A stretch of 64,000 nucleotides of DNA, from NCBI GenBank assembly GCA_902806435.1, contig CADCWO010000165.1, positions 1 through 64,000 on the forward strand, written 5' to 3'. The position numbers were made by a program, and so were the translations under genes. Below the pieces are notes generated by a model that was not told where the DNA came from, ran no database searches, and saw only the letters and a list, made by a program, of their open reading frames with translations. Positions 1 through 64,000 of the stretch are shown piece by piece. The stretch is from an uncultured Synechococcales cyanobacterium. Lineage in GTDB: Bacteria; Cyanobacteriota; Cyanobacteriia; Thermosynechococcales; Thermosynechococcaceae. Numbering within the stretch: the stretch's first letter is position 1; each line of letters opens with the position of its first letter.

Positions 1-563
1 ATGGGTTAATTCCGAGATTTCAGCGTATTATCCATGACATCTGACGGTTAATTCTGAAGATTGGGGTCTTTATCCATTACTAGCGCACGATAACACCTCT
101 ATTACCGTAGTTATCTGTCATTTACCAATGCAGCCGCCTCAACCACCTCGCCTACTTGATAAATCAGGTAGTCAATTTTCCTAAAATATTTCAGCCTTAA
201 AACTGAAAAGTCTTAGGTTCACTGTATTCGAAAGTTCAGTACTTCACAACAAGCAACACCCCTAAGACCCAGGCAAAAGATTTATCTAGAGAGGTAATCG
301 CTAAAGTCGTTGCCCTTGCCGCTATCACTAGTAGGAATAAACTGACTCATATTATTAATGCAATCGCAATGCAATAGCCTACATTTCAAATGTGACATGC
401 TACATTGGCATATTTGCCACTAAAATTGCCATTGTTACCCCTGACATTATGAATGTAAGTCAGTGCGTTGGCATTGCAACGGGTCAACTCAGAAGTGTAA
501 GGGTTAAATAAACTATGGCAATGGGCACACTAAGGACAACGTTCTTTGACTTAGGTGTGTATC
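1..563. other. Intergenic region, no gene recognised
   Basis: No open frame of useful length is present. The nonamer GGTTAATTC occurs twice (about 4-12 and 47-55), and there is a run of GGCA/TGCC words around 410-475. This is probably the upstream and promoter region of the gene starting at 564, but no clear -35/-10 pair could be assigned. The left edge may also hold the tail of an upstream transcript. Confidence 0.4.
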
Positions 564-932
564 ATGACAAGTGCAATCCCAAACCGCCGTTTGTCTCCGC
601 AGATCATTGATCAAGATGTGGATGCCTTAAACGGTCTCAAAACCGTTTCCAGTTATCAAACTAGCCGCAGCGAAGCAACCTCAGAAACACTGCAACAAGC
701 CTATCAGACCATGCTGGTGCAGCAGCAAAGCGAAACTGAAAAACTAGCCCTTTATCGCGCTGCTTCTGATGCAGCTCGTCTCGCTGAGTGGCAGTTTCAT
801 AACAGCGTCTTGGCCATGAAGGAAGTCGTGCGCGGGCAATTTGGATCAGACAGTAATGAGGCTCAGGCGGTTGGATTGAAGAAAAAGTCAGACCGTAAGC
901 GACCAACACGCCAGAAAACTGCTGCTAGTTAG
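564..932 (+). CDS. Hypothetical small hydrophilic protein
   Basis: The product is not recognised. It has about 122 residues if it starts at the ATG at 564; a GTG at 555 would add three. The middle (residues about 30-90) is rich in Gln, Glu and Ala with a helical, coiled-coil-like pattern and no membrane segment. The last 20 residues are a very basic Lys/Arg tail of the kind that contacts nucleic acid or membranes. It stands alone between two non-coding stretches. The bias and length suggest a real gene, but no function can be assigned. Confidence 0.5.
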   Translation: MTSAIPNRRLSPQIIDQDVDALNGLKTVSSYQTSRSEATSETLQQAYQTMLVQQQSETEKLALYRAASDAARLAEWQFHNSVLAMKEVVRGQFGSDSNEAQAVGLKKKSDRKRPTRQKTAAS

Positions 933-1471
933 TCATGCTAGTTATCGTTAATACACACCTCTAATTAGGTAAAGACTACCCCGGCTGCTCGTATCTTTCA
1001 TAACTGGAGAGGATTAATGCCGTACGTTCGCGCAAGTTGCCTATCCAATGGAACTTTTGGTAAAAGGTATTGTGGCGATCGCGGCTAACAGTTGAGGAAT
1101 TTTTCAACAAAAAAAGAAATTTAGGTGCCAAAGGCGATCGCGGCTTCTATCTCAAGGCAATCGCACTATGTTTGGCTGGAGTGGGAAGAGCGATTCTCGT
1201 AGAAAGCTATGCCAAGGCAGTAGCGATCTCGGGCTGGCAGAATGCGATCGCACCTTGTGGTGGTTAGAAAGATAGCTTCACTCGGATAGGCAAGATACGA
1301 TTCCAGGTCAAGAAAATGCGATCACTTTGGCGCTGAGAGGCAATAGCAAGGTGCCGAGGATGAAAGCGATCACAGCAAAAGATTATCTTATACACAGAGG
1401 CCAATTCGCCCTTAAATACTGCGACGCGATCGCACTTACTAGAAGACTGAGATGCTTGAACTCCACAAAAA
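933..1471. repeat. Non-coding gap dense in HIP1 (GCGATCGC) and near-HIP1 octamers
   Basis: Perfect GCGATCGC octamers lie at 1075-1082, 1134-1141, 1244-1251 and 1426-1433. One-mismatch variants lie between them (GCAATCGC at 1157, GCGATCTC at 1223, GCGATCAC near 1318 and 1366). Open frames on both strands here are short and look like chance. HIP1 is a known over-represented palindrome in many cyanobacterial genomes. Its density here is higher than in the neighbouring genes. Confidence 0.6.
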
Positions 1472-4400
1472 TCATACCTTTGTAGGCCTCGCAGGCTCTG
1501 ATTTCGCCTCAATAACCGCTTCTGCTTGGTGAACCAGAGCTCGCAATTCCTCTAGAGTTCCAGGCTGAACCTGTTGCCATAATCCGCGTTGGTGGGCTTC
1601 CAGCAAGCGTTCCGCCATGTCTCGCAAAGCCCAGGGATTTGATTGTTGGATAAAGTCTTGCACGGATGGCTCAAACAGGTAGGCCGCCGTTACCCCCTGG
1701 TACATGTGGTCTTCCACACAGTGAGCGGTAGCATCGTAAGCAAAAAGATAATCCACTGTTGCCGCCATTTCAAAAGCACCTTTGTATCCATGCCGCATCA
1801 CCCCGGCAATCCATTTAGGGTTGATGACGCGGGAACGATAGACACGCGCGATTTCCTCCCGCAGTAGCCGCACCCGCGGATTTTCTGGAATCGAATGGTC
1901 GCCAAAGTAAGTTTGCGGATTCTGTCCACTCACAGACCGCACTGCTGCCGTTAGCCCACCCTGAAACTGATAGTAGTCATCCGAATCTAGTAAATCGTGT
2001 TCCCGATTGTCTTGATTGTGCAGGACGACTTGCATGTTGCTTAAGCGCTGCTCAAACGCTTCCGGGGCAGCCCGGCCCTCTGCTTGAGCGCCGTAGGCGT
2101 AACTGCTCCAGTTAATGTAGGCACGGGCCAGGTCCGCGTCATCACTCCAGTTTTGGGCTTCGATTAAGCCTTGAAGTCCAGCCCCGTAGGCACCCGGTTT
2201 AGAGCCAAAGATCCGATAGCGCGATCGCACTTCTGCCTGTTTGTGATCTAATCCAGTCACTTGCCAGAATCGAGTTTCCTGGCGTATCTGCGCAGCAAGC
2301 GGATTTTGCTCCGGGGGTTCCTCCAGTGCTGCAACTGCTGCCACGGCCTGATCAAATAAATCAATTAAATTGGGGAAGGCATCCCGGAAAAAGCCTGAGA
2401 TCCGCAGCGTCACATCTACTCGCGGACGGCCTAAGCTAGACAGGGGTAACACTTCAAAATCTACCACTCGCCGAGCCAGCCCATCCCAGACTGGCTGCAC
2501 CCCTAACAGAGCTAGGGCTTGCGCTAAGTCATCGCCGCCAGTCCGCATGGTGGCAGTCCCCCACAGGGATAAGCCCAGCGTTTGCGGAAACTCCCCATTG
2601 TCCTGGGCGTAGCGTTCGATTAAAACTTCTGCTGCCTTGCGGCCAACATCCCAGGCGCTTTCGGTCGGAATGGCACGAATATCCACCGAGTAGAAGTTGC
2701 GGCCGGTGGGCAGCACTTCCGGTCGACCTCGGGTTGGCGCCCCCGCAGGACCACTGGGGATGTAATGCCCATCTAGTCCGCACAGCAAATGCCTAAGCTC
2801 TTGATGCGTTTGCCCCAAGGCGGGGAGAAGGCGAGTGCCAATCCAATCCAGTTCTGCTTGCGTTGTTTCTCCAACCTTCTCCGATGGTTCTGCAGCAATC
2901 ACTTGTTCAACCAGTGCTGCTGCCTGCTGTTCTAAAGCCTCAATCGCATCGCCGGCAATCCGGTAGGGCGGTTGAGCAAAAGATTGGGCGGGATCTACCG
3001 TCAACGGATCAAAATCCCATCCATGCTCCTCTGCTAAAGCACGGGTTAGCCCCCGGTGACCAGTACCTGGGTGACGAGCGATCGCTACCACCAAGTCTCG
3101 CAATTGCCGTCCTTGGGGACACTGGCCGAAGATGTGCAGTCCATCGCGGATCTGCGCTTCTTTTAATTCGCACAGGTAGCCATCCGCACGGCTGAGAAAT
3201 TCAGCTAGCTGCTCTGGTCCTGCTTGATCAAGATCAACACCCAAATCACGGTGCAGGTTTTCCTGGAGAACGAGGCTAGCAATGCGATCGCGGATCAAAC
3301 TCAACCGGGTAGGATCAAGGCTCTGGGCTTCGTAATACTCATCAATCAGATTTTCCAACTGTTGTAGGGGGCCGTAGGTTTCAGCCCGAGTCATCGGTGG
3401 CGTCAGGTGATCGATGATCACGGCCTGGGCGCGGCGCTTGGCTTGAGCTCCTTCCCCTGGGTCATTGACGATAAAGGGATATAGATGCGGTAGTGGCCCT
3501 AGGGCCACCTCTGGATAGCAGGTTTCTGAAAGCGCTACACTTTTGCCTGGTAACCATTCCAAGTTGCCGTGTTTGCCGACATGAACTATGGCCTGAGTCG
3601 CAAAGTGTTGACGCAGCCAGTAGTAAAAGGCGAGATAGGCATGGGGTGGCTCCAAGTCAGGGGCGTGGTAATTGAGGGCAGGATCTAGGTCATAGCCGCG
3701 AGCCGGTTGGATACCCACAAAAACATGACCGAGTTGTAGCCCTGCGACCGCATAGGGACAATCTGCCAGATCACCTTTGCTGGGCTCGCCCCAACGGTCA
3801 TAAATGCGCTGCTGCACCAGTGGCGGCAAGGTAGCAAAGTAGTGCTGATAGTCTTCTCGGGACACCTGTTGCTGCACGACTCGCAGTTCTCGTCCTTCCG
3901 GGTCATTGGTCACACCTGCGGTTAAGCGCTGGATCAGTTCTTCTCCTGTTTGTGGCCAATCCTCAACCTGGTAGCCAGCTGCGTCTAATGCTTTGAGAAT
4001 CTCTACACAACTGGCTGGAGTGTCCAGCCCCACACCATTGGCTAGTCGCCCATCACGGGTAGGGTAGTTAGCCAGAATCAAAGCTATGCGTCGTTCTGCT
4101 GGGGGAGTTTGGCGCAGCCGCACCCACGATTGCGCCAGGTCAGCAACAAACTCAATCCGATCGCTGACTGGCTCGTAACCTACGACATCCGTTTCCAGAG
4201 CTGGATTATGGGTTTGCACGCTCTTGAAAGAAATTGCGCGACTGATGATCCGCCCATCTACTTCCGGCAAAGCGACATTCATCGCAATGTCACGCGGGGA
4301 AAGGCCATTTTGCGACTGCCATTGCTCTACTGTGCCACCGCTCAGGATCACCTGGAGTACGGGCACATCCAGGCGTTGCCATAGCTCTAAATCGGGAACA

Positions 4401-5215
4401 GCGGCATCCAGCTTGGCTAAGGAAAAGCTGGTGGTATTCAGTAATACCTGAATTCCAGCTGCAGCCATGGGTTGAAAGAGCTGCATCAGCTCTGCTTGCA
4501 GATCAAACTCGCGGAGGGACGAGACAAACAGGGGGACAGGTTCTAAGTTTCGCTCCACTAAAGCCTGGCAAAGGGCATCAATCGGAGCTGTATTTCCCGC
4601 CAAGTAGTGAGCCCGGTAGAACAGAATTCCTACCTTGGCAGATTGGGGCGGTAAGGCCGGGGCAGTCCAGGGATAAAGCCCTAACCGGGGAATCACTTGA
4701 GGGGCTGGGGGGTTGTAGGAGTACCCCAGGCAAATATCGGCAACAAATTGCAGCGCATTAACGGCGTTATCCACGCCTCCTTCCGTGAAGTAGCGCCAGA
4801 GCTGGTTGACGGTTCCCAGGGCCAAGGTGGAATGACTAATCAGGTTCGGGTCTGGGCGATCGTCACCCGGCATGACAATCAAGGCTGCCCCTGTGCGTTG
4901 AACCAATTCCTGTACAACTTCTAATCCGTAGGACCAGTAAGATTGCCCACCTAACAGCCGGAGGATAATTATCTGCGCCTGTTCCAAAACATCCTCAGCA
5001 TAGGTGTCAATCGTTAACTGCTGCTGGAGTTGGAGCAGATTCGCAACCCGGAAGGCCGGAAAGTTATTAGGTAATTGGGATGATGCCTGCGCCAGCGTTT
5101 GAATATCAGTGTCGGCAGCGGTGAGAACCACGATCGGTGCCGGCGTCTGCTCCACAAAAACGACGCCCTCTTCACCAGAGTTCCAACCTCCAGGGGTGGC
5201 AGCTAGACGGTGCAT
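1472..5215 (-). CDS. cobN: Cobaltochelatase subunit CobN
   Basis: This is the large catalytic subunit of the ATP-dependent chelatase that inserts cobalt into the corrin ring (aerobic-type cobalamin synthesis). It is 1247 residues long, normal for CobN and close in size to its paralogue ChlH. The N-terminus reads MHRLAATPGGW, as in cyanobacterial CobN. The family core GKHGNLEWLPGKS lies at about residue 547, with the conserved C-terminal CobN/Mg-chelatase region after it. No cobS/cobT or ChlI/ChlD-type partner is in the window; in cyanobacteria the ChlI/ChlD motor subunits are thought to be shared (inference). The 107 bp upstream of the start is too short for a full cobalamin riboswitch, and none is evident. 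Confidence 0.93.
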   Translation of the reverse strand: MHRLAATPGGWNSGEEGVVFVEQTPAPIVVLTAADTDIQTLAQASSQLPNNFPAFRVANLLQLQQQLTIDTYAEDVLEQAQIIILRLLGGQSYWSYGLEVVQELVQRTGAALIVMPGDDRPDPNLISHSTLALGTVNQLWRYFTEGGVDNAVNALQFVADICLGYSYNPPAPQVIPRLGLYPWTAPALPPQSAKVGILFYRAHYLAGNTAPIDALCQALVERNLEPVPLFVSSLREFDLQAELMQLFQPMAAAGIQVLLNTTSFSLAKLDAAVPDLELWQRLDVPVLQVILSGGTVEQWQSQNGLSPRDIAMNVALPEVDGRIISRAISFKSVQTHNPALETDVVGYEPVSDRIEFVADLAQSWVRLRQTPPAERRIALILANYPTRDGRLANGVGLDTPASCVEILKALDAAGYQVEDWPQTGEELIQRLTAGVTNDPEGRELRVVQQQVSREDYQHYFATLPPLVQQRIYDRWGEPSKGDLADCPYAVAGLQLGHVFVGIQPARGYDLDPALNYHAPDLEPPHAYLAFYYWLRQHFATQAIVHVGKHGNLEWLPGKSVALSETCYPEVALGPLPHLYPFIVNDPGEGAQAKRRAQAVIIDHLTPPMTRAETYGPLQQLENLIDEYYEAQSLDPTRLSLIRDRIASLVLQENLHRDLGVDLDQAGPEQLAEFLSRADGYLCELKEAQIRDGLHIFGQCPQGRQLRDLVVAIARHPGTGHRGLTRALAEEHGWDFDPLTVDPAQSFAQPPYRIAGDAIEALEQQAAALVEQVIAAEPSEKVGETTQAELDWIGTRLLPALGQTHQELRHLLCGLDGHYIPSGPAGAPTRGRPEVLPTGRNFYSVDIRAIPTESAWDVGRKAAEVLIERYAQDNGEFPQTLGLSLWGTATMRTGGDDLAQALALLGVQPVWDGLARRVVDFEVLPLSSLGRPRVDVTLRISGFFRDAFPNLIDLFDQAVAAVAALEEPPEQNPLAAQIRQETRFWQVTGLDHKQAEVRSRYRIFGSKPGAYGAGLQGLIEAQNWSDDADLARAYINWSSYAYGAQAEGRAAPEAFEQRLSNMQVVLHNQDNREHDLLDSDDYYQFQGGLTAAVRSVSGQNPQTYFGDHSIPENPRVRLLREEIARVYRSRVINPKWIAGVMRHGYKGAFEMAATVDYLFAYDATAHCVEDHMYQGVTAAYLFEPSVQDFIQQSNPWALRDMAERLLEAHQRGLWQQVQPGTLEELRALVHQAEAVIEAKSEPARPTKV

Positions 5216-5322
5216 GGACGTCTCCTTTGACTGAGGATTCTGAGGCTACCCAATGTACGACTTTTCATCATGAAAGTCCTCCTGCTGTGTTTCCTGTTAT
5301 GTTTCTCTCATGTGAGGGTTTA

Positions 5323-6069
5323 CTAGAGAGTAGGCGAAGATTGGCGCAATGTAGCTAAGTCTAGCTGGCTCAATCGCTCATAGGCATGCTCTATGACCCG
5401 GTGGCCTCGGAGAAAACCAGTGTTTGCTCCCGGACAGATATAACTTAATGTCTCAGGTGTAAACCGCAGGATCAACTTCTCCAAGCTGTCGATCTGCCGC
5501 CACCAATGGAACGTTTTATGAGTCCTTAAGGGAACAGGCTGAGCAGATTGATTAGGCAGGAGGTGACGCCCGGAAAATAATACACCTTCAAAACAACGGT
5601 AATACAGGCAAGCACTTCCCGGAGAATGCCCCGGCGTCCAAATTACTTGGGTGCGATCGCCCAGCTCAAACTCATTGTGAAAAGTTTTGATTGCCAATCC
5701 TGGCAGTAGATACGCCTCTTGCTCTTGGATTAAAATTTGACAGCCTAGGGCTTGTTGAAGCTGGGAGACATTTCCAATCCCCCCACGGTGGGTAATGACC
5801 AGCCACTGCACCCCGCCTTGCTGGTGGAGAAATTCTTGATTGCTGGGATTCCAAGCTGGACAATCAACAAGGATATTGGAGTTGTTTTCTACAATAAGGT
5901 AAGCAGTACCCCCTAAAGTGTCGCGGTTTGGCGCAAAGGCAAAGATGGAGTCAAAGATAGGCCGAGGTAATTTAGTTGTAAGCTTTTGGTGATCCGAGTG
6001 AGATGGCAGTCTAGGAGGTACTTCTTGCTTAGACAAATGATTGAGGTCCTTTTGCCCAAAATTGGTCAA
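5323..6069 (-). CDS. Metallo-beta-lactamase-fold protein with degenerate metal site
   Basis: This 248-residue protein has the outline of an MBL hydrolase, but the metal motif HxHxDH is replaced by THRGGIG (residues 93-99), three residues shorter. GHSPGS (147-152) keeps the third-motif His. The bridging Asp position reads SGRHL (166-170), and the last His position reads PGANTG (213-218). Most zinc ligands are therefore absent, and the protein is probably not a metallohydrolase, or it binds differently. The start appears to be TTG; no in-frame ATG precedes the fold. It is followed 107 bp later by cobN on the same strand and is divergent from the S2P protease gene. From memory, similar degenerate proteins occur in other cyanobacteria; this was not searched. 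Confidence 0.75.
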   Translation of the reverse strand: MTNFGQKDLNHLSKQEVPPRLPSHSDHQKLTTKLPRPIFDSIFAFAPNRDTLGGTAYLIVENNSNILVDCPAWNPSNQEFLHQQGGVQWLVITHRGGIGNVSQLQQALGCQILIQEQEAYLLPGLAIKTFHNEFELGDRTQVIWTPGHSPGSACLYYRCFEGVLFSGRHLLPNQSAQPVPLRTHKTFHWWRQIDSLEKLILRFTPETLSYICPGANTGFLRGHRVIEHAYERLSQLDLATLRQSSPTL

Positions 6070-6136
6070 GTTCTAGTTTTTTAGTGTTGCACTTGAGCGC
6101 AAGTGTAACCCCACCTAGCCCCTTGAGATTCTTAGC

Positions 6137-7630
6137 ATGATTTGGCTTGCTTTGCTTTTACTTGGACTGACAACTTATTTGATTGTGCAACGCAGTGTTG
6201 TTCGCTTTACCCAGACGCCTTGGTGGCTCCTGTGGCTAGTTCTCATGCTGCCCGCCTTTGCGATTAGTATCTGGACGTTGACGCACTCTCAACAGGAACC
6301 TGTTCCGCCAGAGTTGTTAATCGGGTCGTTTATTCTCAGCTCAACTTTGTACTTTGTGCTAGTTCAACGGGGGCGGCCCTCCACAGCAACGAATGCAACC
6401 GCAACACCATCGGCTGAGGTCAAGGCTCAGGAAGCTAAGAATACGACCGATCCAAAGTCAGTGTTGCGACCGATGAACAAAACTGAAGAAGCAGCGCTAC
6501 AAAACTGTTTTCCTTGGTCTGTCTATTACCTCCAGAACATTGAATATCGCCCGCAAGCGATGATTTGCCGGGGCCAGCTACGATCCACCCCGGAGGTTGC
6601 TTATCAAACAGTACGAGAAAACGTTCAATCCCACTTTGGCGATCGCTTTCTAGTCGTTTTTCAACTAGGAGCCGGTAATAAGCCTTTTTTTGCGATCGTT
6701 CCGAACTCCCAATCGCAGCGGGCGAAAACTCAAGCAAAGCTAACCCGCCCTATTTTAGCCCTCGGTTTGTTAGTTGCTACTTTAATCACGACTACCCTTG
6801 CCGGGGTAGAAATTGCTGATGCTTCTATCTCACCGGAAAAAATTGTCGCTAACCCAGCCTTATTGCTATCCGGGCTACCCTATTCCCTAGCACTGATTAC
6901 AATTTTGGGTATTCATGAATTGGGCCACTACCTGACGGCACGATACTACAAGATCCGTGCCACTTTGCCCTACTTCATTCCGGTTCCGTTTGCAATTGGC
7001 ACCTTTGGAGCGTTCATTCAACTGCGCTCCCCCATCCCCAACCGCAAAACGCTTTTTGATGTAGGTCTTTCCGGACCTTTATCAGGATTAATTCCGACAT
7101 TACCTCTGTTGATCTGGGGTCTGGCAAACTCAGAGGTCGTGCCCCTACCCGCAAAAGCAGCATCTCTAGACTTCAACGCCTTTAACCCTGGTTTTTCCAT
7201 CCTACTAGCCCTGTTAAGCAAGCTAGCTCTGGGCAGCAGCCTGGCTGCCTCTGAGGCAATCAAGCTCCATCCGGTAGCTGTAGCTGGTTGCCTTGGGTTA
7301 GTTGTGACTGCTCTGAACTTAATGCCTGTTGGTCAACTCGATGGCGGGCACATTGTCCACGCCATGCTGGGTCAGCGGGTCGGAGCGGCAATCAGCCAGA
7401 TTGCCCGGCTGTTGGTGCTGTTGCTAGCGTTAATTCAACCCTGGCTACTACTCTGGGCTATCATCTTGTTTTTCATGCCCGCCGTGGATGAGCCAGCTCT
7501 TAATGATGTCACAGAACTTGACAACCGTCGCGATTTTGGTGGGTTATTAGCAATTGTTGTGTTGCTGTTAATTGTTCTCCCTGCGCCCCGATTTCTGATG
7601 GAACTGCTGTTTGGAGCACCCGTGTCCTAG
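6137..7630 (+). CDS. Site-2 protease family (M50) intramembrane metalloprotease, EGY-like
   Basis: This multi-pass membrane zinc protease has 497 residues. HELGH at residues 260-264 supplies the catalytic Glu and two zinc His. The second signature NLMPVGQLDGGH at about 393-404 supplies the Asp ligand. The layout is two N-terminal helices (1-20, 30-48), a soluble region of about 130 residues and then a membrane core, like the EGY1-type S2P proteins shared by cyanobacteria and chloroplasts. Such enzymes release anti-sigma factors or other membrane-bound regulators; the substrate cannot be told from context. The gene is divergent from the MBL-fold gene with 67 bp between starts. Confidence 0.9.
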   Translation: MIWLALLLLGLTTYLIVQRSVVRFTQTPWWLLWLVLMLPAFAISIWTLTHSQQEPVPPELLIGSFILSSTLYFVLVQRGRPSTATNATATPSAEVKAQEAKNTTDPKSVLRPMNKTEEAALQNCFPWSVYYLQNIEYRPQAMICRGQLRSTPEVAYQTVRENVQSHFGDRFLVVFQLGAGNKPFFAIVPNSQSQRAKTQAKLTRPILALGLLVATLITTTLAGVEIADASISPEKIVANPALLLSGLPYSLALITILGIHELGHYLTARYYKIRATLPYFIPVPFAIGTFGAFIQLRSPIPNRKTLFDVGLSGPLSGLIPTLPLLIWGLANSEVVPLPAKAASLDFNAFNPGFSILLALLSKLALGSSLAASEAIKLHPVAVAGCLGLVVTALNLMPVGQLDGGHIVHAMLGQRVGAAISQIARLLVLLLALIQPWLLLWAIILFFMPAVDEPALNDVTELDNRRDFGGLLAIVVLLLIVLPAPRFLMELLFGAPVS

Positions 7631-7643
7631 ACGCTACTGCTGC

Positions 7644-8348
7644 CTAGTGCTTTAAGCGGTAGTGCAGAAATACTTCTTGCTCAATCGGCTGTGCACTTAA
7701 GAGTTCCAATCGAGGCGCAAACTCAGCCGCAAAGCCTACCCCATCAACCGGAGTGGGTGCGTTGGCTCCGCCTAACAATAAAGGGCAAATCGTTAGCCAC
7801 AGCTCATCAACCAAGTCTACAGCCAGCAGTGAAGCAATCAATTCACCCCCGCCTAAAATAGCTAATCGCTGCAGGCCCAATTCTGCTAACTGTTCAAAGA
7901 CAGGAATCCAGTCATCTTGATTCTCGGCTGGGTTCGCAGAGTTCTCTTCAGAAATCACCAAAACCTGCTCAAATTCAGGCCGCTCTTGCCAGCTAACTGC
8001 ACCAGCGGCTGTGGTGAGTAGCCAGCGGGGCACCACCTGACGAAAGAAACGTAATTGCGGATCAATCTTGGCTGAGCCGGAACAAACAATTTGTACCGGC
8101 TGCGGCGGTTTTCCTTGATCGAGCCGTCGCTGGATCAAATCGGGGTTAACAACCTTCATCGCTGTACCCCCAGCTCGCAGGGTTGCCGCCCCAAACAGAA
8201 CACCATCGGCTTGTGCCACCTGGGATTCTAAATGTGCTTTGTCGGCAGGGGAACCAAACCGGGGTGGCGATCGCTGGGCGTCCGCGATTTTACCATCAGC
8301 ACTGATTGCCAGAACTATAGTTGTGTGGGGTCTTTTTAATCCCTGCAT
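7644..8348 (-). CDS. RibD C-terminal-domain (dihydrofolate reductase-like) protein
   Basis: The 234-residue protein matches the reductase domain of RibD, a DHFR-fold NADPH enzyme acting on pyrimidine intermediates of riboflavin synthesis. The family opening TTIVLAISADGKIAD is at residues 9-23, the GAATLRAGGTA region at about 53-63, and a glycine-rich ILGGGELIASLL nucleotide-binding turn at about 173-184. It lacks the deaminase domain, so it is a stand-alone reductase. It may serve riboflavin synthesis or be a paralogue with another substrate. It is convergent with the S2P gene, with 13 bp between stops. Confidence 0.8.
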   Translation of the reverse strand: MQGLKRPHTTIVLAISADGKIADAQRSPPRFGSPADKAHLESQVAQADGVLFGAATLRAGGTAMKVVNPDLIQRRLDQGKPPQPVQIVCSGSAKIDPQLRFFRQVVPRWLLTTAAGAVSWQERPEFEQVLVISEENSANPAENQDDWIPVFEQLAELGLQRLAILGGGELIASLLAVDLVDELWLTICPLLLGGANAPTPVDGVGFAAEFAPRLELLSAQPIEQEVFLHYRLKH

Positions 8349-8460
8349 GGGGAACTCTATAGATGTATTTGGAATTGCTTAAGCTAAAGGAACCGTTAGG
8401 CTAAGGAACTTAGTCAATAAATCTAATACTTTTGATTGTGAGCTATAGGGTGAGCTGCCT

Positions 8461-9165
8461 ATGAAAGGTGAACTGTTCAAATGGATTGGGGTTGCTTTAG
8501 CAGTTTTACACAGTAACAGCCGCTGGATGGCCTGGAATTTATTCTTGGCCTTTGTTCCTTTAGTTTTAAGTGTTTGGCTGTTTCGGCGAGGCAAGTCCAG
8601 AGGTCACCATGCTGCATCATTAGCCCAAAGAGAGGGACCATCACGCTCCCCTACGTGGTGGTTGGGCTTTCTAGTTTTTCTAGCTTTTTTGCCTAACGCT
8701 CCGTATGTCTTAACAGACATCATTCACCTTTTTTATGACGTTCGCCGATACGATTCAGTCTGGGTGCTCACCCTGGTCCTCTTGCCGCAGTATCTATTGT
8801 TTATCCTGGCTGGCTTTGAAGCCTACGTCGGCTCCTTGATCAATTTAGGACATTATTTACATCGATGCGGCTGGAGTAGATTTATTCTGGGGGCTGAGCT
8901 AGTGATTCATAGCCTGAGTGCGGCGGGAATCTACTTAGGTCGCTTCCTGCGCTTCAATAGCTGGGATTTAATTACCCAGCCGGACGCCCTGGCTGGTAGC
9001 GTCCTAGATGAGGTGGTCGGTAAACGACCGCTTGTCGTCATAATCGTCACTTTTGTGATTATTACGGGGTTGTACTGGCTGATGAAACAGGTCACGTTGG
9101 CGATCGCTGTCTATCGAAAATCCTCTCAGGCCAAATCCTCAAGCGCTGGCTCTGAAATGAACTGA
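8461..9165 (+). CDS. DUF1361 integral membrane protein
   Basis: This 234-residue protein has about six hydrophobic helices. The hallmark of the DUF1361 family, PNAPYVLTDIIHL, is at about residues 78-90, preceded by a long hydrophobic helix. The function of the family is unknown. The tail is short, polar and rich in Ser and Lys. The gene stands alone between the RibD-like gene (divergent) and ArsS (convergent). A 112-bp leader precedes it. Confidence 0.82.
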   Translation: MKGELFKWIGVALAVLHSNSRWMAWNLFLAFVPLVLSVWLFRRGKSRGHHAASLAQREGPSRSPTWWLGFLVFLAFLPNAPYVLTDIIHLFYDVRRYDSVWVLTLVLLPQYLLFILAGFEAYVGSLINLGHYLHRCGWSRFILGAELVIHSLSAAGIYLGRFLRFNSWDLITQPDALAGSVLDEVVGKRPLVVIIVTFVIITGLYWLMKQVTLAIAVYRKSSQAKSSSAGSEMN

Positions 9166-9454
9166 CCTCACTGACTAGATTTCTTGATCCGCAACGAGTA
9201 GCGCACACGAGATATTGCTTCCATTGAGTAGAAGCCAGTAGATAGAGCTCTTTACTACCCGCTAAAGGGGCAATCTGGGTTGTTTACCCTCCAGCGGAAA
9301 TCAGGCCAATTACTTTCACCGGGCGAGTCAACTGTTAGCGCTGATATTAAAAGTTTAGAGCTGATTGGCCGCTAGCGTTCAGTTATTCCGACAGAAGTGA
9401 CACCTTGGGCGAAAAGCTGAAAAAAATCTGGAAGCATATCATACATAGGACTGC

Positions 9455-10498
9455 TCAGGTTAAAGCACCACCACAGCTAGAACCACATCCGGCAGTACAA
9501 CCGTAGCAGAAGAGAGCAGTACGAATCTCATGAATGACATCCAAGCTGCCAGCCTCCAGTAGTTTAGCAACAGTCAACGCTTCTCCATTGCGATCTTTGG
9601 CAGGTAAGTTTTCCATTTGATTGAAGTCGCAGTCATAGATGTTGCCCAAATAATCTACCGAAAGTTGAGCTCGGCACATCACATTCTCAACCGTATCCGC
9701 GTTGTAGTTTTCCTCTAGAAAGCGCAAGTAGGGTTGATGCAGGTTTTGGCGCTGCAGATACTGCTTGGTCCGGCCAATAGGTATATTGGTGATCGTGAAC
9801 AGGTTGTTAAAGATAACACCAAAGTTCTCCTGCAAGTGCTCCTTATAAGCGCGTTCTAACGTTTGTTGGTCCGGTGCCAAGGAGAACTTTTCTGAAGTCG
9901 GCAACTGGGGGTTATAAACCAGGTCAAGTACTAGCGCTGGATCTTGACCATACCCCAGGCGGTTCAACCATTGCAACGCCTGAATGGAAGCATCAAATAC
10001 GCCGTTACCCCGCATTCGATCCACATTGTCTTCCAGGTAACAGGGCAGAGAGGCAACAATCCGCACCCCGTTCTTAGCACAGTAGTCTGGCGTGTCAGAG
10101 AAGCCATTAACGGAATAAATAGTCAGGTTAGAGCGAACAATGACTTCTTTACCTGCCGTCCGTGCAGCTTCTACCAGAGGTTTAAAGCCATAGTTCATTT
10201 CTGGAGCCCCACCCGTCAAGTCAACGGTCTGAATCTGGGGGAATCGCTGAATCAATTGAATCAGTTGCTGATTAACTCCCTCAGACAGCTCCTCAGTCCG
10301 CTTGGGGCCCGCTTCCACATGACAGTGGTTACAAGCCAAGTTGCAACGCCTGCCCAGATTAACCTGTAAAACGGTGATCGTTTTCTTGATTAGGGATGAA
10401 CCCAGTTTTTGCCGGAACGAGGGCACGGCTACATTTGAAACTGAGTTAATGATCTGTACCTGAGCCAAGCTTATCTTCCTTGACAATAATGCCTTCAA
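9455..10498 (-). CDS. arsS: Arsenosugar biosynthesis radical SAM protein ArsS
   Basis: This radical SAM enzyme, by family, adds the 5'-deoxyadenosyl group of SAM to dimethylarsenite in arsenosugar synthesis. The cluster motif CxxxCxxC is at Cys52, Cys56 and Cys59 (RCNLACNHCH). A C-terminal Cys-rich module (Cys331, 334, 338, 342) should hold an auxiliary iron-sulfur cluster. The usual length is about 330 residues. The 347-residue frame opens at TTG 10498, and the true start may be about 25 codons further in. No arsM methyltransferase or ars operon genes adjoin it. Confidence 0.85.
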   Translation of the reverse strand: MKALLSRKISLAQVQIINSVSNVAVPSFRQKLGSSLIKKTITVLQVNLGRRCNLACNHCHVEAGPKRTEELSEGVNQQLIQLIQRFPQIQTVDLTGGAPEMNYGFKPLVEAARTAGKEVIVRSNLTIYSVNGFSDTPDYCAKNGVRIVASLPCYLEDNVDRMRGNGVFDASIQALQWLNRLGYGQDPALVLDLVYNPQLPTSEKFSLAPDQQTLERAYKEHLQENFGVIFNNLFTITNIPIGRTKQYLQRQNLHQPYLRFLEENYNADTVENVMCRAQLSVDYLGNIYDCDFNQMENLPAKDRNGEALTVAKLLEAGSLDVIHEIRTALFCYGCTAGCGSSCGGALT

Positions 10499-10771
10499 GA
10501 TGTTGCAAGCTTTAATAACTAATTTTGCTGGCTACACTTTAAGATAACGAAATTTGACTGAGAACCTATCTCCTGCTGTCTTTCTTTCTATATATAGACA
10601 GACGATAGATGGTATTTAGGCTCTTAAAGTGCTGATAATGGAATGCTTGTCTGGGTAGCTAGGCAGACACTTATCCTGATCAAGCAGGATGCAACGGCGT
10701 AGACATCAAAACTTGATTTGCGGCGCCAGACTTTGAAATTTCTAATCAATATTAAGGTACGGTCACCATCT

Positions 10772-11230
10772 ATGAAACTTGAGAGTAATACTTTTGTCGC
10801 CGATGGCATGATTCCAACTAAATACACCTGTGATGGCGAAGACGTTTCTCCTGATTTGCGCTGGGATGCACCACCCATTGGAACCCAAAGTTTAGTTTTG
10901 ATTGTGGACGATCCAGATGCGCCGAGCGGGACGTTTGTACATTGGGTTCTCTATGATCTTCCGCCTGAGACTCGTCAACTGGCAGAAGGTGTGGAAGTTG
11001 GACCAACTCTAGAAGCTGGAGGGACACACGGAGAAACTAGTTTTGGTCGCTTGGGTTATGGTGGTCCTTGCCCTCCCAATGGTACCCATCGCTACTACTT
11101 CAAGCTTTATGCGTTGGACAAAGCTTTGGGACTGAAATCAGGTGCAACAAAGCAGCAGGTTGAGGCAGCAATGGAAGGACACATTTTGGATAGCGGCGAA
11201 CTGATGGGCCGTTATAGCCGCCAAAGTTGA
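10772..11230 (+). CDS. YbhB/YbcL family PEBP-like protein
   Basis: This 152-residue phosphatidylethanolamine-binding (Raf kinase inhibitor-like) fold protein was chosen with the ATG at 10772, because the family starts close to MKLES and the upstream extension is not conserved-looking. The ligand-pocket motifs are present: DDPDAPSG at about 46-53, HWVLYDLP at about 57-64 and GPCPPNGTHRYYFKLYALD at about 95-113. The bacterial family has no settled biochemical role. It has no signal peptide and is probably cytosolic. Confidence 0.88.
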   Translation: MKLESNTFVADGMIPTKYTCDGEDVSPDLRWDAPPIGTQSLVLIVDDPDAPSGTFVHWVLYDLPPETRQLAEGVEVGPTLEAGGTHGETSFGRLGYGGPCPPNGTHRYYFKLYALDKALGLKSGATKQQVEAAMEGHILDSGELMGRYSRQS

Positions 11231-11558
11231 TTGAGTGGCACTTTCAATAAGCTGAACTAAGCTTTCGACCATCTCAGCTCATAGTAACGATAATAAAGAA
11301 ATGAAGTTACCAGTCACTATTTGCAGTCACTGCCTGCTGATAGAGTTTGCCTCCAGTACTGGGCTGAGCATCAATGGTAAATTTGACTGATCTCTGGGTT
11401 CCCCTACTGCTCTTAGGACTAATTATTGCTGCTGCAATCTACTTTAGCCGGGTTGCGCCTTAAAGCCACTTCTAATGGCTCCAAGCAGCAGTTTCGTCTA
11501 GACATTGCTCAACAGAGCAATGGCCATACTTATGCTGTGACCGTAGGTTTGAAGTAGC
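11231..11558. other. Gap between YbhB-like gene and DAHP synthase
   Basis: This 328-bp interval contains one plausible small membrane ORF (11374-11463, listed separately). It otherwise holds the leader of the DAHP synthase gene. No terminator hairpin or leader-peptide attenuator for aromatic amino acids was recognised. Confidence 0.4.
11374..11463 (+). CDS. Possible 29-residue single-pass membrane protein
   Basis: An ATG-initiated frame encodes 29 residues: a short N-terminus MVNLTDLWV, a hydrophobic stretch of about 15 residues (PLLLLGLIIAAAIYF) and a short tail SRVAP. The shape is that of the tiny one-helix subunits of cyanobacterial photosynthetic or respiratory complexes, but it does not match PetL, PetN, PetG, PsbM or PsaM as I know them. 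The ribosome-binding site is weak. It may be a chance ORF. Confidence 0.3.
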   Translation: MVNLTDLWVPLLLLGLIIAAAIYFSRVAP

Positions 11559-12653
11559 ATGAAAATTAGTGGACTACAAAGACAAGCAATGCACAAGACG
11601 AATGACCTGCACGTTGATGAGACACGACCACTGCTAAGCCCAGCAATGATTAAGCATGAATTGCCGATTACGGAAGCCGCTGCCGCTTTGGTTGCCGGAA
11701 CCCGCGATCGCATCTGCAATATCTTGCAAGGCCGAGACAGGCGACTTCTAGTGGTTGTAGGCCCCTGTTCCATCCACGATGTGAATGCCGCTTATGAGTA
11801 TGGTGAAAAGCTGTCAGTGCTGCGGGCTGAGCTGAAAGATCAGCTTGAAATTGTGATGCGTGTCTACTTTGAGAAACCACGAACAAATATTGGCTGGAAG
11901 GGCCTGATTAACGATCCTCATCTTGACGGTAGCTACGACATTAACCTGGGGCTACGGCTAGCACGGCAGTTGCTCTTAAAGTTGGCTCACCTGGGATTGC
12001 CGGCCGCCACTGAGTTGCTGGACCCAATTACCCCCCAGTACATTGCTGACATTATTTCGTGGACTGCGATTGGTGCCCGGACCACCGAAAGCCAAACCCA
12101 CCGTGAGATGGCCTCTGGCCTTTCGATGCCGGTTGGCTTCAAAAATGGCACCGACGGCAGCCTGCAAGCAGCAGTCAATGCGATGGTGGCGGCCAGCCGA
12201 CCTCACTGTTTTCTGGGCATCAATTCCCAGGGACTGGCCAGCATTGTGACCACTACAGGTAACCCTCAAGGACACCTTGTTTTGCGGGGCGGTAAGCATG
12301 GACCTAATTACGGTGCCACCCATATTGAGCAGGCAGCAAACGAACTTACCCGTCACGGGCTTAATCCGCGGATGATTGTGGATTGCAGCCATGACAACAG
12401 TGATAAGAACTATAGCCGTCAGCCAGCAGTACTACAAGACATTGCTGAGCAACTCGTAGCTGGCATGAAGAGTCTGGTTGGGGTGATGGTCGAAAGCCAC
12501 TTGGTTGAGGGAAAGCAGTCCATTCCTCAAGATAGGACAAGCCTAGTGTATGGCCAAAGTATTACCGATGCCTGTGTTGACTTTGCCACAACTACCGAGA
12601 TGCTGCGAACATTGGCAGAGGCAGTAGAAATAGGCCGCTTGCAGCCTGCCTGA
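11559..12653 (+). CDS. 3-deoxy-7-phosphoheptulonate (DAHP) synthase, class I
   Basis: This is the first step of the shikimate pathway, condensing PEP and erythrose-4-phosphate. The 364 residues align by eye along their whole length with E. coli AroF/AroG: GPCSIHD at about 67-73, the YFEKPRT and GWKGLINDPH segments, GARTTESQ, GFKNGTDG, and the C-terminal MVESHLVEG and YGKSITDAC-type motif. An alternative start at Met11 (11589) fits the family length slightly better. Feedback specificity (Phe, Tyr or Trp) cannot be told. The gene is monocistronic here. Confidence 0.93.
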   Translation: MKISGLQRQAMHKTNDLHVDETRPLLSPAMIKHELPITEAAAALVAGTRDRICNILQGRDRRLLVVVGPCSIHDVNAAYEYGEKLSVLRAELKDQLEIVMRVYFEKPRTNIGWKGLINDPHLDGSYDINLGLRLARQLLLKLAHLGLPAATELLDPITPQYIADIISWTAIGARTTESQTHREMASGLSMPVGFKNGTDGSLQAAVNAMVAASRPHCFLGINSQGLASIVTTTGNPQGHLVLRGGKHGPNYGATHIEQAANELTRHGLNPRMIVDCSHDNSDKNYSRQPAVLQDIAEQLVAGMKSLVGVMVESHLVEGKQSIPQDRTSLVYGQSITDACVDFATTTEMLRTLAEAVEIGRLQPA

Positions 12654-12707
12654 ATCTTGTCGTATTTAACTCTTAGTTGTGGAAACAGAAAATCGATTGT
12701 TGCTCAA

Positions 12708-13004
12708 CTACTTTCGCTGAGCGCTTTGGTGTTGGATAATAGCTTGTCGGAACCCTAATACGAGGAAAGTGTTCGCAAGGGTCAAGAAGGCTTCTGATGC
12801 CCCGTGCAGCGAATCAACATTGGATAGGGATTGCCCGTATACAGTTTGGGCATAAATTGCGGCAGGAATTGTAACTGCGACAAAAACCAGGGTGAAATAG
12901 AAACCAGCTAAGGCTAATCGTGGAGTTTTGCCGGAACGGGTAAGGAACCAAAGAAAACCCAAGTAGGGAAATAGGGATAAGCTAAATAAAACTTCTTTAG
13001 ACAT
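12708..13004 (-). CDS. DUF3593 membrane protein
   Basis: This 98-residue protein has two or three hydrophobic helices (residues about 5-20, 30-50 and 72-88). It resembles the DUF3593 family found in cyanobacteria and plastid-bearing eukaryotes. Its neighbour on the same strand, 61 bp upstream, is the DUF2499 protein. The two families are commonly found side by side, so they probably act together. Their function is unknown. Confidence 0.72.
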   Translation of the reverse strand: MSKEVLFSLSLFPYLGFLWFLTRSGKTPRLALAGFYFTLVFVAVTIPAAIYAQTVYGQSLSNVDSLHGASEAFLTLANTFLVLGFRQAIIQHQSAQRK

Positions 13005-13065
13005 TGGTACTCAGGGAATGGTCAAGCACTAGCGTCGCAAGGCTTGAGAGACTGCTAGCAATATA

Positions 13066-13410
13066 TTATTGACTATCAACTTTAGTGACTTCTAAAGGCT
13101 GTTGAGTTATAGGAGATCGCTGAGCCGTTCGCCAAATCCACCAGGCAGCACCCCAAAGCGTAAAGTTGCCGATAATCGTTGTCCAGGCTTGCAGCGTCAC
13201 TAACCATTCTAGAGCAGGAGCGTTATCAAAAAAGTGCCAAGTACAGGCGCACATTGCGCTCACTAAAGCAGGCAACATAGCAAAGGAAAGTAACCGCCAA
13301 GCTTTGTTGTGACTGACCTCACTATAAGTCCAGATTAACCAGATCGCAGTAATCCATTCCACGACGCTGGAGATATGGATGATCCAAGTGGGAATTGAAA
13401 GTGCATGCAT
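13066..13410 (-). CDS. DUF2499 (Ycf49-like) membrane protein
   Basis: The product has 114 residues if it starts at the ATG at 13410 (MHALSIPTW). The longer frame back to 13542 runs into the upstream region of csaB and looks wrong. The family pattern MHALSIPTWIIHISSVVEW is at the start, with CACTWHFFDN at about 62-71 and three hydrophobic helices. Ycf49 is encoded in some algal plastid genomes, and the plant homologues are plastid-targeted. It forms a two-gene unit with the DUF3593 gene and is divergent from csaB. Confidence 0.78.
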   Translation of the reverse strand: MHALSIPTWIIHISSVVEWITAIWLIWTYSEVSHNKAWRLLSFAMLPALVSAMCACTWHFFDNAPALEWLVTLQAWTTIIGNFTLWGAAWWIWRTAQRSPITQQPLEVTKVDSQ

Positions 13411-13602
13411 AGAGGTGTGCCAGAAGTCAGTATCGCTACAATCAACCTTACAGCGGTTTTGCAACCTGCTGGCTGAACTTTGCAGTTCAGGCGCTGCTGG
13501 TTTGATCAACTGGTAGCATGGAGCAGCCAAGCCCCAGGCCAACGGTGTCGCCTAGAGGCTGTGGGGAAGTTTGATGAGTATATCGCAAGCGGTGGAGGAT
13601 CA

Positions 13603-14640
13603 ATGCAAGCAGTATTGTGTGGCTACTACGGGTTTAACAATGGTGGTGACGAGGCCCTGCTAGCTTCCTTGCTCCAAATGCTACCAGCATCTGTGGTTCC
13701 CTTAGTGCTCTCAAACAACCCGGCTCAGACTTCTGAGCGTTACGGAGTACAGGCGTGCGATCGCAAATCACTCCTGGCAGTTAGCCAAGCTTTAAGATCT
13801 TCCCAGGCTTTTATCTGGGGTGGCGGCAGCTTGATCCAGGATGCTACCAGCGCGATCAGCCCCTTCTACTACGGTGGCCTAATGGGATTGGCTCAAAAAC
13901 TCCAGTTACAAACCATTGCCTGGGCCCAGGGGGTCGGACCGCTCAAGCGCAGTAGTACTCGGTGGCTGGCTGAGCAAACTTTTCGAGGTTGCACAGCAGT
14001 GAGTGTGCGCGATCACGCCTCCGCAACCTTGTTAAACAACTGGCAAGTTTCCTGTACGATCGCGCCTGACCCAGTCTGGGCTTTAGAATCAAAACCTGTC
14101 CCTGGTCTTTGGGACTTGCCTGCGCCACGAGTTGCAGTCGCCTTGCGATCGCATCCCCAACTTACGCCAGAACGTTTAGCCAACCTCACCCATGCCTTGG
14201 TTGACTTTCAAACCGCAACTCAGGCCTGCATCTTATTGTTACCCTTCCAGCCGGCCCAAGACCTAGCGATCGCCCAGTCTATCCAACCTCAGCTACCTGG
14301 CCCCAGCAAAATTCTAATACTGGAGGACCCCCGGCAGCTTAAAGGTGTGTTCCGTGGTGTAGAGATGGCGATCGCCATGCGCTTACACGGACTCATTATG
14401 GCAGCAGCTGAAGAATGCCGCTGTTTTGCTCTAAGTTATGACCCGAAAGTCAGTCAGTTGATGACAGAGTTAGCTCTACCGGGTTGCGAGTTGACAGCCC
14501 TGCCAGAAAATCCCAACCTGATCAGCATGAGGTGGCTGGAGCATTATGCCAACGGCGAACCGCTCGCAATAGAGCAAATTCAATCCTTAATAGACCGGGC
14601 CTTGATTCACCGCGAGTTGCTCAGCCAAATTTTCGGGTAA
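13603..14640 (+). CDS. csaB: Polysaccharide pyruvyl transferase CsaB
   Basis: CsaB transfers pyruvate from PEP to a cell-wall polysaccharide, making the ketal that anchors S-layer (SLH) proteins. The 345-residue product uses the ATG at 13603, which has a GGTGGAGG ribosome-binding site; the frame upstream is unrelated. The family opening GYYGFNNGGDEALL is at about 6-19, followed by WGGGSLIQD, WAQGVGPL and, near the C-terminus, the MRLHGLIMAA motif. It stands alone; SLH-domain proteins are not nearby. Confidence 0.88.
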   Translation: MQAVLCGYYGFNNGGDEALLASLLQMLPASVVPLVLSNNPAQTSERYGVQACDRKSLLAVSQALRSSQAFIWGGGSLIQDATSAISPFYYGGLMGLAQKLQLQTIAWAQGVGPLKRSSTRWLAEQTFRGCTAVSVRDHASATLLNNWQVSCTIAPDPVWALESKPVPGLWDLPAPRVAVALRSHPQLTPERLANLTHALVDFQTATQACILLLPFQPAQDLAIAQSIQPQLPGPSKILILEDPRQLKGVFRGVEMAIAMRLHGLIMAAAEECRCFALSYDPKVSQLMTELALPGCELTALPENPNLISMRWLEHYANGEPLAIEQIQSLIDRALIHRELLSQIFG

Positions 14641-14753
14641 AGCACCATTAAAAAACGCCCACTACCTGGAACTATATTCTTTCAGGCAAGCGGACGTTAA
14701 GTTTAATCATCCCTAAAGTTGAAGCGCGTAAGTTCTATATTAATTGAATGCCC

Positions 14754-15122
14754 TTAACCCTTTCCTTGAAGTTTGTTAATGGCTTTCTCTAGCTTTCCTT
14801 GAACATTTCCTTCAACGGAAGGAGCTGAGCTATTTTCCGGGTTCTTCATCTTGTCGGCATCCGCAGCCCCTTGAATTTCATTTAAACCTTGGTTTGCTTC
14901 AGCTTGTGTTTTTTCAAGAGACATTGGGGTCTCCCTAGCGAGATCTCCTGCTTTCTGCTCAATTCCTAGCAGGTTTGCCTCGCCACCTCTTTTTGGCTGA
15001 TCACCATTGACATCAGCAAAGGCTGGAAAAGCGCTAGAGAAAATGAGCAGAGTGGAAACGCAAACAGCAAAGACTAGGCGAACGAGGCGTAGGGTAGGTA
15101 AGTTAAAAGGAATCAGTTTCAT
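14754..15122 (-). CDS. Small secreted protein, low-temperature-induced-like
   Basis: The 122-residue product has a clear signal peptide (positive start, hydrophobic core about 14-32, cleavage near AFA at 33-36). The mature part is hydrophilic and includes an EANQGLNEIQGAAD segment and a Lys/Gly-rich tail. The pattern recalls cyanobacterial proteins annotated as low-temperature-induced, whose function is not established. It would be exported to the periplasm or thylakoid lumen. A 180-bp leader precedes it. Confidence 0.6.
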   Translation of the reverse strand: MKLIPFNLPTLRLVRLVFAVCVSTLLIFSSAFPAFADVNGDQPKRGGEANLLGIEQKAGDLARETPMSLEKTQAEANQGLNEIQGAADADKMKNPENSSAPSVEGNVQGKLEKAINKLQGKG

Positions 15123-15308
15123 ACAAATCTTCTTTTGAAATGTAACGGATATTACAGGTGTAGTATAGATCTCCTTCGCGATAGTGCCTTACTCCTAAAA
15201 GAAGAAATTAGTATTACACCGACTGCTTAGGTGATCAACAGGTTTAGACTAGCAAAATCTGGGCACGGTTTCGCAACCCAACCTAAATTCTTAATCAATC
15301 CACCTGCA

Positions 15309-15896
15309 TTAGTTTGGGAACTTTGAAGAAGCATTGTGCGTTTCAGCTGGAAAGTTTTGGGAATCTTGCTCGTCGCTTTTGGGTTGTAATTGCCAGCGAA
15401 ACAGCCGGGGAAGTTGCGCTAGAGCTAAACCGTAACTGAGTATCCACAGGACAAGCTCGAGCAGTAACAAATTCCGCACCCCCCTTAGTTCAGGCTGCGG
15501 GGGCAGGAGCATCAAGCCCTGGTAAATCTGCCAGAGCCGGTAAGGGACGTACAAGTAGGGAATCATCACCCAGACCACGGAGTGAAACCAACGCAGCGCC
15601 ACAACTTCAGATAAAACTTGCCAACTCAACACGGCAAAGTAAGCGACAAACACAGCCAATACGCGATCGTCGCCCCGCCATATCAGCATTGTGGCTAGGG
15701 GCACCACTCCTCCCACTACCTGCACGGTTAAAAACCAGCCCTTGAACCAAGCTGGTAGCGGTTGCGGCAAGCTAAAGGGCTGCAACTGTCTCCAGGCCCA
15801 ACCCACAAGCAGCAGAAATAAAGTAGCAGCGACTAAAAAGAGGAGGCTCTCGAAGAGGATATTTAGATTGGTGGAAGAAGTGACTGGCAATATCAA
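15309..15896 (-). CDS. Hypothetical polytopic membrane protein
   Basis: This 195-residue protein is not recognised as a named family. It has about five hydrophobic helices (residues about 13-35, 45-68, 77-95, 102-122 and 142-162) and a polar C-terminal tail of about 30 residues. The start is TTG at 15896, preceded by AAGAGG. The gene begins 8 bp after the stop of the SemiSWEET gene, so the two are probably co-transcribed and possibly translationally coupled. Confidence 0.6.
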   Translation of the reverse strand: MILPVTSSTNLNILFESLLFLVAATLFLLLVGWAWRQLQPFSLPQPLPAWFKGWFLTVQVVGGVVPLATMLIWRGDDRVLAVFVAYFAVLSWQVLSEVVALRWFHSVVWVMIPYLYVPYRLWQIYQGLMLLPPQPELRGVRNLLLLELVLWILSYGLALAQLPRLFRWQLQPKSDEQDSQNFPAETHNASSKFPN

Positions 15897-15904
15897 GACC
15901 TCTT

Positions 15905-16192
15905 CTAGTCGTACTTAATTTTCAGCAACAAAATAATCAAGGTCAAAACAAAAGTGACTAAATTTGCCAAAATTACGGGTAGTGCATGAATGAATAGCCC
16001 ATAGGTTAACCACAAAAAGACGCCTGTTGCAAAAGTAATCAACATCCCTAGAGAAACATCTTTAGCCGATTTGGACTGCCAAGTTTGCGTTAACTGGGGT
16101 ATAAAAGCGATTGTTGTTAATGTCCCAGCAACTAACCCAACAGTCGTGACAAAGTTCTCGTTGATCGCGGATGAGAGTAATGCTGCAATCAC
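15905..16192 (-). CDS. SemiSWEET-type sugar transporter (PQ-loop)
   Basis: This 95-residue, three-helix half-transporter has the PQ motif FIPQ at about 30-33. The layout TM1 (15-35), TM2 (45-65) and TM3 (72-92) is standard for bacterial SemiSWEETs, which dimerise to form the sugar path. The start is probably GTG at 16192. It is first in a two-gene unit with the hypothetical membrane protein. The substrate is unknown. Confidence 0.82.
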   Translation of the reverse strand: MIAALLSSAINENFVTTVGLVAGTLTTIAFIPQLTQTWQSKSAKDVSLGMLITFATGVFLWLTYGLFIHALPVILANLVTFVLTLIILLLKIKYD

Positions 16193-16668
16193 AGTTTCAT
16201 GCCAAATCTTTGTTGTAATTGTAGTGGTATTGCTTAGGAAGCAGCGTTGGATAAACGGCTTGCGTAAGTGACATCGCTGTAATGACTAGAATCACTGCTG
16301 TCAGTAATGTTGATATAGGTTGGTAAGCACTCATCCACCTAATCTAGTGCGATCAAGTTTTTGGAAATTGACCTAAGCTGGGTTTCCGGTACCAGCGGTC
16401 TCTGCTGCTTAGAACTGCGTGACGGGAAGTTAGAGCTTTTAGATCTTCACTGCCGCACCGAGATTGCTGGTATTCTCGTCTGGGTAGATTCCTAGTTACT
16501 GTTACTACCTCAGCAGTTTGGAATGATTGCCGTAGATGCACCGACATTTCTCCGAGCGGCAAGGCTTTGTAGAGCTAAACTGCATAAGATTAACTTCAAC
16601 GAAGCAAGGCTCACGGGAACCATCATGCCTGACAGCAGCATTCATGATTCGATATCCCTTAGGTAGAA
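16193..16668. other. Intergenic region without recognised gene
   Basis: About 480 bp lie between the SemiSWEET start and the ppk1 stop. The only frame above 60 codons (minus strand, 16353-16562) has no sensible composition or start context. No hairpin, repeat or RNA motif was recognised. Confidence 0.4.
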
Positions 16669-18795
16669 CTAAGATTCTAGTGACTGAAGGGCGAGGTCCA
16701 TAAATACTTGCTGCGATCGCCGCTCCGGTTCACCTTTAGTAGGGTGACGCTGTACGTACTGACCGTCAGACTGGAGCTCCCAAGCTTGGCAGTTATCGGC
16801 CAGCAGAATTTCCAGCATCCCTTGCAGTTGCTGGGCGATCGCTGGGTCTTCAACAGGAGTAATCGCTTCTACCCTTCGGTCTAAGTTGCGCGATCGCCAA
16901 TCCACACTACCTATGAACACCTTTGGTTGTCCCTGGTTGTGGAAATAATAAATGCGTGAATGTTCTAAGAATCTCCCAATAATACTAATCACACGAATAT
17001 TCTCACTAACTTGAGACACTCCAGGCCGCAGACAGCACATCCCCCGGACGATTAGATCAATTTGCACCCCCGCTTGGGACGCCTCATAAAGGGCAATGAT
17101 GAATTCTTGATCCGTCAAGGCATTGGTTTGGATCATAATTCGACCTTGGTGCCCCTGCCGCTGCAGCTTCGTTTCTCGATGAATCAAGGCCAACATGCGA
17201 TCTCGCATATTCACTGGCGCAACCAGTAGCTTGCGATAGACGCGCTGGCGAGAGTAACCCGTCAGGTAATTAAATAAATCTGTTAAATCAGCGCCTAAGT
17301 CTTTACGGCAGCTAAAAAGCCCCAAATCTGTGAATTGCCGAGCTGTTTTAGGGTTGTAGTCTCCGGTGCCAATGTGGACGTAGCGGCAAATGCGACTGCC
17401 TTCTCGCCGTACCACCATCGCTGTCTTGGTATGGGTTTTCAGATTTGCCAAACCATAGACTACATGAACCCCAACTTTTTCTAGTTTGCGTGCCCAGACA
17501 ATATTATTTTGCTCATCAAATCGTGCTTGCAGCTCAACCAAGACAGCAACTTGTTTCCCGTTTTCAGCCGCAGCAATTAAAGCATTGAGAATTGAAGAGT
17601 CTCCAGAGGTCCTGTAAAGGGCCATTTTGATTGCCAGCACATCAGGATCATCGGCAGCTTGGGTGATAAAGCGCTGGACCGAAGCCGTAAAAGATTCATA
17701 AGGATAGTGAACTAGCAGATCACCCTGGCGAATCACCGAGAAAATATCGTCTTCGCCCGTAACATGCTGCTCCAGTTTGCGCAGGCGAGGCGGCACAACC
17801 GGTGACCAATCTGGTTCTTTCAGATGAGGGAAGGGAAGATCCCTAAGCGCGATCAAATCACTGAGGCAAAGCAGACCCTCAACTTCATAAATATCGTTTT
17901 GTTGCAAAGCCAGTTCCTGCATCAGCATCTGGCGGATCTCAGGCGGGGCGGAAGCCTCAATTTCTAGCCGTACGATGGAGCCAAAGCGCTGCCGCCGCAG
18001 TTCTTGCTCAATCGCGATCAGCAAATCATCGGCTTCTTTGGCAAGTTCCAAATCAGCACTGCGTGTAATCCGAAACGGATGGTACTCCAGGATGGTCATT
18101 CCTGGAAATAAAGATTCTAAGTTGTGGGTGATCACCTGCTCCAGCGGTACACCGTACCAAGCGGGCGACTGGTTGTGTGACCAAAGATTTTCAGCTAAGG
18201 GAATCAAGCGGGGTAATGAATTGGGTACCTTAACCCTGGCAAAATGTTCTTCACCGTTAGCAATATCTTTAATCAAAACAGCTAGGTTAAGGCTGCGACT
18301 AGAAATATAAGGAAAAGGGTGAGAGGGATCGACCGCTAGAGGCGTTAATACCGGAAAAATTTGAGTTTCAAAGTACTGGTTAATATAGCTGCGCTGCTCC
18401 GCGTTCAGGTCATTGAAGTTGAGCAGGTGAATGCCTTGAGCTCCTAGTTGAGGTCGTAATTCGTGTTCAAAGTAGCGATGTTGTTCCACCACTACGGGAT
18501 GTAATTTCTGGTTGATTGCGTCTAGTTGGGCTTGAGGCGTCATGCCATCAGCACTGTACTGGTGCACCTCTGCCTCAACCTGTTGCTTCAACCCGGCAAC
18601 CCGGATCATAAAGAATTCGTCCAGATTGCTGCTGAAAACAGTCATAGCCTTCAAGCGCTCCAACAGCGGAGTTTGTGGGTCAAAAGCTCTCTGTAAAACC
18701 CGGTTGTTAAACTCTAACCAGCTCAGGGCGCGGTTGAAGTAATATTGAGGATCGCTAAGATTAATTTCAACAGCATTTTTCTTAGTACTCGGCAT
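16669..18795 (-). CDS. ppk1: Polyphosphate kinase 1
   Basis: Ppk1 reversibly transfers the ATP gamma-phosphate to growing polyphosphate. The product is about 708 residues from the ATG at 18795; a TTG at 18813 would add six. The N-terminal domain motif LSWLEFNNRVL is followed by SSNLDEFFMIRV. The autophosphorylated His lies in NLKTHTKTA at about residue 451, followed by HIGTGDYNPKTA. GSVDWRSRNLDRRVEA is near the C-terminus. All PPK1 domains look intact. No ppx is adjacent. Confidence 0.95.
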   Translation of the reverse strand: MPSTKKNAVEINLSDPQYYFNRALSWLEFNNRVLQRAFDPQTPLLERLKAMTVFSSNLDEFFMIRVAGLKQQVEAEVHQYSADGMTPQAQLDAINQKLHPVVVEQHRYFEHELRPQLGAQGIHLLNFNDLNAEQRSYINQYFETQIFPVLTPLAVDPSHPFPYISSRSLNLAVLIKDIANGEEHFARVKVPNSLPRLIPLAENLWSHNQSPAWYGVPLEQVITHNLESLFPGMTILEYHPFRITRSADLELAKEADDLLIAIEQELRRQRFGSIVRLEIEASAPPEIRQMLMQELALQQNDIYEVEGLLCLSDLIALRDLPFPHLKEPDWSPVVPPRLRKLEQHVTGEDDIFSVIRQGDLLVHYPYESFTASVQRFITQAADDPDVLAIKMALYRTSGDSSILNALIAAAENGKQVAVLVELQARFDEQNNIVWARKLEKVGVHVVYGLANLKTHTKTAMVVRREGSRICRYVHIGTGDYNPKTARQFTDLGLFSCRKDLGADLTDLFNYLTGYSRQRVYRKLLVAPVNMRDRMLALIHRETKLQRQGHQGRIMIQTNALTDQEFIIALYEASQAGVQIDLIVRGMCCLRPGVSQVSENIRVISIIGRFLEHSRIYYFHNQGQPKVFIGSVDWRSRNLDRRVEAITPVEDPAIAQQLQGMLEILLADNCQAWELQSDGQYVQRHPTKGEPERRSQQVFMDLALQSLES

Positions 18796-18983
18796 AAATC
18801 TCAGGGGTTTCAATAGATAGGTTTGCCACCCTAGCCATCGTTATTTTGAGGCAAGGTTCACAATCTTGGGCCCAGTGGTTCTGACCTGCTTAAGATGGTT
18901 CAACCTCTGGCTTTCAGGCAGGACTCTAGTAGCTGCGTATACATTAACTCTACCAGCTCAGGCTTGTAGCAGCAGAGCGATCG

Positions 18984-20900
18984 CTAGAACTGCAATGATG
19001 GTAGTGTTCGCTGCAAATAGTGGTGGTAGCGGCTTTGCAATTGCTGCGGGCTGAGTCCACCTGTCCAGTACTCGACCAAGGCATGGCCAAAGGCCCAGGC
19101 ATCTTGAGCGGCGGGGGCAGACGTTTCTAGCAGTAAGGGCCACAACACTTGTAAATCAAAACTACGAGAACCAGCATCAGTACGGGGCATCAATAGAGAA
19201 AACAGTTCATAGGCAATCTGGAGTTTTCCCATCACCACAGGCGCTTGTTCTACAGGAATCTTTTGCGCCAGCAGGACGGCTAAGCTGGGTGAGCCGGTGA
19301 TCAGGGTAGAAATAAAACTCAAAACGGGACTTTTGAGCAAAGAAGCTAGCCCCTGAGTGGTACTCATTTGGAGGGCGTACTGGTCAATCACCTTTGCCGC
19401 CGCCAAACTGCGTGTCTCTAAATCCTGCAGAAAGCGGGCCAGCCGCAGTTGCTTAGCTGGGGCGATCGCATTGATTAAAACCTCGGAAAGGGTTGAGACT
19501 CCCCAGGCAACTCGACCTTGGATGGCATCACCCGTGACTAAGGGTAAAATCGACTGGCAGTAAGGTCCGAGCACTTCCTGCCGGTACTGGAGTGCTTCCC
19601 GGATCGAGCGTTCTTTCGGCTGGCTACCTTGTCGCCAGTCATAGGGAGGGCGCCACTCTCGCACAGGACGCAAGCGATCGACCTGGGTCAAGACAGCAAT
19701 AATAGGCAATTTGCTGTCTGCCGCTTGGACGGCAGTGAGAAAATCCAAATCCATTTTCAGGGCCGGGTCTGTTGCAGGCGTGACCAGCAAGAGGGCATCG
19801 ACATCTTGCACTTGAGCCAGGACTTGCTCGCGCAGTTCCGGGCGACCAATCTGCTCATAGCCGGGGGCATCCCACAGGATCAAGCTTTCGCCGACCGCTG
19901 TTTTTAAGTGATAGTCCTGCACTCGGTCTGTGCTCGGCAAAACATCAACTGCAGCTTGCTCACTCTTAAATAAGGTATTGATTAAGCTACTTTTACCGGC
20001 CCCTGTGCGCCCGATCAGCAGCAGGTTGACAGGCTCCTGTTCTAGGTTCCGCCGATCCGTCTGGCTGAAGATTTCTCTCAGGGTTTTAGTCTGCGGTAGC
20101 TTTGGTTCAGATAGCTCCAAGGGCTTGGCGGCTGTGCCACTGTAGAGGGCAATCGCCCGTTTTCCCAGAGCTTTGAGGGCTTGTTCACGCAGTAGCTGCC
20201 CCAAATTGACAATTAGTTGCTGGTTTGCGGTGGCGCTGTAGCGTTGAGTTGCAGTTTTTGCTAAGGCGGCAGCTGGGTTCAATAGCCATTGCGTCCAGTT
20301 CCAAATCTTGAGTGCGGTTTGCGTGGCAGGCTCTAGTTTTTGATAAAGTTCATAAGCATCGTAGGCTTGGCCGATCGTGATCTGGTTTAAAGCGGGTGAT
20401 AGCTGCTGCATCCAACGCTCAACGTCCGTTACTGTGTCGCGGAGCAGTCCATAAGCTTGGGGAACGTAAATGTTGAGTAGAGGACGCTTCACTTGTGGGT
20501 AGTAGACTTTGGCGATCGCGGCAATCAGGGTTTGACAGCGCTGAGAAAAAATTGCCCAGTTCTCCCAGGGGGGAACGTCTTCCCGGGCAGCAAGCAGCAC
20601 TTTCTGCACTTCTGCCTCAGCTTGCTGCGCCAGGTTAGATCCGGCTACCGAGGGTAGAGATTCAGATTGGTCAGCCTCATCTAGTTCAGCCAGGGCAGTC
20701 TCGACCTGCTCGATTGCTGGGGGACGCAGCCACTTGACCAACAGCCAGCGCCAACCCGCAAATAGGAGGACAACCACAGCCCAGATCCAGTTGATGCCCC
20801 ACTGGTGGATCTGGAATCCTGCCGCAGTTGTCAGAAACCCCAGGATTGCAGTGATCGGCAAGGCCAGAACAACCCATTGCCAAACTTTCAGACGTACCAT
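18984..20900 (-). CDS. Membrane-anchored Era/dynamin-like GTPase
   Basis: The 638-residue product has two adjacent transmembrane helices at about 8-27 and 35-53, then a helical region, and then a GTPase domain: P-loop GRTGAGKSS at about 297-305, G3 DAPGYEQ at about 343 and G4 TQVDR at about 408. The C-terminal 200 residues are helical. It fits the broad family of 50S-binding/Era-like GTPases with membrane anchors common in cyanobacteria, for which no role is proven. The start ATG at 20900 is clear, and the gene is monocistronic. Confidence 0.78.
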   Translation of the reverse strand: MVRLKVWQWVVLALPITAILGFLTTAAGFQIHQWGINWIWAVVVLLFAGWRWLLVKWLRPPAIEQVETALAELDEADQSESLPSVAGSNLAQQAEAEVQKVLLAAREDVPPWENWAIFSQRCQTLIAAIAKVYYPQVKRPLLNIYVPQAYGLLRDTVTDVERWMQQLSPALNQITIGQAYDAYELYQKLEPATQTALKIWNWTQWLLNPAAALAKTATQRYSATANQQLIVNLGQLLREQALKALGKRAIALYSGTAAKPLELSEPKLPQTKTLREIFSQTDRRNLEQEPVNLLLIGRTGAGKSSLINTLFKSEQAAVDVLPSTDRVQDYHLKTAVGESLILWDAPGYEQIGRPELREQVLAQVQDVDALLLVTPATDPALKMDLDFLTAVQAADSKLPIIAVLTQVDRLRPVREWRPPYDWRQGSQPKERSIREALQYRQEVLGPYCQSILPLVTGDAIQGRVAWGVSTLSEVLINAIAPAKQLRLARFLQDLETRSLAAAKVIDQYALQMSTTQGLASLLKSPVLSFISTLITGSPSLAVLLAQKIPVEQAPVVMGKLQIAYELFSLLMPRTDAGSRSFDLQVLWPLLLETSAPAAQDAWAFGHALVEYWTGGLSPQQLQSRYHHYLQRTLPSLQF

Positions 20901-21249
20901 TATTACTTATTGTCAATACTTTGTTTTTAGTTTAGGCAATATTGCTGTTCATGCTTGATCAGCCAAATTAAGACATTAAAAAAGCCCTGGACTCATCCGG
21001 GGCTTGTAACTTTTTCTTCCAGGTTTTGGTTTGTTTCTTTAGTTGGCGCAGTCTAGCCGATGCCTGCCTGGATTTATTATTTCGTCCTTGTCGTCTGGGC
21101 GATTCCCAGGATTTTAACCTCATTACTAACCTCCTACTTTAAGGAGCAAGATAACTTGATTATAAAAGGTAGAACCGGAAGGAATCTACAGTTGAAGCCC
21201 ATAAATCCCTCCCGGTGCAGATTGCAAAAGTTACTAGAAAGCTAGGAAA
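20901..21249. other. Gap upstream of membrane GTPase; may encode a small RNA or 3' UTR
   Basis: No convincing coding frame is present. The interval carries a strong hairpin (20982-21005, listed separately) that acts toward the minus strand. The nearest minus-strand stop codon is at 21250, about 245 bp away. Between them is a TTTT/GGTTTT-rich stretch with several short self-complementary segments and no tRNA or known RNA match. Confidence 0.35.
20978..21005 (-). terminator. Rho-independent-type terminator (minus strand)
   Basis: The arms AAGCCCTGGA (20982-20991) and TCCGGGGCTT (20996-21005) pair over 10 bp with one G-T wobble around a 4-nt loop. Read on the minus strand, the stem is followed by six T residues (complement of 20978-20983). 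It would stop transcription coming from the 60-codon gene at 21250-21432, just before the GTPase promoter. Confidence 0.65.
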
Positions 21250-21432
21250 TTATGCAGCTGTATCCTCTCGGTTGAGCTGGCGCTCAATAGTCTCGATTGC
21301 AGCGTTAAGCCCTGCTAGTCTGGTCTCTAAATCATCTCGCATCGCCTGAAGGAACTTGAGCTTACGTTCTTGATAGCTTCTGCGGGAAATAGGCTCACCG
21401 CCCCAGCAGGTATTAGTCCAAAAAGGAAACAT
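21250..21432 (-). CDS. Small hypothetical protein with coiled-coil
   Basis: The 60-residue product has an N-terminus MFPFWTNTCWGG and a helical, charged segment from about residue 22 (QERKLKFLQAMRDDLETRL) that would form one amphipathic coiled-coil. It has a clean ATG start and resembles short conserved cyanobacterial proteins of unknown role. It lies upstream of the Crp/Fnr gene in the opposite direction. Confidence 0.5.
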   Translation of the reverse strand: MFPFWTNTCWGGEPISRRSYQERKLKFLQAMRDDLETRLAGLNAAIETIERQLNREDTAA

Positions 21433-21707
21433 AGTGCATCCTTGAAATCTATTTCTTATTCCATCTTGACCAAAGTTTTAGGGCATGATCGCAGGCAATG
21501 GGTAGCGATTGCCGTATCAGTTTCTAGGTAAAATCCGGCTTTGGCTCAGCTGCGATCGCGCGGTTTTACGTTTTTATCACCTAATTATTACTTTCCCATT
21601 TCTGAACTGGTCATTTCTGAATTGACCGTTGCTGGATGGGGATGTTGGTGGTAGGCTGTCACCTAGCTTTCAGATATCATGTTGTTTGTCACCATTAGGG
21701 GGGTTAA

Positions 21708-22256
21708 GTGACCAAGGTCGTACTAGCCAGTCTGAGACGCTGGATTGGCAGCCGTGGTAGTTCACTGCCATCCCAGCCTGACAGTGTCTGGAAAATAGAG
21801 CGCGGGGTCGTGCGCACGGTAACCTGGACCGAAGCGGGTACCCCGATCACTTTAGGCTATTGGGGACCTGGGGACGTGGTCGGCCAACCCCTGTCTCGGG
21901 TCAGTCCCTATCAGATTGAGTGCTTGACAAGTGTTGAAGCCAGTCTGGTGCCCGCTCACTTGTGGCATCAAGTTTTGGATTCTATTGTTTTACATGGGCA
22001 ACAGGTAGAAGAACTTCTGAGTATTCTTCACCAGGAACGTATCCCCCTGCGCTTGCTGCAAATATTGGGCTGGTTAGCCCAGAAGTTCGGTCGTCAGGTG
22101 GACCAAGGACAACTTATTGATCTGCGGTTGACCCATCAAGAGATTGCAGGCGTAATTGGAACAACGCGAGTAACCGTGTCGCGGCTGCTCAAAAAGCTGG
22201 AGCGAGAGGGGCGGATCAGGCGTTTTCGGCAGCATATTGTTCTTTGCCACCATTAG
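21708..22256 (+). CDS. Crp/Fnr family transcriptional regulator
   Basis: This 182-residue regulator starts at GTG 21708 with a strong AGGGGGG ribosome-binding site. The N-terminal effector domain is short and lacks an obvious cyclic-nucleotide phosphate cassette. The C-terminal winged helix-turn-helix is clear: LTHQEIAGVIGTTRVTVSRL at about 144-163, followed by a basic wing. The target genes and ligand are unknown. It differs from NtcA in its N-terminal domain but has a similar recognition helix. The gene is followed 116 bp later by the methyltransferase gene. Confidence 0.85.
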   Translation: MTKVVLASLRRWIGSRGSSLPSQPDSVWKIERGVVRTVTWTEAGTPITLGYWGPGDVVGQPLSRVSPYQIECLTSVEASLVPAHLWHQVLDSIVLHGQQVEELLSILHQERIPLRLLQILGWLAQKFGRQVDQGQLIDLRLTHQEIAGVIGTTRVTVSRLLKKLEREGRIRRFRQHIVLCHH

Positions 22257-22372
22257 CTTCAGTGATCGTAGGGCTCCCCTTTCAGCAGTAACTTGTACCA
22301 GCTCTTAGAGAGAAAACCTTGATGCGAGAATGAAGAGACGCTCAATCAAGAGTTGCTAGGGGCAGGTGAGTA

Positions 22373-22978
22373 ATGGCTAAACAACGTGAACTCCCTGATT
22401 GGGAGCAGTTATACCAGGAGAAGGAAGTAGAATCTATGCCTTGGTTCAATCCGGAGCTTGATCCGGAGCTTGACCAAGCCTTAACAAGGCTAGAGCTCCA
22501 TCAAGGAGCAGTATTGGATCTAGGCACTGGGCCTGGAACCCAAGCCATAGCATTAGCCGAGCGCGGCTTTCAGGTGACGGCTACCGATCTTTCCGCTACC
22601 GCCATCCGTAAAGCTGAGAGTCGAGCTAAAGCAAAGGGGCTAGACATCGCCTTTAAGCAGGACAACATCCTCAACAGCCAGCTTGACCAAGATTTTGATT
22701 TTGCCTGGGACCGAGGTTGTTTCCATGTGTTTCCGCCCGAGCAGCGGCAGGATTACGTTCAGGTAGTTGCTCGGCTTATTAAGCCTGATGGTTACTTGTT
22801 TTTGAAGTGCTTTAGTTACTTGCAGCCCGGGGAAGAAGGCCCGTATCGCTTTACTGGCGAAGAGATTCAAGAGATTTTTAACCGTCACTTCCAAGTCTGC
22901 TCGGTCATTGAAACGGTGTACCAGGGAACCTTAGACCCTTTACCACGGGCCTTGTTTTGCATCTTACAACGCCAGTAA
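22373..22978 (+). CDS. Class I SAM-dependent methyltransferase (TPMT/TehB-like)
   Basis: The 201-residue enzyme has motif I VLDLGTGPGTQ at residues 47-57, an acidic residue after the second strand (TATDLSATA, about 68-76) and the DRGCFHVF segment seen in thiopurine-methyltransferase-like proteins. The N-terminus DWEQLYQEKEVESMPWF is also typical of that group. The substrate is unknown; small thiol, selenium or tellurium compounds are possibilities from the family only. Confidence 0.82.
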   Translation: MAKQRELPDWEQLYQEKEVESMPWFNPELDPELDQALTRLELHQGAVLDLGTGPGTQAIALAERGFQVTATDLSATAIRKAESRAKAKGLDIAFKQDNILNSQLDQDFDFAWDRGCFHVFPPEQRQDYVQVVARLIKPDGYLFLKCFSYLQPGEEGPYRFTGEEIQEIFNRHFQVCSVIETVYQGTLDPLPRALFCILQRQ

Positions 22979-23247
22979 AATTTGACTGTGAGAAGGAGCA
23001 ACTACTAAACAGTAAGTCGACACGGTATCTCAACAGCTTAATTAAGCTAGCCCTAATGTCTATGCTCGCGCTAGTGGACTGGCACCACCTCGCGCCACAA
23101 GCAAATACCCGTCCTGGTAAGCAAAATGGCAGAGGCTCGATAAGCATCCAAGAAACAGCGCAAGCGCGATCGCGCTTGCGTTATCGCCCATCCCCCTGAC
23201 CAATACTGCACAATAGTGATAACTGAATCACTTCACGGCAGTTATCT

Positions 23248-24426
23248 ATGCGCGTAATCTTAATGACCGGGAAAGGGGGCGTTGGTAAAACCTCCGTTGC
23301 TGCTGCGACTGGGTTACGTTGTGCAGAGCTGGGGTATAGAACCTTAGTCTTAAGTACTGACCCAGCTCACTCTCTGGCAGACAGCTTTGATCTGGAACTA
23401 GGACACGAGCCGGTCCAGGTGCGATCGCATCTGTGGGGTGCAGAACTTGATGCCTTGATGGAGCTAGAAGACAACTGGGGAGCAGTGAAGCGCTACATCA
23501 CGCAAGTGCTCCAGGCAAGAGGGCTAGAAGGCATCCAAGCGGAGGAGCTGGCAATTTTACCGGGGATGGACGAAATCTTTAGCCTGGTGAGGATGAAGCG
23601 CCACTACGACGAACAACAGTACGATGTCTTGATCATTGACTCTGCCCCCACAGGCACGGCACTACGGCTATTAAGTTTACCAGAGGTAAGTGGTTGGTAC
23701 ATGCGGCGTTTCTACAAGCCGCTGCAAAAGATGTCGGTTGCCCTGCGACCACTGGTAGAACCTTTCTTCAGACCGATCGCCGGATTTTCTCTACCAGATA
23801 AAGAGGTCATGGATGCGCCCTACGAGTTCTATGAACAGATTGAATCCTTGGAAAAAATCTTGACAGACAATAGTCAAACCTCTGTGCGCCTGGTCACCAA
23901 TCCTGAAAAAATGGTCATTAAGGAGTCACTACGTGCCCACGCGTACCTCAGTCTGTACAATGTTGCAACTGACTTGATTGTGGCAAATCGGATTATTCCG
24001 GATGAAGTCAGTGACCCTTTTTTCACTCGTTGGAAGGAAAATCAACAGCAGTACCGTCAAGAGATCCATCAAAACTTCCAGCCATTACCAGTCAAAGAAG
24101 TACCGCTATATCCGGAAGAGCTATGTGGCATACCTGCTTTGGAACGCTTGAAAGATACTCTCTACCAGGATGAAGACCCAACGCAGGTTTACTACAAAGA
24201 AACCACACTCCGGGTGGTGCAGGATGGGGGACACTACAGCCTGGAACTTTACCTGCCAGGAATACCTAAAAGCCAAGTTGAACTGAGCAAATCGGCCGAT
24301 GAGTTAAACATTCGCATTGGCAACCATCGACGTAACCTAGTTCTGCCGCAAGCCCTAGCCGCCCTACAACCAACAGGGGCAAAAATGGAGTCAGACTACC
24401 TCAAGATTAGCTTTGGTGATACCTAA
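23248..24426 (+). CDS. ArsA/Get3 family ATPase with C-terminal Hsp20-like domain
   Basis: The 392-residue protein has the deviant Walker [10 protein letters not shown] at 8-16 and the switch II-like [15 protein letters not shown] at about 132-146. Residues from about 305 form an alpha-crystallin-like beta domain (the ArsA_HSP20 type). This layout is that of bacterial/plastid Get3 homologues rather than of arsenite pumps. No arsB-like membrane partner adjoins. The likely role is chaperoning of hydrophobic or tail-anchored proteins (inference from the eukaryotic family). Confidence 0.85.
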
Positions 24427-24802
24427 ATTCAAACTAGGTGCTAAGCAGACCGGGGAGCCATGAGTGAACTTTAAGCTGCCAACTGAGAAGCAGATTCTAA
24501 ATCACTATCACAATGGCACTCTTGGGGGGCATAGGATTGATAAATCTGTACAGCCTCGTTCATCCGCAGCCCTATATTTTCCATCAAGATTAGATGTGCC
24601 ACGCTTGCTTGTGGGTTCATCAGTGCCGTTACTAGGGTTGCACTCTCTTTACGATTGATTGGTCGCTTCCAGTGCGCCTCTAAAGCTTTTTCAGCTCGGT
24701 GGCGACAAAATACTTGCATAAAACCTGATCTAGAGACATCTTGCTAGGTATTATTACCTAACATCTTCAGAGCATCTCGTATCATCCTTTACGAAACCTA
24801 GT
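24427..24802. other. Gap between ArsA-like gene and dnaN
   Basis: This 376-bp interval contains a doubtful minus-strand ORF (24471-24719). A small perfect hairpin, TAGGTA-TTAT-TACCTA, lies at about 24744-24759 with no T-run. No other feature was recognised. Confidence 0.35.
24471..24719 (-). CDS. Doubtful small ORF
   Basis: The 82-codon frame has an ATG start and a basic N-terminal third, followed by KRPINRKESATLVTALMNPQ and an acidic tail. It is not recognised. The ALMNP segment loosely recalls antitoxin-type DUF1778 tails, but the resemblance is too weak to assign. It could be a remnant or a chance frame. Confidence 0.3.
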   Translation of the reverse strand: MQVFCRHRAEKALEAHWKRPINRKESATLVTALMNPQASVAHLILMENIGLRMNEAVQIYQSYAPQECHCDSDLESASQLAA

Positions 24803-25963
24803 CTAAGCTCGAATTTGAATGGGCATAATCAGGTAGGTCATTTTTCGGCCGCCTAGGGGAGAAAGCACCGCGGGTGTTGTTTCGGAATTGCACTGTAGTT
24901 GCACCTGCGCACCGCTCATCGCTTTCAATCCGTCCACCATATACTTCACATTAAAGGCAATCTCAAGAGAACTAGGAGCCTCTCCTTGGCTCTGGGATGA
25001 ATGGTGGGAGATTTGTGCTGGTAAAGACTCTTCTCCACTGCCAAAGGCAGGCGCTTCTGCTGACAAAGCGAGTTGTTGGCTGTTGTTGTCAATCGTCAAT
25101 TTGACCACATTGTTTTTTTGGGCTGCCAGTACAGCAATCCGCTCTAGAGAGGCGACTAAAAGCGATCGCTCAACTGTCACCTGCCAGCTAAACTGCTGGG
25201 GAATCAGTTGATGATAGTTAGGATATTGTCCCTCTAGTAGCCGACAACTCAAACGGTCTGAACCATCGGGCTTGACAAATTCAAAGCTAATCTGGCTCAC
25301 GTCAAATCTAAGGGACAATGGTTTCTCTAAATCATTTGAGGTACGGCCCATCATCCGCTCTAGTTCTCGCAATGCCTTGGCGGGAATTGTCACTGAGGTG
25401 TCAGGCAGTTCCGCCCCATGAGCTGAGGTAGTAACGGCTAAACGATGACCATCCGTTGCCGCAAATTCAAGGGAATCGAGTTGGCTACTGAGGTGTAGAC
25501 CGGTCAGCACCTGTTTAGTTTCATCGGTGCTAGCGGCAAATAATGAACCCTGCAATCCATCCAGAAGCGTAGCCGCCGGCAATACTAATGGCAGGGCATC
25601 TTGAATCTCCGGTAGACCAGGAAACTCTTCTGCCGTAATACCTTGCATCTGGTAATGGCCGGATGCACAGGCTAATGTTACTGCTAGCTCGTGGGCATTA
25701 ATTTCAATCGCAGTATTCGGCAGACGTGAAACAATATCGTTGAGAAAGCGCGCAGGAAGTGTGATTGCCCCTTTAGCCTCGACTTGAGCCGGAATCCACA
25801 CCTGTATGCCTAGACTTAAGTCAAAAACCGTCAAACCTAATCGTGACTCTTCAGCTGTGAGTAGAACGTTCGCAAGAACTGGATGAGCAGGATTTGCAGG
25901 TACAACTCGGCTCAGGAGAGACAACTTGGCACTGAAATCGCTTTGGGCACAAACCAGTTTCAT
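24803..25963 (-). CDS. dnaN: DNA polymerase III beta sliding clamp
   Basis: The 386-residue product forms the ring that tethers the replicative polymerase to DNA. It opens MKLVCAQSDFSAKLSLLSRV and ends with YLIMPIQIRA, the usual C-terminal (M/L)P(I/M)R-type tail. Three repeated clamp folds fill the length, which is typical. ATG 25963 is preferred over the TTG one codon upstream. It lies downstream of dnaA across the origin region, on the same strand. Confidence 0.96.
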   Translation of the reverse strand: MKLVCAQSDFSAKLSLLSRVVPANPAHPVLANVLLTAEESRLGLTVFDLSLGIQVWIPAQVEAKGAITLPARFLNDIVSRLPNTAIEINAHELAVTLACASGHYQMQGITAEEFPGLPEIQDALPLVLPAATLLDGLQGSLFAASTDETKQVLTGLHLSSQLDSLEFAATDGHRLAVTTSAHGAELPDTSVTIPAKALRELERMMGRTSNDLEKPLSLRFDVSQISFEFVKPDGSDRLSCRLLEGQYPNYHQLIPQQFSWQVTVERSLLVASLERIAVLAAQKNNVVKLTIDNNSQQLALSAEAPAFGSGEESLPAQISHHSSQSQGEAPSSLEIAFNVKYMVDGLKAMSGAQVQLQCNSETTPAVLSPLGGRKMTYLIMPIQIRA

Positions 25964-26463
25964 CAAGTTTTAATTACTAAGTTTCAACTACTCAAACTTT
26001 AATTCGCCTACTTCTGATTAGAAACACCGAGGTGCTAATCAGCTGCTATACCCTCAGCTTGGATGCACATCCTACCACCCCTGCCAGTAATCCGCTAGTC
26101 AGCTTGTCAATTGCCTGCTAAAGATTCCTTCTAAATATTTTTAAATTTAAAGATAGTAGTAGTAGAGTCTGTGGAAAATGTGGAAAACTTTTTAAAACCA
26201 TTGTTCCCAAAAGCTTTGAGCTAGATCTGCCCTGTGGAAAACCTGTGGAGAAAGTAGGGGGTTTTTCCACAGGGCAGATAAGCTTAGCAAAATTATCCCC
26301 AGAATGCTTAGGTTTTCCACAGGTTTTCCACAGCTTATTCCACAGAAAAAGGCTATTTTTCCACAGGCTATTCTTCGGTTTACAAATATTTACGACAAAA
26401 TTTATTATAAATTAATGATAGGTTTTTTTAAGCTAAGATTACTTGAATTGCCAAGTCAAGGCT
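25964..26463. other. oriC: Chromosomal replication origin oriC (dnaA-dnaN intergenic)
   Basis: The 500-bp gap carries ten DnaA boxes between 26170 and 26365. Perfect TTTTCCACA or its complement is at 26170-26178, 26179-26187, 26233-26241, 26263-26271, 26313-26321, 26324-26332 and 26357-26365. One-mismatch boxes are at 26244-26252, 26293-26301 and 26336-26344. The first four point left and the rest point right. An A/T-rich stretch at about 26376-26446, next to the dnaA stop, is the likely unwinding element. A dnaA-dnaN location with clustered boxes is the standard bacterial oriC setting. Confidence 0.9.
26225..26279. repeat. 17-bp perfect inverted repeat within oriC
   Basis: ATCTGCCCTGTGGAAAA (26225-26241) is the exact reverse complement of 26263-26279, with a 21-bp spacer that holds a further near-match DnaA box. 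Each arm contains a full DnaA box plus eight extra matched bases, so the symmetry is more than two opposed boxes. Confidence 0.9.
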
Positions 26464-27840
26464 TCAAGCTTGGGCCTGGCTAGCCGAGTTAATACGCTCG
26501 GTTAGTTGGCGGATAGTTTGGGCCATTTTTGGATCAGTACGCTGCAATTCCGAGATCTTCTCACAGCTGTAAATCACTGTGGTATGGTCTTTGCCGCCAA
26601 ATTCCTCTCCTATTTTCGGTAAGCTTAGCCCGGTATGATGGCGCATCAGATACATGCCAATTTGTCGTGCCAAGCTAGTTTCTCGGCGGCGGGAGCTGCT
26701 TTTAAGATCTTCTAAGGGAACTCGAAACATGTCGACAATGGCTGTCAGCACTGTTTCTGGTGAAGCTTCAATGATCTCAGTCGCCGGGTTCAGCACGGGG
26801 GAAATATTCTCGACGGTCATTGGTAGTCCCGAAATCGAGATGTAAGCTACTGCCCGGATCAAGGCTCCCTCTAGTTCTCGGATGTTAGAGGTGTAATTGG
26901 AGGCAATGTACTCAATTACCTCTCTGGGTAAACGGATATTTTCGTACTCAGCCTTTTTTTGCAGAATTGCCATCCGGGTTTCGAGATCAGGAGCTTGAAT
27001 GTCAGCGATCAAACCCATAGAGAAGCGAGAGCAGAGACGTTCCTGTAGACGCGGAATTTGGCTAGGAGGACGGTCAGAAGCTAGTACTACCTGTTTGCCT
27101 GCTTCATGCAGGGTGTTGAAAGTGTGGAAAAACTCCTCCTGGGTGTACTCTTTGCCCTCAATAAATTGGATATCATCCACCAGCATCACATCCACCGCCC
27201 GGTAGTGTTCTCGGAAGCTTTGCATACTGTCTTTGCGAATCGCTGCAATCAAGTCGTTGGTAAATTGCTCTGTAGAAACATAGAAGATCTTCGAATCGGG
27301 ACGGATTTCCAAACGATAATGACCAATCGCTTGCATGAGATGGGTTTTGCCTAGACCAACACCACCACATAAAAATAGGGGATTAAATTCTCGGCCCGGA
27401 GATTCTGCCACCGCCAAGCAGGCAGCATGGGCCATGCGGTTGTTGGGACCAACAACGAAGCGCGAAAAGCTGTACTTGAGATTGAGGTCAGTCGGCTTTT
27501 GCTGGCTTGGCCTTGTATTCTCTGGGGTATTAGCTTTGGCGGGTAGGGGGGAGATAATGCCGGGATCAGTGGCGTTACCAACGTCATCCCCTTGGGCAAT
27601 CACGATTTGAATGTCAACTGGGTGACCAAGCACATCCTGTACCACGTCAAAAATCGTTTTAATGTAGTACTTTTGCAGCCAGTTGCGGGCGAAGGGATTG
27701 GGGGTAAGAATGACTAAGCGATCGCCCTCTAGTTTCTGCGCACTAGCGGTTTTAATCCACGTTTCAAATGTCGGACGGCTTAGCTGAAGCTGCAATCGCT
27801 CAAGTACCTGGCTCCAAAGACTTTCAACGGAAATTTCCAC
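26464..27840 (-). CDS. dnaA: Chromosomal replication initiator protein DnaA
   Basis: The 458-residue protein has domain I (residues 1-85), a variable linker (86-118) and an AAA+ domain with Walker [11 protein letters not shown] (158-167) and Walker B VDDIQF (221-226). The C-terminal DNA-binding domain carries the signature [15 protein letters not shown] at about 416-430. All domains are intact. It binds the box cluster just downstream. It is divergent from rpmH across 280 bp. Confidence 0.97.
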
Positions 27841-28120
27841 AACTTACCTCAATTGCAAACCCTACTTAAGACAATGAACGCGACTGGGGCCGGAAGCTAG
27901 GCTCGCTTGAAGGCCAATCTTATCGGGGTAAACCCTGGGCAAGCTCCCTAATCGACGCGTATGACAGATATGCTTTCGCACAAAAATATTACAGGCATCA
28001 TCAAACCAATTGCCCTGGCTTTGACAAAGGGCAGTCGAGGTCTCGCAGTCACAAGTGATAAGATTGTAGACTATGAATTCTTGGTTGATTTCGAATCTGC
28101 TGTAGTCATTCAAAACTATC

Positions 28121-28258
28121 ATGACCAAACGTACCCTCGGCGGCACTAGTCGTAAACGCAAAAGAACATCTGGATTTAGAGCTCGCATGCGCTCTCATAC
28201 AGGCCAAGAGGTGATCAAAGCCCGGCGCACTAAAGGGCGTGTCCGGCTTGCTGTTTAA
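28121..28258 (+). CDS. rpmH: 50S ribosomal protein L34
   Basis: The 45-residue basic protein opens [20 protein letters not shown] and ends [11 protein letters not shown], the standard L34 sequence. It sits divergent from dnaA and 33 bp before rnpA, the near-universal bacterial order. It heads a run of co-directional genes reaching at least to the ycf46 homologue. Confidence 0.96.
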
Positions 28259-28291
28259 GCCAGACAGTGAGTCTGACACCTAGATTGGAAC

Positions 28292-28657
28292 ATGTTGCCA
28301 CCAGCCAATCGACTGAGACAGTCTCGGGATTTTACTACGATCTATCAAGGTGGAGTCCGCCGTTCCGCCCGTAGTCTTGCCTTACGGGCATTGCAAACTA
28401 GGGGTGCTTCTGGTGCTAGCAGGCAACCAACCCGGATTGGTGTTGTTGTAAGCCAGAAAGTCAGCAAACGAGCCGTTGACCGCAACCGCATTAAACGGCA
28501 AATCCGCTCAGCCTGTCGCCAGCTTTTGCCTAGCCTGGTGCCGGGCTGGTCAGTGGTACTTGTGGTCAGGCACTCGGCATTACAATGTGAGTACCGCGAA
28601 ATTCTGAGAGAATTAAAGCAGTTATTGGCAGAGGCAGAGGTGCTGAGTGGGCATTAA
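28292..28657 (+). CDS. rnpA: Ribonuclease P protein component
   Basis: The 121-residue protein is the RNA-binding subunit of RNase P, which matures tRNA 5' ends. It opens MLPPANRLRQSRDFTTIYQ, and the conserved RNR-type motif NRIKRQIR is at about 65-72. It has a normal length. It overlaps the next gene by 11 bp, indicating coupling. The RNA subunit gene (rnpB) was not found in the window. Confidence 0.94.
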   Translation: MLPPANRLRQSRDFTTIYQGGVRRSARSLALRALQTRGASGASRQPTRIGVVVSQKVSKRAVDRNRIKRQIRSACRQLLPSLVPGWSVVLVVRHSALQCEYREILRELKQLLAEAEVLSGH

Positions 28658-29042
28658 GGAAGAGGTTTATTTTGAGGGTGGTCCGCATACTGGTGATCTG
28701 ATTATCAACATCCTGCTTGGATTCACAATTATCTGCCTGCCGCTAACGGTGGGGGCGATCGCTAGGGCTTTGTGGCTGCGCTATCGAGTTACGAATCGGC
28801 GGCTGACTGTGATGGGGGGATGGCGAGGTCGCGATCGCTCAGACATTATCTATTCAGAAATTAAAAAAATTGTCACCGTTCCCAGAGGCTGGGGTGGCTG
28901 GGGCGACATGGTAGTTACGTTGAAGGACGGGAATCGTTTAGAACTACGAGCGGTGCCGAAGTTCCGAGAACTCTCCGATTACATCCAAAGCAAGCTGTCA
29001 TTGCCAGCCCAGAGTGTGAGTGGTGCTTTAGGTGGCCAGTAG
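28647..29042 (+). CDS. Bacterial PH-domain membrane protein
   Basis: The 131-residue product starts at GTG 28647 inside the end of rnpA. A hydrophobic helix at about 20-44 is followed by a bacterial PH-like domain (RYRVTNRRLTVMGGWRGRD at about 46-64, then YSEIKKIVTV). It lies between rnpA and yidC, an arrangement I recall from other cyanobacteria. A role in membrane-protein insertion is an inference from position only. Confidence 0.82.
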   Translation: MGIKEEVYFEGGPHTGDLIINILLGFTIICLPLTVGAIARALWLRYRVTNRRLTVMGGWRGRDRSDIIYSEIKKIVTVPRGWGGWGDMVVTLKDGNRLELRAVPKFRELSDYIQSKLSLPAQSVSGALGGQ

Positions 29043-29192
29043 CCTAATTGTAGTAGCCTGAGCCGAAGAGATGCCTGCTGTGCAGAAACTAAAGGCAATG
29101 GCATTTCAACGGTGCCGCGCTTGCCAGCTTAAAAATTTGAAATAATTCGATAGATTAGATTCAGCAAACTAAAGCAGATAGATTAACCGAAC

Positions 29193-30398
29193 ATGGATTT
29201 TGGTATTGGGTTTCTTTCTAACAACGTCATGTTGCCGATCCTGGACTTCTTTTACGGGATCGTCCCTAGCTATGGCCTGGCGATCGTCGCCTTGACTCTA
29301 GTCGTGCGCTTTGCGGTCTACCCGCTTAGTGCTGGCTCAATCCGCAATATGCGTCGCATGAAAGTCGCCCAGCCAGTGATGCAAAAGCGGGTCAAAGAAG
29401 TTCAAGAGAAATACAAGAATGACCCGGCCAAGCAGCAGGAGGAGATGAGCAAAGTCTATAAGGAATTTGGCAATCCATTGGCTGGCTGCCTACCTGTGGT
29501 GCTTCAAATGCCAATTTTGTTTGCTTTGTTTGCCACATTGCGAGGGTCACCATTCTCGGACGTCAATTACACATTTAATTTACAAATCTTGCCCCAGGAG
29601 CAAATTGAGCAGATCCAACCGCAAGCTTTTACGACGAAGCCCCAAAATATCTACATCACCGAAGGGGTGCACCGTCCTGTCACGGCGATTTTACCTGGCG
29701 GTAACCGGCTAGCTGTCGGTCAAAAGGAAACGGTCCAGTTCCAAACTGCTAGCGGTGAGCCCTTAAGGAAGCTACTGGAAGATTACTCTCAAACAGATAA
29801 CATGCCTCGCTGGAAGGCGACTAAGGGTGAAGCACGGGTAAAGGTGAGCGAGCAAGGAGAAATTGAGGCCCTTCAACCAGGAGAGGCAACCATTCAGGGA
29901 ACTGCCCCTGGCATTGCCTCGAATAAAGGATTTTTGTTCATTGATAAACTAGGTCGTGTTGGTGCTTTTGATCCCGGTATCGTTGAGACTGCCGTAGATG
30001 GTTCCCTGCGTATTCACTGGGCAGGGATTCACTGGGATATCATCGCGATGGTGGTAGGGTTTGGTCTCAGTTTGTGGGTCAACCAGCTGCTTTCCGGTCA
30101 ACAGGGTGCTGGTGCTAACCCTCAGCAGGCAACGGTCAATAAAATCACGCCTGTCCTATTTTCGGGGATGTTCCTATTTTTCCCCTTACCAGCAGGGGTC
30201 CTGCTGTATATGCTGATTGCAAATATCTTCCAGACCGCTCAGACATTTATCCTCGGACGCGAACCCTTACCCGAAAACCTTCAAAAACTGGTAGAGCTAG
30301 AGGAAAAAGCTAGCCAGGAACGAGGGACGTTACCCTTTGAACCTGGGCGTGCCAAGAAACTTGAGCCCAAACCCTCCAAGAAGAAGACGTCAGCTTAG
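29193..30398 (+). CDS. yidC: Membrane protein insertase YidC/Oxa1/Alb3 family
   Basis: This 401-residue insertase serves plasma and thylakoid membranes and is homologous to Alb3. Five core helices are visible: about 20-42, 95-115 and three from about 285-370. Between the second and third is a lumenal or periplasmic insert (about residues 150-265) with a beta-rich, Ig-like (Big2) pattern: [10 protein letters not shown] ... [19 protein letters not shown]. The C-terminal tail is Lys-rich, as needed for ribosome contact. The jag gene starts 3 bp downstream. Confidence 0.93.
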
Positions 30399-30400
30399 TT

Positions 30401-30904
30401 ATGACTAGCGAACAGGTACAGCGAGGCCAACAGTGGTTGACAGAGTTGCTCCAACGGGCTGGTTTTCCAACTTCAGTTCGGATAGAACAACCTGATCCTG
30501 TCCATCCAGCCCTAGCAGAGATGGGGAACTGGCTAACCATTGATGAATCAAACTTAGCCCCTGAGCAAGTTGGGTTGTTAATGGGAGCCGCTGGGGTAAC
30601 GCTGGATGCCATGCAATATCTAGCAAATACGACCTTAAACCTCAGACAACCAGAAGACCAACAAACTAACTACATTCTAGAGTTAGCGGGTCACCGAGCG
30701 CGTCGGCAAGCTGAATTGTTGAAGTTAGCCGAGTCAGCTGCCGCCGAAGTTCGGCAAACTGGTACAGAGGTGGAAATGCAACCGCTGTCGGCGGTTGAGC
30801 GGCGGATGATTCACACGATCTTGCAGCAAGCTCCAGACTTAGAGACCTACAGTCGTGGTCAAGAGCCTCAGCGCTGTTTAGTTGTGCGACCTGTACAAGG
30901 ATAG
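30401..30904 (+). CDS. Jag/KhpB-type KH-R3H RNA-binding protein
   Basis: This 167-residue RNA-binding protein has a KH-like segment at about 40-95 and an R3H domain at about 115-163. The R3H domain includes ERRMIHTILQ and, near the end, the YSRGQEPQRCLVVRP tail found in Jag/EloR/KhpB proteins. It lacks the N-terminal Jag domain. The gene is placed directly after yidC, the usual partner position. It probably affects envelope or ribosome-related RNA. Confidence 0.86.
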   Translation: MTSEQVQRGQQWLTELLQRAGFPTSVRIEQPDPVHPALAEMGNWLTIDESNLAPEQVGLLMGAAGVTLDAMQYLANTTLNLRQPEDQQTNYILELAGHRARRQAELLKLAESAAAEVRQTGTEVEMQPLSAVERRMIHTILQQAPDLETYSRGQEPQRCLVVRPVQG

Positions 30905-30970
30905 GTGTTTGGGAGCCTCGGAATAGCTTAAGCTGGAATGGACTGATAGCTATTTTGTGGAGGTCTTGCT

Positions 30971-31489
30971 ATGAAGGCGATCCATATTCCTCAACTAACC
31001 CAAGCGACTGAGCAGACTGAGGTTATTGAAGTCAATGAGTTTTTACCAAGTTTAGAGACCTTAACACCGATTCAAGGGCAAATCCGGGTAAACCATCAGG
31101 GTAATTACCTAGATGTCTCAGCACAGGCAGAGACGATTATTACCCTGGCTTGCGATCGCTGTTTGCAGCAGTATAATCATCGTCTGACCACTAACGCTTC
31201 CGAGATCATTTGGCTAGATGAAGCGCCCCCATCAACGGTCCCAGAACCTACAGAGGTGGAGCTGACCGCGGAGGACTTAGTAGAAACCTTGCCCGCCCGG
31301 GGTTACTTTGATCCCAATGTCTGGCTTTACGAGCAACTATGCTTGGCGATTCCCCAAAAACAGCTTTGTGAGCAGCAGTGTGCAGGAATTAAACCGGTGG
31401 TTGAACCGGAAGGCGCTATTCTTGATCGGCGCTGGGCTGCCTTAGCTGACCTAAAACAGAACGAATTCCAGGAACATAACGGCGGCTAG
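30971..31489 (+). CDS. YceD family (DUF177) protein
   Basis: The 172-residue protein has the DUF177 core with CDRCLQQ at Cys61 and Cys64 and a second Cys pair near the C-terminus (LCEQQC, about 132-137), suggesting a bound metal. In plants and E. coli YceD homologues act in 23S rRNA accumulation. It sits in the rpmH operon and is followed by the ycf46 homologue with a 1-bp gap. Confidence 0.86.
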   Translation: MKAIHIPQLTQATEQTEVIEVNEFLPSLETLTPIQGQIRVNHQGNYLDVSAQAETIITLACDRCLQQYNHRLTTNASEIIWLDEAPPSTVPEPTEVELTAEDLVETLPARGYFDPNVWLYEQLCLAIPQKQLCEQQCAGIKPVVEPEGAILDRRWAALADLKQNEFQEHNGG

Positions 31490-31490
31490 C

Positions 31491-33014
31491 ATGAGTTTTA
31501 GCGACGAATTTGAGCTACTCCTGAAAGCTCGCTACCCCCTGGTCTATATCTCAACTCGGGAAGAAGAGCGGGTAGAAGCGGCGATCGCCTACTCTGCGAA
31601 GCGTCAGGGCAATCGTACCATTTATACTTGGGACTTTGTCGAGGGTTACCAGGGCAACCCCAACGATGCTGGATTTGGTAAGCGTAACCCTCTGCAAGCG
31701 CTTGAATTAGTCGAAAAATTGCCTGCCACTTCCCCCGCCATATTCGTGCTGCGGGACTTTTATCGCTTTTTGGAGGATGTGGCGGTTTCTCGCAAGCTGC
31801 GTAACCTAGCGCGGTTACTGAAATCTCAACCGAAGAATATTGTCTTGCTAGCCAGTACCATTACCATCCCCAATGACCTGAGCGAAGTCTTGACGATTTT
31901 GGAATTTCCGCTACCGGCCCCACCAGAAATTAAAACGGAAGTGGAGCGGTTACTCGCGGCCTTGGGTAAACCGTTGGAAGAACGAACACTCGATGAGCTG
32001 GTCCGCTCTTGCCAGGGGCTATCTATGGAGCGGATTCGACGGGTTCTAGCACGGGCGATCGCCACCGCCGGTCAACTCACTTCTGAGCATGTGGATTTAA
32101 TCTTAGAAGAAAAGCGCCAGACGATTCGCCAAACTCAAATCCTTGAATTCTACCCAGCGCGGGAAAATATTTCTGATATTGGGGGGCTAGACAACCTCAA
32201 AGACTGGTTACTGCGACGAGGTGGTGCCTTTTCCGAGCGGGCCCGGCAGTATGGCTTGCCCCATCCGAAAGGGCTATTGCTGGCTGGTATCCAAGGAACG
32301 GGAAAGTCACTAACAGCTAAAGCGATCGCCCACCACTGGCATTTACCCCTACTGCGACTAGATGTTGGTCGGTTATTTGCCGGTTTAGTTGGGGAATCGG
32401 AATCTCGGACTCGTCAGATGATTCAGCTGGCAGAAGCTCTGGCCCCCTGCATTCTTTGGATTGATGAAATTGATAAAGCCTTTTCTGGATTAGACGGTAG
32501 AAGTGATTCTGGGACAACCGGGCGAGTATTTGGTACCTTCATCACTTGGCTAGCTGAGAAAACCTCTCCTGTCTTTGTGGTTGCCACCGCCAACAATATT
32601 CAAACTCTCCCCCCGGAAATGCTCCGCAAAGGCCGGTTTGACGAAATCTTTTTTGTTGGCCTACCTACTCAAGAGGAACGCCAGGCAATTTTTGCTGTAC
32701 ACTTGTCCCGGTTGCGCTCTTATAACCTGTCGAGTTATGACCTTGATCGTCTAGCCTATGAAACACCTGATTTTTCCGGTGCTGAAATAGAGCAAACGAT
32801 TATTGAAGCCATGCACATTGGTTTTAGTCAAAATCGTGACTTTACAACCGATGACATCCTAGAGGCTGCTAGCCAGATTGTGCCGCTGGCGCGCACTGCC
32901 CACGACCAAGTTCAGTTTCTCCAAGACTGGGCAGCCTCCGGAAAAGCACGGTTAGCCTCTAAACACAGTTCCCTTAGTTGCCGGATTCAGCGCCAGTTGC
33001 AACAGCCGGACTAA
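31491..33014 (+). CDS. ycf46: Ycf46-type AAA+ ATPase
   Basis: The 507-residue AAA+ protein is the cyanobacterial counterpart of plastid Ycf46. It has Walker [13 protein letters not shown] at about 264-275, Walker [10 protein letters not shown] at about 320-328 and a conserved [10 protein letters not shown] segment with the arginine finger region near 378-388. The N-terminal half (about 1-230) carries the family-specific region [14 protein letters not shown] at 14-27. Work on the Synechocystis homologue links it to inorganic-carbon use. It is last in the rpmH operon. Confidence 0.9.
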
Positions 33015-33096
33015 GAGCTATGCTCTGTGGCTCTACTCTAGGAATCCGATGGATAGGGAGCCAGCCTATCCACCTGATGTTTTTAATTTCTAATTC

Positions 33097-33534
33097 ATGA
33101 AATTGTCTAGCATTGTCAAGTTTCTTCTGGGTACAATCCTCGGAATTTCTATTCTGCTGGGCGCGAGTGCAGCAGTCGGCTATTACTTCTTAACGCGGTT
33201 GACCCAAACGCCACCAAAACCCATTTTTGCCAACGACGTAGAGGCAACCACTCCTCCCGCTAAAGTAACTAAGACGCCTACTAAATCCGGCTCCGCTGCT
33301 GGTAATTCGACATCCTCAAAACCCAGTGGCTACCGAGCGCGAGTTGTCTTTCCTGATGGTCTATTACTCAGAGATAGTCCTAGCGTGAATGCCAATCAGA
33401 TTGGTGACGTGGCTCATAACGAAGAAGTGATCGTTTTAGCAGAAAGTAGTGATCAGCTTTGGCAGCGTGTTCGTCTGGAAACTGAAGAGGTTGAAGGTTG
33501 GGTCAAAGCTGGCTATACAGAGCGAGCAGAGTAG
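33097..33534 (+). CDS. Membrane-anchored SH3-domain protein
   Basis: The 145-residue protein has an N-terminal hydrophobic helix (about 8-33) acting as an uncleaved anchor, a Thr/Pro/Ser-rich linker (40-78) and a bacterial SH3 domain (80-142) with VFPDGLLLRDSPSVNANQIG. The domain faces the periplasm or lumen, where SH3b modules often bind peptidoglycan. The gene follows the ycf46 homologue by 82 bp and may be the last gene of that transcript. Confidence 0.8.
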   Translation: MKLSSIVKFLLGTILGISILLGASAAVGYYFLTRLTQTPPKPIFANDVEATTPPAKVTKTPTKSGSAAGNSTSSKPSGYRARVVFPDGLLLRDSPSVNANQIGDVAHNEEVIVLAESSDQLWQRVRLETEEVEGWVKAGYTERAE

Positions 33535-33570
33535 GGGCAATTCAGGATCGCGGAGCATCTCCGTAGAAGC

Positions 33571-33753
33571 CGCTCATGCCCTGACTTTGTAGCCGAACTA
33601 CCTACTGATGACCTCAAGCCTTTTCTTGCAAAGATGCGGAAGTACCTCAAGGATGGTATGCGTTTGGAGTGGTTAATCGGTCCTAAACTTCAACCAGTCA
33701 AACATCGATCAATCAAAGAAAGTGCTGGAGATTTTACAGTCTTCCACGGCTGA
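33571..33753 (+). pseudogene. Remnant of a Uma2-family (DUF820) endonuclease
   Basis: In one frame, translation gives a fragment of about 60 residues with SCPDFVAELPTDDLKPF, then AKMRKYLKDGMRLEWLIGP, a close match to the Uma2 core SPDFVxELxS...KMxxYxxxGxxLGWLI. No start codon or N-terminal half precedes it, and the fragment stops at 33753. It lies in the same frame as the SH3 gene and just after its stop. Uma2 proteins are highly repeated in cyanobacteria and often decay. This is a remnant, not a gene. Confidence 0.55.
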
Positions 33754-34296
33754 TCAGAGTAAGGTGTGCTGCCAAAGTTTTTGCTAGACTTCACTCAAAT
33801 CAGATCTTCGTAAGCCTCCGCATCATACGTTCTAGTGTTGGGAGCTGTTTTAAGTATCGATACTTAGGCTCACAGGGCAAATCTCCATATGAACCCCTAT
33901 CTAGATCGCCGACATGAGGGCATCTAAAACAGAACACCAATCCTGCGATCGCTGAATCTAAGGGAGCTAGTTATCTGAGGTGGTTACTGCACTAAATCAG
34001 CTTGATCGCTCTTAAAGTGAAGAACAAGCCGATGGCAGCACCAGTTGCAATACCCAGAAGCAGAAAATAGGCAAATACTGCAGACATTCAATCCCTCTCC
34101 CTTAGAATTACGATACTTCGCTTCCCACTCCGACCAGACATAGCGTCAGCCAGTTCCCAGTCCCCAGTGACGAGGCGCTTATTGAGTACGGTGAGAACTT
34201 AGTTCTTTATTTTACTGGAACGTGGTCACTGCCAAGCATGTCACTTAGCTACCGAGAGCCGGATTGCTGTCCCAGCCTTAGTATTGGGGAGTCGCT
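33754..34296. other. Gap holding petL and a 16-bp palindrome
   Basis: The gap contains a perfect palindrome TAAGTATCGATACTTA at 33851-33866, a HIP1-type octamer near 33945, and the short gene petL on the minus strand (33992-34087). Apart from these, nothing was recognised. Confidence 0.5.
33992..34087 (-). CDS. petL: Cytochrome b6f complex subunit 6 (PetL)
   Basis: This 31-residue single-helix protein reads MSAVFAYFLLLGIATGAAIG and ends TLRAIKLI. The length, the one transmembrane helix and the C-terminal (R/K)xIKLI pattern match cyanobacterial PetL, which stabilises the cytochrome b6f dimer in the thylakoid membrane. A GGGAGAGGG ribosome-binding site lies 4-12 bases before the ATG. It is isolated from other pet genes. 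The call rests on recalled sequence similarity. Confidence 0.75.
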   Translation of the reverse strand: MSAVFAYFLLLGIATGAAIGLFFTLRAIKLI

Positions 34297-34650
34297 TTAA
34301 CCTTGGCGCTCTAGATACTGGTTGATGTCTTCAATGACCTGCGGTAGTTCTGCCTCTGTCGTCAAGCGCAACCGTTCATCCCGAACTGTAATCAACACTT
34401 TGGCGGCAAAAGGACTCGGCCAGATATTTGGGTTGCAAAAAACTTCTAAAAAAACGTCCCCTGTGTGGCGATATTCTACTGGTTTCTGGGGTACCGGTTT
34501 GCCACTACCTCCTGGGGCTGTCTTGGTCGTGGTTGCTCTTAAGCGATCCATTAGGATGGCGATCGCTGCTTGTAAGTCGCGGGCTGCCTGGGCAGAAAAG
34601 TTAAATGAGACAGAACCTTCGACTAAATTTAGAGTAAGTTGAGGAGCCAT
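34297..34650 (-). CDS. Hypothetical conserved protein
   Basis: The product has 117 residues from the ATG at 34650 (MAPQLTLNLVEGS), which has a reasonable start context; the longer frame extends into the upstream region of the ABC gene. It is not recognised. The N-terminal 40 residues alternate hydrophobic and polar (beta-like), followed by a helix AARDLQAAIAILMDRLR, a basic Gly/Pro linker, and a C-terminal alpha/beta part ending in an EDINQYLERQG helix. It has no signal peptide or membrane segment. Confidence 0.55.
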   Translation of the reverse strand: MAPQLTLNLVEGSVSFNFSAQAARDLQAAIAILMDRLRATTTKTAPGGSGKPVPQKPVEYRHTGDVFLEVFCNPNIWPSPFAAKVLITVRDERLRLTTEAELPQVIEDINQYLERQG

Positions 34651-34749
34651 GAACATACACTTTAATACGTTGCTTCTCAATGCTACCGGGGAGACAGACC
34701 TACGATCAGTCTCTAAGTTCAAACTGGTTGCTAGTGTTGTGGTAAGAGT

Positions 34750-36537
34750 GTGACGAAACAAACCAAAACTATCAGAGCGTTATTGCCGCTGCTAAAGCTT
34801 TACCCGTGGGCAATTCCAGTAATTGTTACTTTGGGGATCTTGTCTTCTTTGTCTGAAGGATTGGGCATTAGCTTGTTTATTCCGTTTCTGCAAAGCTTAG
34901 ATCAAACCGCCAGCTCAGCAGCCAGCAGCAGGTTGACGGAATTGCTTAACCAGATCTTGACTGCTATTCCCCATGCTGAGGGGCGCTTCGTTATTCCTCT
35001 ACTGATTCTCGCCAGTATTCTGCTCAAAAACTGCCTTGCCTATAGCAACAGAATGTTGTCTTACTGGCTGAATATGCAGATTAGTCATCGCCTACGCTCC
35101 GGCATCTTCAAGCAGCTCCTGAGTGTTAGTTATAGTTTTCTGGATGCTCACCAGTCCGGCCAATTGCTAAATACCCTCAATAACGAAACCTGGCAAACCA
35201 GTTATGCACTCTCTACTTTAGTAGGGCTGGTAATCACAGCTTGTACAATCGCTGTTTTTACAATTTTGCTACTACTCATTTCTTGGCAACTGACTTTTTT
35301 GGTTGCAATAGCAATGGTCTTGATTTCAATCACGATTCAATTTCTTACCCGGGAGGTTAGAAATCTAGGCCAACAGGCAGTGCAGGCCAACGCTACCTTG
35401 ACAAACCAGATGTTGGAAGGGCTGATTGGCATGAAGGTAATCCGTGCCTTTAGCCATGAACCTTATGAGCAACAGCGTTTTGACCGCTCATCGGAGGCTG
35501 TCAGGACGACGTTTACCAAACTCGAACTAGTCTCTGGTGCTGTCGGACCCCTTTCTGAAGTCTTGGCGGCGGTTATGCTAGTCTGCATTCTGGTGATTGG
35601 GCTGCAGGACCGGGATACCCTACCAACCTTACTAACTTTTATTTTTATTCTCTATCGCCTCCAACCCCAGGTGAAACAGTTCGACAGTGCTCGTGTGGGG
35701 CTGCTCGCTGTAGCGGCTTCGGTTAAAGATGTTTTATCCCTTCTGGACCGCTCTGATAAACCCTATATTCATTCTGGTACTATCCCTTTTCAAGGTCTAA
35801 AGCACGAGATCGCGTTTAAGGCGGTCACCTTTAGCTACCATTCTGGTGAAAAACCTGCTCTGCAAAATATTTCACTTTCTATCCCTAGGAGCCAAACCAC
35901 AGCTCTCGTTGGTCCTTCCGGGGCAGGCAAATCCACCCTGATCAACTTGATCTGCCGGTTTTATGATCCAACCCAGGGGGAGATTCTGATCGATGGTTTG
36001 CCCTTGGCACAGTTACAATTGGCGGCTTGGCGGCGACAAATTGCGATCGTTAGTCAGGACATCCATATGTTTAGTACAACGGTGCGTGAAAACATTGCCT
36101 ACGGTCAATTAGAGGCAACGGAATCGGAAATTATTGCTGCCGCAAGCCTTGCCAATGCAGATGAATTTATTCGCCAGCTACCCCAGGGCTATGAAACGAA
36201 AGTTGGCGATCGCGGTATCCGGCTTTCCGGGGGGCAACGGCAACGGATTGCCCTAGCGCGGGCTATTATTCGCGATGCAGAACTCTTGATTCTGGACGAA
36301 GCCACTAATGCCCTCGATAGCGTCTCCGAAACCTTGATTCAAGAGGCAATCAACACCTTCAGCCAAAACCGCACCGTCATTGTGATTGCCCATCGCCTGT
36401 CCACAATTGAAAAAGCTGATCAAATCATTGTTTTAGAGGCAGGAAAAGTGGTTGAACAGGGAAGCCTCCAGCACTTACTCCAGCGCGACGGACTTTTTGC
36501 CCGGCTTTACTCCCTGCAGTTCCGCGATGCCTACTAG
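34750..36537 (+). CDS. ABC exporter, MsbA-like fused permease/ATPase
   Basis: The 595-residue half-exporter starts at GTG 34750. The transmembrane domain (about 15-320, six helices) is followed by the ATPase domain: Walker A GPSGAGKST at about 388-396, signature LSGGQRQR at about 491-498, Walker B LLILDEA at about 514-520 and the H-loop AHRLST near 558. It would export a lipid, polysaccharide or peptide. The adjacent convergent glycosyltransferase suggests an envelope glycan or glycolipid, but this is only contextual. Confidence 0.88.
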   Translation: MTKQTKTIRALLPLLKLYPWAIPVIVTLGILSSLSEGLGISLFIPFLQSLDQTASSAASSRLTELLNQILTAIPHAEGRFVIPLLILASILLKNCLAYSNRMLSYWLNMQISHRLRSGIFKQLLSVSYSFLDAHQSGQLLNTLNNETWQTSYALSTLVGLVITACTIAVFTILLLLISWQLTFLVAIAMVLISITIQFLTREVRNLGQQAVQANATLTNQMLEGLIGMKVIRAFSHEPYEQQRFDRSSEAVRTTFTKLELVSGAVGPLSEVLAAVMLVCILVIGLQDRDTLPTLLTFIFILYRLQPQVKQFDSARVGLLAVAASVKDVLSLLDRSDKPYIHSGTIPFQGLKHEIAFKAVTFSYHSGEKPALQNISLSIPRSQTTALVGPSGAGKSTLINLICRFYDPTQGEILIDGLPLAQLQLAAWRRQIAIVSQDIHMFSTTVRENIAYGQLEATESEIIAAASLANADEFIRQLPQGYETKVGDRGIRLSGGQRQRIALARAIIRDAELLILDEATNALDSVSETLIQEAINTFSQNRTVIVIAHRLSTIEKADQIIVLEAGKVVEQGSLQHLLQRDGLFARLYSLQFRDAY

Positions 36538-36556
36538 GAGTATTAATGGGACAACT

Positions 36557-37657
36557 TTAAGCACGCAATTGAACAGATGCTAGACGAGCTTCATACAAAC
36601 GCCATTTCAATCCAACTCGATTACGTTGAGCGCTTTGCCTATTTAGGGTGGCGATCGCAAATGAATAATTAAGCCTAAACTTTTTCCTGAACTCTAACCA
36701 AGCCCGATGATCCTGCCAAATCAAAGCAGTTACTGGCTGGAGTGTGAACTTCAACAGACTTGTCCCAAACTTTTTATAGGTACTGAGCAGTAGAAGCGGC
36801 ATAAAATCAAGTTGTACCGCCTTGGATAACCAGAACAACGTACCCCAATGGTTACCACAGCGGCTGCTTTGTTCTGCGAGGTAAGTGTAGAAATTGCTGC
36901 AAGACCATTGGTAAAGCTTAGCAGGAAGCTCCGGGTGGCGTTGCTGAACTTCTGCCATCACTAAACAGTAGGATTTCACCATCGCGCTGTGGTTGCCAGA
37001 CATCGTACCTACCATCTGACGGTAACCAACCAAGATCTCTGGTACAACCCGGAATTGATATCTTTCTGCGATCCGCAGGTAGAGAGCCCAATCTTCGCAT
37101 CCTTGAGCATTTTGGGCTTTGAGTTGGCAGTTGTAGTTTCCCACCTCCTCAAAACAAACACGACGAATCAGACAGGCGCTAGCATTCCCTACCAGATTGC
37201 CATACACCAGTGGTGGATAAATGTTTCCCTCTCGCTTAGAGTCCTGACGTCCCCCAGTGCGAATACCTTTCTCATTGATGTAAGCTGACCAAGCATAAAC
37301 CAAGCCTACAGATGCATCTGCTGTTGCCAGGCACTGGACTTGCTTTTCTAAATACTGAGGATACCAAATGTCATCAGCATCAATTGGGGCAATGTATGCT
37401 CCTCTAGACTTTTGAATGGCTAGATTCCGCGCTGCCGCCACTCCCTGGTTTGATTGCTGGAAGAGGGTAACCCGGGAGTCGCGGTGGACGAACCTTTGGA
37501 TAATCGCTGCGGTTTGATCCTGGGAGCCATCGTCCACGACCAACACTTCAATATTGGGATAGGTTTGGCCGAGCACAGACTCCAAGGTCTGGGTAATAAA
37601 AGCCTCAGCATTATAGGCCGGAATAATCACTGAAATCAGAGGGTGCTTGCCGTCCAT
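36557..37657 (-). CDS. Family 2 glycosyltransferase
   Basis: The 366-residue enzyme has the GT-A opening PLISVIIPAYNAEAFITQTL, VDDGSQDQT at about 41-49 and the metal-binding DADD at 93-96 (IAPIDADDIWYPQ). The C-terminal 120 residues are not conserved-looking and have no strong membrane helix. The product would add a sugar to an envelope polysaccharide or glycolipid. It is convergent with the MsbA-like ABC exporter, with 19 bp between stops. Confidence 0.85.
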   Translation of the reverse strand: MDGKHPLISVIIPAYNAEAFITQTLESVLGQTYPNIEVLVVDDGSQDQTAAIIQRFVHRDSRVTLFQQSNQGVAAARNLAIQKSRGAYIAPIDADDIWYPQYLEKQVQCLATADASVGLVYAWSAYINEKGIRTGGRQDSKREGNIYPPLVYGNLVGNASACLIRRVCFEEVGNYNCQLKAQNAQGCEDWALYLRIAERYQFRVVPEILVGYRQMVGTMSGNHSAMVKSYCLVMAEVQQRHPELPAKLYQWSCSNFYTYLAEQSSRCGNHWGTLFWLSKAVQLDFMPLLLLSTYKKFGTSLLKFTLQPVTALIWQDHRAWLEFRKKFRLNYSFAIATLNRQSAQRNRVGLKWRLYEARLASVQLRA

Positions 37658-37872
37658 TGAAGATTTCCTGCGCTATCTCTCCTATCTCATGCATTTTATT
37701 CCACCAATCAGCGAATGGGTAGTGCGACTAGAGGTTTTTGATCGGTGGCAGTAGTCTCTGAAATGCTATAGATGGGGATATATAAAGATGTCAATAGATA
37801 CTTCGTAATAGCCGTGAAGGGTCAACTTTTGCTCTCAGGATGTCCTGGCGCTCTAACGGCAAGTAGGAAATC

Positions 37873-38775
37873 GTGGTTATTGATCATCGCCCTGAAGTTC
37901 GTAAGGTTCTAGTCGTTACCTTGGTGCTTAACCTGCTGGTACTGGTTCTAAAAGCAGGGGTAGGCTGGTGGACAGGTTCCCTTAGCTTGCTAGCTGATGC
38001 CTTACACAGTGTGACAGATAGCTCTAGTAATATTTTGGGACTGGTCACGAGTCAACTGTCTTCCCCCGAACCCGATCGCGACCATCCCTACGGACATCAC
38101 AAGTTTGAGGCGATTGGAGCATTAGGAATTGGTGCCTTCTTGGGGATTGCCTGTTTTGAGATTTTACAAGCAGCAGTAGAGCGAATCTTGAGTGGGGATG
38201 GAACAGTTAAGGTGTCAGCTCCTGCCCTCTGGCTGATGTTGATTGTCCTGGGTATCAACATTATTGTCACCTTCTACGAGCGACAGGTAGGCCAGCGAGT
38301 GGGCAGCAGCATCCTGATCGCTGATGCCAAACATACAATGAGCGATGTCTGGATTACTATTACTGTGATTGCTGGGTTGATTGGGGCCTGGAGCGGCTAT
38401 CAATGGATAGATATTGTGCTGGCTTTCCCCGTTGCTTTGCTGGTGTTTCGCAGCGGCTGGTCAGTTTTGCGGGAGAACCTTCCCTGGCTGGTAGATGAGA
38501 TGGCGATCGCCCCGGAAGCGGTTCACGCGATCGCCACGCAGGTCCCTGGTGTGCTCAACTGCCATGACATCGCCTCACGAGGGCTGTTGGGCCGCCAAGT
38601 TTTTATTGAAATGCATTTGATAGTAGACGCTACAGATGTGGAAACTGCTCACCGGATCACCGAGGAGGTCGAAGAGCGTTTAGAAAAACGCTACAGTCCA
38701 GCCCGGATTATTATTCACGTGGAACCTCCGGCTTACAAATCGGATCACATTAGCTACGACGGTAACCCGCAGTAG
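37873..38775 (+). CDS. Cation diffusion facilitator (metal efflux) transporter
   Basis: This 300-residue CDF transporter starts at GTG. The transport site has HxxxD in TM2 (ADALHSVTD, His45 and Asp49) and HxxxD in TM5 (IADAKHTMSD), the His-Asp/His-Asp set associated with zinc in ZnT/CzcD-type members. HPYGHHKFEAIGAL follows at about 71-84. The cytoplasmic C-terminal domain is complete and ends His-rich. Its last 26 bp overlap the end of the convergent holB gene. Confidence 0.88.
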   Translation: MVIDHRPEVRKVLVVTLVLNLLVLVLKAGVGWWTGSLSLLADALHSVTDSSSNILGLVTSQLSSPEPDRDHPYGHHKFEAIGALGIGAFLGIACFEILQAAVERILSGDGTVKVSAPALWLMLIVLGINIIVTFYERQVGQRVGSSILIADAKHTMSDVWITITVIAGLIGAWSGYQWIDIVLAFPVALLVFRSGWSVLRENLPWLVDEMAIAPEAVHAIATQVPGVLNCHDIASRGLLGRQVFIEMHLIVDATDVETAHRITEEVEERLEKRYSPARIIIHVEPPAYKSDHISYDGNPQ

Positions 38776-39760
38776 AAGATGGGGAGATGGGAAATGAGGA
38801 GGTATGAATCATTGCCAGCAGCGCAACTTCCCAAACCAACCGAGGTTGAGCATGACCAAGCAGGTGCTGGCGAGCTTGTTCAAGCTGTTGCAAGAGGCTA
38901 GGTTGTAATTGTTGTTGCCAGTAATAGTGTTGGAGGTAGTCTACCAGCCACAGTTGAGTTTCCGTATCCAAGATGGCGTCGATTTGCCGCGCGAGTTCCA
39001 GCGCAGCCCGGGGAGAGGAAGGCAGTTGGGTGGTAGCCTCTAAGAGGTCGTGGGGAATGGTTTGCAGGTATTGCCAGATTTTGATTGCTTCACCAGGGCT
39101 TCCCTGAGCCATTGCCAGCACCCGCGGCTCAGCAAGTAGCTCTCTGTGGTCCGTTTGTTGTAACACCTGCTGTATCTGGTCTGTGGTCAATCGAGAAAAG
39201 GGAATGCGCTGGCAGCGGGACACTAAAGTAGGCAGTAACGCTTCTCCACTAGCCGCGATCAAGATCAAGGTTGCTCGTCCTGGTTCTTCTAAGGTCTTGA
39301 GTAGGCCGTTGGCAGCAGCTTCCCCCATCGTTTCTGCTTGCTCAATCACCACAACTGAGCGTCCAGCTTCTAGAGGGGAGCGGCTAAGAAAGCGCGCTAT
39401 CTCCCGAACTTGCTCTAGCCGGATCTGTGGTCGAGATTTTGGCGGTTGAGTTGCTGTCGCTGCCATTGCTGAAGCTGTTAATAGCTTCCCTTGGTGCAGG
39501 TAAGTGGGCTCGACCCAGAGCACATCAGGATGATTCCCCTGGCGCAGCCGCTTTTGCTGAAGTGCGATCGCTACAGGGTTGTTAGAACCTTGAGCATTAA
39601 CCAACAATTCTAGAAAGCAACGGGCAGCAAGGCTACGCCCAACCCCCTCCGGTCCAGTAAACAGGTAGGCGGGGGCAATCCGCTGGCGGGCGATCGCCCA
39701 ACTCAAGAGTTGAACGGCTTGGGTTTGCCCAACTAAGCCGGGGAAAGCGTTGGATACCAT
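38750..39760 (-). CDS. holB: DNA polymerase III delta' subunit
   Basis: This 336-residue clamp-loader subunit has an AAA-type fold whose P-loop reads GPEGVGRS at 36-43, with Arg where a Lys would bind nucleotide. This is normal for delta', which does not hydrolyse ATP. The sensor-like LLKTLEEPG and the SRCQRI region are present. It overlaps the 3' end of tmk by 28 bp, the conserved tmk-holB order, so the two are one transcription unit. The C-terminal 26 bp overlap the CDF gene. Confidence 0.88.
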   Translation of the reverse strand: MVSNAFPGLVGQTQAVQLLSWAIARQRIAPAYLFTGPEGVGRSLAARCFLELLVNAQGSNNPVAIALQQKRLRQGNHPDVLWVEPTYLHQGKLLTASAMAATATQPPKSRPQIRLEQVREIARFLSRSPLEAGRSVVVIEQAETMGEAAANGLLKTLEEPGRATLILIAASGEALLPTLVSRCQRIPFSRLTTDQIQQVLQQTDHRELLAEPRVLAMAQGSPGEAIKIWQYLQTIPHDLLEATTQLPSSPRAALELARQIDAILDTETQLWLVDYLQHYYWQQQLQPSLLQQLEQARQHLLGHAQPRLVWEVALLAMIHTSSFPISPSSTAGYRRS

Positions 39761-40479
39761 TCGGGGAGCCGCTGGCTAAGAATTGTTTGAATTTGTTGAG
39801 TGACTGCTGCTTCACTTTGACTAGCATCAATCCGCACGATCCGCTCGGGGTATTGCTGGGCTAAGACGCTAAATCCCTGACGCACCCGCTGGTGAAAGCC
39901 TAGATCAATCTGTTCTATGCGATCCAGTACTGGTCCCTGTCTCACCTCTGGGACGTTCCCCTCTGAGGAATAGTTCGGAACCTGATCACGCTTTTGAATT
40001 CTGGTTAAGCCTACTTCTACATCGAGATCCAGCCATAAGGTGAGATCGCTGGTTAAACCCCCCGTGGCGATCTCGTTAACCTGGTCGATTAAGTCAAGGC
40101 TCAAACCTCGACCATAGCCTTGATAAGCAACTGTTGAATCTGTATAGCGATCGCACAAAACTACCGCCCCTTGGGCTAAATGAGGTTTGAGAAAACCTTC
40201 CACGTGCTGGACGCGATCGGCAGCATACAGTAGTAATTCAGCCCGCTCATGCATCGCTAACTCCTCAGTAGTCGTCCCGAGCAATAGGTTGCGCAACTTC
40301 ACACCAAGCGCTGTTCCCCCCGGTTCGCGAGTCACAATTACCTTTTGTTCAGACTGCATACTTGCCGCGGGCAACTGGGTCGCCCAGCCGCTCTCGATCA
40401 GCCAGGAGCGAGAGCGTAAGAGTTGCGTTGTTTTGCCCGACCCCTCACTTCCTTCAAAAACGATTAACTTTCCCCACAT
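39733..40479 (-). CDS. tmk: Thymidylate kinase
   Basis: Tmk phosphorylates dTMP to dTDP. The 248-residue product is longer than the usual 205-215. It has P-loop FEGSEGSGKTTQ at 8-19, TREPGGT at about 50-56 and DRYTDSTVAYQG at about 109-120. Extra residues lie in two places: about 15 after the P-loop helix, and about 17 in the LID region (KRDQVPNYSSEGNVPEVRQG) just before LDRIEQ. Otherwise it is intact, and it is first in the tmk-holB pair. Confidence 0.93.
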   Translation of the reverse strand: MWGKLIVFEGSEGSGKTTQLLRSRSWLIESGWATQLPAASMQSEQKVIVTREPGGTALGVKLRNLLLGTTTEELAMHERAELLLYAADRVQHVEGFLKPHLAQGAVVLCDRYTDSTVAYQGYGRGLSLDLIDQVNEIATGGLTSDLTLWLDLDVEVGLTRIQKRDQVPNYSSEGNVPEVRQGPVLDRIEQIDLGFHQRVRQGFSVLAQQYPERIVRIDASQSEAAVTQQIQTILSQRLPEWYPTLSPA

Positions 40480-40694
40480 TGTTGAATAAATCTAAAGATT
40501 TTGAATAAATTCCCTATGAGTTCTTACTTTTAGTTAATGGCTTTTATAATACTTACTTTTTTAGTTTTTCAGTAGCTTTATTCGATTCGACGGGCACGCC
40601 TGGAGAAAATAGAGTTGAGAAGAAGGTCAAGCTCGTCGTTTGTTACTGCTTCACTCCCATCGACTGATTTGCTGTTGCATACCTAGGTTTTTGT

Positions 40695-41054
40695 ATGGCT
40701 CGTTACACGCGTTCACTCAAAGTTACAGCTCCAGCGGATTACCTTCAACCATTGCTAGTCAGTACCTTACAGTCCTGTAACTTCGAAACTATTTATACAA
40801 CTGATGATTATCTGATGGCTCGTGAGACACCAGGGGAGATTCCCTTCCCAAAGTTAGTCACTGTAGAAGTTTTAATTGACAACTCCACAACTAGTCACGA
40901 TGAGACCCACCTCAACTTCGTGATTAAAAACGAAGAACTTCCCCTCCAGGCCAACAACCACTGTTACCAAATGTACGACCGTGTCAGCCGTGCCCTTGAG
41001 GATAACGAACATTGGGAATTGGTTGAGAGCGTTGCTGGCTTAGAAGCCTCTTAA
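40695..41054 (+). CDS. Conserved cyanobacterial hypothetical protein
   Basis: The 119-residue soluble protein opens MARYTRSLKVTAPADYLQPL and ends SRALEDNEHWELVESVAGL. An alpha/beta pattern with no membrane segment fits a small single-domain protein. I recall proteins of this shape across cyanobacteria without assigned function. Its promoter lies in the 215-bp A/T-rich gap after tmk. Confidence 0.6.
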   Translation: MARYTRSLKVTAPADYLQPLLVSTLQSCNFETIYTTDDYLMARETPGEIPFPKLVTVEVLIDNSTTSHDETHLNFVIKNEELPLQANNHCYQMYDRVSRALEDNEHWELVESVAGLEAS

Positions 41055-41115
41055 GTTTTGGATTTAAGGTACTGATTTCAGTGTGAGAGGGAGCGGGTTC
41101 AACCCCCAAAAGTTT

Positions 41116-43551
41116 TTAACTCAAAGGCCGGAAGGACCGCCGTAACAGTAGGGAATTTGTGACGACACTCACAGAGCTAAATGCCATCATAGCTCCTGCT
41201 GCAGCCGGGTTTAAGATAACACCGAGCGTTGGTAGTAGTGCCCCAGCAGCCACTGGAATTCCTAAAGCATTATAGGCAAAAGCCCAAAACAAATTTTGTT
41301 GAATTTTTCTAAAAGTGCCACGGCTCAAACGAATCGCTTCCACAACATCCATCAAGTACGACGTTGAGCTATCTCCTTGAATAGCATTACGCATCAAAAC
41401 AATCTGAGCGGTCTCAACCGCAACATCTGTCCCTGACTGTAAGGCAATCCCAACATCCGCTTGGGCTAGGGCTGGGGCATCGTTACTACCATCACCGACC
41501 ATGGCAACGCAGTGTCCTTGGGATTGCATTTGGCTAATCGCCGCTGCCTTCTCGCTGGGCCGCACTCCTGCTAAAACACTTGAGGCAGGGAGGCTGAGCG
41601 GTCGTAGGATAGCTTCAGCAACTTGTGGTTGGTCACCTGTTAAGACCATCACTTGCAGCCCCATGGAGCGCAAGCAAGCAACTGTCTCTTCCGCATCCGG
41701 TTTCAGGGTATCAGCAACTGCAATTACTCCAATCAACACTCCGGACATCGCAGCATAAACAGGCGTTTTTCCAGCCTCTGCCAGCTGCATCACCTGATAT
41801 TGAGCATTGTCGCTTACCACAATTTCCTGCTGAGTTAACCAGTCTAAATTCCCCAAGTAAACTGGTTGATCTTCAACTAGGGCAGATACCCCCAAGCCCG
41901 GTGAGGTCTGAAAGTTGTGGGCGGTGAGCAGAGATAATCCCTGATTTTTCGCGCTTTGCTGAATTGCTTGTGCTAGGGGATGGCGGACCCCACTCTCAAC
42001 CGTGGCTGCAATTTGGAGTAGCTTCTCTGGGGTGAGGGTTGGATTGTTGGTATCAGCTAACCAACAATCTGTGACCGTTGGCTGGCCTGTAGTCAGAGTA
42101 CCTGTTTTATCAAAAATGATGGTATCCAGGTGCTGCACCTGCTCTAGCACATCGCCACCGCGAATCAGTAACCCTCGCTCCGCCCCCAGACTAGTACCTA
42201 CTAGAATCGCTGTCGGTGTCGCCAGCCCTAAAGCGCAGGGACAGGCAACAACTAAAACAGCGATCGCCAGCTTTAAGCTCAATAGTAAGGGATGGGATAT
42301 GGCAGACATTGCACCACTATGATGGGAGGCAACCGCTACCGTCACAGCGAGTTCCGGCCAAAGGTGGGTGCCGACAAAGTACCAAAACACAAAGGTAAGA
42401 GCGGCGATCGCCATTACCCCGTAGGTAAAGTAACCAGCTACAACATCTGCTAAGCGTTGCACCGGTGCTTTGCGGGTCTGCGCCGCTTCTACTAACGTTA
42501 CAATCCGCGCTAGGGTTGTATCTTGGCCAGTACGGGTGGCTTGGATTGTCACAGCACCAGACTTGTTTAGGGTGCCGCCCGTTACCTGATCGCCGGGGCC
42601 TTTGATAACCGGCAATGATTCACCGGTCAACATTGACTCGTCTACTAGTGTTTGTCCGGCCAAGACTTCCCCATCTACCGGAAATTGATCGCCGGGAAGG
42701 ACCTGCAACCAGGCACCAACCGCAATTTGATCGATGTCAACCTCAATACTGGTGGCATTAACATTAGGGTTGGGAATCCAGCGGGCGATCGCGGGTTGCA
42801 GCGCCAGCAAAGCCTGAAAGGATGCTACTGCTCTACTTCTAGCACGCTGCTCTAAAGCACGACCTAGAAGAATCAGCCCGACGATCATCACTGGCTCATC
42901 AAAAAAGCACTCCCAGTTCAAGCTGGGGAAGAGGAGAGCCACCAAGCTTGCTGTATAAGCCGTCAGCGTACCCAGGCTGACCAATGTGTTCATGTTAGGA
43001 GCATTGCGCCGTAATCCTCGCCAACCATCGATCAGCATTGAGCGGCCCGGACCCAAGAGGGCTAAGGTTGCCAATCCCCCGTGGAACCACATATTGCTGA
43101 AGCCGGGCAATGAAATACCGCCAAGCTGCCCCAAGTGACCCATGCCAGAGAGTAAAATCAGCAGCGCTGCCAAGGCTAAAGGCATTCGGTAGGCAGGATA
43201 TTTCTGAGACTGGTTCTGCTCGGTTTGACGATCGCTGGCGCCTTGAGAAGCTTGGTGAGTATAAACTTGACTAGGAAAACCTGCTCTAGTTACTGTGTCT
43301 GCCAGGTTTTTAGAGGCAACACTATTCGTACACTCTACCGTTGCTACGTTTGTTGCGAGATTGACCGAAGCGGAAACCACTCCAGGATGGTTGGTTAGCT
43401 GTTTCTCTACCGCTTGCACACAGCCTGCACACTTCATTCCGCTGACCTCCAGGGTGATAGTCTGCAATTGATGTGCTGCCTGAGGAGCGGCTGCGCCTCC
43501 GGCTATCGTGGCAACAGATAGCTCAGAAGAGTCCAGCGAAGGTTGATTCAT
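41116..43551 (-). CDS. ctaA: Copper-transporting P1B-type ATPase, CtaA-like
   Basis: The product has 811 residues from the ATG at 43551 (a TTG at 43572 is less likely). An N-terminal heavy-metal domain carries GMKCAGC (Cys41, Cys44). The transmembrane CPC motif (VACPCALGLATP) is at about residue 437, the phosphorylated Asp in DKTGTLTTG at about 480, and MVGDGSNDAPAL in the hinge. The CAGC metal site and N-terminal layout are closer to CtaA (plasma membrane, copper import side) than to PacS. It would supply copper for plastocyanin and cytochrome oxidase. Confidence 0.85.
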   Translation of the reverse strand: MNQPSLDSSELSVATIAGGAAAPQAAHQLQTITLEVSGMKCAGCVQAVEKQLTNHPGVVSASVNLATNVATVECTNSVASKNLADTVTRAGFPSQVYTHQASQGASDRQTEQNQSQKYPAYRMPLALAALLILLSGMGHLGQLGGISLPGFSNMWFHGGLATLALLGPGRSMLIDGWRGLRRNAPNMNTLVSLGTLTAYTASLVALLFPSLNWECFFDEPVMIVGLILLGRALEQRARSRAVASFQALLALQPAIARWIPNPNVNATSIEVDIDQIAVGAWLQVLPGDQFPVDGEVLAGQTLVDESMLTGESLPVIKGPGDQVTGGTLNKSGAVTIQATRTGQDTTLARIVTLVEAAQTRKAPVQRLADVVAGYFTYGVMAIAALTFVFWYFVGTHLWPELAVTVAVASHHSGAMSAISHPLLLSLKLAIAVLVVACPCALGLATPTAILVGTSLGAERGLLIRGGDVLEQVQHLDTIIFDKTGTLTTGQPTVTDCWLADTNNPTLTPEKLLQIAATVESGVRHPLAQAIQQSAKNQGLSLLTAHNFQTSPGLGVSALVEDQPVYLGNLDWLTQQEIVVSDNAQYQVMQLAEAGKTPVYAAMSGVLIGVIAVADTLKPDAEETVACLRSMGLQVMVLTGDQPQVAEAILRPLSLPASSVLAGVRPSEKAAAISQMQSQGHCVAMVGDGSNDAPALAQADVGIALQSGTDVAVETAQIVLMRNAIQGDSSTSYLMDVVEAIRLSRGTFRKIQQNLFWAFAYNALGIPVAAGALLPTLGVILNPAAAGAMMAFSSVSVVTNSLLLRRSFRPLS

Positions 43552-43735
43552 GGAAGAGTGCGCTTGTTTCAAAGACCTTGGTAATGGCAGTTGCCATCTG
43601 CCTTCATTGTGATTGAATTAGCCGCTTAGCGTCAAAAGCCACCCAAGATTGTAGTGATACCTGGTGAAGCCTCCGGCAAGTAGGATAACGCCTGACTAGC
43701 TTAGCTGGTAGCTAGGTTATACAGAATAGTTGACC

Positions 43736-45586
43736 TTACTTAGCCAAACCGAGTTCGTATTGAATTTGATGGTACTGCCAAAGCTTGCCGCGTTGCTCCA
43801 GTAGCTCCTGATATTTCCCTTGCTCAACAATCCGTCCCTGCTCCAGTACTACGATTTTATCTGCGCGCACAATCGTTGAGAGACGATGGGCAATTGCAAT
43901 CACTGTTCGACCGACCGATAGCCGTTCTAAAGACTCTTGGATTAAGCGCTCAGACATCGAATCAAGTGCACTAGTTGCTTCATCAAGAATCAAAATCTCT
44001 GGATCACGTAGCAGGGCCCGAGCGATCGCAATCCGCTGACGTTGACCACCGGACAACCTAACTCCCCGGTCTCCGAGCTGCGTCTCAAACCCTTCAGGCA
44101 TCTCCTGGATAAACTCTAAGGCATTCGCTAGGCGCGCTGCCTCCCAGATTGCTAATTGATCAGCTTCTTCTGAACCGTAAGCAATGTTTTGTTCAACGGT
44201 TGTATTGAAAATGAATGTATCTTGGCTTACCACAGCCATCTTCTGTCGCAAAGACTTGATCTTGAAGTCTCGGATATCAATTCCATCTACTAAAATCTGG
44301 CCCTGCGTTGGTTCATAGAACCTTGAAATTAAAGCAGCCAAGGTTGATTTGCCGGCTCCGGAGCCTCCAACTAACGCCGTTGTCTGCCCTTTTTCAATTT
44401 CTAGGTTTATGTCTTGCAAGACCAGGGAAGTATCACCATAACCAAAATCTACGGCAATAAACTCAATGGCTTGTTTCAACCCATTAAACGGAGTTTGACC
44501 ATCCTGAAAATAGGTTTTATTGTCAGCCCTCAGCAGCTCTTTAATGTTGCTGATCGATCCTTGTAGGTTGGCAATGTTTGCTCTAGTTGAATTGAGTAAC
44601 CTCACAACTGGCGCGAGGCGGATTAAGACGAATAAAAACGTTAATAACGCAGCTACTGGTAGTTTTAGAGCAGCAACTCCCAAAATAACAATAATGATCA
44701 GAATAGTGGTTGCCATTCCTTCTGCAATCGGTCCAGTGAGGGCAGAAGCCGAGGTTGCTTTATCAGAAGCAATCCTAACCCTAGAGCTTGCTTCATAAAA
44801 TCGCTGACGCTCGAAATCCTGAGTTGCAAAGGCATGAACGGTGCGAATACCATTCAGGAATTCTACAGCGATTGAAGTAAATTGGCCCCGAGCTGCTGAA
44901 GTTTCAAAGCTGGCCTCTCGCACGCGTTTGATCAGGGTTGTCAGCGCTACGGTTAATAGTGTGAACAGGAAGACGGCAATGATCGAGAGCTTCCATGACA
45001 GCAGCAACATAGAAACGATATAAACAGGTATCACAGAACCTTGCGTGATGAAAAGTGCGACTGAACTAAAAACGAAAGCCAGTTGCTGAATTTCAGTTGT
45101 AATGCTGTTGATTAATTCTCCAGAACGGGTACGGGAAAAATAACTTAAATCTAAGGCCTGAAACTGCTCAAACAGTCGTTTGCGCAACTGATCAATTAAA
45201 TGATGCTGAGCGTGACCTGTGTAAACGCCTGCCAGATAACTAAAGAACACGCGGAGCGCAGTAGCTACCAAAATTAAAGCAGATAGTCGATAAAGTCGGC
45301 TAGTTGTAGAGGCATGAATGCCAAGCAGCCAGATATCAAACCAGCTAATTCCTGTTTGTATGGGTGTTGCGTTGGGGTTAGTTAAGCCTTGCAAAAAAGT
45401 CAAGATCAAACCAATCCCAACTCCCTCAAGTGTTGCTGCAAGCAACGAGAACACTACAGCTAAGATTGCAATGCCTTGAAAGTGTTTAAACTCTCGGAGG
45501 ACTACATAGTATTTCTGCAAAACCTTTGTCGACTTTAAACAAGACGTGAAGCTGCGCTGAAGTTGATTAGAAAAAACGAGTTTCAT
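43736..45586 (-). CDS. ABC exporter, HepA/MsbA-like
   Basis: The 616-residue half-exporter has six helices in residues 40-330, then Walker A GGSGAGKST at about 405-413, signature LSGGQRQR at about 510-517 and LILDEATSALDS. The N-terminal family resemblance is to cyanobacterial HepA-type exporters, which move envelope polysaccharide in heterocyst formers. That says nothing certain here. It is not next to glycosyltransferase genes. It is unlike the exporter at 34750 in its N-terminus, so the two are distinct paralogues. Confidence 0.85.
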   Translation of the reverse strand: MKLVFSNQLQRSFTSCLKSTKVLQKYYVVLREFKHFQGIAILAVVFSLLAATLEGVGIGLILTFLQGLTNPNATPIQTGISWFDIWLLGIHASTTSRLYRLSALILVATALRVFFSYLAGVYTGHAQHHLIDQLRKRLFEQFQALDLSYFSRTRSGELINSITTEIQQLAFVFSSVALFITQGSVIPVYIVSMLLLSWKLSIIAVFLFTLLTVALTTLIKRVREASFETSAARGQFTSIAVEFLNGIRTVHAFATQDFERQRFYEASSRVRIASDKATSASALTGPIAEGMATTILIIIVILGVAALKLPVAALLTFLFVLIRLAPVVRLLNSTRANIANLQGSISNIKELLRADNKTYFQDGQTPFNGLKQAIEFIAVDFGYGDTSLVLQDINLEIEKGQTTALVGGSGAGKSTLAALISRFYEPTQGQILVDGIDIRDFKIKSLRQKMAVVSQDTFIFNTTVEQNIAYGSEEADQLAIWEAARLANALEFIQEMPEGFETQLGDRGVRLSGGQRQRIAIARALLRDPEILILDEATSALDSMSERLIQESLERLSVGRTVIAIAHRLSTIVRADKIVVLEQGRIVEQGKYQELLEQRGKLWQYHQIQYELGLAK

Positions 45587-46193
45587 TGATGAAGTTAGTG
45601 CAACAAAATAGTTTTTTTTACTTGAAGGGGTTTAACTGATGCCGGCAGTCATTTTGCAGGTAGTGCCTTTGCGATCGAGTCTCCTCTACAGAGCTAGTCC
45701 TGGTAGGGGTTTTGTTGAGAGGCTATTGCTATTTCTACACGACTCAGGCGTAAAAGCAAATTTCTCTATGCCTAATGAAGCTTCTACCTGAGTGAATGCC
45801 TAGAAGTAGCTTAGGGCTTACTGTTGCCATCAATGAAGTTCAACGACCCGCTTCTTCTGTTAGAAATCAGAGGTTATGGCTCTTACTGCCTCTTAAAGGC
45901 TGTCCTTGATAAGATGCCTAAAGCTGCTTTGCCAGTAATAGCGAGCAGCAATAGATTACATGGTGCTCCTTATCTAGAACGACAAACCCACATAATCACG
46001 GATACTCCAACACCCCCCTTAGTGGTTATCAAGATAATTGTGATGACTATAGGCTTTATTTCCTGGTCATAATACTTGCTCAAGATTAAGTGTTGTTCAA
46101 CTCAGTTGTCTTAGCAAGGCCAATGGTGTTGTTTTGCTTTCAACCGATTTAATGTCTATGATGCAGGTATATTGAGAAGTTTTGTAAAGCGTT
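45587..46193. other. Intergenic region without secure gene
   Basis: About 607 bp lie between the divergent ABC exporter and chorismate lyase genes. A plus-strand frame of 50 codons at 45639-45791 has an AAGGGG site before its ATG, and another of 82 codons at 45824-46072 does not look coding. An A/T-rich T-tract lies at about 45612-45619. No RNA motif was recognised. Confidence 0.4.
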
Positions 46194-46799
46194 TTGAGCC
46201 CAAAATTTAAGTCGGTTAACCCTGTCCTACTGCCAGCTTGGTACTCGCTTAGCCCTCTCTGGAAAGGTGGTAATGAAACTGTCCAGCAGGGATTGCCCCA
46301 TAGCCACTTAGCTCCAGCCTGGCAGATGTTGTTACTGGGAGATGGCTCCCCTACCCGTCACCTGCAACTACTCACAGGAGAGCCGACAGAAGTTGATGTC
46401 ATTGATATGTCCTTAATTGGGATGGATCTAGATGATGCCCCAGAGCTGATCGAGGTTGTGCCAGGGCCACGACTGCGCCGTCAAGTTTGGTTACGAACAG
46501 CGTCTGGTCAACGTTTAGCCTACGCTACCTCTTGGTGGGAGGCTAGCCATGTAGATGAGTATTTGCAAAACCGCCACCTGCCTATTTGGTCAAGTTTGGC
46601 GCAACTGAGAACTGAACTCTACCGTGATATTCAAGGGGTCTACCAAGGCTATTCAAGTACCTTGGAAGCGGCTTTTGACTACCCTGGTCCTTTTTGGGGG
46701 CGTCATTACCTGTTCTGGCATCATGGGCAACCCTTAACCCTGATATATGAGGTCTTCTCGCCTTACCTAGCGAAGTACCTTGGTCCGCCTGAGTTGTAG
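46194..46799 (+). CDS. Chorismate pyruvate-lyase family (DUF98) protein
   Basis: The 201-residue protein starts at TTG. The family is the cyanobacterial UbiC counterpart that makes 4-hydroxybenzoate from chorismate for plastoquinone synthesis. Visible conserved parts are LLLGDGSPTRHLQLLTG at about 44-60, RRQVWLRTASGQRLAYATSWW at about 95-115 and the region near LPIWSSLAQLRTELYRDI. No ubiquinone-type neighbours are present. Confidence 0.82.
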   Translation: MSPKFKSVNPVLLPAWYSLSPLWKGGNETVQQGLPHSHLAPAWQMLLLGDGSPTRHLQLLTGEPTEVDVIDMSLIGMDLDDAPELIEVVPGPRLRRQVWLRTASGQRLAYATSWWEASHVDEYLQNRHLPIWSSLAQLRTELYRDIQGVYQGYSSTLEAAFDYPGPFWGRHYLFWHHGQPLTLIYEVFSPYLAKYLGPPEL

Positions 46800-46866
46800 C
46801 GTGAACTTTGTATCGAGCTCTGATTGACCTAAGGCCAAAAGCTGGGGGAATTGCAACTGCTTGATT

Positions 46867-47367
46867 TCAGATAGAAAAAGCTGATTCTAGATAGGCTTGC
46901 AAGGTAAATTGATAGCCTTTGAGCTGGTTTTGTGAACTCTGGAGCTGTAAAGGTGGCATAGAGGGTTGGGGGCTTATCGCGCTAAACGTGGCTAGGGATG
47001 CTTCTGCCTTCAGAATACTTCTGGAGCGCTGGCAGCAGACTAGCGCAACATCGAAGCGACAGGGTAGGTTTGCAAGTTCTGGGTGCTGTGCCAAAAAAAG
47101 TTGCGCCGTTCTTCCAAGCTTTGCTTGCTTCTGTGGGGTAAGTGCTAAGAGACCATCAGCATCCCAGTTACCTGGGCTACGAGTTTTCACTTCCACAAAA
47201 GCCAAATGAGAAGTAATATGCTTGGCATAGGTGGGTGAGGTTAATTGGGTAATTAAATCAATCTCTCCCCAACGGCACCGCCAACGACGAGCTAAGATTT
47301 CCCAGCTCTGGGTTTGGAGCCAGTGGGCAACTAAGTCTTCTCCTAAATGGCCAATGTCATGTTTCAT
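46867..47367 (-). CDS. YraN family (UPF0102) nuclease-fold protein
   Basis: The 166-residue protein has the family start KHDIGHLGEDLVAHWL and the restriction-endonuclease-type core WGEIDLI (about 33-39) ... FVEVKTR (about 57-63), supplying the Asp and ExK-type catalytic residues. YraN proteins are widespread and proposed Holliday-junction or DNA-processing nucleases. The C-terminal 50 residues are unusually long and Gln/Ser-rich. It is divergent from the pentapeptide-repeat gene. Confidence 0.85.
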   Translation of the reverse strand: MKHDIGHLGEDLVAHWLQTQSWEILARRWRCRWGEIDLITQLTSPTYAKHITSHLAFVEVKTRSPGNWDADGLLALTPQKQAKLGRTAQLFLAQHPELANLPCRFDVALVCCQRSRSILKAEASLATFSAISPQPSMPPLQLQSSQNQLKGYQFTLQAYLESAFSI

Positions 47368-47497
47368 TCAATCGGATGGAGGCAAAAGGTTAGAGTATTT
47401 CCGCAAGCAAAGTTCAAGTTCAGGTAGGATTGAAATGGGATAAACCGAGATCCAATCGTTCGGGGTGGGATCGAAACGATTTGAGAAGTGGTAGGTA

Positions 47498-48010
47498 ATG
47501 AATCAAAATCACTGGTTTCATGGCTCTGGGCCTCGACGTTTCCGTTTTTGGGTTAAGTTTCTGAGCTTGCTGCTACTGGTACTTAGTACTACTTTGCCCG
47601 TCTTGGCTGAGGACTACAACAAGGAAATTTTGATTAATTCTGATTTCTCTGATCGTGTCCTGACCGACTCTAGTTTTACCAAAGCCAATCTCCGGAACAG
47701 CAACTTTAGCCACACTGACCTGCGTGGGGTAAGCTTTTTCGCTGCTAACTTAGAGGCCGTGAACTTGGAAGGAGCTGATCTGCGGAATGCTACTCTTGAT
47801 TCAGCTCGATTTACGGAAGCGAACTTGACAGATGCGTTACTGGAAGGAGCTTTTGCTTACAATACCCAGTTTGACAATGCGACGATCAATGGTGCCGATT
47901 TTACCGGGGTCGATCTGCGCTATGACACTCAGAAAAAGCTTTGCGCCACTGCTCAGGGCACAAATCCAGTTACCAACCGCCAAACGCGCTCAACGCTGAA
48001 CTGTGACTAA
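47498..48010 (+). CDS. Secreted pentapeptide-repeat protein
   Basis: The 170-residue protein has a hydrophobic signal segment (about 17-38, cleavage near VLA) followed by about 18 tandem A(D/N)Lxx-type pentapeptides (about 48-147) forming a right-handed beta helix, and a short Cys-containing tail. It would be a lumenal or periplasmic structural protein; cyanobacteria hold many of these without known roles. Its last 4 bp overlap the stop of dnaG, which runs convergently. Confidence 0.88.
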   Translation: MNQNHWFHGSGPRRFRFWVKFLSLLLLVLSTTLPVLAEDYNKEILINSDFSDRVLTDSSFTKANLRNSNFSHTDLRGVSFFAANLEAVNLEGADLRNATLDSARFTEANLTDALLEGAFAYNTQFDNATINGADFTGVDLRYDTQKKLCATAQGTNPVTNRQTRSTLNCD

Positions 48011-50094
48011 TTGGATTGGCCTGGCTGGGAGCTTTGTGCTAGATCCAGGAAGGTCACATGTCGCTGCTGATCCAATTGCTGGAGGTAGCGTTTTTCCTTA
48101 TAAAAAAGCTGCTGCAACCGCAAGGCCTCCGGGTTAAAGGCGGTATTAATTTGCTGTCGATACTGCGCCTCTTCATCAATCAGTTCTTGAATATGGAGGG
48201 CTGTAGCATCAATCCTAGCTATTAGGTGAGTGTCCGGTGCCTGTTCGCTTTGAGTTGGAGCCGTGGAATAATTAGCTTCTTCCCATAGCTTCAACAGGTG
48301 ACGACAGCGTTTTTCACACATGACACGCTCTAGGCTAGCTGCCGCTGCCGGAATGGTCAGTGCTGGTCGCAAGATGTCTAATTTGGTTTTTTCATCTAGT
48401 TCAAACAGGTGATAGACTTGCTGCATTTCTCGAGGAAATTCGGTACAGCGATCGCGCAGTGTCGCAATTAAATCTACTTCCGGGGACTGCTCCCAAGCCC
48501 TAGACTGAAAATCTCCATGAGGCGCGAGGGTAGGGGAATTGACTTCAGCTTCAACGTCCAAAATCTGCCGCCACAGAAACCGGTGGTGAGAGAGCCCGAA
48601 CTCCAAATCCCTCTGCCCCAAGGCATCGCGAACATCTTGACGGTACTCGGAAGCATGGAGATAGATCCGCAATAATTGAGCTTCTGCGACTTCTCGTAGG
48701 CTGTAGTCCGCTGGTCGCTGCCACTTTTGTGATCGCCCGTGCCAGCGTTGACCACGCACCTGGGTTCGTAAATCCGCTTCTAGCTGTAGGGCTAGCCGGG
48801 AATCTCCCTGGCTCAATTGTTCGGCGCAATGATGAATGTAGTGAGTTCGCAGGGTGGCATTGGGCAAATTGCCTAGTAGACGCACAACCTCTTGAGTAGC
48901 GGTGTGGAACTGGTCTGCCTGCTTTAAATCCTGCCCAGCCACAGCTTGTTGAATCTGCCAGTCTAACCAGAGGGGAGCTGCCGCCAGCAACTCTTGGTAC
49001 TCCTGAGCAGAATAGGTCTGCAAAAATTCATCGGCGTCCTTCCCCTCTGGAATATTGAGGATCCGCAACTGAACTTCGCCCCGGTAGGCTAAATCTTGAA
49101 TTTCATTGATCGCCCGTTCAGCCGCTTTCGTTCCTGCTGCATCGGCATCAAAATTGAGGACGACTTGCTTTGACTCTGTGTAGCGCAGCAGTTGCCGCAC
49201 CTGGTCCAGGGTGAGGGCTGTACCCATAGAGGCGACAGCGTTGGTAATGCCAACGGCGTGCAGGGCGATCGCATCAAAGTAGCCTTCCACAACAACTGCC
49301 TGGTCTTGTTTAACCACTGCTGCACGAGCCTGGTCTAAGCCAAACAGCGTTTTGCCTTTATTAAATAACTCAGTTTCTGGCGAGTTGAGGTACTTCGGCT
49401 GTTCATCCGTCAGGGTTCTGCCCCCAAACCCAATCGTTCGCCCTTGGAGGTCGCGGATTGGGATGATCAGGCGATCGCGAAAACGGTCATAATAGCCATC
49501 CCCAGACTTGCGGGGCAGAATTAACCCGGCCTGTTCCACCAGCTCAACCGGAAAATGTTTTTGGTCAACCAAATAGTTGTACAAAACTTGCCAACCGGTA
49601 GGAGCATAACCCAGTTGAAACTGCTGAATTGTGGCCGCCTGGAGCTGCCGTGTGGATTGGAGATAATCTAGAGCCGCTGCTCCTAGAGGTTGCTGCAGGG
49701 CGTGTTCATAGAAGCGGGTGGCTAAAGCCAAGATTTCGTAAAGTTGCTCTCGCACCGAAAGCTGACGCTGTAGATCCTGGCGCTCCGACCCTTCTAAAGT
49801 TTTGACGGGAACTTGATATCGTTGGGCTAGATCCAGCACAACTTCGCTAAAGGATCGCTTACCCAACTCCATCAAGAACTTGATCGCGTTTCCCCCAGCT
49901 CCACAGCCAAAGCAGTAATAAAATTGTTTGCTGGGGCTGACGCTAAAACTGGGAGATTTATCTTCGTGGAAAGGACAGGATCCAGTGAAATCTCTGCCTT
50001 GCTTGCGCAAAACAACGTGCTCGGAAACTACCTCCACAATGTCAGCGGCGTGCCGAACCTGGTCAATCGTGTCTGGATGTAAGCGAGGAACCAT
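48007..50094 (-). CDS. dnaG: DNA primase
   Basis: The product has 695 residues from the ATG at 50094 (MVPRLHPDTI); the GTG at 50124 would add ten. The zinc-binding CHC2 domain has Cys40, His43, Cys61 and Cys64. The TOPRIM domain has VVVEGYFDAIAL at about 268-279 and the DADAAG motif near 312-317. A C-terminal DnaB-contact region follows. All parts look intact. It is expressed from its own leader between rpaB and this gene. Confidence 0.96.
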   Translation of the reverse strand: MVPRLHPDTIDQVRHAADIVEVVSEHVVLRKQGRDFTGSCPFHEDKSPSFSVSPSKQFYYCFGCGAGGNAIKFLMELGKRSFSEVVLDLAQRYQVPVKTLEGSERQDLQRQLSVREQLYEILALATRFYEHALQQPLGAAALDYLQSTRQLQAATIQQFQLGYAPTGWQVLYNYLVDQKHFPVELVEQAGLILPRKSGDGYYDRFRDRLIIPIRDLQGRTIGFGGRTLTDEQPKYLNSPETELFNKGKTLFGLDQARAAVVKQDQAVVVEGYFDAIALHAVGITNAVASMGTALTLDQVRQLLRYTESKQVVLNFDADAAGTKAAERAINEIQDLAYRGEVQLRILNIPEGKDADEFLQTYSAQEYQELLAAAPLWLDWQIQQAVAGQDLKQADQFHTATQEVVRLLGNLPNATLRTHYIHHCAEQLSQGDSRLALQLEADLRTQVRGQRWHGRSQKWQRPADYSLREVAEAQLLRIYLHASEYRQDVRDALGQRDLEFGLSHHRFLWRQILDVEAEVNSPTLAPHGDFQSRAWEQSPEVDLIATLRDRCTEFPREMQQVYHLFELDEKTKLDILRPALTIPAAAASLERVMCEKRCRHLLKLWEEANYSTAPTQSEQAPDTHLIARIDATALHIQELIDEEAQYRQQINTAFNPEALRLQQLFYKEKRYLQQLDQQRHVTFLDLAQSSQPGQSN

Positions 50095-50144
50095 CCGTTT
50101 CCTATTCTTAAGAGCTAATTCCACCCCTGTTGATGTCTAAAAAG

Positions 50145-50195
50145 TTGAGGAGTGATCAGGCTTGAATGTCAAATTCAAGCCTGATCACTCCTCAA
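50145..50195 (-). terminator. 23-bp perfect hairpin; terminator of rpaB
   Basis: Two 23-bp arms (50145-50167 and 50173-50195) are exact complements around the 5-nt loop GTCAA. On the minus strand the stem lies 10 bp after the rpaB stop and is followed by CTTTTT, as expected for an intrinsic terminator. The stem is unusually long and perfect for such a site. Confidence 0.75.
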
Positions 50196-50205
50196 AGCGG
50201 CACTA

Positions 50206-50949
50206 CTAGAGCCGCGATTCCGAAACTTCTCCAGGTTCCGTAATTCGCTGAAACAGATAACCGGTACCCCGAGCTGTCAGGATCAACTCCGGGTTACTGG
50301 GGTCTTCCTCCAGCTTGGCGCGAAGGCGCGAGATATGTACATCCACAACTCGCGTATCAACATGACGCTCTGGGGTATAACCCCAAACTTCCTGGAGAAT
50401 CTCCGAGCGAGAAAAAGCTTCACCGGAACGCCCTACGAGGAGTTCCAGTAGACTAAATTCCATGCCTGTTAGCCGGATGCGCTCATCTCCTTTATAAACT
50501 TGGCGCTTGTTGGTATCGATGCGCAGGGTGGCAACCTGAATGACGCCAGAGCTCGGAATACCAGCGCCACTAACCTTGTCAACTCGTCGTAGAACTGAAC
50601 GAATCCGTGCTTCGAGTTCCTTGGGAGAAAAGGGTTTAACCACATAGTCATCAGCCCCCAGTTCCAGGCCGGTAATCCGGTCGGCGACATCGCCCAAAGC
50701 TGTTAGCATAATAATTGGCACGTCAGATTCCTTGCGCAGTTCCTGACAAACACCATAGCCATCGAGCTTCGGCATCATGACATCCAAAACTACTAGATCA
50801 GGTATTTCATGGTGAAAGCTATCAATTGCCTCTTCACCATCAGCAGCTGTGACGACATCATAGCCAATCATTGACAGCCGCGTTTCCAAGATCCGCCGGA
50901 TACTGGCCTCGTCATCGACGACTAAGATTTTTTCCTTGTGATTCTCCAA
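50206..50949 (-). CDS. rpaB: Response regulator RpaB (OmpR family, Ycf27)
   Basis: The 247-residue regulator is nearly identical in its first 40 residues to known RpaB (MENHKEKILVVDDEASIRRI). The phosphoacceptor is Asp56, with the acidic pair Asp12/Asp13 and Lys in VVKPFSP (about 106). The C-terminal winged-helix DNA-binding domain begins near 140. RpaB controls high-light and photosystem genes by binding HLR1 sites. It is divergent from radA, an arrangement I recall from other cyanobacteria. Confidence 0.96.
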   Translation of the reverse strand: MENHKEKILVVDDEASIRRILETRLSMIGYDVVTAADGEEAIDSFHHEIPDLVVLDVMMPKLDGYGVCQELRKESDVPIIMLTALGDVADRITGLELGADDYVVKPFSPKELEARIRSVLRRVDKVSGAGIPSSGVIQVATLRIDTNKRQVYKGDERIRLTGMEFSLLELLVGRSGEAFSRSEILQEVWGYTPERHVDTRVVDVHISRLRAKLEEDPSNPELILTARGTGYLFQRITEPGEVSESRL

Positions 50950-51102
50950 CTTCAGCTCCTTGATATAGCTTTGGATGTTTAAAGTTTGATTTTCTTATAC
51001 TTTATCATCAAGTCTTTGGGTTCCTTAAACCCTTTAGGGGGCTGTAGTTCTTATCCAGTCAGTTTTTGAAGCTGCCAGCGTTACTTTGAGTTTTCTTAAG
51101 CC

Positions 51103-52581
51103 ATGCCAAAACTGCGAACCCAATACACTTGCCAGGACTGTGGAGCCGAGTCTCCCCAGTATTTTGGTAAGTGTCCAACCTGTAATAGCTGGAATACTCT
51201 GGTAGAGCAAGTTGCCCCTCCATCCCCAGCGTCTAGCAAAGGCTATCCAGAGATAGCTCGGATTACCGCTAGACCAAAAAATGGCCGCTCCTCAGCACCA
51301 GCAGCGGCTACTGCGGCGCTCACACTCGATCAAATTGCTGATTCTACCGGGTTTCGCTTTTCCTCCGGCTATTCGGAGCTAGATCGAGTTTTGGGTGGGG
51401 GAATTGTCCCCGGCTCCCTAGTGTTAATTGGCGGTGATCCCGGCATTGGTAAGTCTACCCTGTTGTTGCAAACGGTGAATCAACTATCAACCCAGTACCG
51501 TACCCTCTACGTCTGTGCTGAGGAGTCCGGTCAACAGGTGAAATTGCGGGCCCAACGGCTAGAAGTCTCTCCAGCTGTCCAAAGGGACAACTTGTACCTA
51601 TTGCCGGAAACGGATTTAGAGGCGGTTGTGATTGAGTTGGAGTCTTTAAAACCCCATGTGGCGATTATTGATAGTATCCAGGCCCTATACTTTGCCGCTC
51701 TTACTTCCGCTCCTGGTTCCGTCGCTCAAGTGCGAGAGTGTACTTCTGCTTTAATGCGCGTCGCTAAGCGCGAAAATATTACGCTATTTATTGTTGGTCA
51801 CGTGACGAAAGAAGGGGCGATCGCGGGACCGAAAGTTCTGGAACACCTGGTAGATACCGTCTTGTACTTTGAGGGCGATCGCTTTGCCAGCCATCGCCTG
51901 CTGCGTTCGGTCAAAAATCGGTTTGGGGCGACCCATGAAATTGGGGTGTTTGAGATGGTGGAGCGGGGGCTAGCGGAAGTCGCTAACCCTTCAGTGCTTT
52001 TCTTAGGCGATCGCGCGGAAGCAGCTCCAGGAACAGCGACAATTGTTGCCTGCGAAGGCACTCGACCGATTGTGGTAGAGTTGCAGGCGCTGATTAGTCC
52101 TACCAGTTATAGTTCCCCCCGCCGCTCGACGACTGGGGTGGAGTACAACCGGTTGCTGCAAATTTTGGCAGTGTTAGAAAAGCGCCTGGGAATTCCCTTG
52201 TCCAAACTCGATGCCTATGTCGCCTCCTCTGGAGGCTTGAATGTGGGCGAACCAGCAGCGGATCTGGGCGTGGCGGTAGCCGTAGTGGCCAGCTTCCGCG
52301 ATCGCATAGTTGATCCGGGTACAGTGATCATTGGTGAAGTTGGCTTGGGCGGGCAGGTGCGCTCTGTCTCGCAAATGGAGTTGCGCCTCAAAGAAGCGGC
52401 AAAGTTGGGTTTCAAGCGGGCGATCATCCCTAAAGGTCAAACATTTCCTAACCTAGGTTTAGAGATTATCAGTGTGGCCAAGGTGTTTGACGCGATCGTG
52501 GCTGCCTTATCCAGTGCCTCCCAGCGCGAGGTACAAGCTGTCTCTGACCTGGAACCAACCCACTCTGAGTTAGAAGCGTAA
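51103..52581 (+). CDS. radA: DNA repair protein RadA
   Basis: The 492-residue RecA-like branch-migration ATPase has a C4 zinc finger at Cys10, Cys13, Cys24 and Cys27, Walker A GGDPGIGKST at about 110-119 and the RadA-specific KNRFG at about 269-273. A C-terminal Lon-protease-like domain follows, lacking a proteolytic role. The length is a little over the usual 455, due to a linker after the zinc finger and a C-terminal extension. It has its own promoter region opposite rpaB. Confidence 0.95.
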   Translation: MPKLRTQYTCQDCGAESPQYFGKCPTCNSWNTLVEQVAPPSPASSKGYPEIARITARPKNGRSSAPAAATAALTLDQIADSTGFRFSSGYSELDRVLGGGIVPGSLVLIGGDPGIGKSTLLLQTVNQLSTQYRTLYVCAEESGQQVKLRAQRLEVSPAVQRDNLYLLPETDLEAVVIELESLKPHVAIIDSIQALYFAALTSAPGSVAQVRECTSALMRVAKRENITLFIVGHVTKEGAIAGPKVLEHLVDTVLYFEGDRFASHRLLRSVKNRFGATHEIGVFEMVERGLAEVANPSVLFLGDRAEAAPGTATIVACEGTRPIVVELQALISPTSYSSPRRSTTGVEYNRLLQILAVLEKRLGIPLSKLDAYVASSGGLNVGEPAADLGVAVAVVASFRDRIVDPGTVIIGEVGLGGQVRSVSQMELRLKEAAKLGFKRAIIPKGQTFPNLGLEIISVAKVFDAIVAALSSASQREVQAVSDLEPTHSELEA

Positions 52582-52594
52582 GCCAGGAACCATC

Positions 52595-54052
52595 ATGATC
52601 CACCAGCCATCCTCCTACCAGAAAGCTACCCAAACGCAGCCTCTGTGGATAAAAGCTCTAGCTGAACCAGGCCAGGAATTTGGCCCGATTGACCTCCGGC
52701 TCCTTAGCGGTGAAGTACCCGTTGGCTTACGCGGTACCCTCTATCGCAACGGCCCCGGTCGTCTAGAGCGGGGTGGAGAACGGGTCCCCCACTGGTTTGA
52801 TGGAGACGGAGCAATTCTGGCCGTTCACTTGATGGATGCTGGGGCAATAGGGCTTTACCGTTACATCCAGACTACCGGTTTTCAGGCGGAGTCGCAGTCT
52901 GGAGAATATCTCTACTCCGGCTATGGCCAACTAGCGCCAGGACCCTTCTGGCAACGCTGGGGCAAACCAACCAAAAATACAGCTAATACTTCTGTGATTG
53001 CCCTGCCGGACAAGCTGCTGGCTTTATGGGAAGGGGGCAGTCCTCATGCTTTAGACCTAGAAACGCTAGAAACTATTGGGATTGATAACCTGGGGGCTTT
53101 AGCCAATAACCAGCCTTTCTCCGCTCACCCGAAACGAGCCCCAGAGGCGGGCGATATTTACAACTTTGGTGTTACCTACGGCAAAACCGCCAAGCTTAAC
53201 TTGTTTCGGTGTGATTCGACGGGCCAAATTCAACAAGTTGGTGAAGTGCCCTTACCCCGATTGTCATTGGTGCACGATGTTTGCCTAGCAGGGCCCTACC
53301 TAGTCTTTTTCGTGCCACCGCTACAACTGCAAGCCCTACCCCTACTGCTTGGCTTTCGTAGTTATAGTGATGCCCTCCAGTGGCAACCTGATCAGGGAAC
53401 ACAAATCATTGTGGTTGACCGCCAAACCCTCCAGGAAGTCAGCCGCTATGATACGGACCCCTGGTTCCAGTGGCATTTTGGCAACGGCTACGTTGATCAG
53501 GATGGGTCGGTAGTCGTTGACTACATTCGCTACCCTGATTTCCAGATCAACCAATGGCTAGCAGAAGTGCCGACAGGCCATCCGCTGGCATCCACGCCAG
53601 GCAAACTCTGGCGGTTGCGATTGGTTCCTGAGACCGGCAAGGTACTGGAAAATACCCAACAGTGGGAGCTAGATTGTGATTTTCCGATAGGACCTGCCTT
53701 ACAAGGTGGAACCAAGCCTAATCGCCTCTATCTGGCTGCTGATGCTGACGCTAGCTGGGCCGAGAAAACTGCAGAGATGTATAACAGTATTGCCTGCTTG
53801 GATTTCCAGACGGGAGGTGTTTCTCTAGCTCAGCCTGGACTGGGCTGTTACCCGTCGGAGCCAATTTACGCCCCTGATCGCTTTACTCCTAATCAAGGCT
53901 GGATTCTCACGGTTGTCTTTGATGGCAACCGCGATCGCAGTACCTTGCAGATCTACAATGCCCAACAACTGGATGCTGGACCCGTAGCTGTACTGGAACT
54001 ACCCCAGATTATCCCGATCAGCTTTCATGGTACCTGGCGGCCTGGGAATTAA
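52595..54052 (+). CDS. Carotenoid oxygenase (RPE65/CCD family)
   Basis: This 485-residue non-haem iron enzyme cleaves a carotenoid or apocarotenoid double bond. The four iron-binding His are at 178 (FSAHP), 227 (LVHDV), 294 (QWHFGN) and 478 (SFHGTW). The length is typical. The N-terminus GTLYRNGPGRLERGG and the central PKLNLFRCDS-type strand pattern are family-normal. Substrate specificity cannot be told. It starts 13 bp after radA and may share its transcript. Confidence 0.9.
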   Translation: MIHQPSSYQKATQTQPLWIKALAEPGQEFGPIDLRLLSGEVPVGLRGTLYRNGPGRLERGGERVPHWFDGDGAILAVHLMDAGAIGLYRYIQTTGFQAESQSGEYLYSGYGQLAPGPFWQRWGKPTKNTANTSVIALPDKLLALWEGGSPHALDLETLETIGIDNLGALANNQPFSAHPKRAPEAGDIYNFGVTYGKTAKLNLFRCDSTGQIQQVGEVPLPRLSLVHDVCLAGPYLVFFVPPLQLQALPLLLGFRSYSDALQWQPDQGTQIIVVDRQTLQEVSRYDTDPWFQWHFGNGYVDQDGSVVVDYIRYPDFQINQWLAEVPTGHPLASTPGKLWRLRLVPETGKVLENTQQWELDCDFPIGPALQGGTKPNRLYLAADADASWAEKTAEMYNSIACLDFQTGGVSLAQPGLGCYPSEPIYAPDRFTPNQGWILTVVFDGNRDRSTLQIYNAQQLDAGPVAVLELPQIIPISFHGTWRPGN

Positions 54053-54091
54053 GAGTTTACAAGATTGATGTACATACGAGGTCTGGGAAAG

Positions 54092-54700
54092 TTAGCGAAC
54101 CAATCCCTCAACCATGACGCGAGTGATGAAACCTGACAAAGAAGTAACCGTTTGGTTCTCGGAGATTGGGATCTGGCCATCAATCATTAACATTGCCAAT
54201 CCATGAACCAGTGCCCAAGCAGCCCACCCCAGTTGCTTGGCGTCATCTAAACGAATCACACCTGCTTTTTGCCCGGCAATAATTTCGTCAACTAACACCA
54301 TAAATGTCTGTGTTGCTGCGTCTGCTAAGGCGGGGTGCTTTTGTCCATGATCTGCTCCATAAGCGCCAAACATGACGCGATAGCAGGATGGATGCTCAAG
54401 GGCATAATGCACATAAGCAATGCCGCTAGCCTGTAATTGCTCAACAGGATCAGGAGGTGCCTTCTGCTTTGCCGCCGTCATCTGACGACCGAGCATCTGA
54501 AAGCCCTCCGTTGCCATTGCTGCTAACAGCGCATCCTTATCTGCAAAGTGGCGATAGGGAGCTGCATGGGAAACTCCCACTCGCCGGGCAACCTCTCGGA
54601 GGGACAAACTGCCAACCTCTTTTTCGGAGACTAACTCTAGTGCCGCGTCAATCAAAGCTTGGCGTAGATCTCCATGATGGTAAGTTTCTGAATGTGTCAT
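54092..54700 (-). CDS. TetR/AcrR family repressor
   Basis: The 202-residue regulator has the N-terminal helix-turn-helix LSLREVARRVGVSHAAPYRH at about 35-54 and the C-terminal ligand-binding TetR_C-type domain. It is divergent from the NTF2-like gene at 54933, with two repeated palindrome-like sites between them. It probably represses itself and that gene. The inducer is unknown. Confidence 0.88.
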   Translation of the reverse strand: MTHSETYHHGDLRQALIDAALELVSEKEVGSLSLREVARRVGVSHAAPYRHFADKDALLAAMATEGFQMLGRQMTAAKQKAPPDPVEQLQASGIAYVHYALEHPSCYRVMFGAYGADHGQKHPALADAATQTFMVLVDEIIAGQKAGVIRLDDAKQLGWAAWALVHGLAMLMIDGQIPISENQTVTSLSGFITRVMVEGLVR

Positions 54701-54738
54701 TGTTTGTTGATATTTCTTGAGGCCATGTTAGTACCAGC

Positions 54739-54790
54739 ATGTTGACGTTGTAAACATCCGGGACTAAGCTTATGTTGCCAGTGTAAACAT
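54739..54790. promoter_or_regulatory. Two tandem operator-like imperfect palindromes
   Basis: ATGTTGACGTTGTAAACAT (54739-54757) and ATGTTGCCAGTGTAAACAT (54772-54790) share 16 of 19 bases, and each has complementary ATGTT/AACAT ends. The start-to-start spacing is 33 bp, about three helical turns. They lie between the divergent TetR and NTF2-like genes, the expected place for the repressor's operators. Confidence 0.7.
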
Positions 54791-54932
54791 GCGGATGGGC
54801 AACTAAGCATATGAGAGAGCAAGCGTTATTACTCTCTGAGCTGAGCCACTGTGGCGATCGCTAAACGTAGCATTGATCAATTCTGCTAAGCATATCTCCT
54901 AGATCAACAAGAACCAACCAAAGAGGTGAACA

Positions 54933-55388
54933 ATGTATCAACTAATTTTTCGACGTATGGCACGCAGAGCGTTTGAACAACTCAACAGTGGCAACTACGA
55001 AGCAACCCTCAAGGCACTCGCACCGAAGTTCACCCATACCTTTTCAGGAAGTCATGCCCTGGGAGGAACCCGTCACACTATAGAAAGTATGCGACGTTGG
55101 TTTGAACGGTTGTTTTTGCTCTCCCCTGGACTACATTTTGAGATTCAGGACATTCTTGTTCAAGGTTCGCCTTGGAACAGCGTTCTAGCTGTAGAGTGGA
55201 TTGATACATTCACGACTCAAGATGGTCAGCCCTACCTGAATGAAGGAGTGCATATTATTCGGTTCCGCTGGAACCGTATTGTTGAAATCCATGCCTATCT
55301 AGATACGCAGAAGGTTGAAGCATTGTGCCAGCATCTTGCTGCACAAGGGGTTAGGGAAGCGACTGCTTCACCGATTGAAGATAGCTAG
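54933..55388 (+). CDS. SnoaL/NTF2-like family protein
   Basis: The 151-residue protein has the helix-sheet pattern of NTF2-like small proteins: an N-terminal helix, the region SMRRWFERLFLLSPGLHF at about 50-67 and a long beta sheet with VLAVEWIDTF and HIIRFRWNRIVEIHAYLDT. It may be an enzyme or a ligand binder. A good GAGGTG ribosome site precedes its ATG. It is probably the main target of the divergent TetR gene. Confidence 0.78.
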   Translation: MYQLIFRRMARRAFEQLNSGNYEATLKALAPKFTHTFSGSHALGGTRHTIESMRRWFERLFLLSPGLHFEIQDILVQGSPWNSVLAVEWIDTFTTQDGQPYLNEGVHIIRFRWNRIVEIHAYLDTQKVEALCQHLAAQGVREATASPIEDS

Positions 55389-55439
55389 CAATAGCTACGG
55401 AATTTGTGGAACCACGTGTTGAGCATACAGCAATCAGCT

Positions 55440-56759
55440 TCAGTGGGAGAATTGCATCACCGGCCGCTGATCAGAAAGGGTGGCCAGCTGGGCGGCTAGT
55501 TTGTCACAGGATTCGCGGACCAGGCGCAAGCCATCCTCCTGAGAAATCTGCCCCGTAGGAGTGGAAAATTCTTTTCGGATTGCTGTCTCTGTACTCTGGT
55601 AATGACTGAAGTCTTGGCTGAATGTCTGTAAGTACTCCTGGCCTTCACTCTCCTCTTGAATAGCAAACTGGCGGATCGAGTCTACATAACCGCTGACTTG
55701 AGCATTGCTTATACCTTCGCTGGCCGCAGCAGATAGTAGATCTCCACTCAGGTAATGGAACTCAGGCACCAAAAGGCGATTGCCATCTAATTCAAACCGC
55801 TGTACTCCAGCAACGGGGGTGACGGTTAAGTTCTCTTGCCTTACTCGGTCTGCGGCATTATAGACTAGGGTAGCGATCGCCAGAATTACCTCTGGGTAAT
55901 TACTGTCTGTCTGGCGCAGTTCAACCGTACCGATCTTGTTTAGGCGCACTGGGTTCCAAGCTGCCTTTAATAGACCGCCGCCAGGCGCTTGAAACAGGTG
56001 ACGTTCCACTCCCGCTTGGTCCATTGCCTCTAGCCAGGCGTAGTAGCGGCTAAATTGCTGCTCAACTAAGGTTTCGATATCCTCGGCGTAAGGCTGAAGC
56101 CCTCCTACAGGCTGGAGCTTGGTGTAAACCCCATCCCAGCCAAAGCGATCGCCACCCCGGTAAAAAACCGTCCGCGCCGCCAGCCCGGTTGCCTTGCCTT
56201 CATAAAAAGGGCAGGCGCGGGACAAAGCAATCAGGGCAGCATCTAAAGCAGTCGCCAGGTTGTAAATATTCAGCAGTTCTGAGCGCGCTTCCCGGCTAGC
56301 GGTGTAGGACACCCCGACCCGGCGATCAATGGTCCCCTGGGGTAGATCCAGGTGTAAGTGGGTGCCTGTACACCTGCCCGCGTGTAGGAAACGCTCATAA
56401 CCAACCGTGCGGACTTGAACTTGGTACCACAACTGGTCTCGCATCGCGGGCATCACCGGCAAAGGGTAGCTTGACAGTGGATAAAGCTTTAACCCCAATA
56501 CTTTCCCAGCCTCAAGGGCGATCGCTAAATGACTCAGGTAAGCATCGGCCAGCTCCTTGATCGTGTGAGCCGGAGGGGTATTAATTTCAACAATACCCTT
56601 AACCCATTCCGGGGCAAAGCAGGCAGGGTTGTAACCTTCTGTCTCCGCAATCAATTGGCACCGCTGGAGAACCTCGTCAGCACGGTCTGAGAGTACACCT
56701 GCTTCATCCACCAGGAAGAACTCTTGTTCTAGGCCGATGCGACGGTCTGCGACGTTCAT
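55440..56759 (-). CDS. GCS2-family carboxylate-amine ligase (glutamate-cysteine ligase-like)
   Basis: The 439-residue protein has the ATP-grasp-like GCS2 opening RRIGLEQEFFLVD, the TGTHLHLDLP metal or nucleotide loop at about 130-139 and NKIGTVELRQTDS at about 280-292. It differs in sequence from the classical cyanobacterial GshA as I recall it, and is nearer to the YbdK/GCS2 side. It may make gamma-glutamyl-cysteine or another gamma-glutamyl amide. It precedes murI by 60 bp in the minus direction but is downstream of it in transcription. Confidence 0.75.
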   Translation of the reverse strand: MNVADRRIGLEQEFFLVDEAGVLSDRADEVLQRCQLIAETEGYNPACFAPEWVKGIVEINTPPAHTIKELADAYLSHLAIALEAGKVLGLKLYPLSSYPLPVMPAMRDQLWYQVQVRTVGYERFLHAGRCTGTHLHLDLPQGTIDRRVGVSYTASREARSELLNIYNLATALDAALIALSRACPFYEGKATGLAARTVFYRGGDRFGWDGVYTKLQPVGGLQPYAEDIETLVEQQFSRYYAWLEAMDQAGVERHLFQAPGGGLLKAAWNPVRLNKIGTVELRQTDSNYPEVILAIATLVYNAADRVRQENLTVTPVAGVQRFELDGNRLLVPEFHYLSGDLLSAAASEGISNAQVSGYVDSIRQFAIQEESEGQEYLQTFSQDFSHYQSTETAIRKEFSTPTGQISQEDGLRLVRESCDKLAAQLATLSDQRPVMQFSH

Positions 56760-56819
56760 GCTGCCAGTCCTTTTGCCACGTTATAGCCAATAGTTTAGGC
56801 TACCCCAGCGAATAAACTC

Positions 56820-57716
56820 TCAAGTGTTACGCACTATACTTTCCGGTTTTACCAGGGGAGAACATCCTGGCGGAGCAGGGAAGGTTACACGTTGCACCTC
56901 AGGGATATAACCTAACCACCGCAGTGATAACTGGGCAAACTGTTCTGGGCACCCACTAACGTAAAACGTAGTTGGCTGAGCCGCTCGCTGGCTAGGGATG
57001 CCAAGCAACTGTAGCCTCTGGGCAGCAGAGGCGACAACATGAACTGCCGGGTTGATTTGCTGCACTGATCGCGGCAGTATCGTTTGGATGATGGGGGCCA
57101 AGTGAGGATAGTGGGTACAGCCATAAATCAGCGTATCAATCTGTTGCTGGAGTAAAGGGTGAAGGTATTCCCGTGCCACCTGCACAGTGTACGGGTCATG
57201 AACCCGATTTGTTTCAATCAAGGGAACAAATTCTGGGCAACCTACCTGCCAAACCTCAGCACTGGGGTCGATTTCTTGAATCGCTCGCCGGTAACTATTG
57301 CTGTGCACCGTAGCGGGAGTGGCAATCACGCCAATCCGCTTGCCTTGCTGAACCGCAGCCCGTGCCCCAGGTAGAACCACACCCAGGATGGGGATATTGT
57401 ATTCATGCCGCATAATCTCTAAGGCTAGGGCTGAGCTAGTGTTGCAAGCCATGATTGCCATTTTCACGCCCATCTCTTGGACCATCCAGGTAAGAATCTG
57501 GCGCACAAAGAAAAGAATCTCAGGCTGAGAGCGGGTACCGTAGGGCAAATTGGCGGTATCGCCAAAGTAAAGGATAGATTCGCCAGGCAGTTTGCGGTGG
57601 AGTTCTTTGAGAACTGTTAACCCCCCAACACCACTGTCAAACACGCCAATAGGTGATGGCTGAATAGAGCCTGGAACGGGTGACGGCTCCAACAAGTTCA
57701 AATCAAAACTAGACAC
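56820..57716 (-). CDS. murI: Glutamate racemase
   Basis: The 298-residue enzyme supplies D-glutamate for peptidoglycan. It starts at GTG 57716 with a GGGGGAG ribosome site. The catalytic cysteines are in ACNTSSA (Cys91) and YGCTHYP (about 199). GVFDSGVGG at about 24-32 is family-typical. Its N-terminus has about 20 extra residues. It lies between amiC and the GCS2 gene on the same strand. Confidence 0.94.
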   Translation of the reverse strand: MSSFDLNLLEPSPVPGSIQPSPIGVFDSGVGGLTVLKELHRKLPGESILYFGDTANLPYGTRSQPEILFFVRQILTWMVQEMGVKMAIMACNTSSALALEIMRHEYNIPILGVVLPGARAAVQQGKRIGVIATPATVHSNSYRRAIQEIDPSAEVWQVGCPEFVPLIETNRVHDPYTVQVAREYLHPLLQQQIDTLIYGCTHYPHLAPIIQTILPRSVQQINPAVHVVASAAQRLQLLGIPSQRAAQPTTFYVSGCPEQFAQLSLRWLGYIPEVQRVTFPAPPGCSPLVKPESIVRNT

Positions 57717-57844
57717 AAGTTCTCCCCCACCACCAAATTAGACACTGAAGCAGCATTTTCCTTCAGAAAGGCTCCCTAGAATTATTCCCTAAGCTGGGTT
57801 TATTGCCAAATGGTTGCTGATTGATCCAGCTTTAACCCCTAGGG

Positions 57845-59509
57845 TTAGCGGTTCTGTAAGTACTGAAGAATCCCTCTGGCGATCGCAGCCGCCATCTGGC
57901 GCTGAAAATCAGGATTACCCAGCCTAGGAGCATCTTCTGCCCCGGTGACAAACCCCGTTTCAACTAAAACTGCAGGCATTGAAGTCTTGCGCAATACATA
58001 AAACCGGGCCCGTCGGACACTGCGATCGCGGGTGCCCGTACCTTGGAGGATATTAGCATGGATGATTTGGGCCAGGCGCCCTCCATTGGAGTAATAGTAG
58101 GTTTCCAGACCACTAATATCTGTACGGCTGAGGTTGATCGCGTTGGCATGAATACTGACAAAGGCAGCAGCATTCACTTGCTCAGCCAGCGCGACGCGGG
58201 GCGGTAAATCGACATCGCGGATGTCGTCGGTGCGAGTTAATACTGCCTGCACACCTTGTTTTTCGAGCAAACTCGCCACCTCCAGGGCGATCGGAAACAC
58301 CACGTTTTTTTCTTGCAAGCCACCAATTCCAATCGCCCCAGGGTCAGGGCCGCCATGGCCAGGGTCAATAACCACCACTGCCCGTGTTACAGGGGGCTGA
58401 CCAATCGGCAGCGCAGTAGCAGGTGCTGGAGCAGGGACAGCAGGGGCAATTAAAGGCTGCTGCTGGGGTTGTGAGATAACAGCAGGTGCTGGAGCAGGAA
58501 TCGGTGCTCGGATTATTCTGGGTGGCCTGTTGGGCAGGATGACCGGACGCTGGGTGTCCACCCTAGCAGCGATTGCCGTCGTTGATCCCTGTGGCTGAGG
58601 GAGACGGGCGGGCAACTGAACAGATTGATTTGATGAGGCGGGCAGTAAGCTAAAGCTGGCACGCCGTTCCAGCCCCCCTGGAGAGGTAACTCTGCCTTTT
58701 GGTAAGACAATGACCCCCCCTCGGCTAACGCTGGCTTGCCAATCCGGGCTGTTTTTGGCAACCTCTAGGGTAAACCGGGCCGTTGGGGGTAAGGTCTGCT
58801 GGGTGGCTCGCAACCGGCCTACGCCCAACTGATTAACTGAAAAGGCTGTGCCTGCTAAACGGTAAAACAGGGCTGCTCCCTTCAGGTCAATCGTGATCTG
58901 TTGGCGATCGCGGCTGCGGGTTACCTCCACCTTCTCAGGAGCAACACCCCTAGTATTGATAAACAATCCATCAGGGGTGACGCGGACATTATCAATCTGG
59001 GTACTGGCAGTAGCTAAAAATGCTTTGTTGCTCGGGGGCAGCTCACGAGTCAACGAATTAAAAGATGGTTTGCGGCTTGGCTGTGGAGCACGAGCTAGCT
59101 GAGCAGGAGGTGATGCCAAGCCCAGGAGCTGCGGTTGCGGTATCTGAACGGACCAACGCGTCGGTGATTCTCCTTGAACTTTAACCTGCTGGGGGTCGAG
59201 GGTATATCCAGAAGCTAGCTCAATCACCAGCCGGGTCGTTTGGTTGTCAAATTGGCCAATCCGCATCGAACGAATCGTTCTACCCAGACTTTGCCGGATG
59301 GCGGGTCGTCCTAGCGTCACACCCGGCAGATCAATAACTAATCGGGTGGGATTCACAATCATTTGGGCTCGTGGTTGAACCCCTTCATTTGTGATGAAAT
59401 CTAGCCGATTTTGATTGACATCAAAATTCCAGGATTGTAACTCGGCAGCCGAGGCAGTCGAGGAAATCAAAAAAGCACCCAGACTGGGTAGTAGCCAACG
59501 TCGTTTCAA
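57845..59509 (-). CDS. amiC: N-acetylmuramoyl-L-alanine amidase with AMIN domain
   Basis: This 554-residue exported amidase separates daughter-cell walls. A short signal peptide (about 5-22) is followed by one or two AMIN domains (about 25-275) that target the septum, a Pro/Ala-rich linker (about 325-372) and the zinc amidase domain: IDPGHGG at about 381-387, EKNV near 402, SIHANA and ETGFVTG. The start is TTG 59509 after GAGGAGA. It lies upstream of murI with a 128-bp gap. Confidence 0.9.
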   Translation of the reverse strand: MKRRWLLPSLGAFLISSTASAAELQSWNFDVNQNRLDFITNEGVQPRAQMIVNPTRLVIDLPGVTLGRPAIRQSLGRTIRSMRIGQFDNQTTRLVIELASGYTLDPQQVKVQGESPTRWSVQIPQPQLLGLASPPAQLARAPQPSRKPSFNSLTRELPPSNKAFLATASTQIDNVRVTPDGLFINTRGVAPEKVEVTRSRDRQQITIDLKGAALFYRLAGTAFSVNQLGVGRLRATQQTLPPTARFTLEVAKNSPDWQASVSRGGVIVLPKGRVTSPGGLERRASFSLLPASSNQSVQLPARLPQPQGSTTAIAARVDTQRPVILPNRPPRIIRAPIPAPAPAVISQPQQQPLIAPAVPAPAPATALPIGQPPVTRAVVVIDPGHGGPDPGAIGIGGLQEKNVVFPIALEVASLLEKQGVQAVLTRTDDIRDVDLPPRVALAEQVNAAAFVSIHANAINLSRTDISGLETYYYSNGGRLAQIIHANILQGTGTRDRSVRRARFYVLRKTSMPAVLVETGFVTGAEDAPRLGNPDFQRQMAAAIARGILQYLQNR

Positions 59510-59691
59510 AGCAATGTCTCCTCGCGCAGTTACTTTAGGCCAGAGCTGCCACAGTTAGAATCTCCGTTATATGAGGCCAACAGTCATTTTAATGACATGT
59601 CTTCAGCCGTTGCTAATTGTCACATCATATATAGATCCAGATAGTCTGGCTCTATTCATATCTCAACTGAGGATTGAGGACGTCTAAAAGG

Positions 59692-61209
59692 CTACTCAAG
59701 TTTCAGCTCAGGCTCTTTTGGGGATTCGATCGCCATTGATTCCGGCAAGTTGGTTGGTAGGATTACAGTGTCAAAGTTGGCTCCGGACAATTCTGGTGCG
59801 CTGGGAGTAGCAGTAACACCTCGTTGGAACGCAACACGCAACAGCGGCGGAGCCATGAAGGTAGTTAAAATTACCATCACGACGATCGCCGCCTCTAAAG
59901 GCTTACTGAGTATCCCACTAGCGGACCCTACACCGGCGAAGATTAGACCAACTTCCCCTCTGGGGATCATCCCTATCCCAATCGCCACTCGATTGATCTG
60001 GGGATAACCAAACACAGCTATGCCCGTCACCACCTTCCCTAGAATTGCCACAACAATCAAGAAGACAGCCATCACTAATCCCTCACGGTTGCTGGGGATT
60101 GCCGGATTCAAAACACTGAGATCAGTCCTGGCGCCGACGCTGACGAAGAAAATGGGCACCAGCATATCGGCAACCGGGATCACTTGCGCTTTTAGTTCCT
60201 GTTGCTTCTCGGTTTCTGCCAAGACAAGGCCAGCGGTAAAGGCTCCTAGAATTGCTTCTAGATGAATAGCGGCGGCAATGTAGGACAGCACAAACGCAAA
60301 AATTAAGGCACTGATCAGCAGTTCGCCGCGGGTCTGCAATCGGTTGACTAGAGCTACAAATAGCGGGCTGCACCAGCGACCGAGAATAATTGTTCCAATC
60401 AAAAATGCTGTGGAACTGAGGATTAAGTAGACCACGTTTGCAACTTCTATCTCTCCGGTCTTAGCTAAACTTGCCACCACGGCCAAGACAATAATGCCCA
60501 AGACATCATCGAGAACCGCTGCCCCAATGATGATTTGCCCCTCCTTTGAGCTAAGTTGTCGGATTTCTGCTAACACCTTGGCAGTGATTCCAATACTGGT
60601 CGCAGTCAGGGCGGCCCCAGCAAAGACAGCTGGAATTGTCGGGGTCCCAAATAGCGCAATCAACCCCAGGGTAGCAGCGGTAAAGGGGGTGACCACGCCC
60701 ACAACGGCAACGACAGCAGCTTGCGGTCCCACCCGGATCAGTTCTTTGAGATTCGACTCTAGGCCAATTTCAAACAACAGAATGACAACCCCTAGCTCCG
60801 CTAGGACAGAAATTACCTGACTGTAATTTTCAAACGCAGCGATCGCAACGGCCGCAGTTGTGCCCGTGGTCATCTGTAGAAACGTTGCCAATGGTGGTGC
60901 CGGGAGATCTACGCCGCTCTCGAAAAACACCAACAGCTTGCAGGCTGAAAGCCCTACCACCACTCCTCCCACGAGTTCGCCTAAAACTGGCGGCAGGCTA
61001 ATGCGGGCACAGACTTCGCCCCCGATTTTGCTGGCTAGATAGATCACCACTAAACTCAACAACACCCCAGCCAAGATTAGAGGACCCGTTTCTGCCCTTG
61101 TTACTACTGAATCAACGGTGGCTAAAGGCATCCTAGTCAAAGCATGGGAGATAATAGCAGGCAACCCCAGGGGGGAAATCAAAGTGGGCATGGCTGTCCA
61201 AGAAATCAT
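59692..61209 (-). CDS. Cation:proton antiporter (CPA2 family, KefB/NapA-like)
   Basis: The 505-residue membrane protein has about 12-13 helices. The core motifs are PPVLGELVGGVVVG in the second helix region and, in the fifth, the ion-binding AAVLDDVLG near 225-233. The N-terminal extension of about 45 residues is hydrophobic and may be an extra helix. There is no C-terminal TrkA-N domain. It exchanges Na+ or K+ for H+. The ion cannot be assigned from sequence. Confidence 0.85.
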   Translation of the reverse strand: MISWTAMPTLISPLGLPAIISHALTRMPLATVDSVVTRAETGPLILAGVLLSLVVIYLASKIGGEVCARISLPPVLGELVGGVVVGLSACKLLVFFESGVDLPAPPLATFLQMTTGTTAAVAIAAFENYSQVISVLAELGVVILLFEIGLESNLKELIRVGPQAAVVAVVGVVTPFTAATLGLIALFGTPTIPAVFAGAALTATSIGITAKVLAEIRQLSSKEGQIIIGAAVLDDVLGIIVLAVVASLAKTGEIEVANVVYLILSSTAFLIGTIILGRWCSPLFVALVNRLQTRGELLISALIFAFVLSYIAAAIHLEAILGAFTAGLVLAETEKQQELKAQVIPVADMLVPIFFVSVGARTDLSVLNPAIPSNREGLVMAVFLIVVAILGKVVTGIAVFGYPQINRVAIGIGMIPRGEVGLIFAGVGSASGILSKPLEAAIVVMVILTTFMAPPLLRVAFQRGVTATPSAPELSGANFDTVILPTNLPESMAIESPKEPELKLE

Positions 61210-61280
61210 GGTGTTTACTCTACAGGCTTTCAGCTACGTTTGGCATAAGGGCTCAAGCCAAAAACTGGGAGAGCGATCGC

Positions 61281-62093
61281 CTAGGTAAAGACTCGATGCT
61301 CTAGACTCGGCATCTGCCGCCGAACTTGCTCGAGCCGAGCGGGCTCGATCGCCGCAATTGCCACGCCTGGCTTGTCACCAGCATCTGCCAGAATGACTCC
61401 CCAGGGGTCAACAATCATCGCATGCCCGTGGGATTGCCGCCGGGTGTTGTGCCAACCAGTTTGGGCTGGAGCAATCACATAACTTGTATTTTCAATCGCC
61501 CGCGCCTGCAGCAATACTTGCCAGTGGTCCTTGCCGGTGTAGGCTGTGAAGGTAGCTGGTACAAATAGAACATTGGCCCCCGCGATCGTCATAGAACGAT
61601 AAAGCTCTGGAAAACGAACATCGTAACAGACTGATAACCCAATATTGCCCAGTTCTGCCGATCCATGCACAGGCGGAATTTGGGTTCCTGCTAAAACCAT
61701 TTGGGACTCAGAGTAGGTGTTGCCGTCTGGTAAGTTGACATCAAATAAGTGCGCTTTTTTATAGCGGGCGATTTCTTCTCCATTTGCATTAACTAGCAGT
61801 GCGGTATTGTAAACTTTGCCGCCGCTGGCAGGTACGGGAAAGCCACCACCCAAAAGTGTGACCTGAAATCTTTGGGCCATTGTTTTGAGAAACTTTTCGC
61901 TTTCGCGGCCTAGGACTTCTGCCTGAGCAAGCTTGGCCGCTTCATCCCCTAGAAAAGAGAAGTTCTCGGGCAAACCAACTAATTCTGCTCCTTGGCGAAC
62001 CGCAAGTTCGATCAAGTCTTCTGCCTGAGCTAAATTCTTCTCCAGGTCAGGTAGGCTAGTCATTTGAATTGCAGCGGCGAGGTAAGACTTCAT
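61281..62093 (-). CDS. Nitrilase/Nit family carbon-nitrogen hydrolase
   Basis: The 270-residue enzyme has the catalytic triad Glu43 (LPENFSF), Lys112 (YKKAHLFD) and Cys155 (SVCYDVRFPE). It resembles Nit1-type deaminated-glutathione amidases, which repair glutathione transamination products. It is probably a housekeeping amidase. It stands alone, separated from the antiporter gene by 71 bp. Confidence 0.9.
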   Translation of the reverse strand: MKSYLAAAIQMTSLPDLEKNLAQAEDLIELAVRQGAELVGLPENFSFLGDEAAKLAQAEVLGRESEKFLKTMAQRFQVTLLGGGFPVPASGGKVYNTALLVNANGEEIARYKKAHLFDVNLPDGNTYSESQMVLAGTQIPPVHGSAELGNIGLSVCYDVRFPELYRSMTIAGANVLFVPATFTAYTGKDHWQVLLQARAIENTSYVIAPAQTGWHNTRRQSHGHAMIVDPWGVILADAGDKPGVAIAAIEPARLEQVRRQMPSLEHRVFT

Positions 62094-62290
62094 AGGCTAA
62101 TCTTTAGATACTTTGAATACTCAGGAGCATAGGTTGATCGTAAACTTTGTTTGGCTCAACTCGTCAAGCATGCTCAGCACAACTCTTGAGCTTGCGATCG
62201 CCTAGGCGCGACCATAGAAATGACCCTAGAGGATTAACCTGCTAGGGCCAGAATTTAAGAAGTAAACTTTAACGGGGCGATAAAAATCGC

Positions 62291-62497
62291 TTATTTCAAT
62301 AAGCTTTGGCGAGAAACATACTTTTCAAAAGTAGCTTGAGTTTGGTGTAATAGTTCTTCTCGGCTATCAGCAGCGCGAGTCAAGGTGGGGACTAAATTGC
62401 GCGCCTGTAACGTCATATGGAGCTGGAGGTGAGCCACATACTCGCTGAAGTCTTCACGAGAAAGCTTGTTTGAGACTTGGTTTGATTGCACGTGCAA
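62291..62497 (-). CDS. Small hypothetical protein
   Basis: The 68-residue product is not recognised. TTG at 62497 has an AAGGAG ribosome site six bases upstream; a GTG two codons later is an alternative. The sequence is helical and polar (FSEYVAHLQLHMTLQARNLV), with a C-terminal EKYVSRQSLLK. It has no signal peptide. The good start context makes it likely to be a gene. Confidence 0.5.
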   Translation of the reverse strand: MHVQSNQVSNKLSREDFSEYVAHLQLHMTLQARNLVPTLTRAADSREELLHQTQATFEKYVSRQSLLK

Positions 62498-62895
62498 AGT
62501 GTTCTCCTTCCCTAAAGCTGTGTACGGAACCGTTATAAGAACCTACCATCTGCTGCTGGTATAGTTTTGATTTCGCAATGAAGTGTAATCCTTATCCCCT
62601 TACAATGTTGAGAAAAGTAAATTTCGACAGCTCAAGACTTACAACTAGCGAATGGTTTAGCTCGCTCAGAATGCTAGAAACTTGGAAATTACTGCGGTCT
62701 TGACTAGAACGGAAACGAGATCAATGGCTAACCGCTTGATTTATCCTAGCGAATCTCTAGCAGCGCTTCTGTGCTTAATAAGGCGCAAAGGCTAGCGATG
62801 AACACTTAAGAGGTCGATAACTCTTTAAAGTAAGTCCAAGGCTGAACACCTTATGATCCAAATTATTCCTTCCAGCAATTAGTCTGACCATTAGA
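62498..62895. other. Gap before GNAT gene, no feature found
   Basis: This 398-bp stretch has no convincing open frame, hairpin or repeat. A 23-codon frame at about 62724 is too short to call. It may hold promoters for the two flanking divergent genes. Confidence 0.4.
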
Positions 62896-63381
62896 ATGGA
62901 GCATCCACCCTTTCGATTCCATGAAGGTTTAGCACTTCAGCCAACGGCTCAACCCTCGTTCACCGAACTGCAACAACTACAGGCTTTGTTTCAAACAGCA
63001 GCCTTTTGGGCAGAAAATCGGCGGATAGAAGATTTAGCAATAGCGATCGCCCATAGTAAGCCCGTTTATACTATCTGGCAGGAAGCCCAACTAATCGGGT
63101 TTGCGCGGGCTACTTCAGATGGGGTCTACCGGGCAACCATTTGGGATGTAGTAATTCACCCCAGCTATCGAGGTGCTGGTCTAGGGCGCAAGTTGGTCGA
63201 AACTATGCTGACCCACCCCCACCTCAACCGGGTTGAGCGGGTATATCTTGTGACTACTTACCAGCAGCATTTCTACGAGGGCCTCGGGTTTCAACAAAAT
63301 TCAAGCACGACGATGGTCCGGCATTATCAGCCAGCTGCTCATCCAACGACAATAACCGCAGAAGCCTCAAGCCCCAGTTGA
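62896..63381 (+). CDS. GNAT family N-acetyltransferase
   Basis: The 161-residue acyltransferase has the acetyl-CoA motif A YRGAGLGRKL at 91-100 (R/QxxGxG/A), preceded by WDVVIHPS and followed by VERVYLVTT and HFYEGLGF. It resembles the plastid/cyanobacterial GNAT (Ycf52-type) proteins. The substrate is unknown. It is convergent with the DUF6737-like gene. Confidence 0.87.
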   Translation: MEHPPFRFHEGLALQPTAQPSFTELQQLQALFQTAAFWAENRRIEDLAIAIAHSKPVYTIWQEAQLIGFARATSDGVYRATIWDVVIHPSYRGAGLGRKLVETMLTHPHLNRVERVYLVTTYQQHFYEGLGFQQNSSTTMVRHYQPAAHPTTITAEASSPS

Positions 63382-63405
63382 TCCAAACTCGACCCCGTCA
63401 GCTCC

Positions 63406-63636
63406 CTAGGGATGTGGGTCATTAACAGTCTGGGTAACGCTATGACTCACCACAATCTGGGGCCAGATAATTAAAAAGAAACCCATCCAGGCCAATATTG
63501 GAGCGGCAACTACAGCCGTCAACCAGAGCCGGTGGAATCCGAGCCAACTCAGCCCAATTAAGGTCGTACCCGTCAGCAAAATGGACCAAGGCTGACACCA
63601 CCAGGGTTTATGACTCCAAGCACTCTCTGATTCCAT
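63406..63636 (-). CDS. Small membrane protein, DUF6737-like
   Basis: The 76-residue protein has a W-rich motif KPWWCQPWSILLTG at about 10-23 and two hydrophobic helices (17-36, 40-60). The pattern matches my memory of the cyanobacterial DUF6737 family. It starts 3 bp after the ndhM stop, so the two form an operon. It may be an NDH-1 or thylakoid accessory protein, from position only. Confidence 0.65.
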   Translation of the reverse strand: MESESAWSHKPWWCQPWSILLTGTTLIGLSWLGFHRLWLTAVVAAPILAWMGFFLIIWPQIVVSHSVTQTVNDPHP

Positions 63637-63639
63637 AGG

Positions 63640-64000
63640 TTAATAGTCAGATGAGGGTAAATCGGCAGAAACAACCCTAGGTACGCCCATGCTGAAGTTG
63701 CGAACCCGGCTATTGAGGTTGTAGCTGATCTGACCCTTTTGCAAGAGCGATCGCACAAAATGCTCTAAGTCAGAGCCAATTCGTCTCAAGTTATAGTCCG
63801 TCAGATCCTCACCACTGTAGGACTCTACTAAGTCATCAAACTTCCGGTAAACCTGCTGCAAGGTATCATCATCCCAGTTCAGCTCATTGTCTGGATCAAC
63901 ATCCAGGGTCAAGACGTGGTTACTAGGCTGAAACTCATTATTCATAACCTCAGCCGTAAAAATACGAATGTGGCGAGTTGTTGACTTCAAGAGCGGCGGA
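63640..64000 (-). CDS. ndhM: NAD(P)H-quinone oxidoreductase subunit M (5' end cut off)
   Basis: This subunit of the cyanobacterial/plastid NDH-1 complex reads KSTTRHIRIFTAEV ... DYNLRRIGSDLEHFVRSLLQ ... SYNLNSRVRNFSMGVP, a clear NdhM sequence. The frame stays open (PPLLKSTTRH) to the last base, and no ATG occurs before the edge, so the start lies just beyond 64000. The TTG at 63990 is a Leu codon inside the protein rather than a start. It is followed by the DUF6737-like gene. Confidence 0.9.
   Translation of the reverse strand, partial: PPLLKSTTRHIRIFTAEVMNNEFQPSNHVLTLDVDPDNELNWDDDTLQQVYRKFDDLVESYSGEDLTDYNLRRIGSDLEHFVRSLLQKGQISYNLNSRVRNFSMGVPRVVSADLPSSDY

Follow-up and report, generated by a model that had tools for sequence, protein, structure and literature searches.

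The inverted repeat between dnaN and dnaA of an uncultured Synechococcales cyanobacterium very probably marks the seam of a chromosomal origin, at which a leftward array of DnaA boxes (boxes 1 to 4) meets a rightward array (box 5 onward), with the outer six bases of each arm, which are not conserved, stemming from drift or from template switching at an imperfect palindrome. The underlying box layout, which consists of DnaA-trios, a tandem box pair, a linker of about 45 bp, two boxes of the same direction and a rightward array, is conserved in many cyanobacteria. The repeat by itself is ordinary, as is the cyanobacterial origin whose seam it occupies. It is visible but probably incidental, and it extends, in this lineage only, a pair of inverted DnaA boxes that are conserved. 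All five-digit coordinates below refer to the window, the whole 64,000-nucleotide stretch of DNA that was analysed.

Anatomy of the gap between dnaN and dnaA

Two open reading frames flank the site, which we take to be dnaN and dnaA from recognising their sequences. Of the first 30 loci, 10 have dnaN adjoining the site, as located by tblastn with the window's gene as query. The nearest named relatives of the DnaA protein are labelled Acaryochloris, Acaryochloridaceae, uncultured cyanobacterium and similar. The features are as follows.

24803–25966, minus strand: dnaN, open reading frame with tblastn query matches
26130–26153, no strand: AT-rich stretch, left of the trios
26154–26165, plus strand: DnaA-trio motif of four TAG triplets
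26170–26187, minus strand: DnaA boxes 1 and 2, tandem TGTGGAAAATGTGGAAAA (starts 26170 and 26179), putative BUS with the trios
26188–26232, no strand: linker of 45 bp, near-fixed in length and variable in sequence
26225–26241, plus strand: left arm of the repeat, outer ATCTGC with no match in relatives
26233–26241, minus strand: DnaA box 3, within the left arm
26244–26252, minus strand: DnaA box 4, TGTGGAGAA
26253–26262, no strand: seam of 10 bp between the leftward and rightward arrays
26263–26271, plus strand: DnaA box 5, with which the rightward array begins, within the right arm
26263–26279, plus strand: right arm of the repeat, outer GCAGAT with no match in relatives
26293–26301, plus strand: degenerate box TTATCCCCA at +123, a place commonly taken by a box
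26313–26321 and 26324–26332, plus strand: boxes of the rightward array
26336–26344, plus strand: box TATTCCACA of the rightward array
26357–26365, plus strand: box TTTTCCACA, end of the rightward array
26464–27840, minus strand: dnaA, open reading frame with a match in 57 of 58 related genomes

Nine boxes lie between the two genes, of which eight or nine have at most one mismatch to TTTTCCACA and seven are exact. This cluster adjoins both dnaN and dnaA, as expected of an oriC and as an earlier sequence-only reading of the window had proposed, and the site is a putative DnaA-dependent chromosomal origin. The same reading rightly placed two inverted DnaA boxes in the arms; their orientation is conserved, and the ‘palindrome’ consists of boxes 3 and 5 of the layout plus their flanks. 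Boxes 1 to 4 point leftward and those from box 5 onward rightward, which is the opposed arrangement of a two-armed origin. The trios and boxes 1 and 2 form a putative basal unwinding system (BUS), for which the published criterion is three or more trios at most 16 bp away from a DnaA box (PMC8287927); here the four TAG triplets end 4 bp from box 1. The adjoining AT-rich stretch is likely, judged by its sequence, to be the DNA unwinding element, and in the class sample almost every position of it is most often A or T. A further trio run at the origin's right end was rejected, as what follows the last box on that side (CTATTCTTC in the window) varies among the 12 origins first compared, window included. 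Low-affinity boxes within the linker were likewise dismissed, a weak signal at offset 20 being unconvincing.

The sequence, the layout, its conservation and the adjacency of dnaN form the basis from which we infer how such an origin most likely works. The leftward array ends, on the dnaN side, at the trios and the AT-rich element, and the rightward array heads towards dnaA. DnaA would fill both halves head-to-tail in opposite directions, so that two assemblies meet at the seam. Boxes 1 and 2, together with the trios, would open the duplex at the left, on the dnaN side. Boxes 3 and 4, which lie 54 bp from box 2 across the near-fixed linker, may be bent next to boxes 1 and 2, by analogy with E. 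coli, where R5M is brought to R1. If the combination of near-fixed spacing and drifting linker sequence holds across the class, it would imply a rigid orisome geometry that spacing mutants could probe.

Box layout among cyanobacteria

A core model built from the sequences of 12 origins, the window among them, found a match in 28 of the 29 genomes of the family and in 332 of the 388 of the class, many of the class matches being partial or weak; the remaining 56 of the class had none. A draw from the whole phylum, class members included, gave matches in 73 of 146. We fetched 130 class origins from the best-scoring listed places, with some near-duplicates removed by hand, a sampling that biases layout and trio frequencies upwards. 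Leaving out eight of the 130 with poor left or right boxes gave 122 origins for the outer-match, stem-stability and shuffle tests, and leaving out a further 12 with more than four mismatches in boxes 1 and 2 gave 110 for the linker and box-position tests. For the trio count, 13 of the 130 that lacked the layout were set aside (117). Anchoring preferred boxes near their expected places, by a penalty of 0.1 mismatch per bp inside the allowed ranges.

Among the 110 origins, a leftward box with at most one mismatch occurs at 61–65 in 109 and at 73–76 in 98, a rightward box of the same quality at 91–94 in 97, and all three together in 85. Rightward boxes that were not used in anchoring recur at 121–124 (70 origins), 141–146 (69), 153–155 (40), 164–167 (100) and 185–189 (85). 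Wrong-way or stray boxes are rare: in the linker region three origins have rightward boxes and one has leftward boxes, and leftward boxes at 95–179 occur in nine origins. The linker measures 43–47 bp in all 110, where 40–51 was allowed. Its mean pairwise identity is 0.37–0.40 for the three common lengths and 0.72 for the six 47-bp linkers, against yardsticks of 0.25–0.29 for shuffled linkers and 0.93 for boxes 1 and 2. The seam was measured in 100 origins and is 9–10 bp long in 97 of them.

A second set of 80 loci was ascertained through the DnaA protein and fetched independently of the core model, with some overlap in species with the other set. In 28 of them we found a tandem pair and at least five boxes; 25 of these 28 carry leftward boxes at 62–63 and 73–74, and 22 also a rightward box at 91–93. 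Another 27 of the 80 have a box cluster without a strict tandem pair, and loci L202, L208 and L243 differ from the layout. In genus g87, to which origin L135 belongs, placement was at 62/91 or 62/92 for each of the 24 further matching species, many of their boxes having mismatches and the allowed ranges being 58–69 and 86–114, and 23 of the 25 origins of this genus pass a stricter layout test. Three g87 genomes (G151:C9, G217:C12 and G239:C20; L275–L277) contain a second, weaker model match on the contig of the origin, at a distance of about 0.9 kb.

Outside the class, L309, L310 and L312 were placed at 64–65/93–94, L309 and L312 with six mismatches in boxes 1 and 2, and the outgroup loci L311 and L313–L322 at other spacings or poorly. 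In L314 and L317 of this outgroup the places are 53–54/82–83, not 64/93, which is about one helical turn shorter, and the boxes are weak. In all seven wider stretches (L324–L330; six from outside the class and one from family f14) dnaN lies 98–263 bp from the site, and two of the seven also have a dnaA match.

Predicted cyanobacterial origins have from 1 to 12 boxes, with three in Cyanothece ATCC 51142, and the layout is therefore not universal (PMC4674748). The abstracts and passages of the literature consulted contain no description of fixed cyanobacterial box spacings. The sequence-only reading had suggested an element peculiar to the lineage. This applies to the outer six bases only, since the inverted boxes are class-wide.

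Outer bases of the arms

The repeat is exact as it had been described: 26225–26241 (ATCTGCCCTGTGGAAAA) and 26263–26279 (TTTTCCACAGGGCAGAT) are reverse-complementary at 17 of 17 positions, with a gap of 21 nt. Eleven of the 17 bp are accounted for by the 9-bp DnaA box and a CC/GG flank that is common in relatives. The symmetry claimed for eight bases past each box is matched at 8 of 8, but only six of these are extra. In 1000 full shuffles of the 497-bp gap the longest arms reached 6–13, all shorter than the observed 17 bp, so for random DNA the repeat is not a chance product. The longest exact inverted repeat in the gap is in fact one of 18 bp (26232–26249 and 26316–26333) that is composed of DnaA boxes. 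Since the boxes alone already yield it, shuffling with fixed boxes and scanning the whole gap is uninformative. An outer-extension test was used instead, in which the boxes and the two CC/GG flank bases were fixed and the rest shuffled 4000 times. It gave P = 0.002 for at least eight outer matches at any of the gap's 20 inverted box pairs, and a genome scan that takes the best of many windows would be expected to meet repeats of such rarity. At up to two mismatches the 17-mer has two copies in the genome (4.79 Mb, 278 contigs), both within the repeat, and a family of repeats or a mobile element was therefore rejected. Folded as a single strand, the 55-mer has a predicted stability of −19.0 kcal/mol, the most stable of 122 class origins (mean −10.4, SD 3.4).

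The outer bases were compared with those of close relatives, meaning here members of the same family. Across the 130 origins, the two CC/GG offsets next to boxes 3 and 5 match with frequencies of 0.78 and 0.57, and the offsets beyond them with 0.17–0.43. None of 27 same-family origins has six or more outer matches; relatives without the outer eight were what the sequence-only reading had named as refuting its proposal, and at family level this is the outcome. Over the 28 family origins there are 0 matches in 2, 1 in 3, 2 in 16, 3 in 3, 4 in 2 and 5 in 1, and the window alone has 8; L045 has 2. Nor do the outer positions covary overall, for comparison of the 122 origins gave 2.467 of 8 matches at offsets 3–10 within genomes and 2.458 between genomes (p = 0.48).

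Long matches are nevertheless in excess. Eight outer matches occur in two of the 122 class origins, the window (L041) and L135, which has 17-bp arms of its own, where 0.14 would be expected between genomes (p = 0.008; p = 0.14 without the window). Runs of at least four at the pair of boxes 3 and 5 occur in 12 origins, with 4.7 expected (p = 0.002). Over 2416 inverted pairs, at least eight matches were seen in four and at least seven in seven, compared with 0.05 and 0.25 in shuffles that preserve the boxes and CC/GG but not other flank preferences. The four pairs stem from three lineages, one of them T-rich (L164 and L165, of a single genus). In the genus of L135, none of the 24 other matching species has more than two outer matches. 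The excess suggests that chance alone may not explain the extension.

To the right of box 5 many origins carry a near-palindromic motif, GGTAWWWATACY. Matched at 10 or more of its 12 positions, and counted on the same sample in which it was defined, it occurs in 56 of the 97 class origins that do not belong to the window's family and in 16 of 19 origins of family f32; its frequency in shuffled flanks is 0.001–0.007. At that threshold it is absent from the window's family (0 of 19; 8 of 12 positions in the window) and from genus g87 (0 of 23). Of three origins in family f14, L285 and L286 carry a match adjoining a box and L283 has none. The stretch of the window that corresponds to the motif site is 26272–26287. 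The motif fits no DnaA box and may be bound by another protein. The motif is not described in the abstracts and passages of the literature consulted, and GGTATTTATACC does not occur in the three papers that a search brought up. As both groups with 17-bp arms are without the motif, their flank may have been freed to drift or to be rewritten.

How the outer matches arose can be read in several ways. The sequence-only reading treated the 17-bp palindrome as a functional unit, and in its fullest form this would be a selected lineage-specific element that guides helicase loading, either as a hairpin in the single strands of the opened origin or as the binding site of a dimeric protein. The stability of the stem, the highest among the 122 origins, the existence of L135 as a second origin with 17-bp arms and the P of 0.002 for the window alone with its boxes given would suit such an element, and the excess of long outer matches leaves it some room. 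Yet the outer bases are neither conserved in the family nor co-varying over the 122 origins, they are unmatched in 27 family relatives and in 24 other species of L135's genus, and the stem would compete with DnaA for the same boxes. We consider this reading improbable.

Coincidence, with the right flank under little constraint in this genome, comes close to an even chance in our judgement. The absence of GGTAWWWATACY from both groups that hold 17-bp arms (family 0/19, g87 0/23) agrees with it, but 18 family members without the motif have no arms, so that motif loss is at most permissive, and chance must also contend with four pairs seen against 0.05 shuffled and two origins against 0.14 between genomes (p = 0.008). 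A possible explanation, which we hold with some doubt, is template switching during replication, in which one arm was rewritten from the other as a functionless quasi-palindrome seeded by the inverted DnaA boxes. A single such event can create a perfect stem (PMC8794818), and the excess of long outer matches would follow. The window's right-arm bases at offsets 4 and 6 are rare elsewhere (0.16 and 0.06) yet pair with the left arm, and in L135 the left CAAG also occurs in L251, while the right arm, GGGGCTTG, is unlike that of L249 and L251. These are few cases, however, picked because they match, and the asymmetry is not clear, as left-arm bases are also rare class-wide (0.12 and 0.18 at two places in the window, 0.12–0.20 at four in L135). 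Without the window the eight-base excess at this pair falls to p = 0.14, and the T-rich L164 and L165 represent a single genus.

Trios in other lineages and comparison with known origins

A run of at least three TAG/TAA triplets beside box 1 is present in 109 of the 117 class origins with the layout, in a sample biased to good matches, in 14 of 23 g87 origins and, among the 19 f32 origins that show the layout, in 1. TAGTAG runs no more than 16 bp from a box were seen in 1 of 31 f32 loci (L331), in 2 of the 35 Nostocales DnaA loci with a box cluster (of 41 named; both 16 bp from run to box) and in 6 of the 20 other DnaA loci with a box cluster (of 39). These counts cover TAG- and TAA-type runs, looser trios (3′-NAN-5′) falling outside them, and at DnaA-anchored loci a trio could sit on another array elsewhere in the genome. 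For f32, the best model matches genome-wide are mostly without trio. We take f32 to be Nostocales because the upstream sequences of L334 and L333 are identical to those of two named loci, L212 (Atlanticothrix) and L237 (Scytonema). Origins of Nostocales and of some other filamentous cyanobacteria keep boxes, often at the same spacings, but have no TAG-trio run, as in L331–L356, L279 and L282, in named loci such as L173, L191, L197, L205 and L220, and also in L177, L190, L199, L218 and L228; in L198 and L214 the run is 16 bp away from the box, with GCGATCGC between them in L198.

Nostoc sp. PCC 7120 replicates independently of DnaA and tolerates deletion of dnaA (PMC7198777). The association of trio absence with DnaA independence is a correlation, and it is weakened by the 14 of 20 non-Nostocales box-cluster loci that also lack a trio run, since trio absence then extends beyond Nostocales. 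Tentatively, one layout of near-fixed geometry might be common to many cyanobacteria and to some of the phylum's members beyond the class, with a trio module joined by a linker of unvarying length to the seam where opposed boxes meet, and with some protein perhaps reading GGTAWWWATACY; Nostocales and some other filamentous lineages would have lost the trios and kept the spaced boxes, marking a shift, such as that reported for Nostoc sp. PCC 7120, away from DnaA-dependent initiation. Retained boxes without trios might then serve to recognise, from sequence, cyanobacteria that have changed from DnaA-dependent to DnaA-independent replication.

At the places in E. coli K-12 oriC that we take to be R1, R5M, R2 and R4, the arrangement resembles the one described here in that a weak box with two mismatches lies 55 bp from R1 and in the same direction, as box 3 lies 54 bp from box 2. 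Two rightward boxes follow beyond the weak box, and a leftward one-mismatch site at 3925942 does not fit. The left arm shares the 12-mer CTGCCCTGTGGA with the R1 box of E. coli oriC, which is probably a coincidence. In E. coli oriC the boxes of the left half are oriented opposite to those of the right half, and bending by IHF joins DnaA at R1 and R5M; as in the window, left-half boxes point to the unwinding element and right-half boxes away from it (PMC5742627). The view that bacterial origins normally have scattered boxes is thus too simple, given this plan of two opposed arrays (PMC5742627). Unlike in E. coli, most boxes in the window have at most one mismatch to TTTTCCACA, seven of them none, the AT-rich stretch is flanked by a TAG-trio run and a tandem pair, and the spacings after box 4 differ.

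Unwinding by the DnaA of Synechococcus elongatus on its own origin needs both boxes and trios (PMC8287927). In PCC 7942, a laboratory strain of this species, oriC has been mapped by experiment (PMC7198777). The putative BUS of the window has the same arrangement of tandem boxes beside TAG triplets that adjoin an AT-rich stretch, but the passages of that paper concerned treat the module alone and do not describe the linker, boxes 3 to 5 or the seam (PMC8287927). The predicted and in vitro tested origins of Cyanothece ATCC 51142 and Anabaena PCC 7120 are alike in having TTTTCCACA boxes beside dnaN; the relevant passages give box numbers and neighbouring genes, with no mention of fixed spacings (PMC4674748). 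Lastly, oriC of Thermotoga maritima also contains inverted DnaA boxes, which were proposed to permit head-to-tail DnaA contacts during open-complex formation, but there the boxes are separated by 5 or 6 bp, whereas in the window 10 bp separate boxes 4 and 5 and 21 bp boxes 3 and 5 (PMC10316083).
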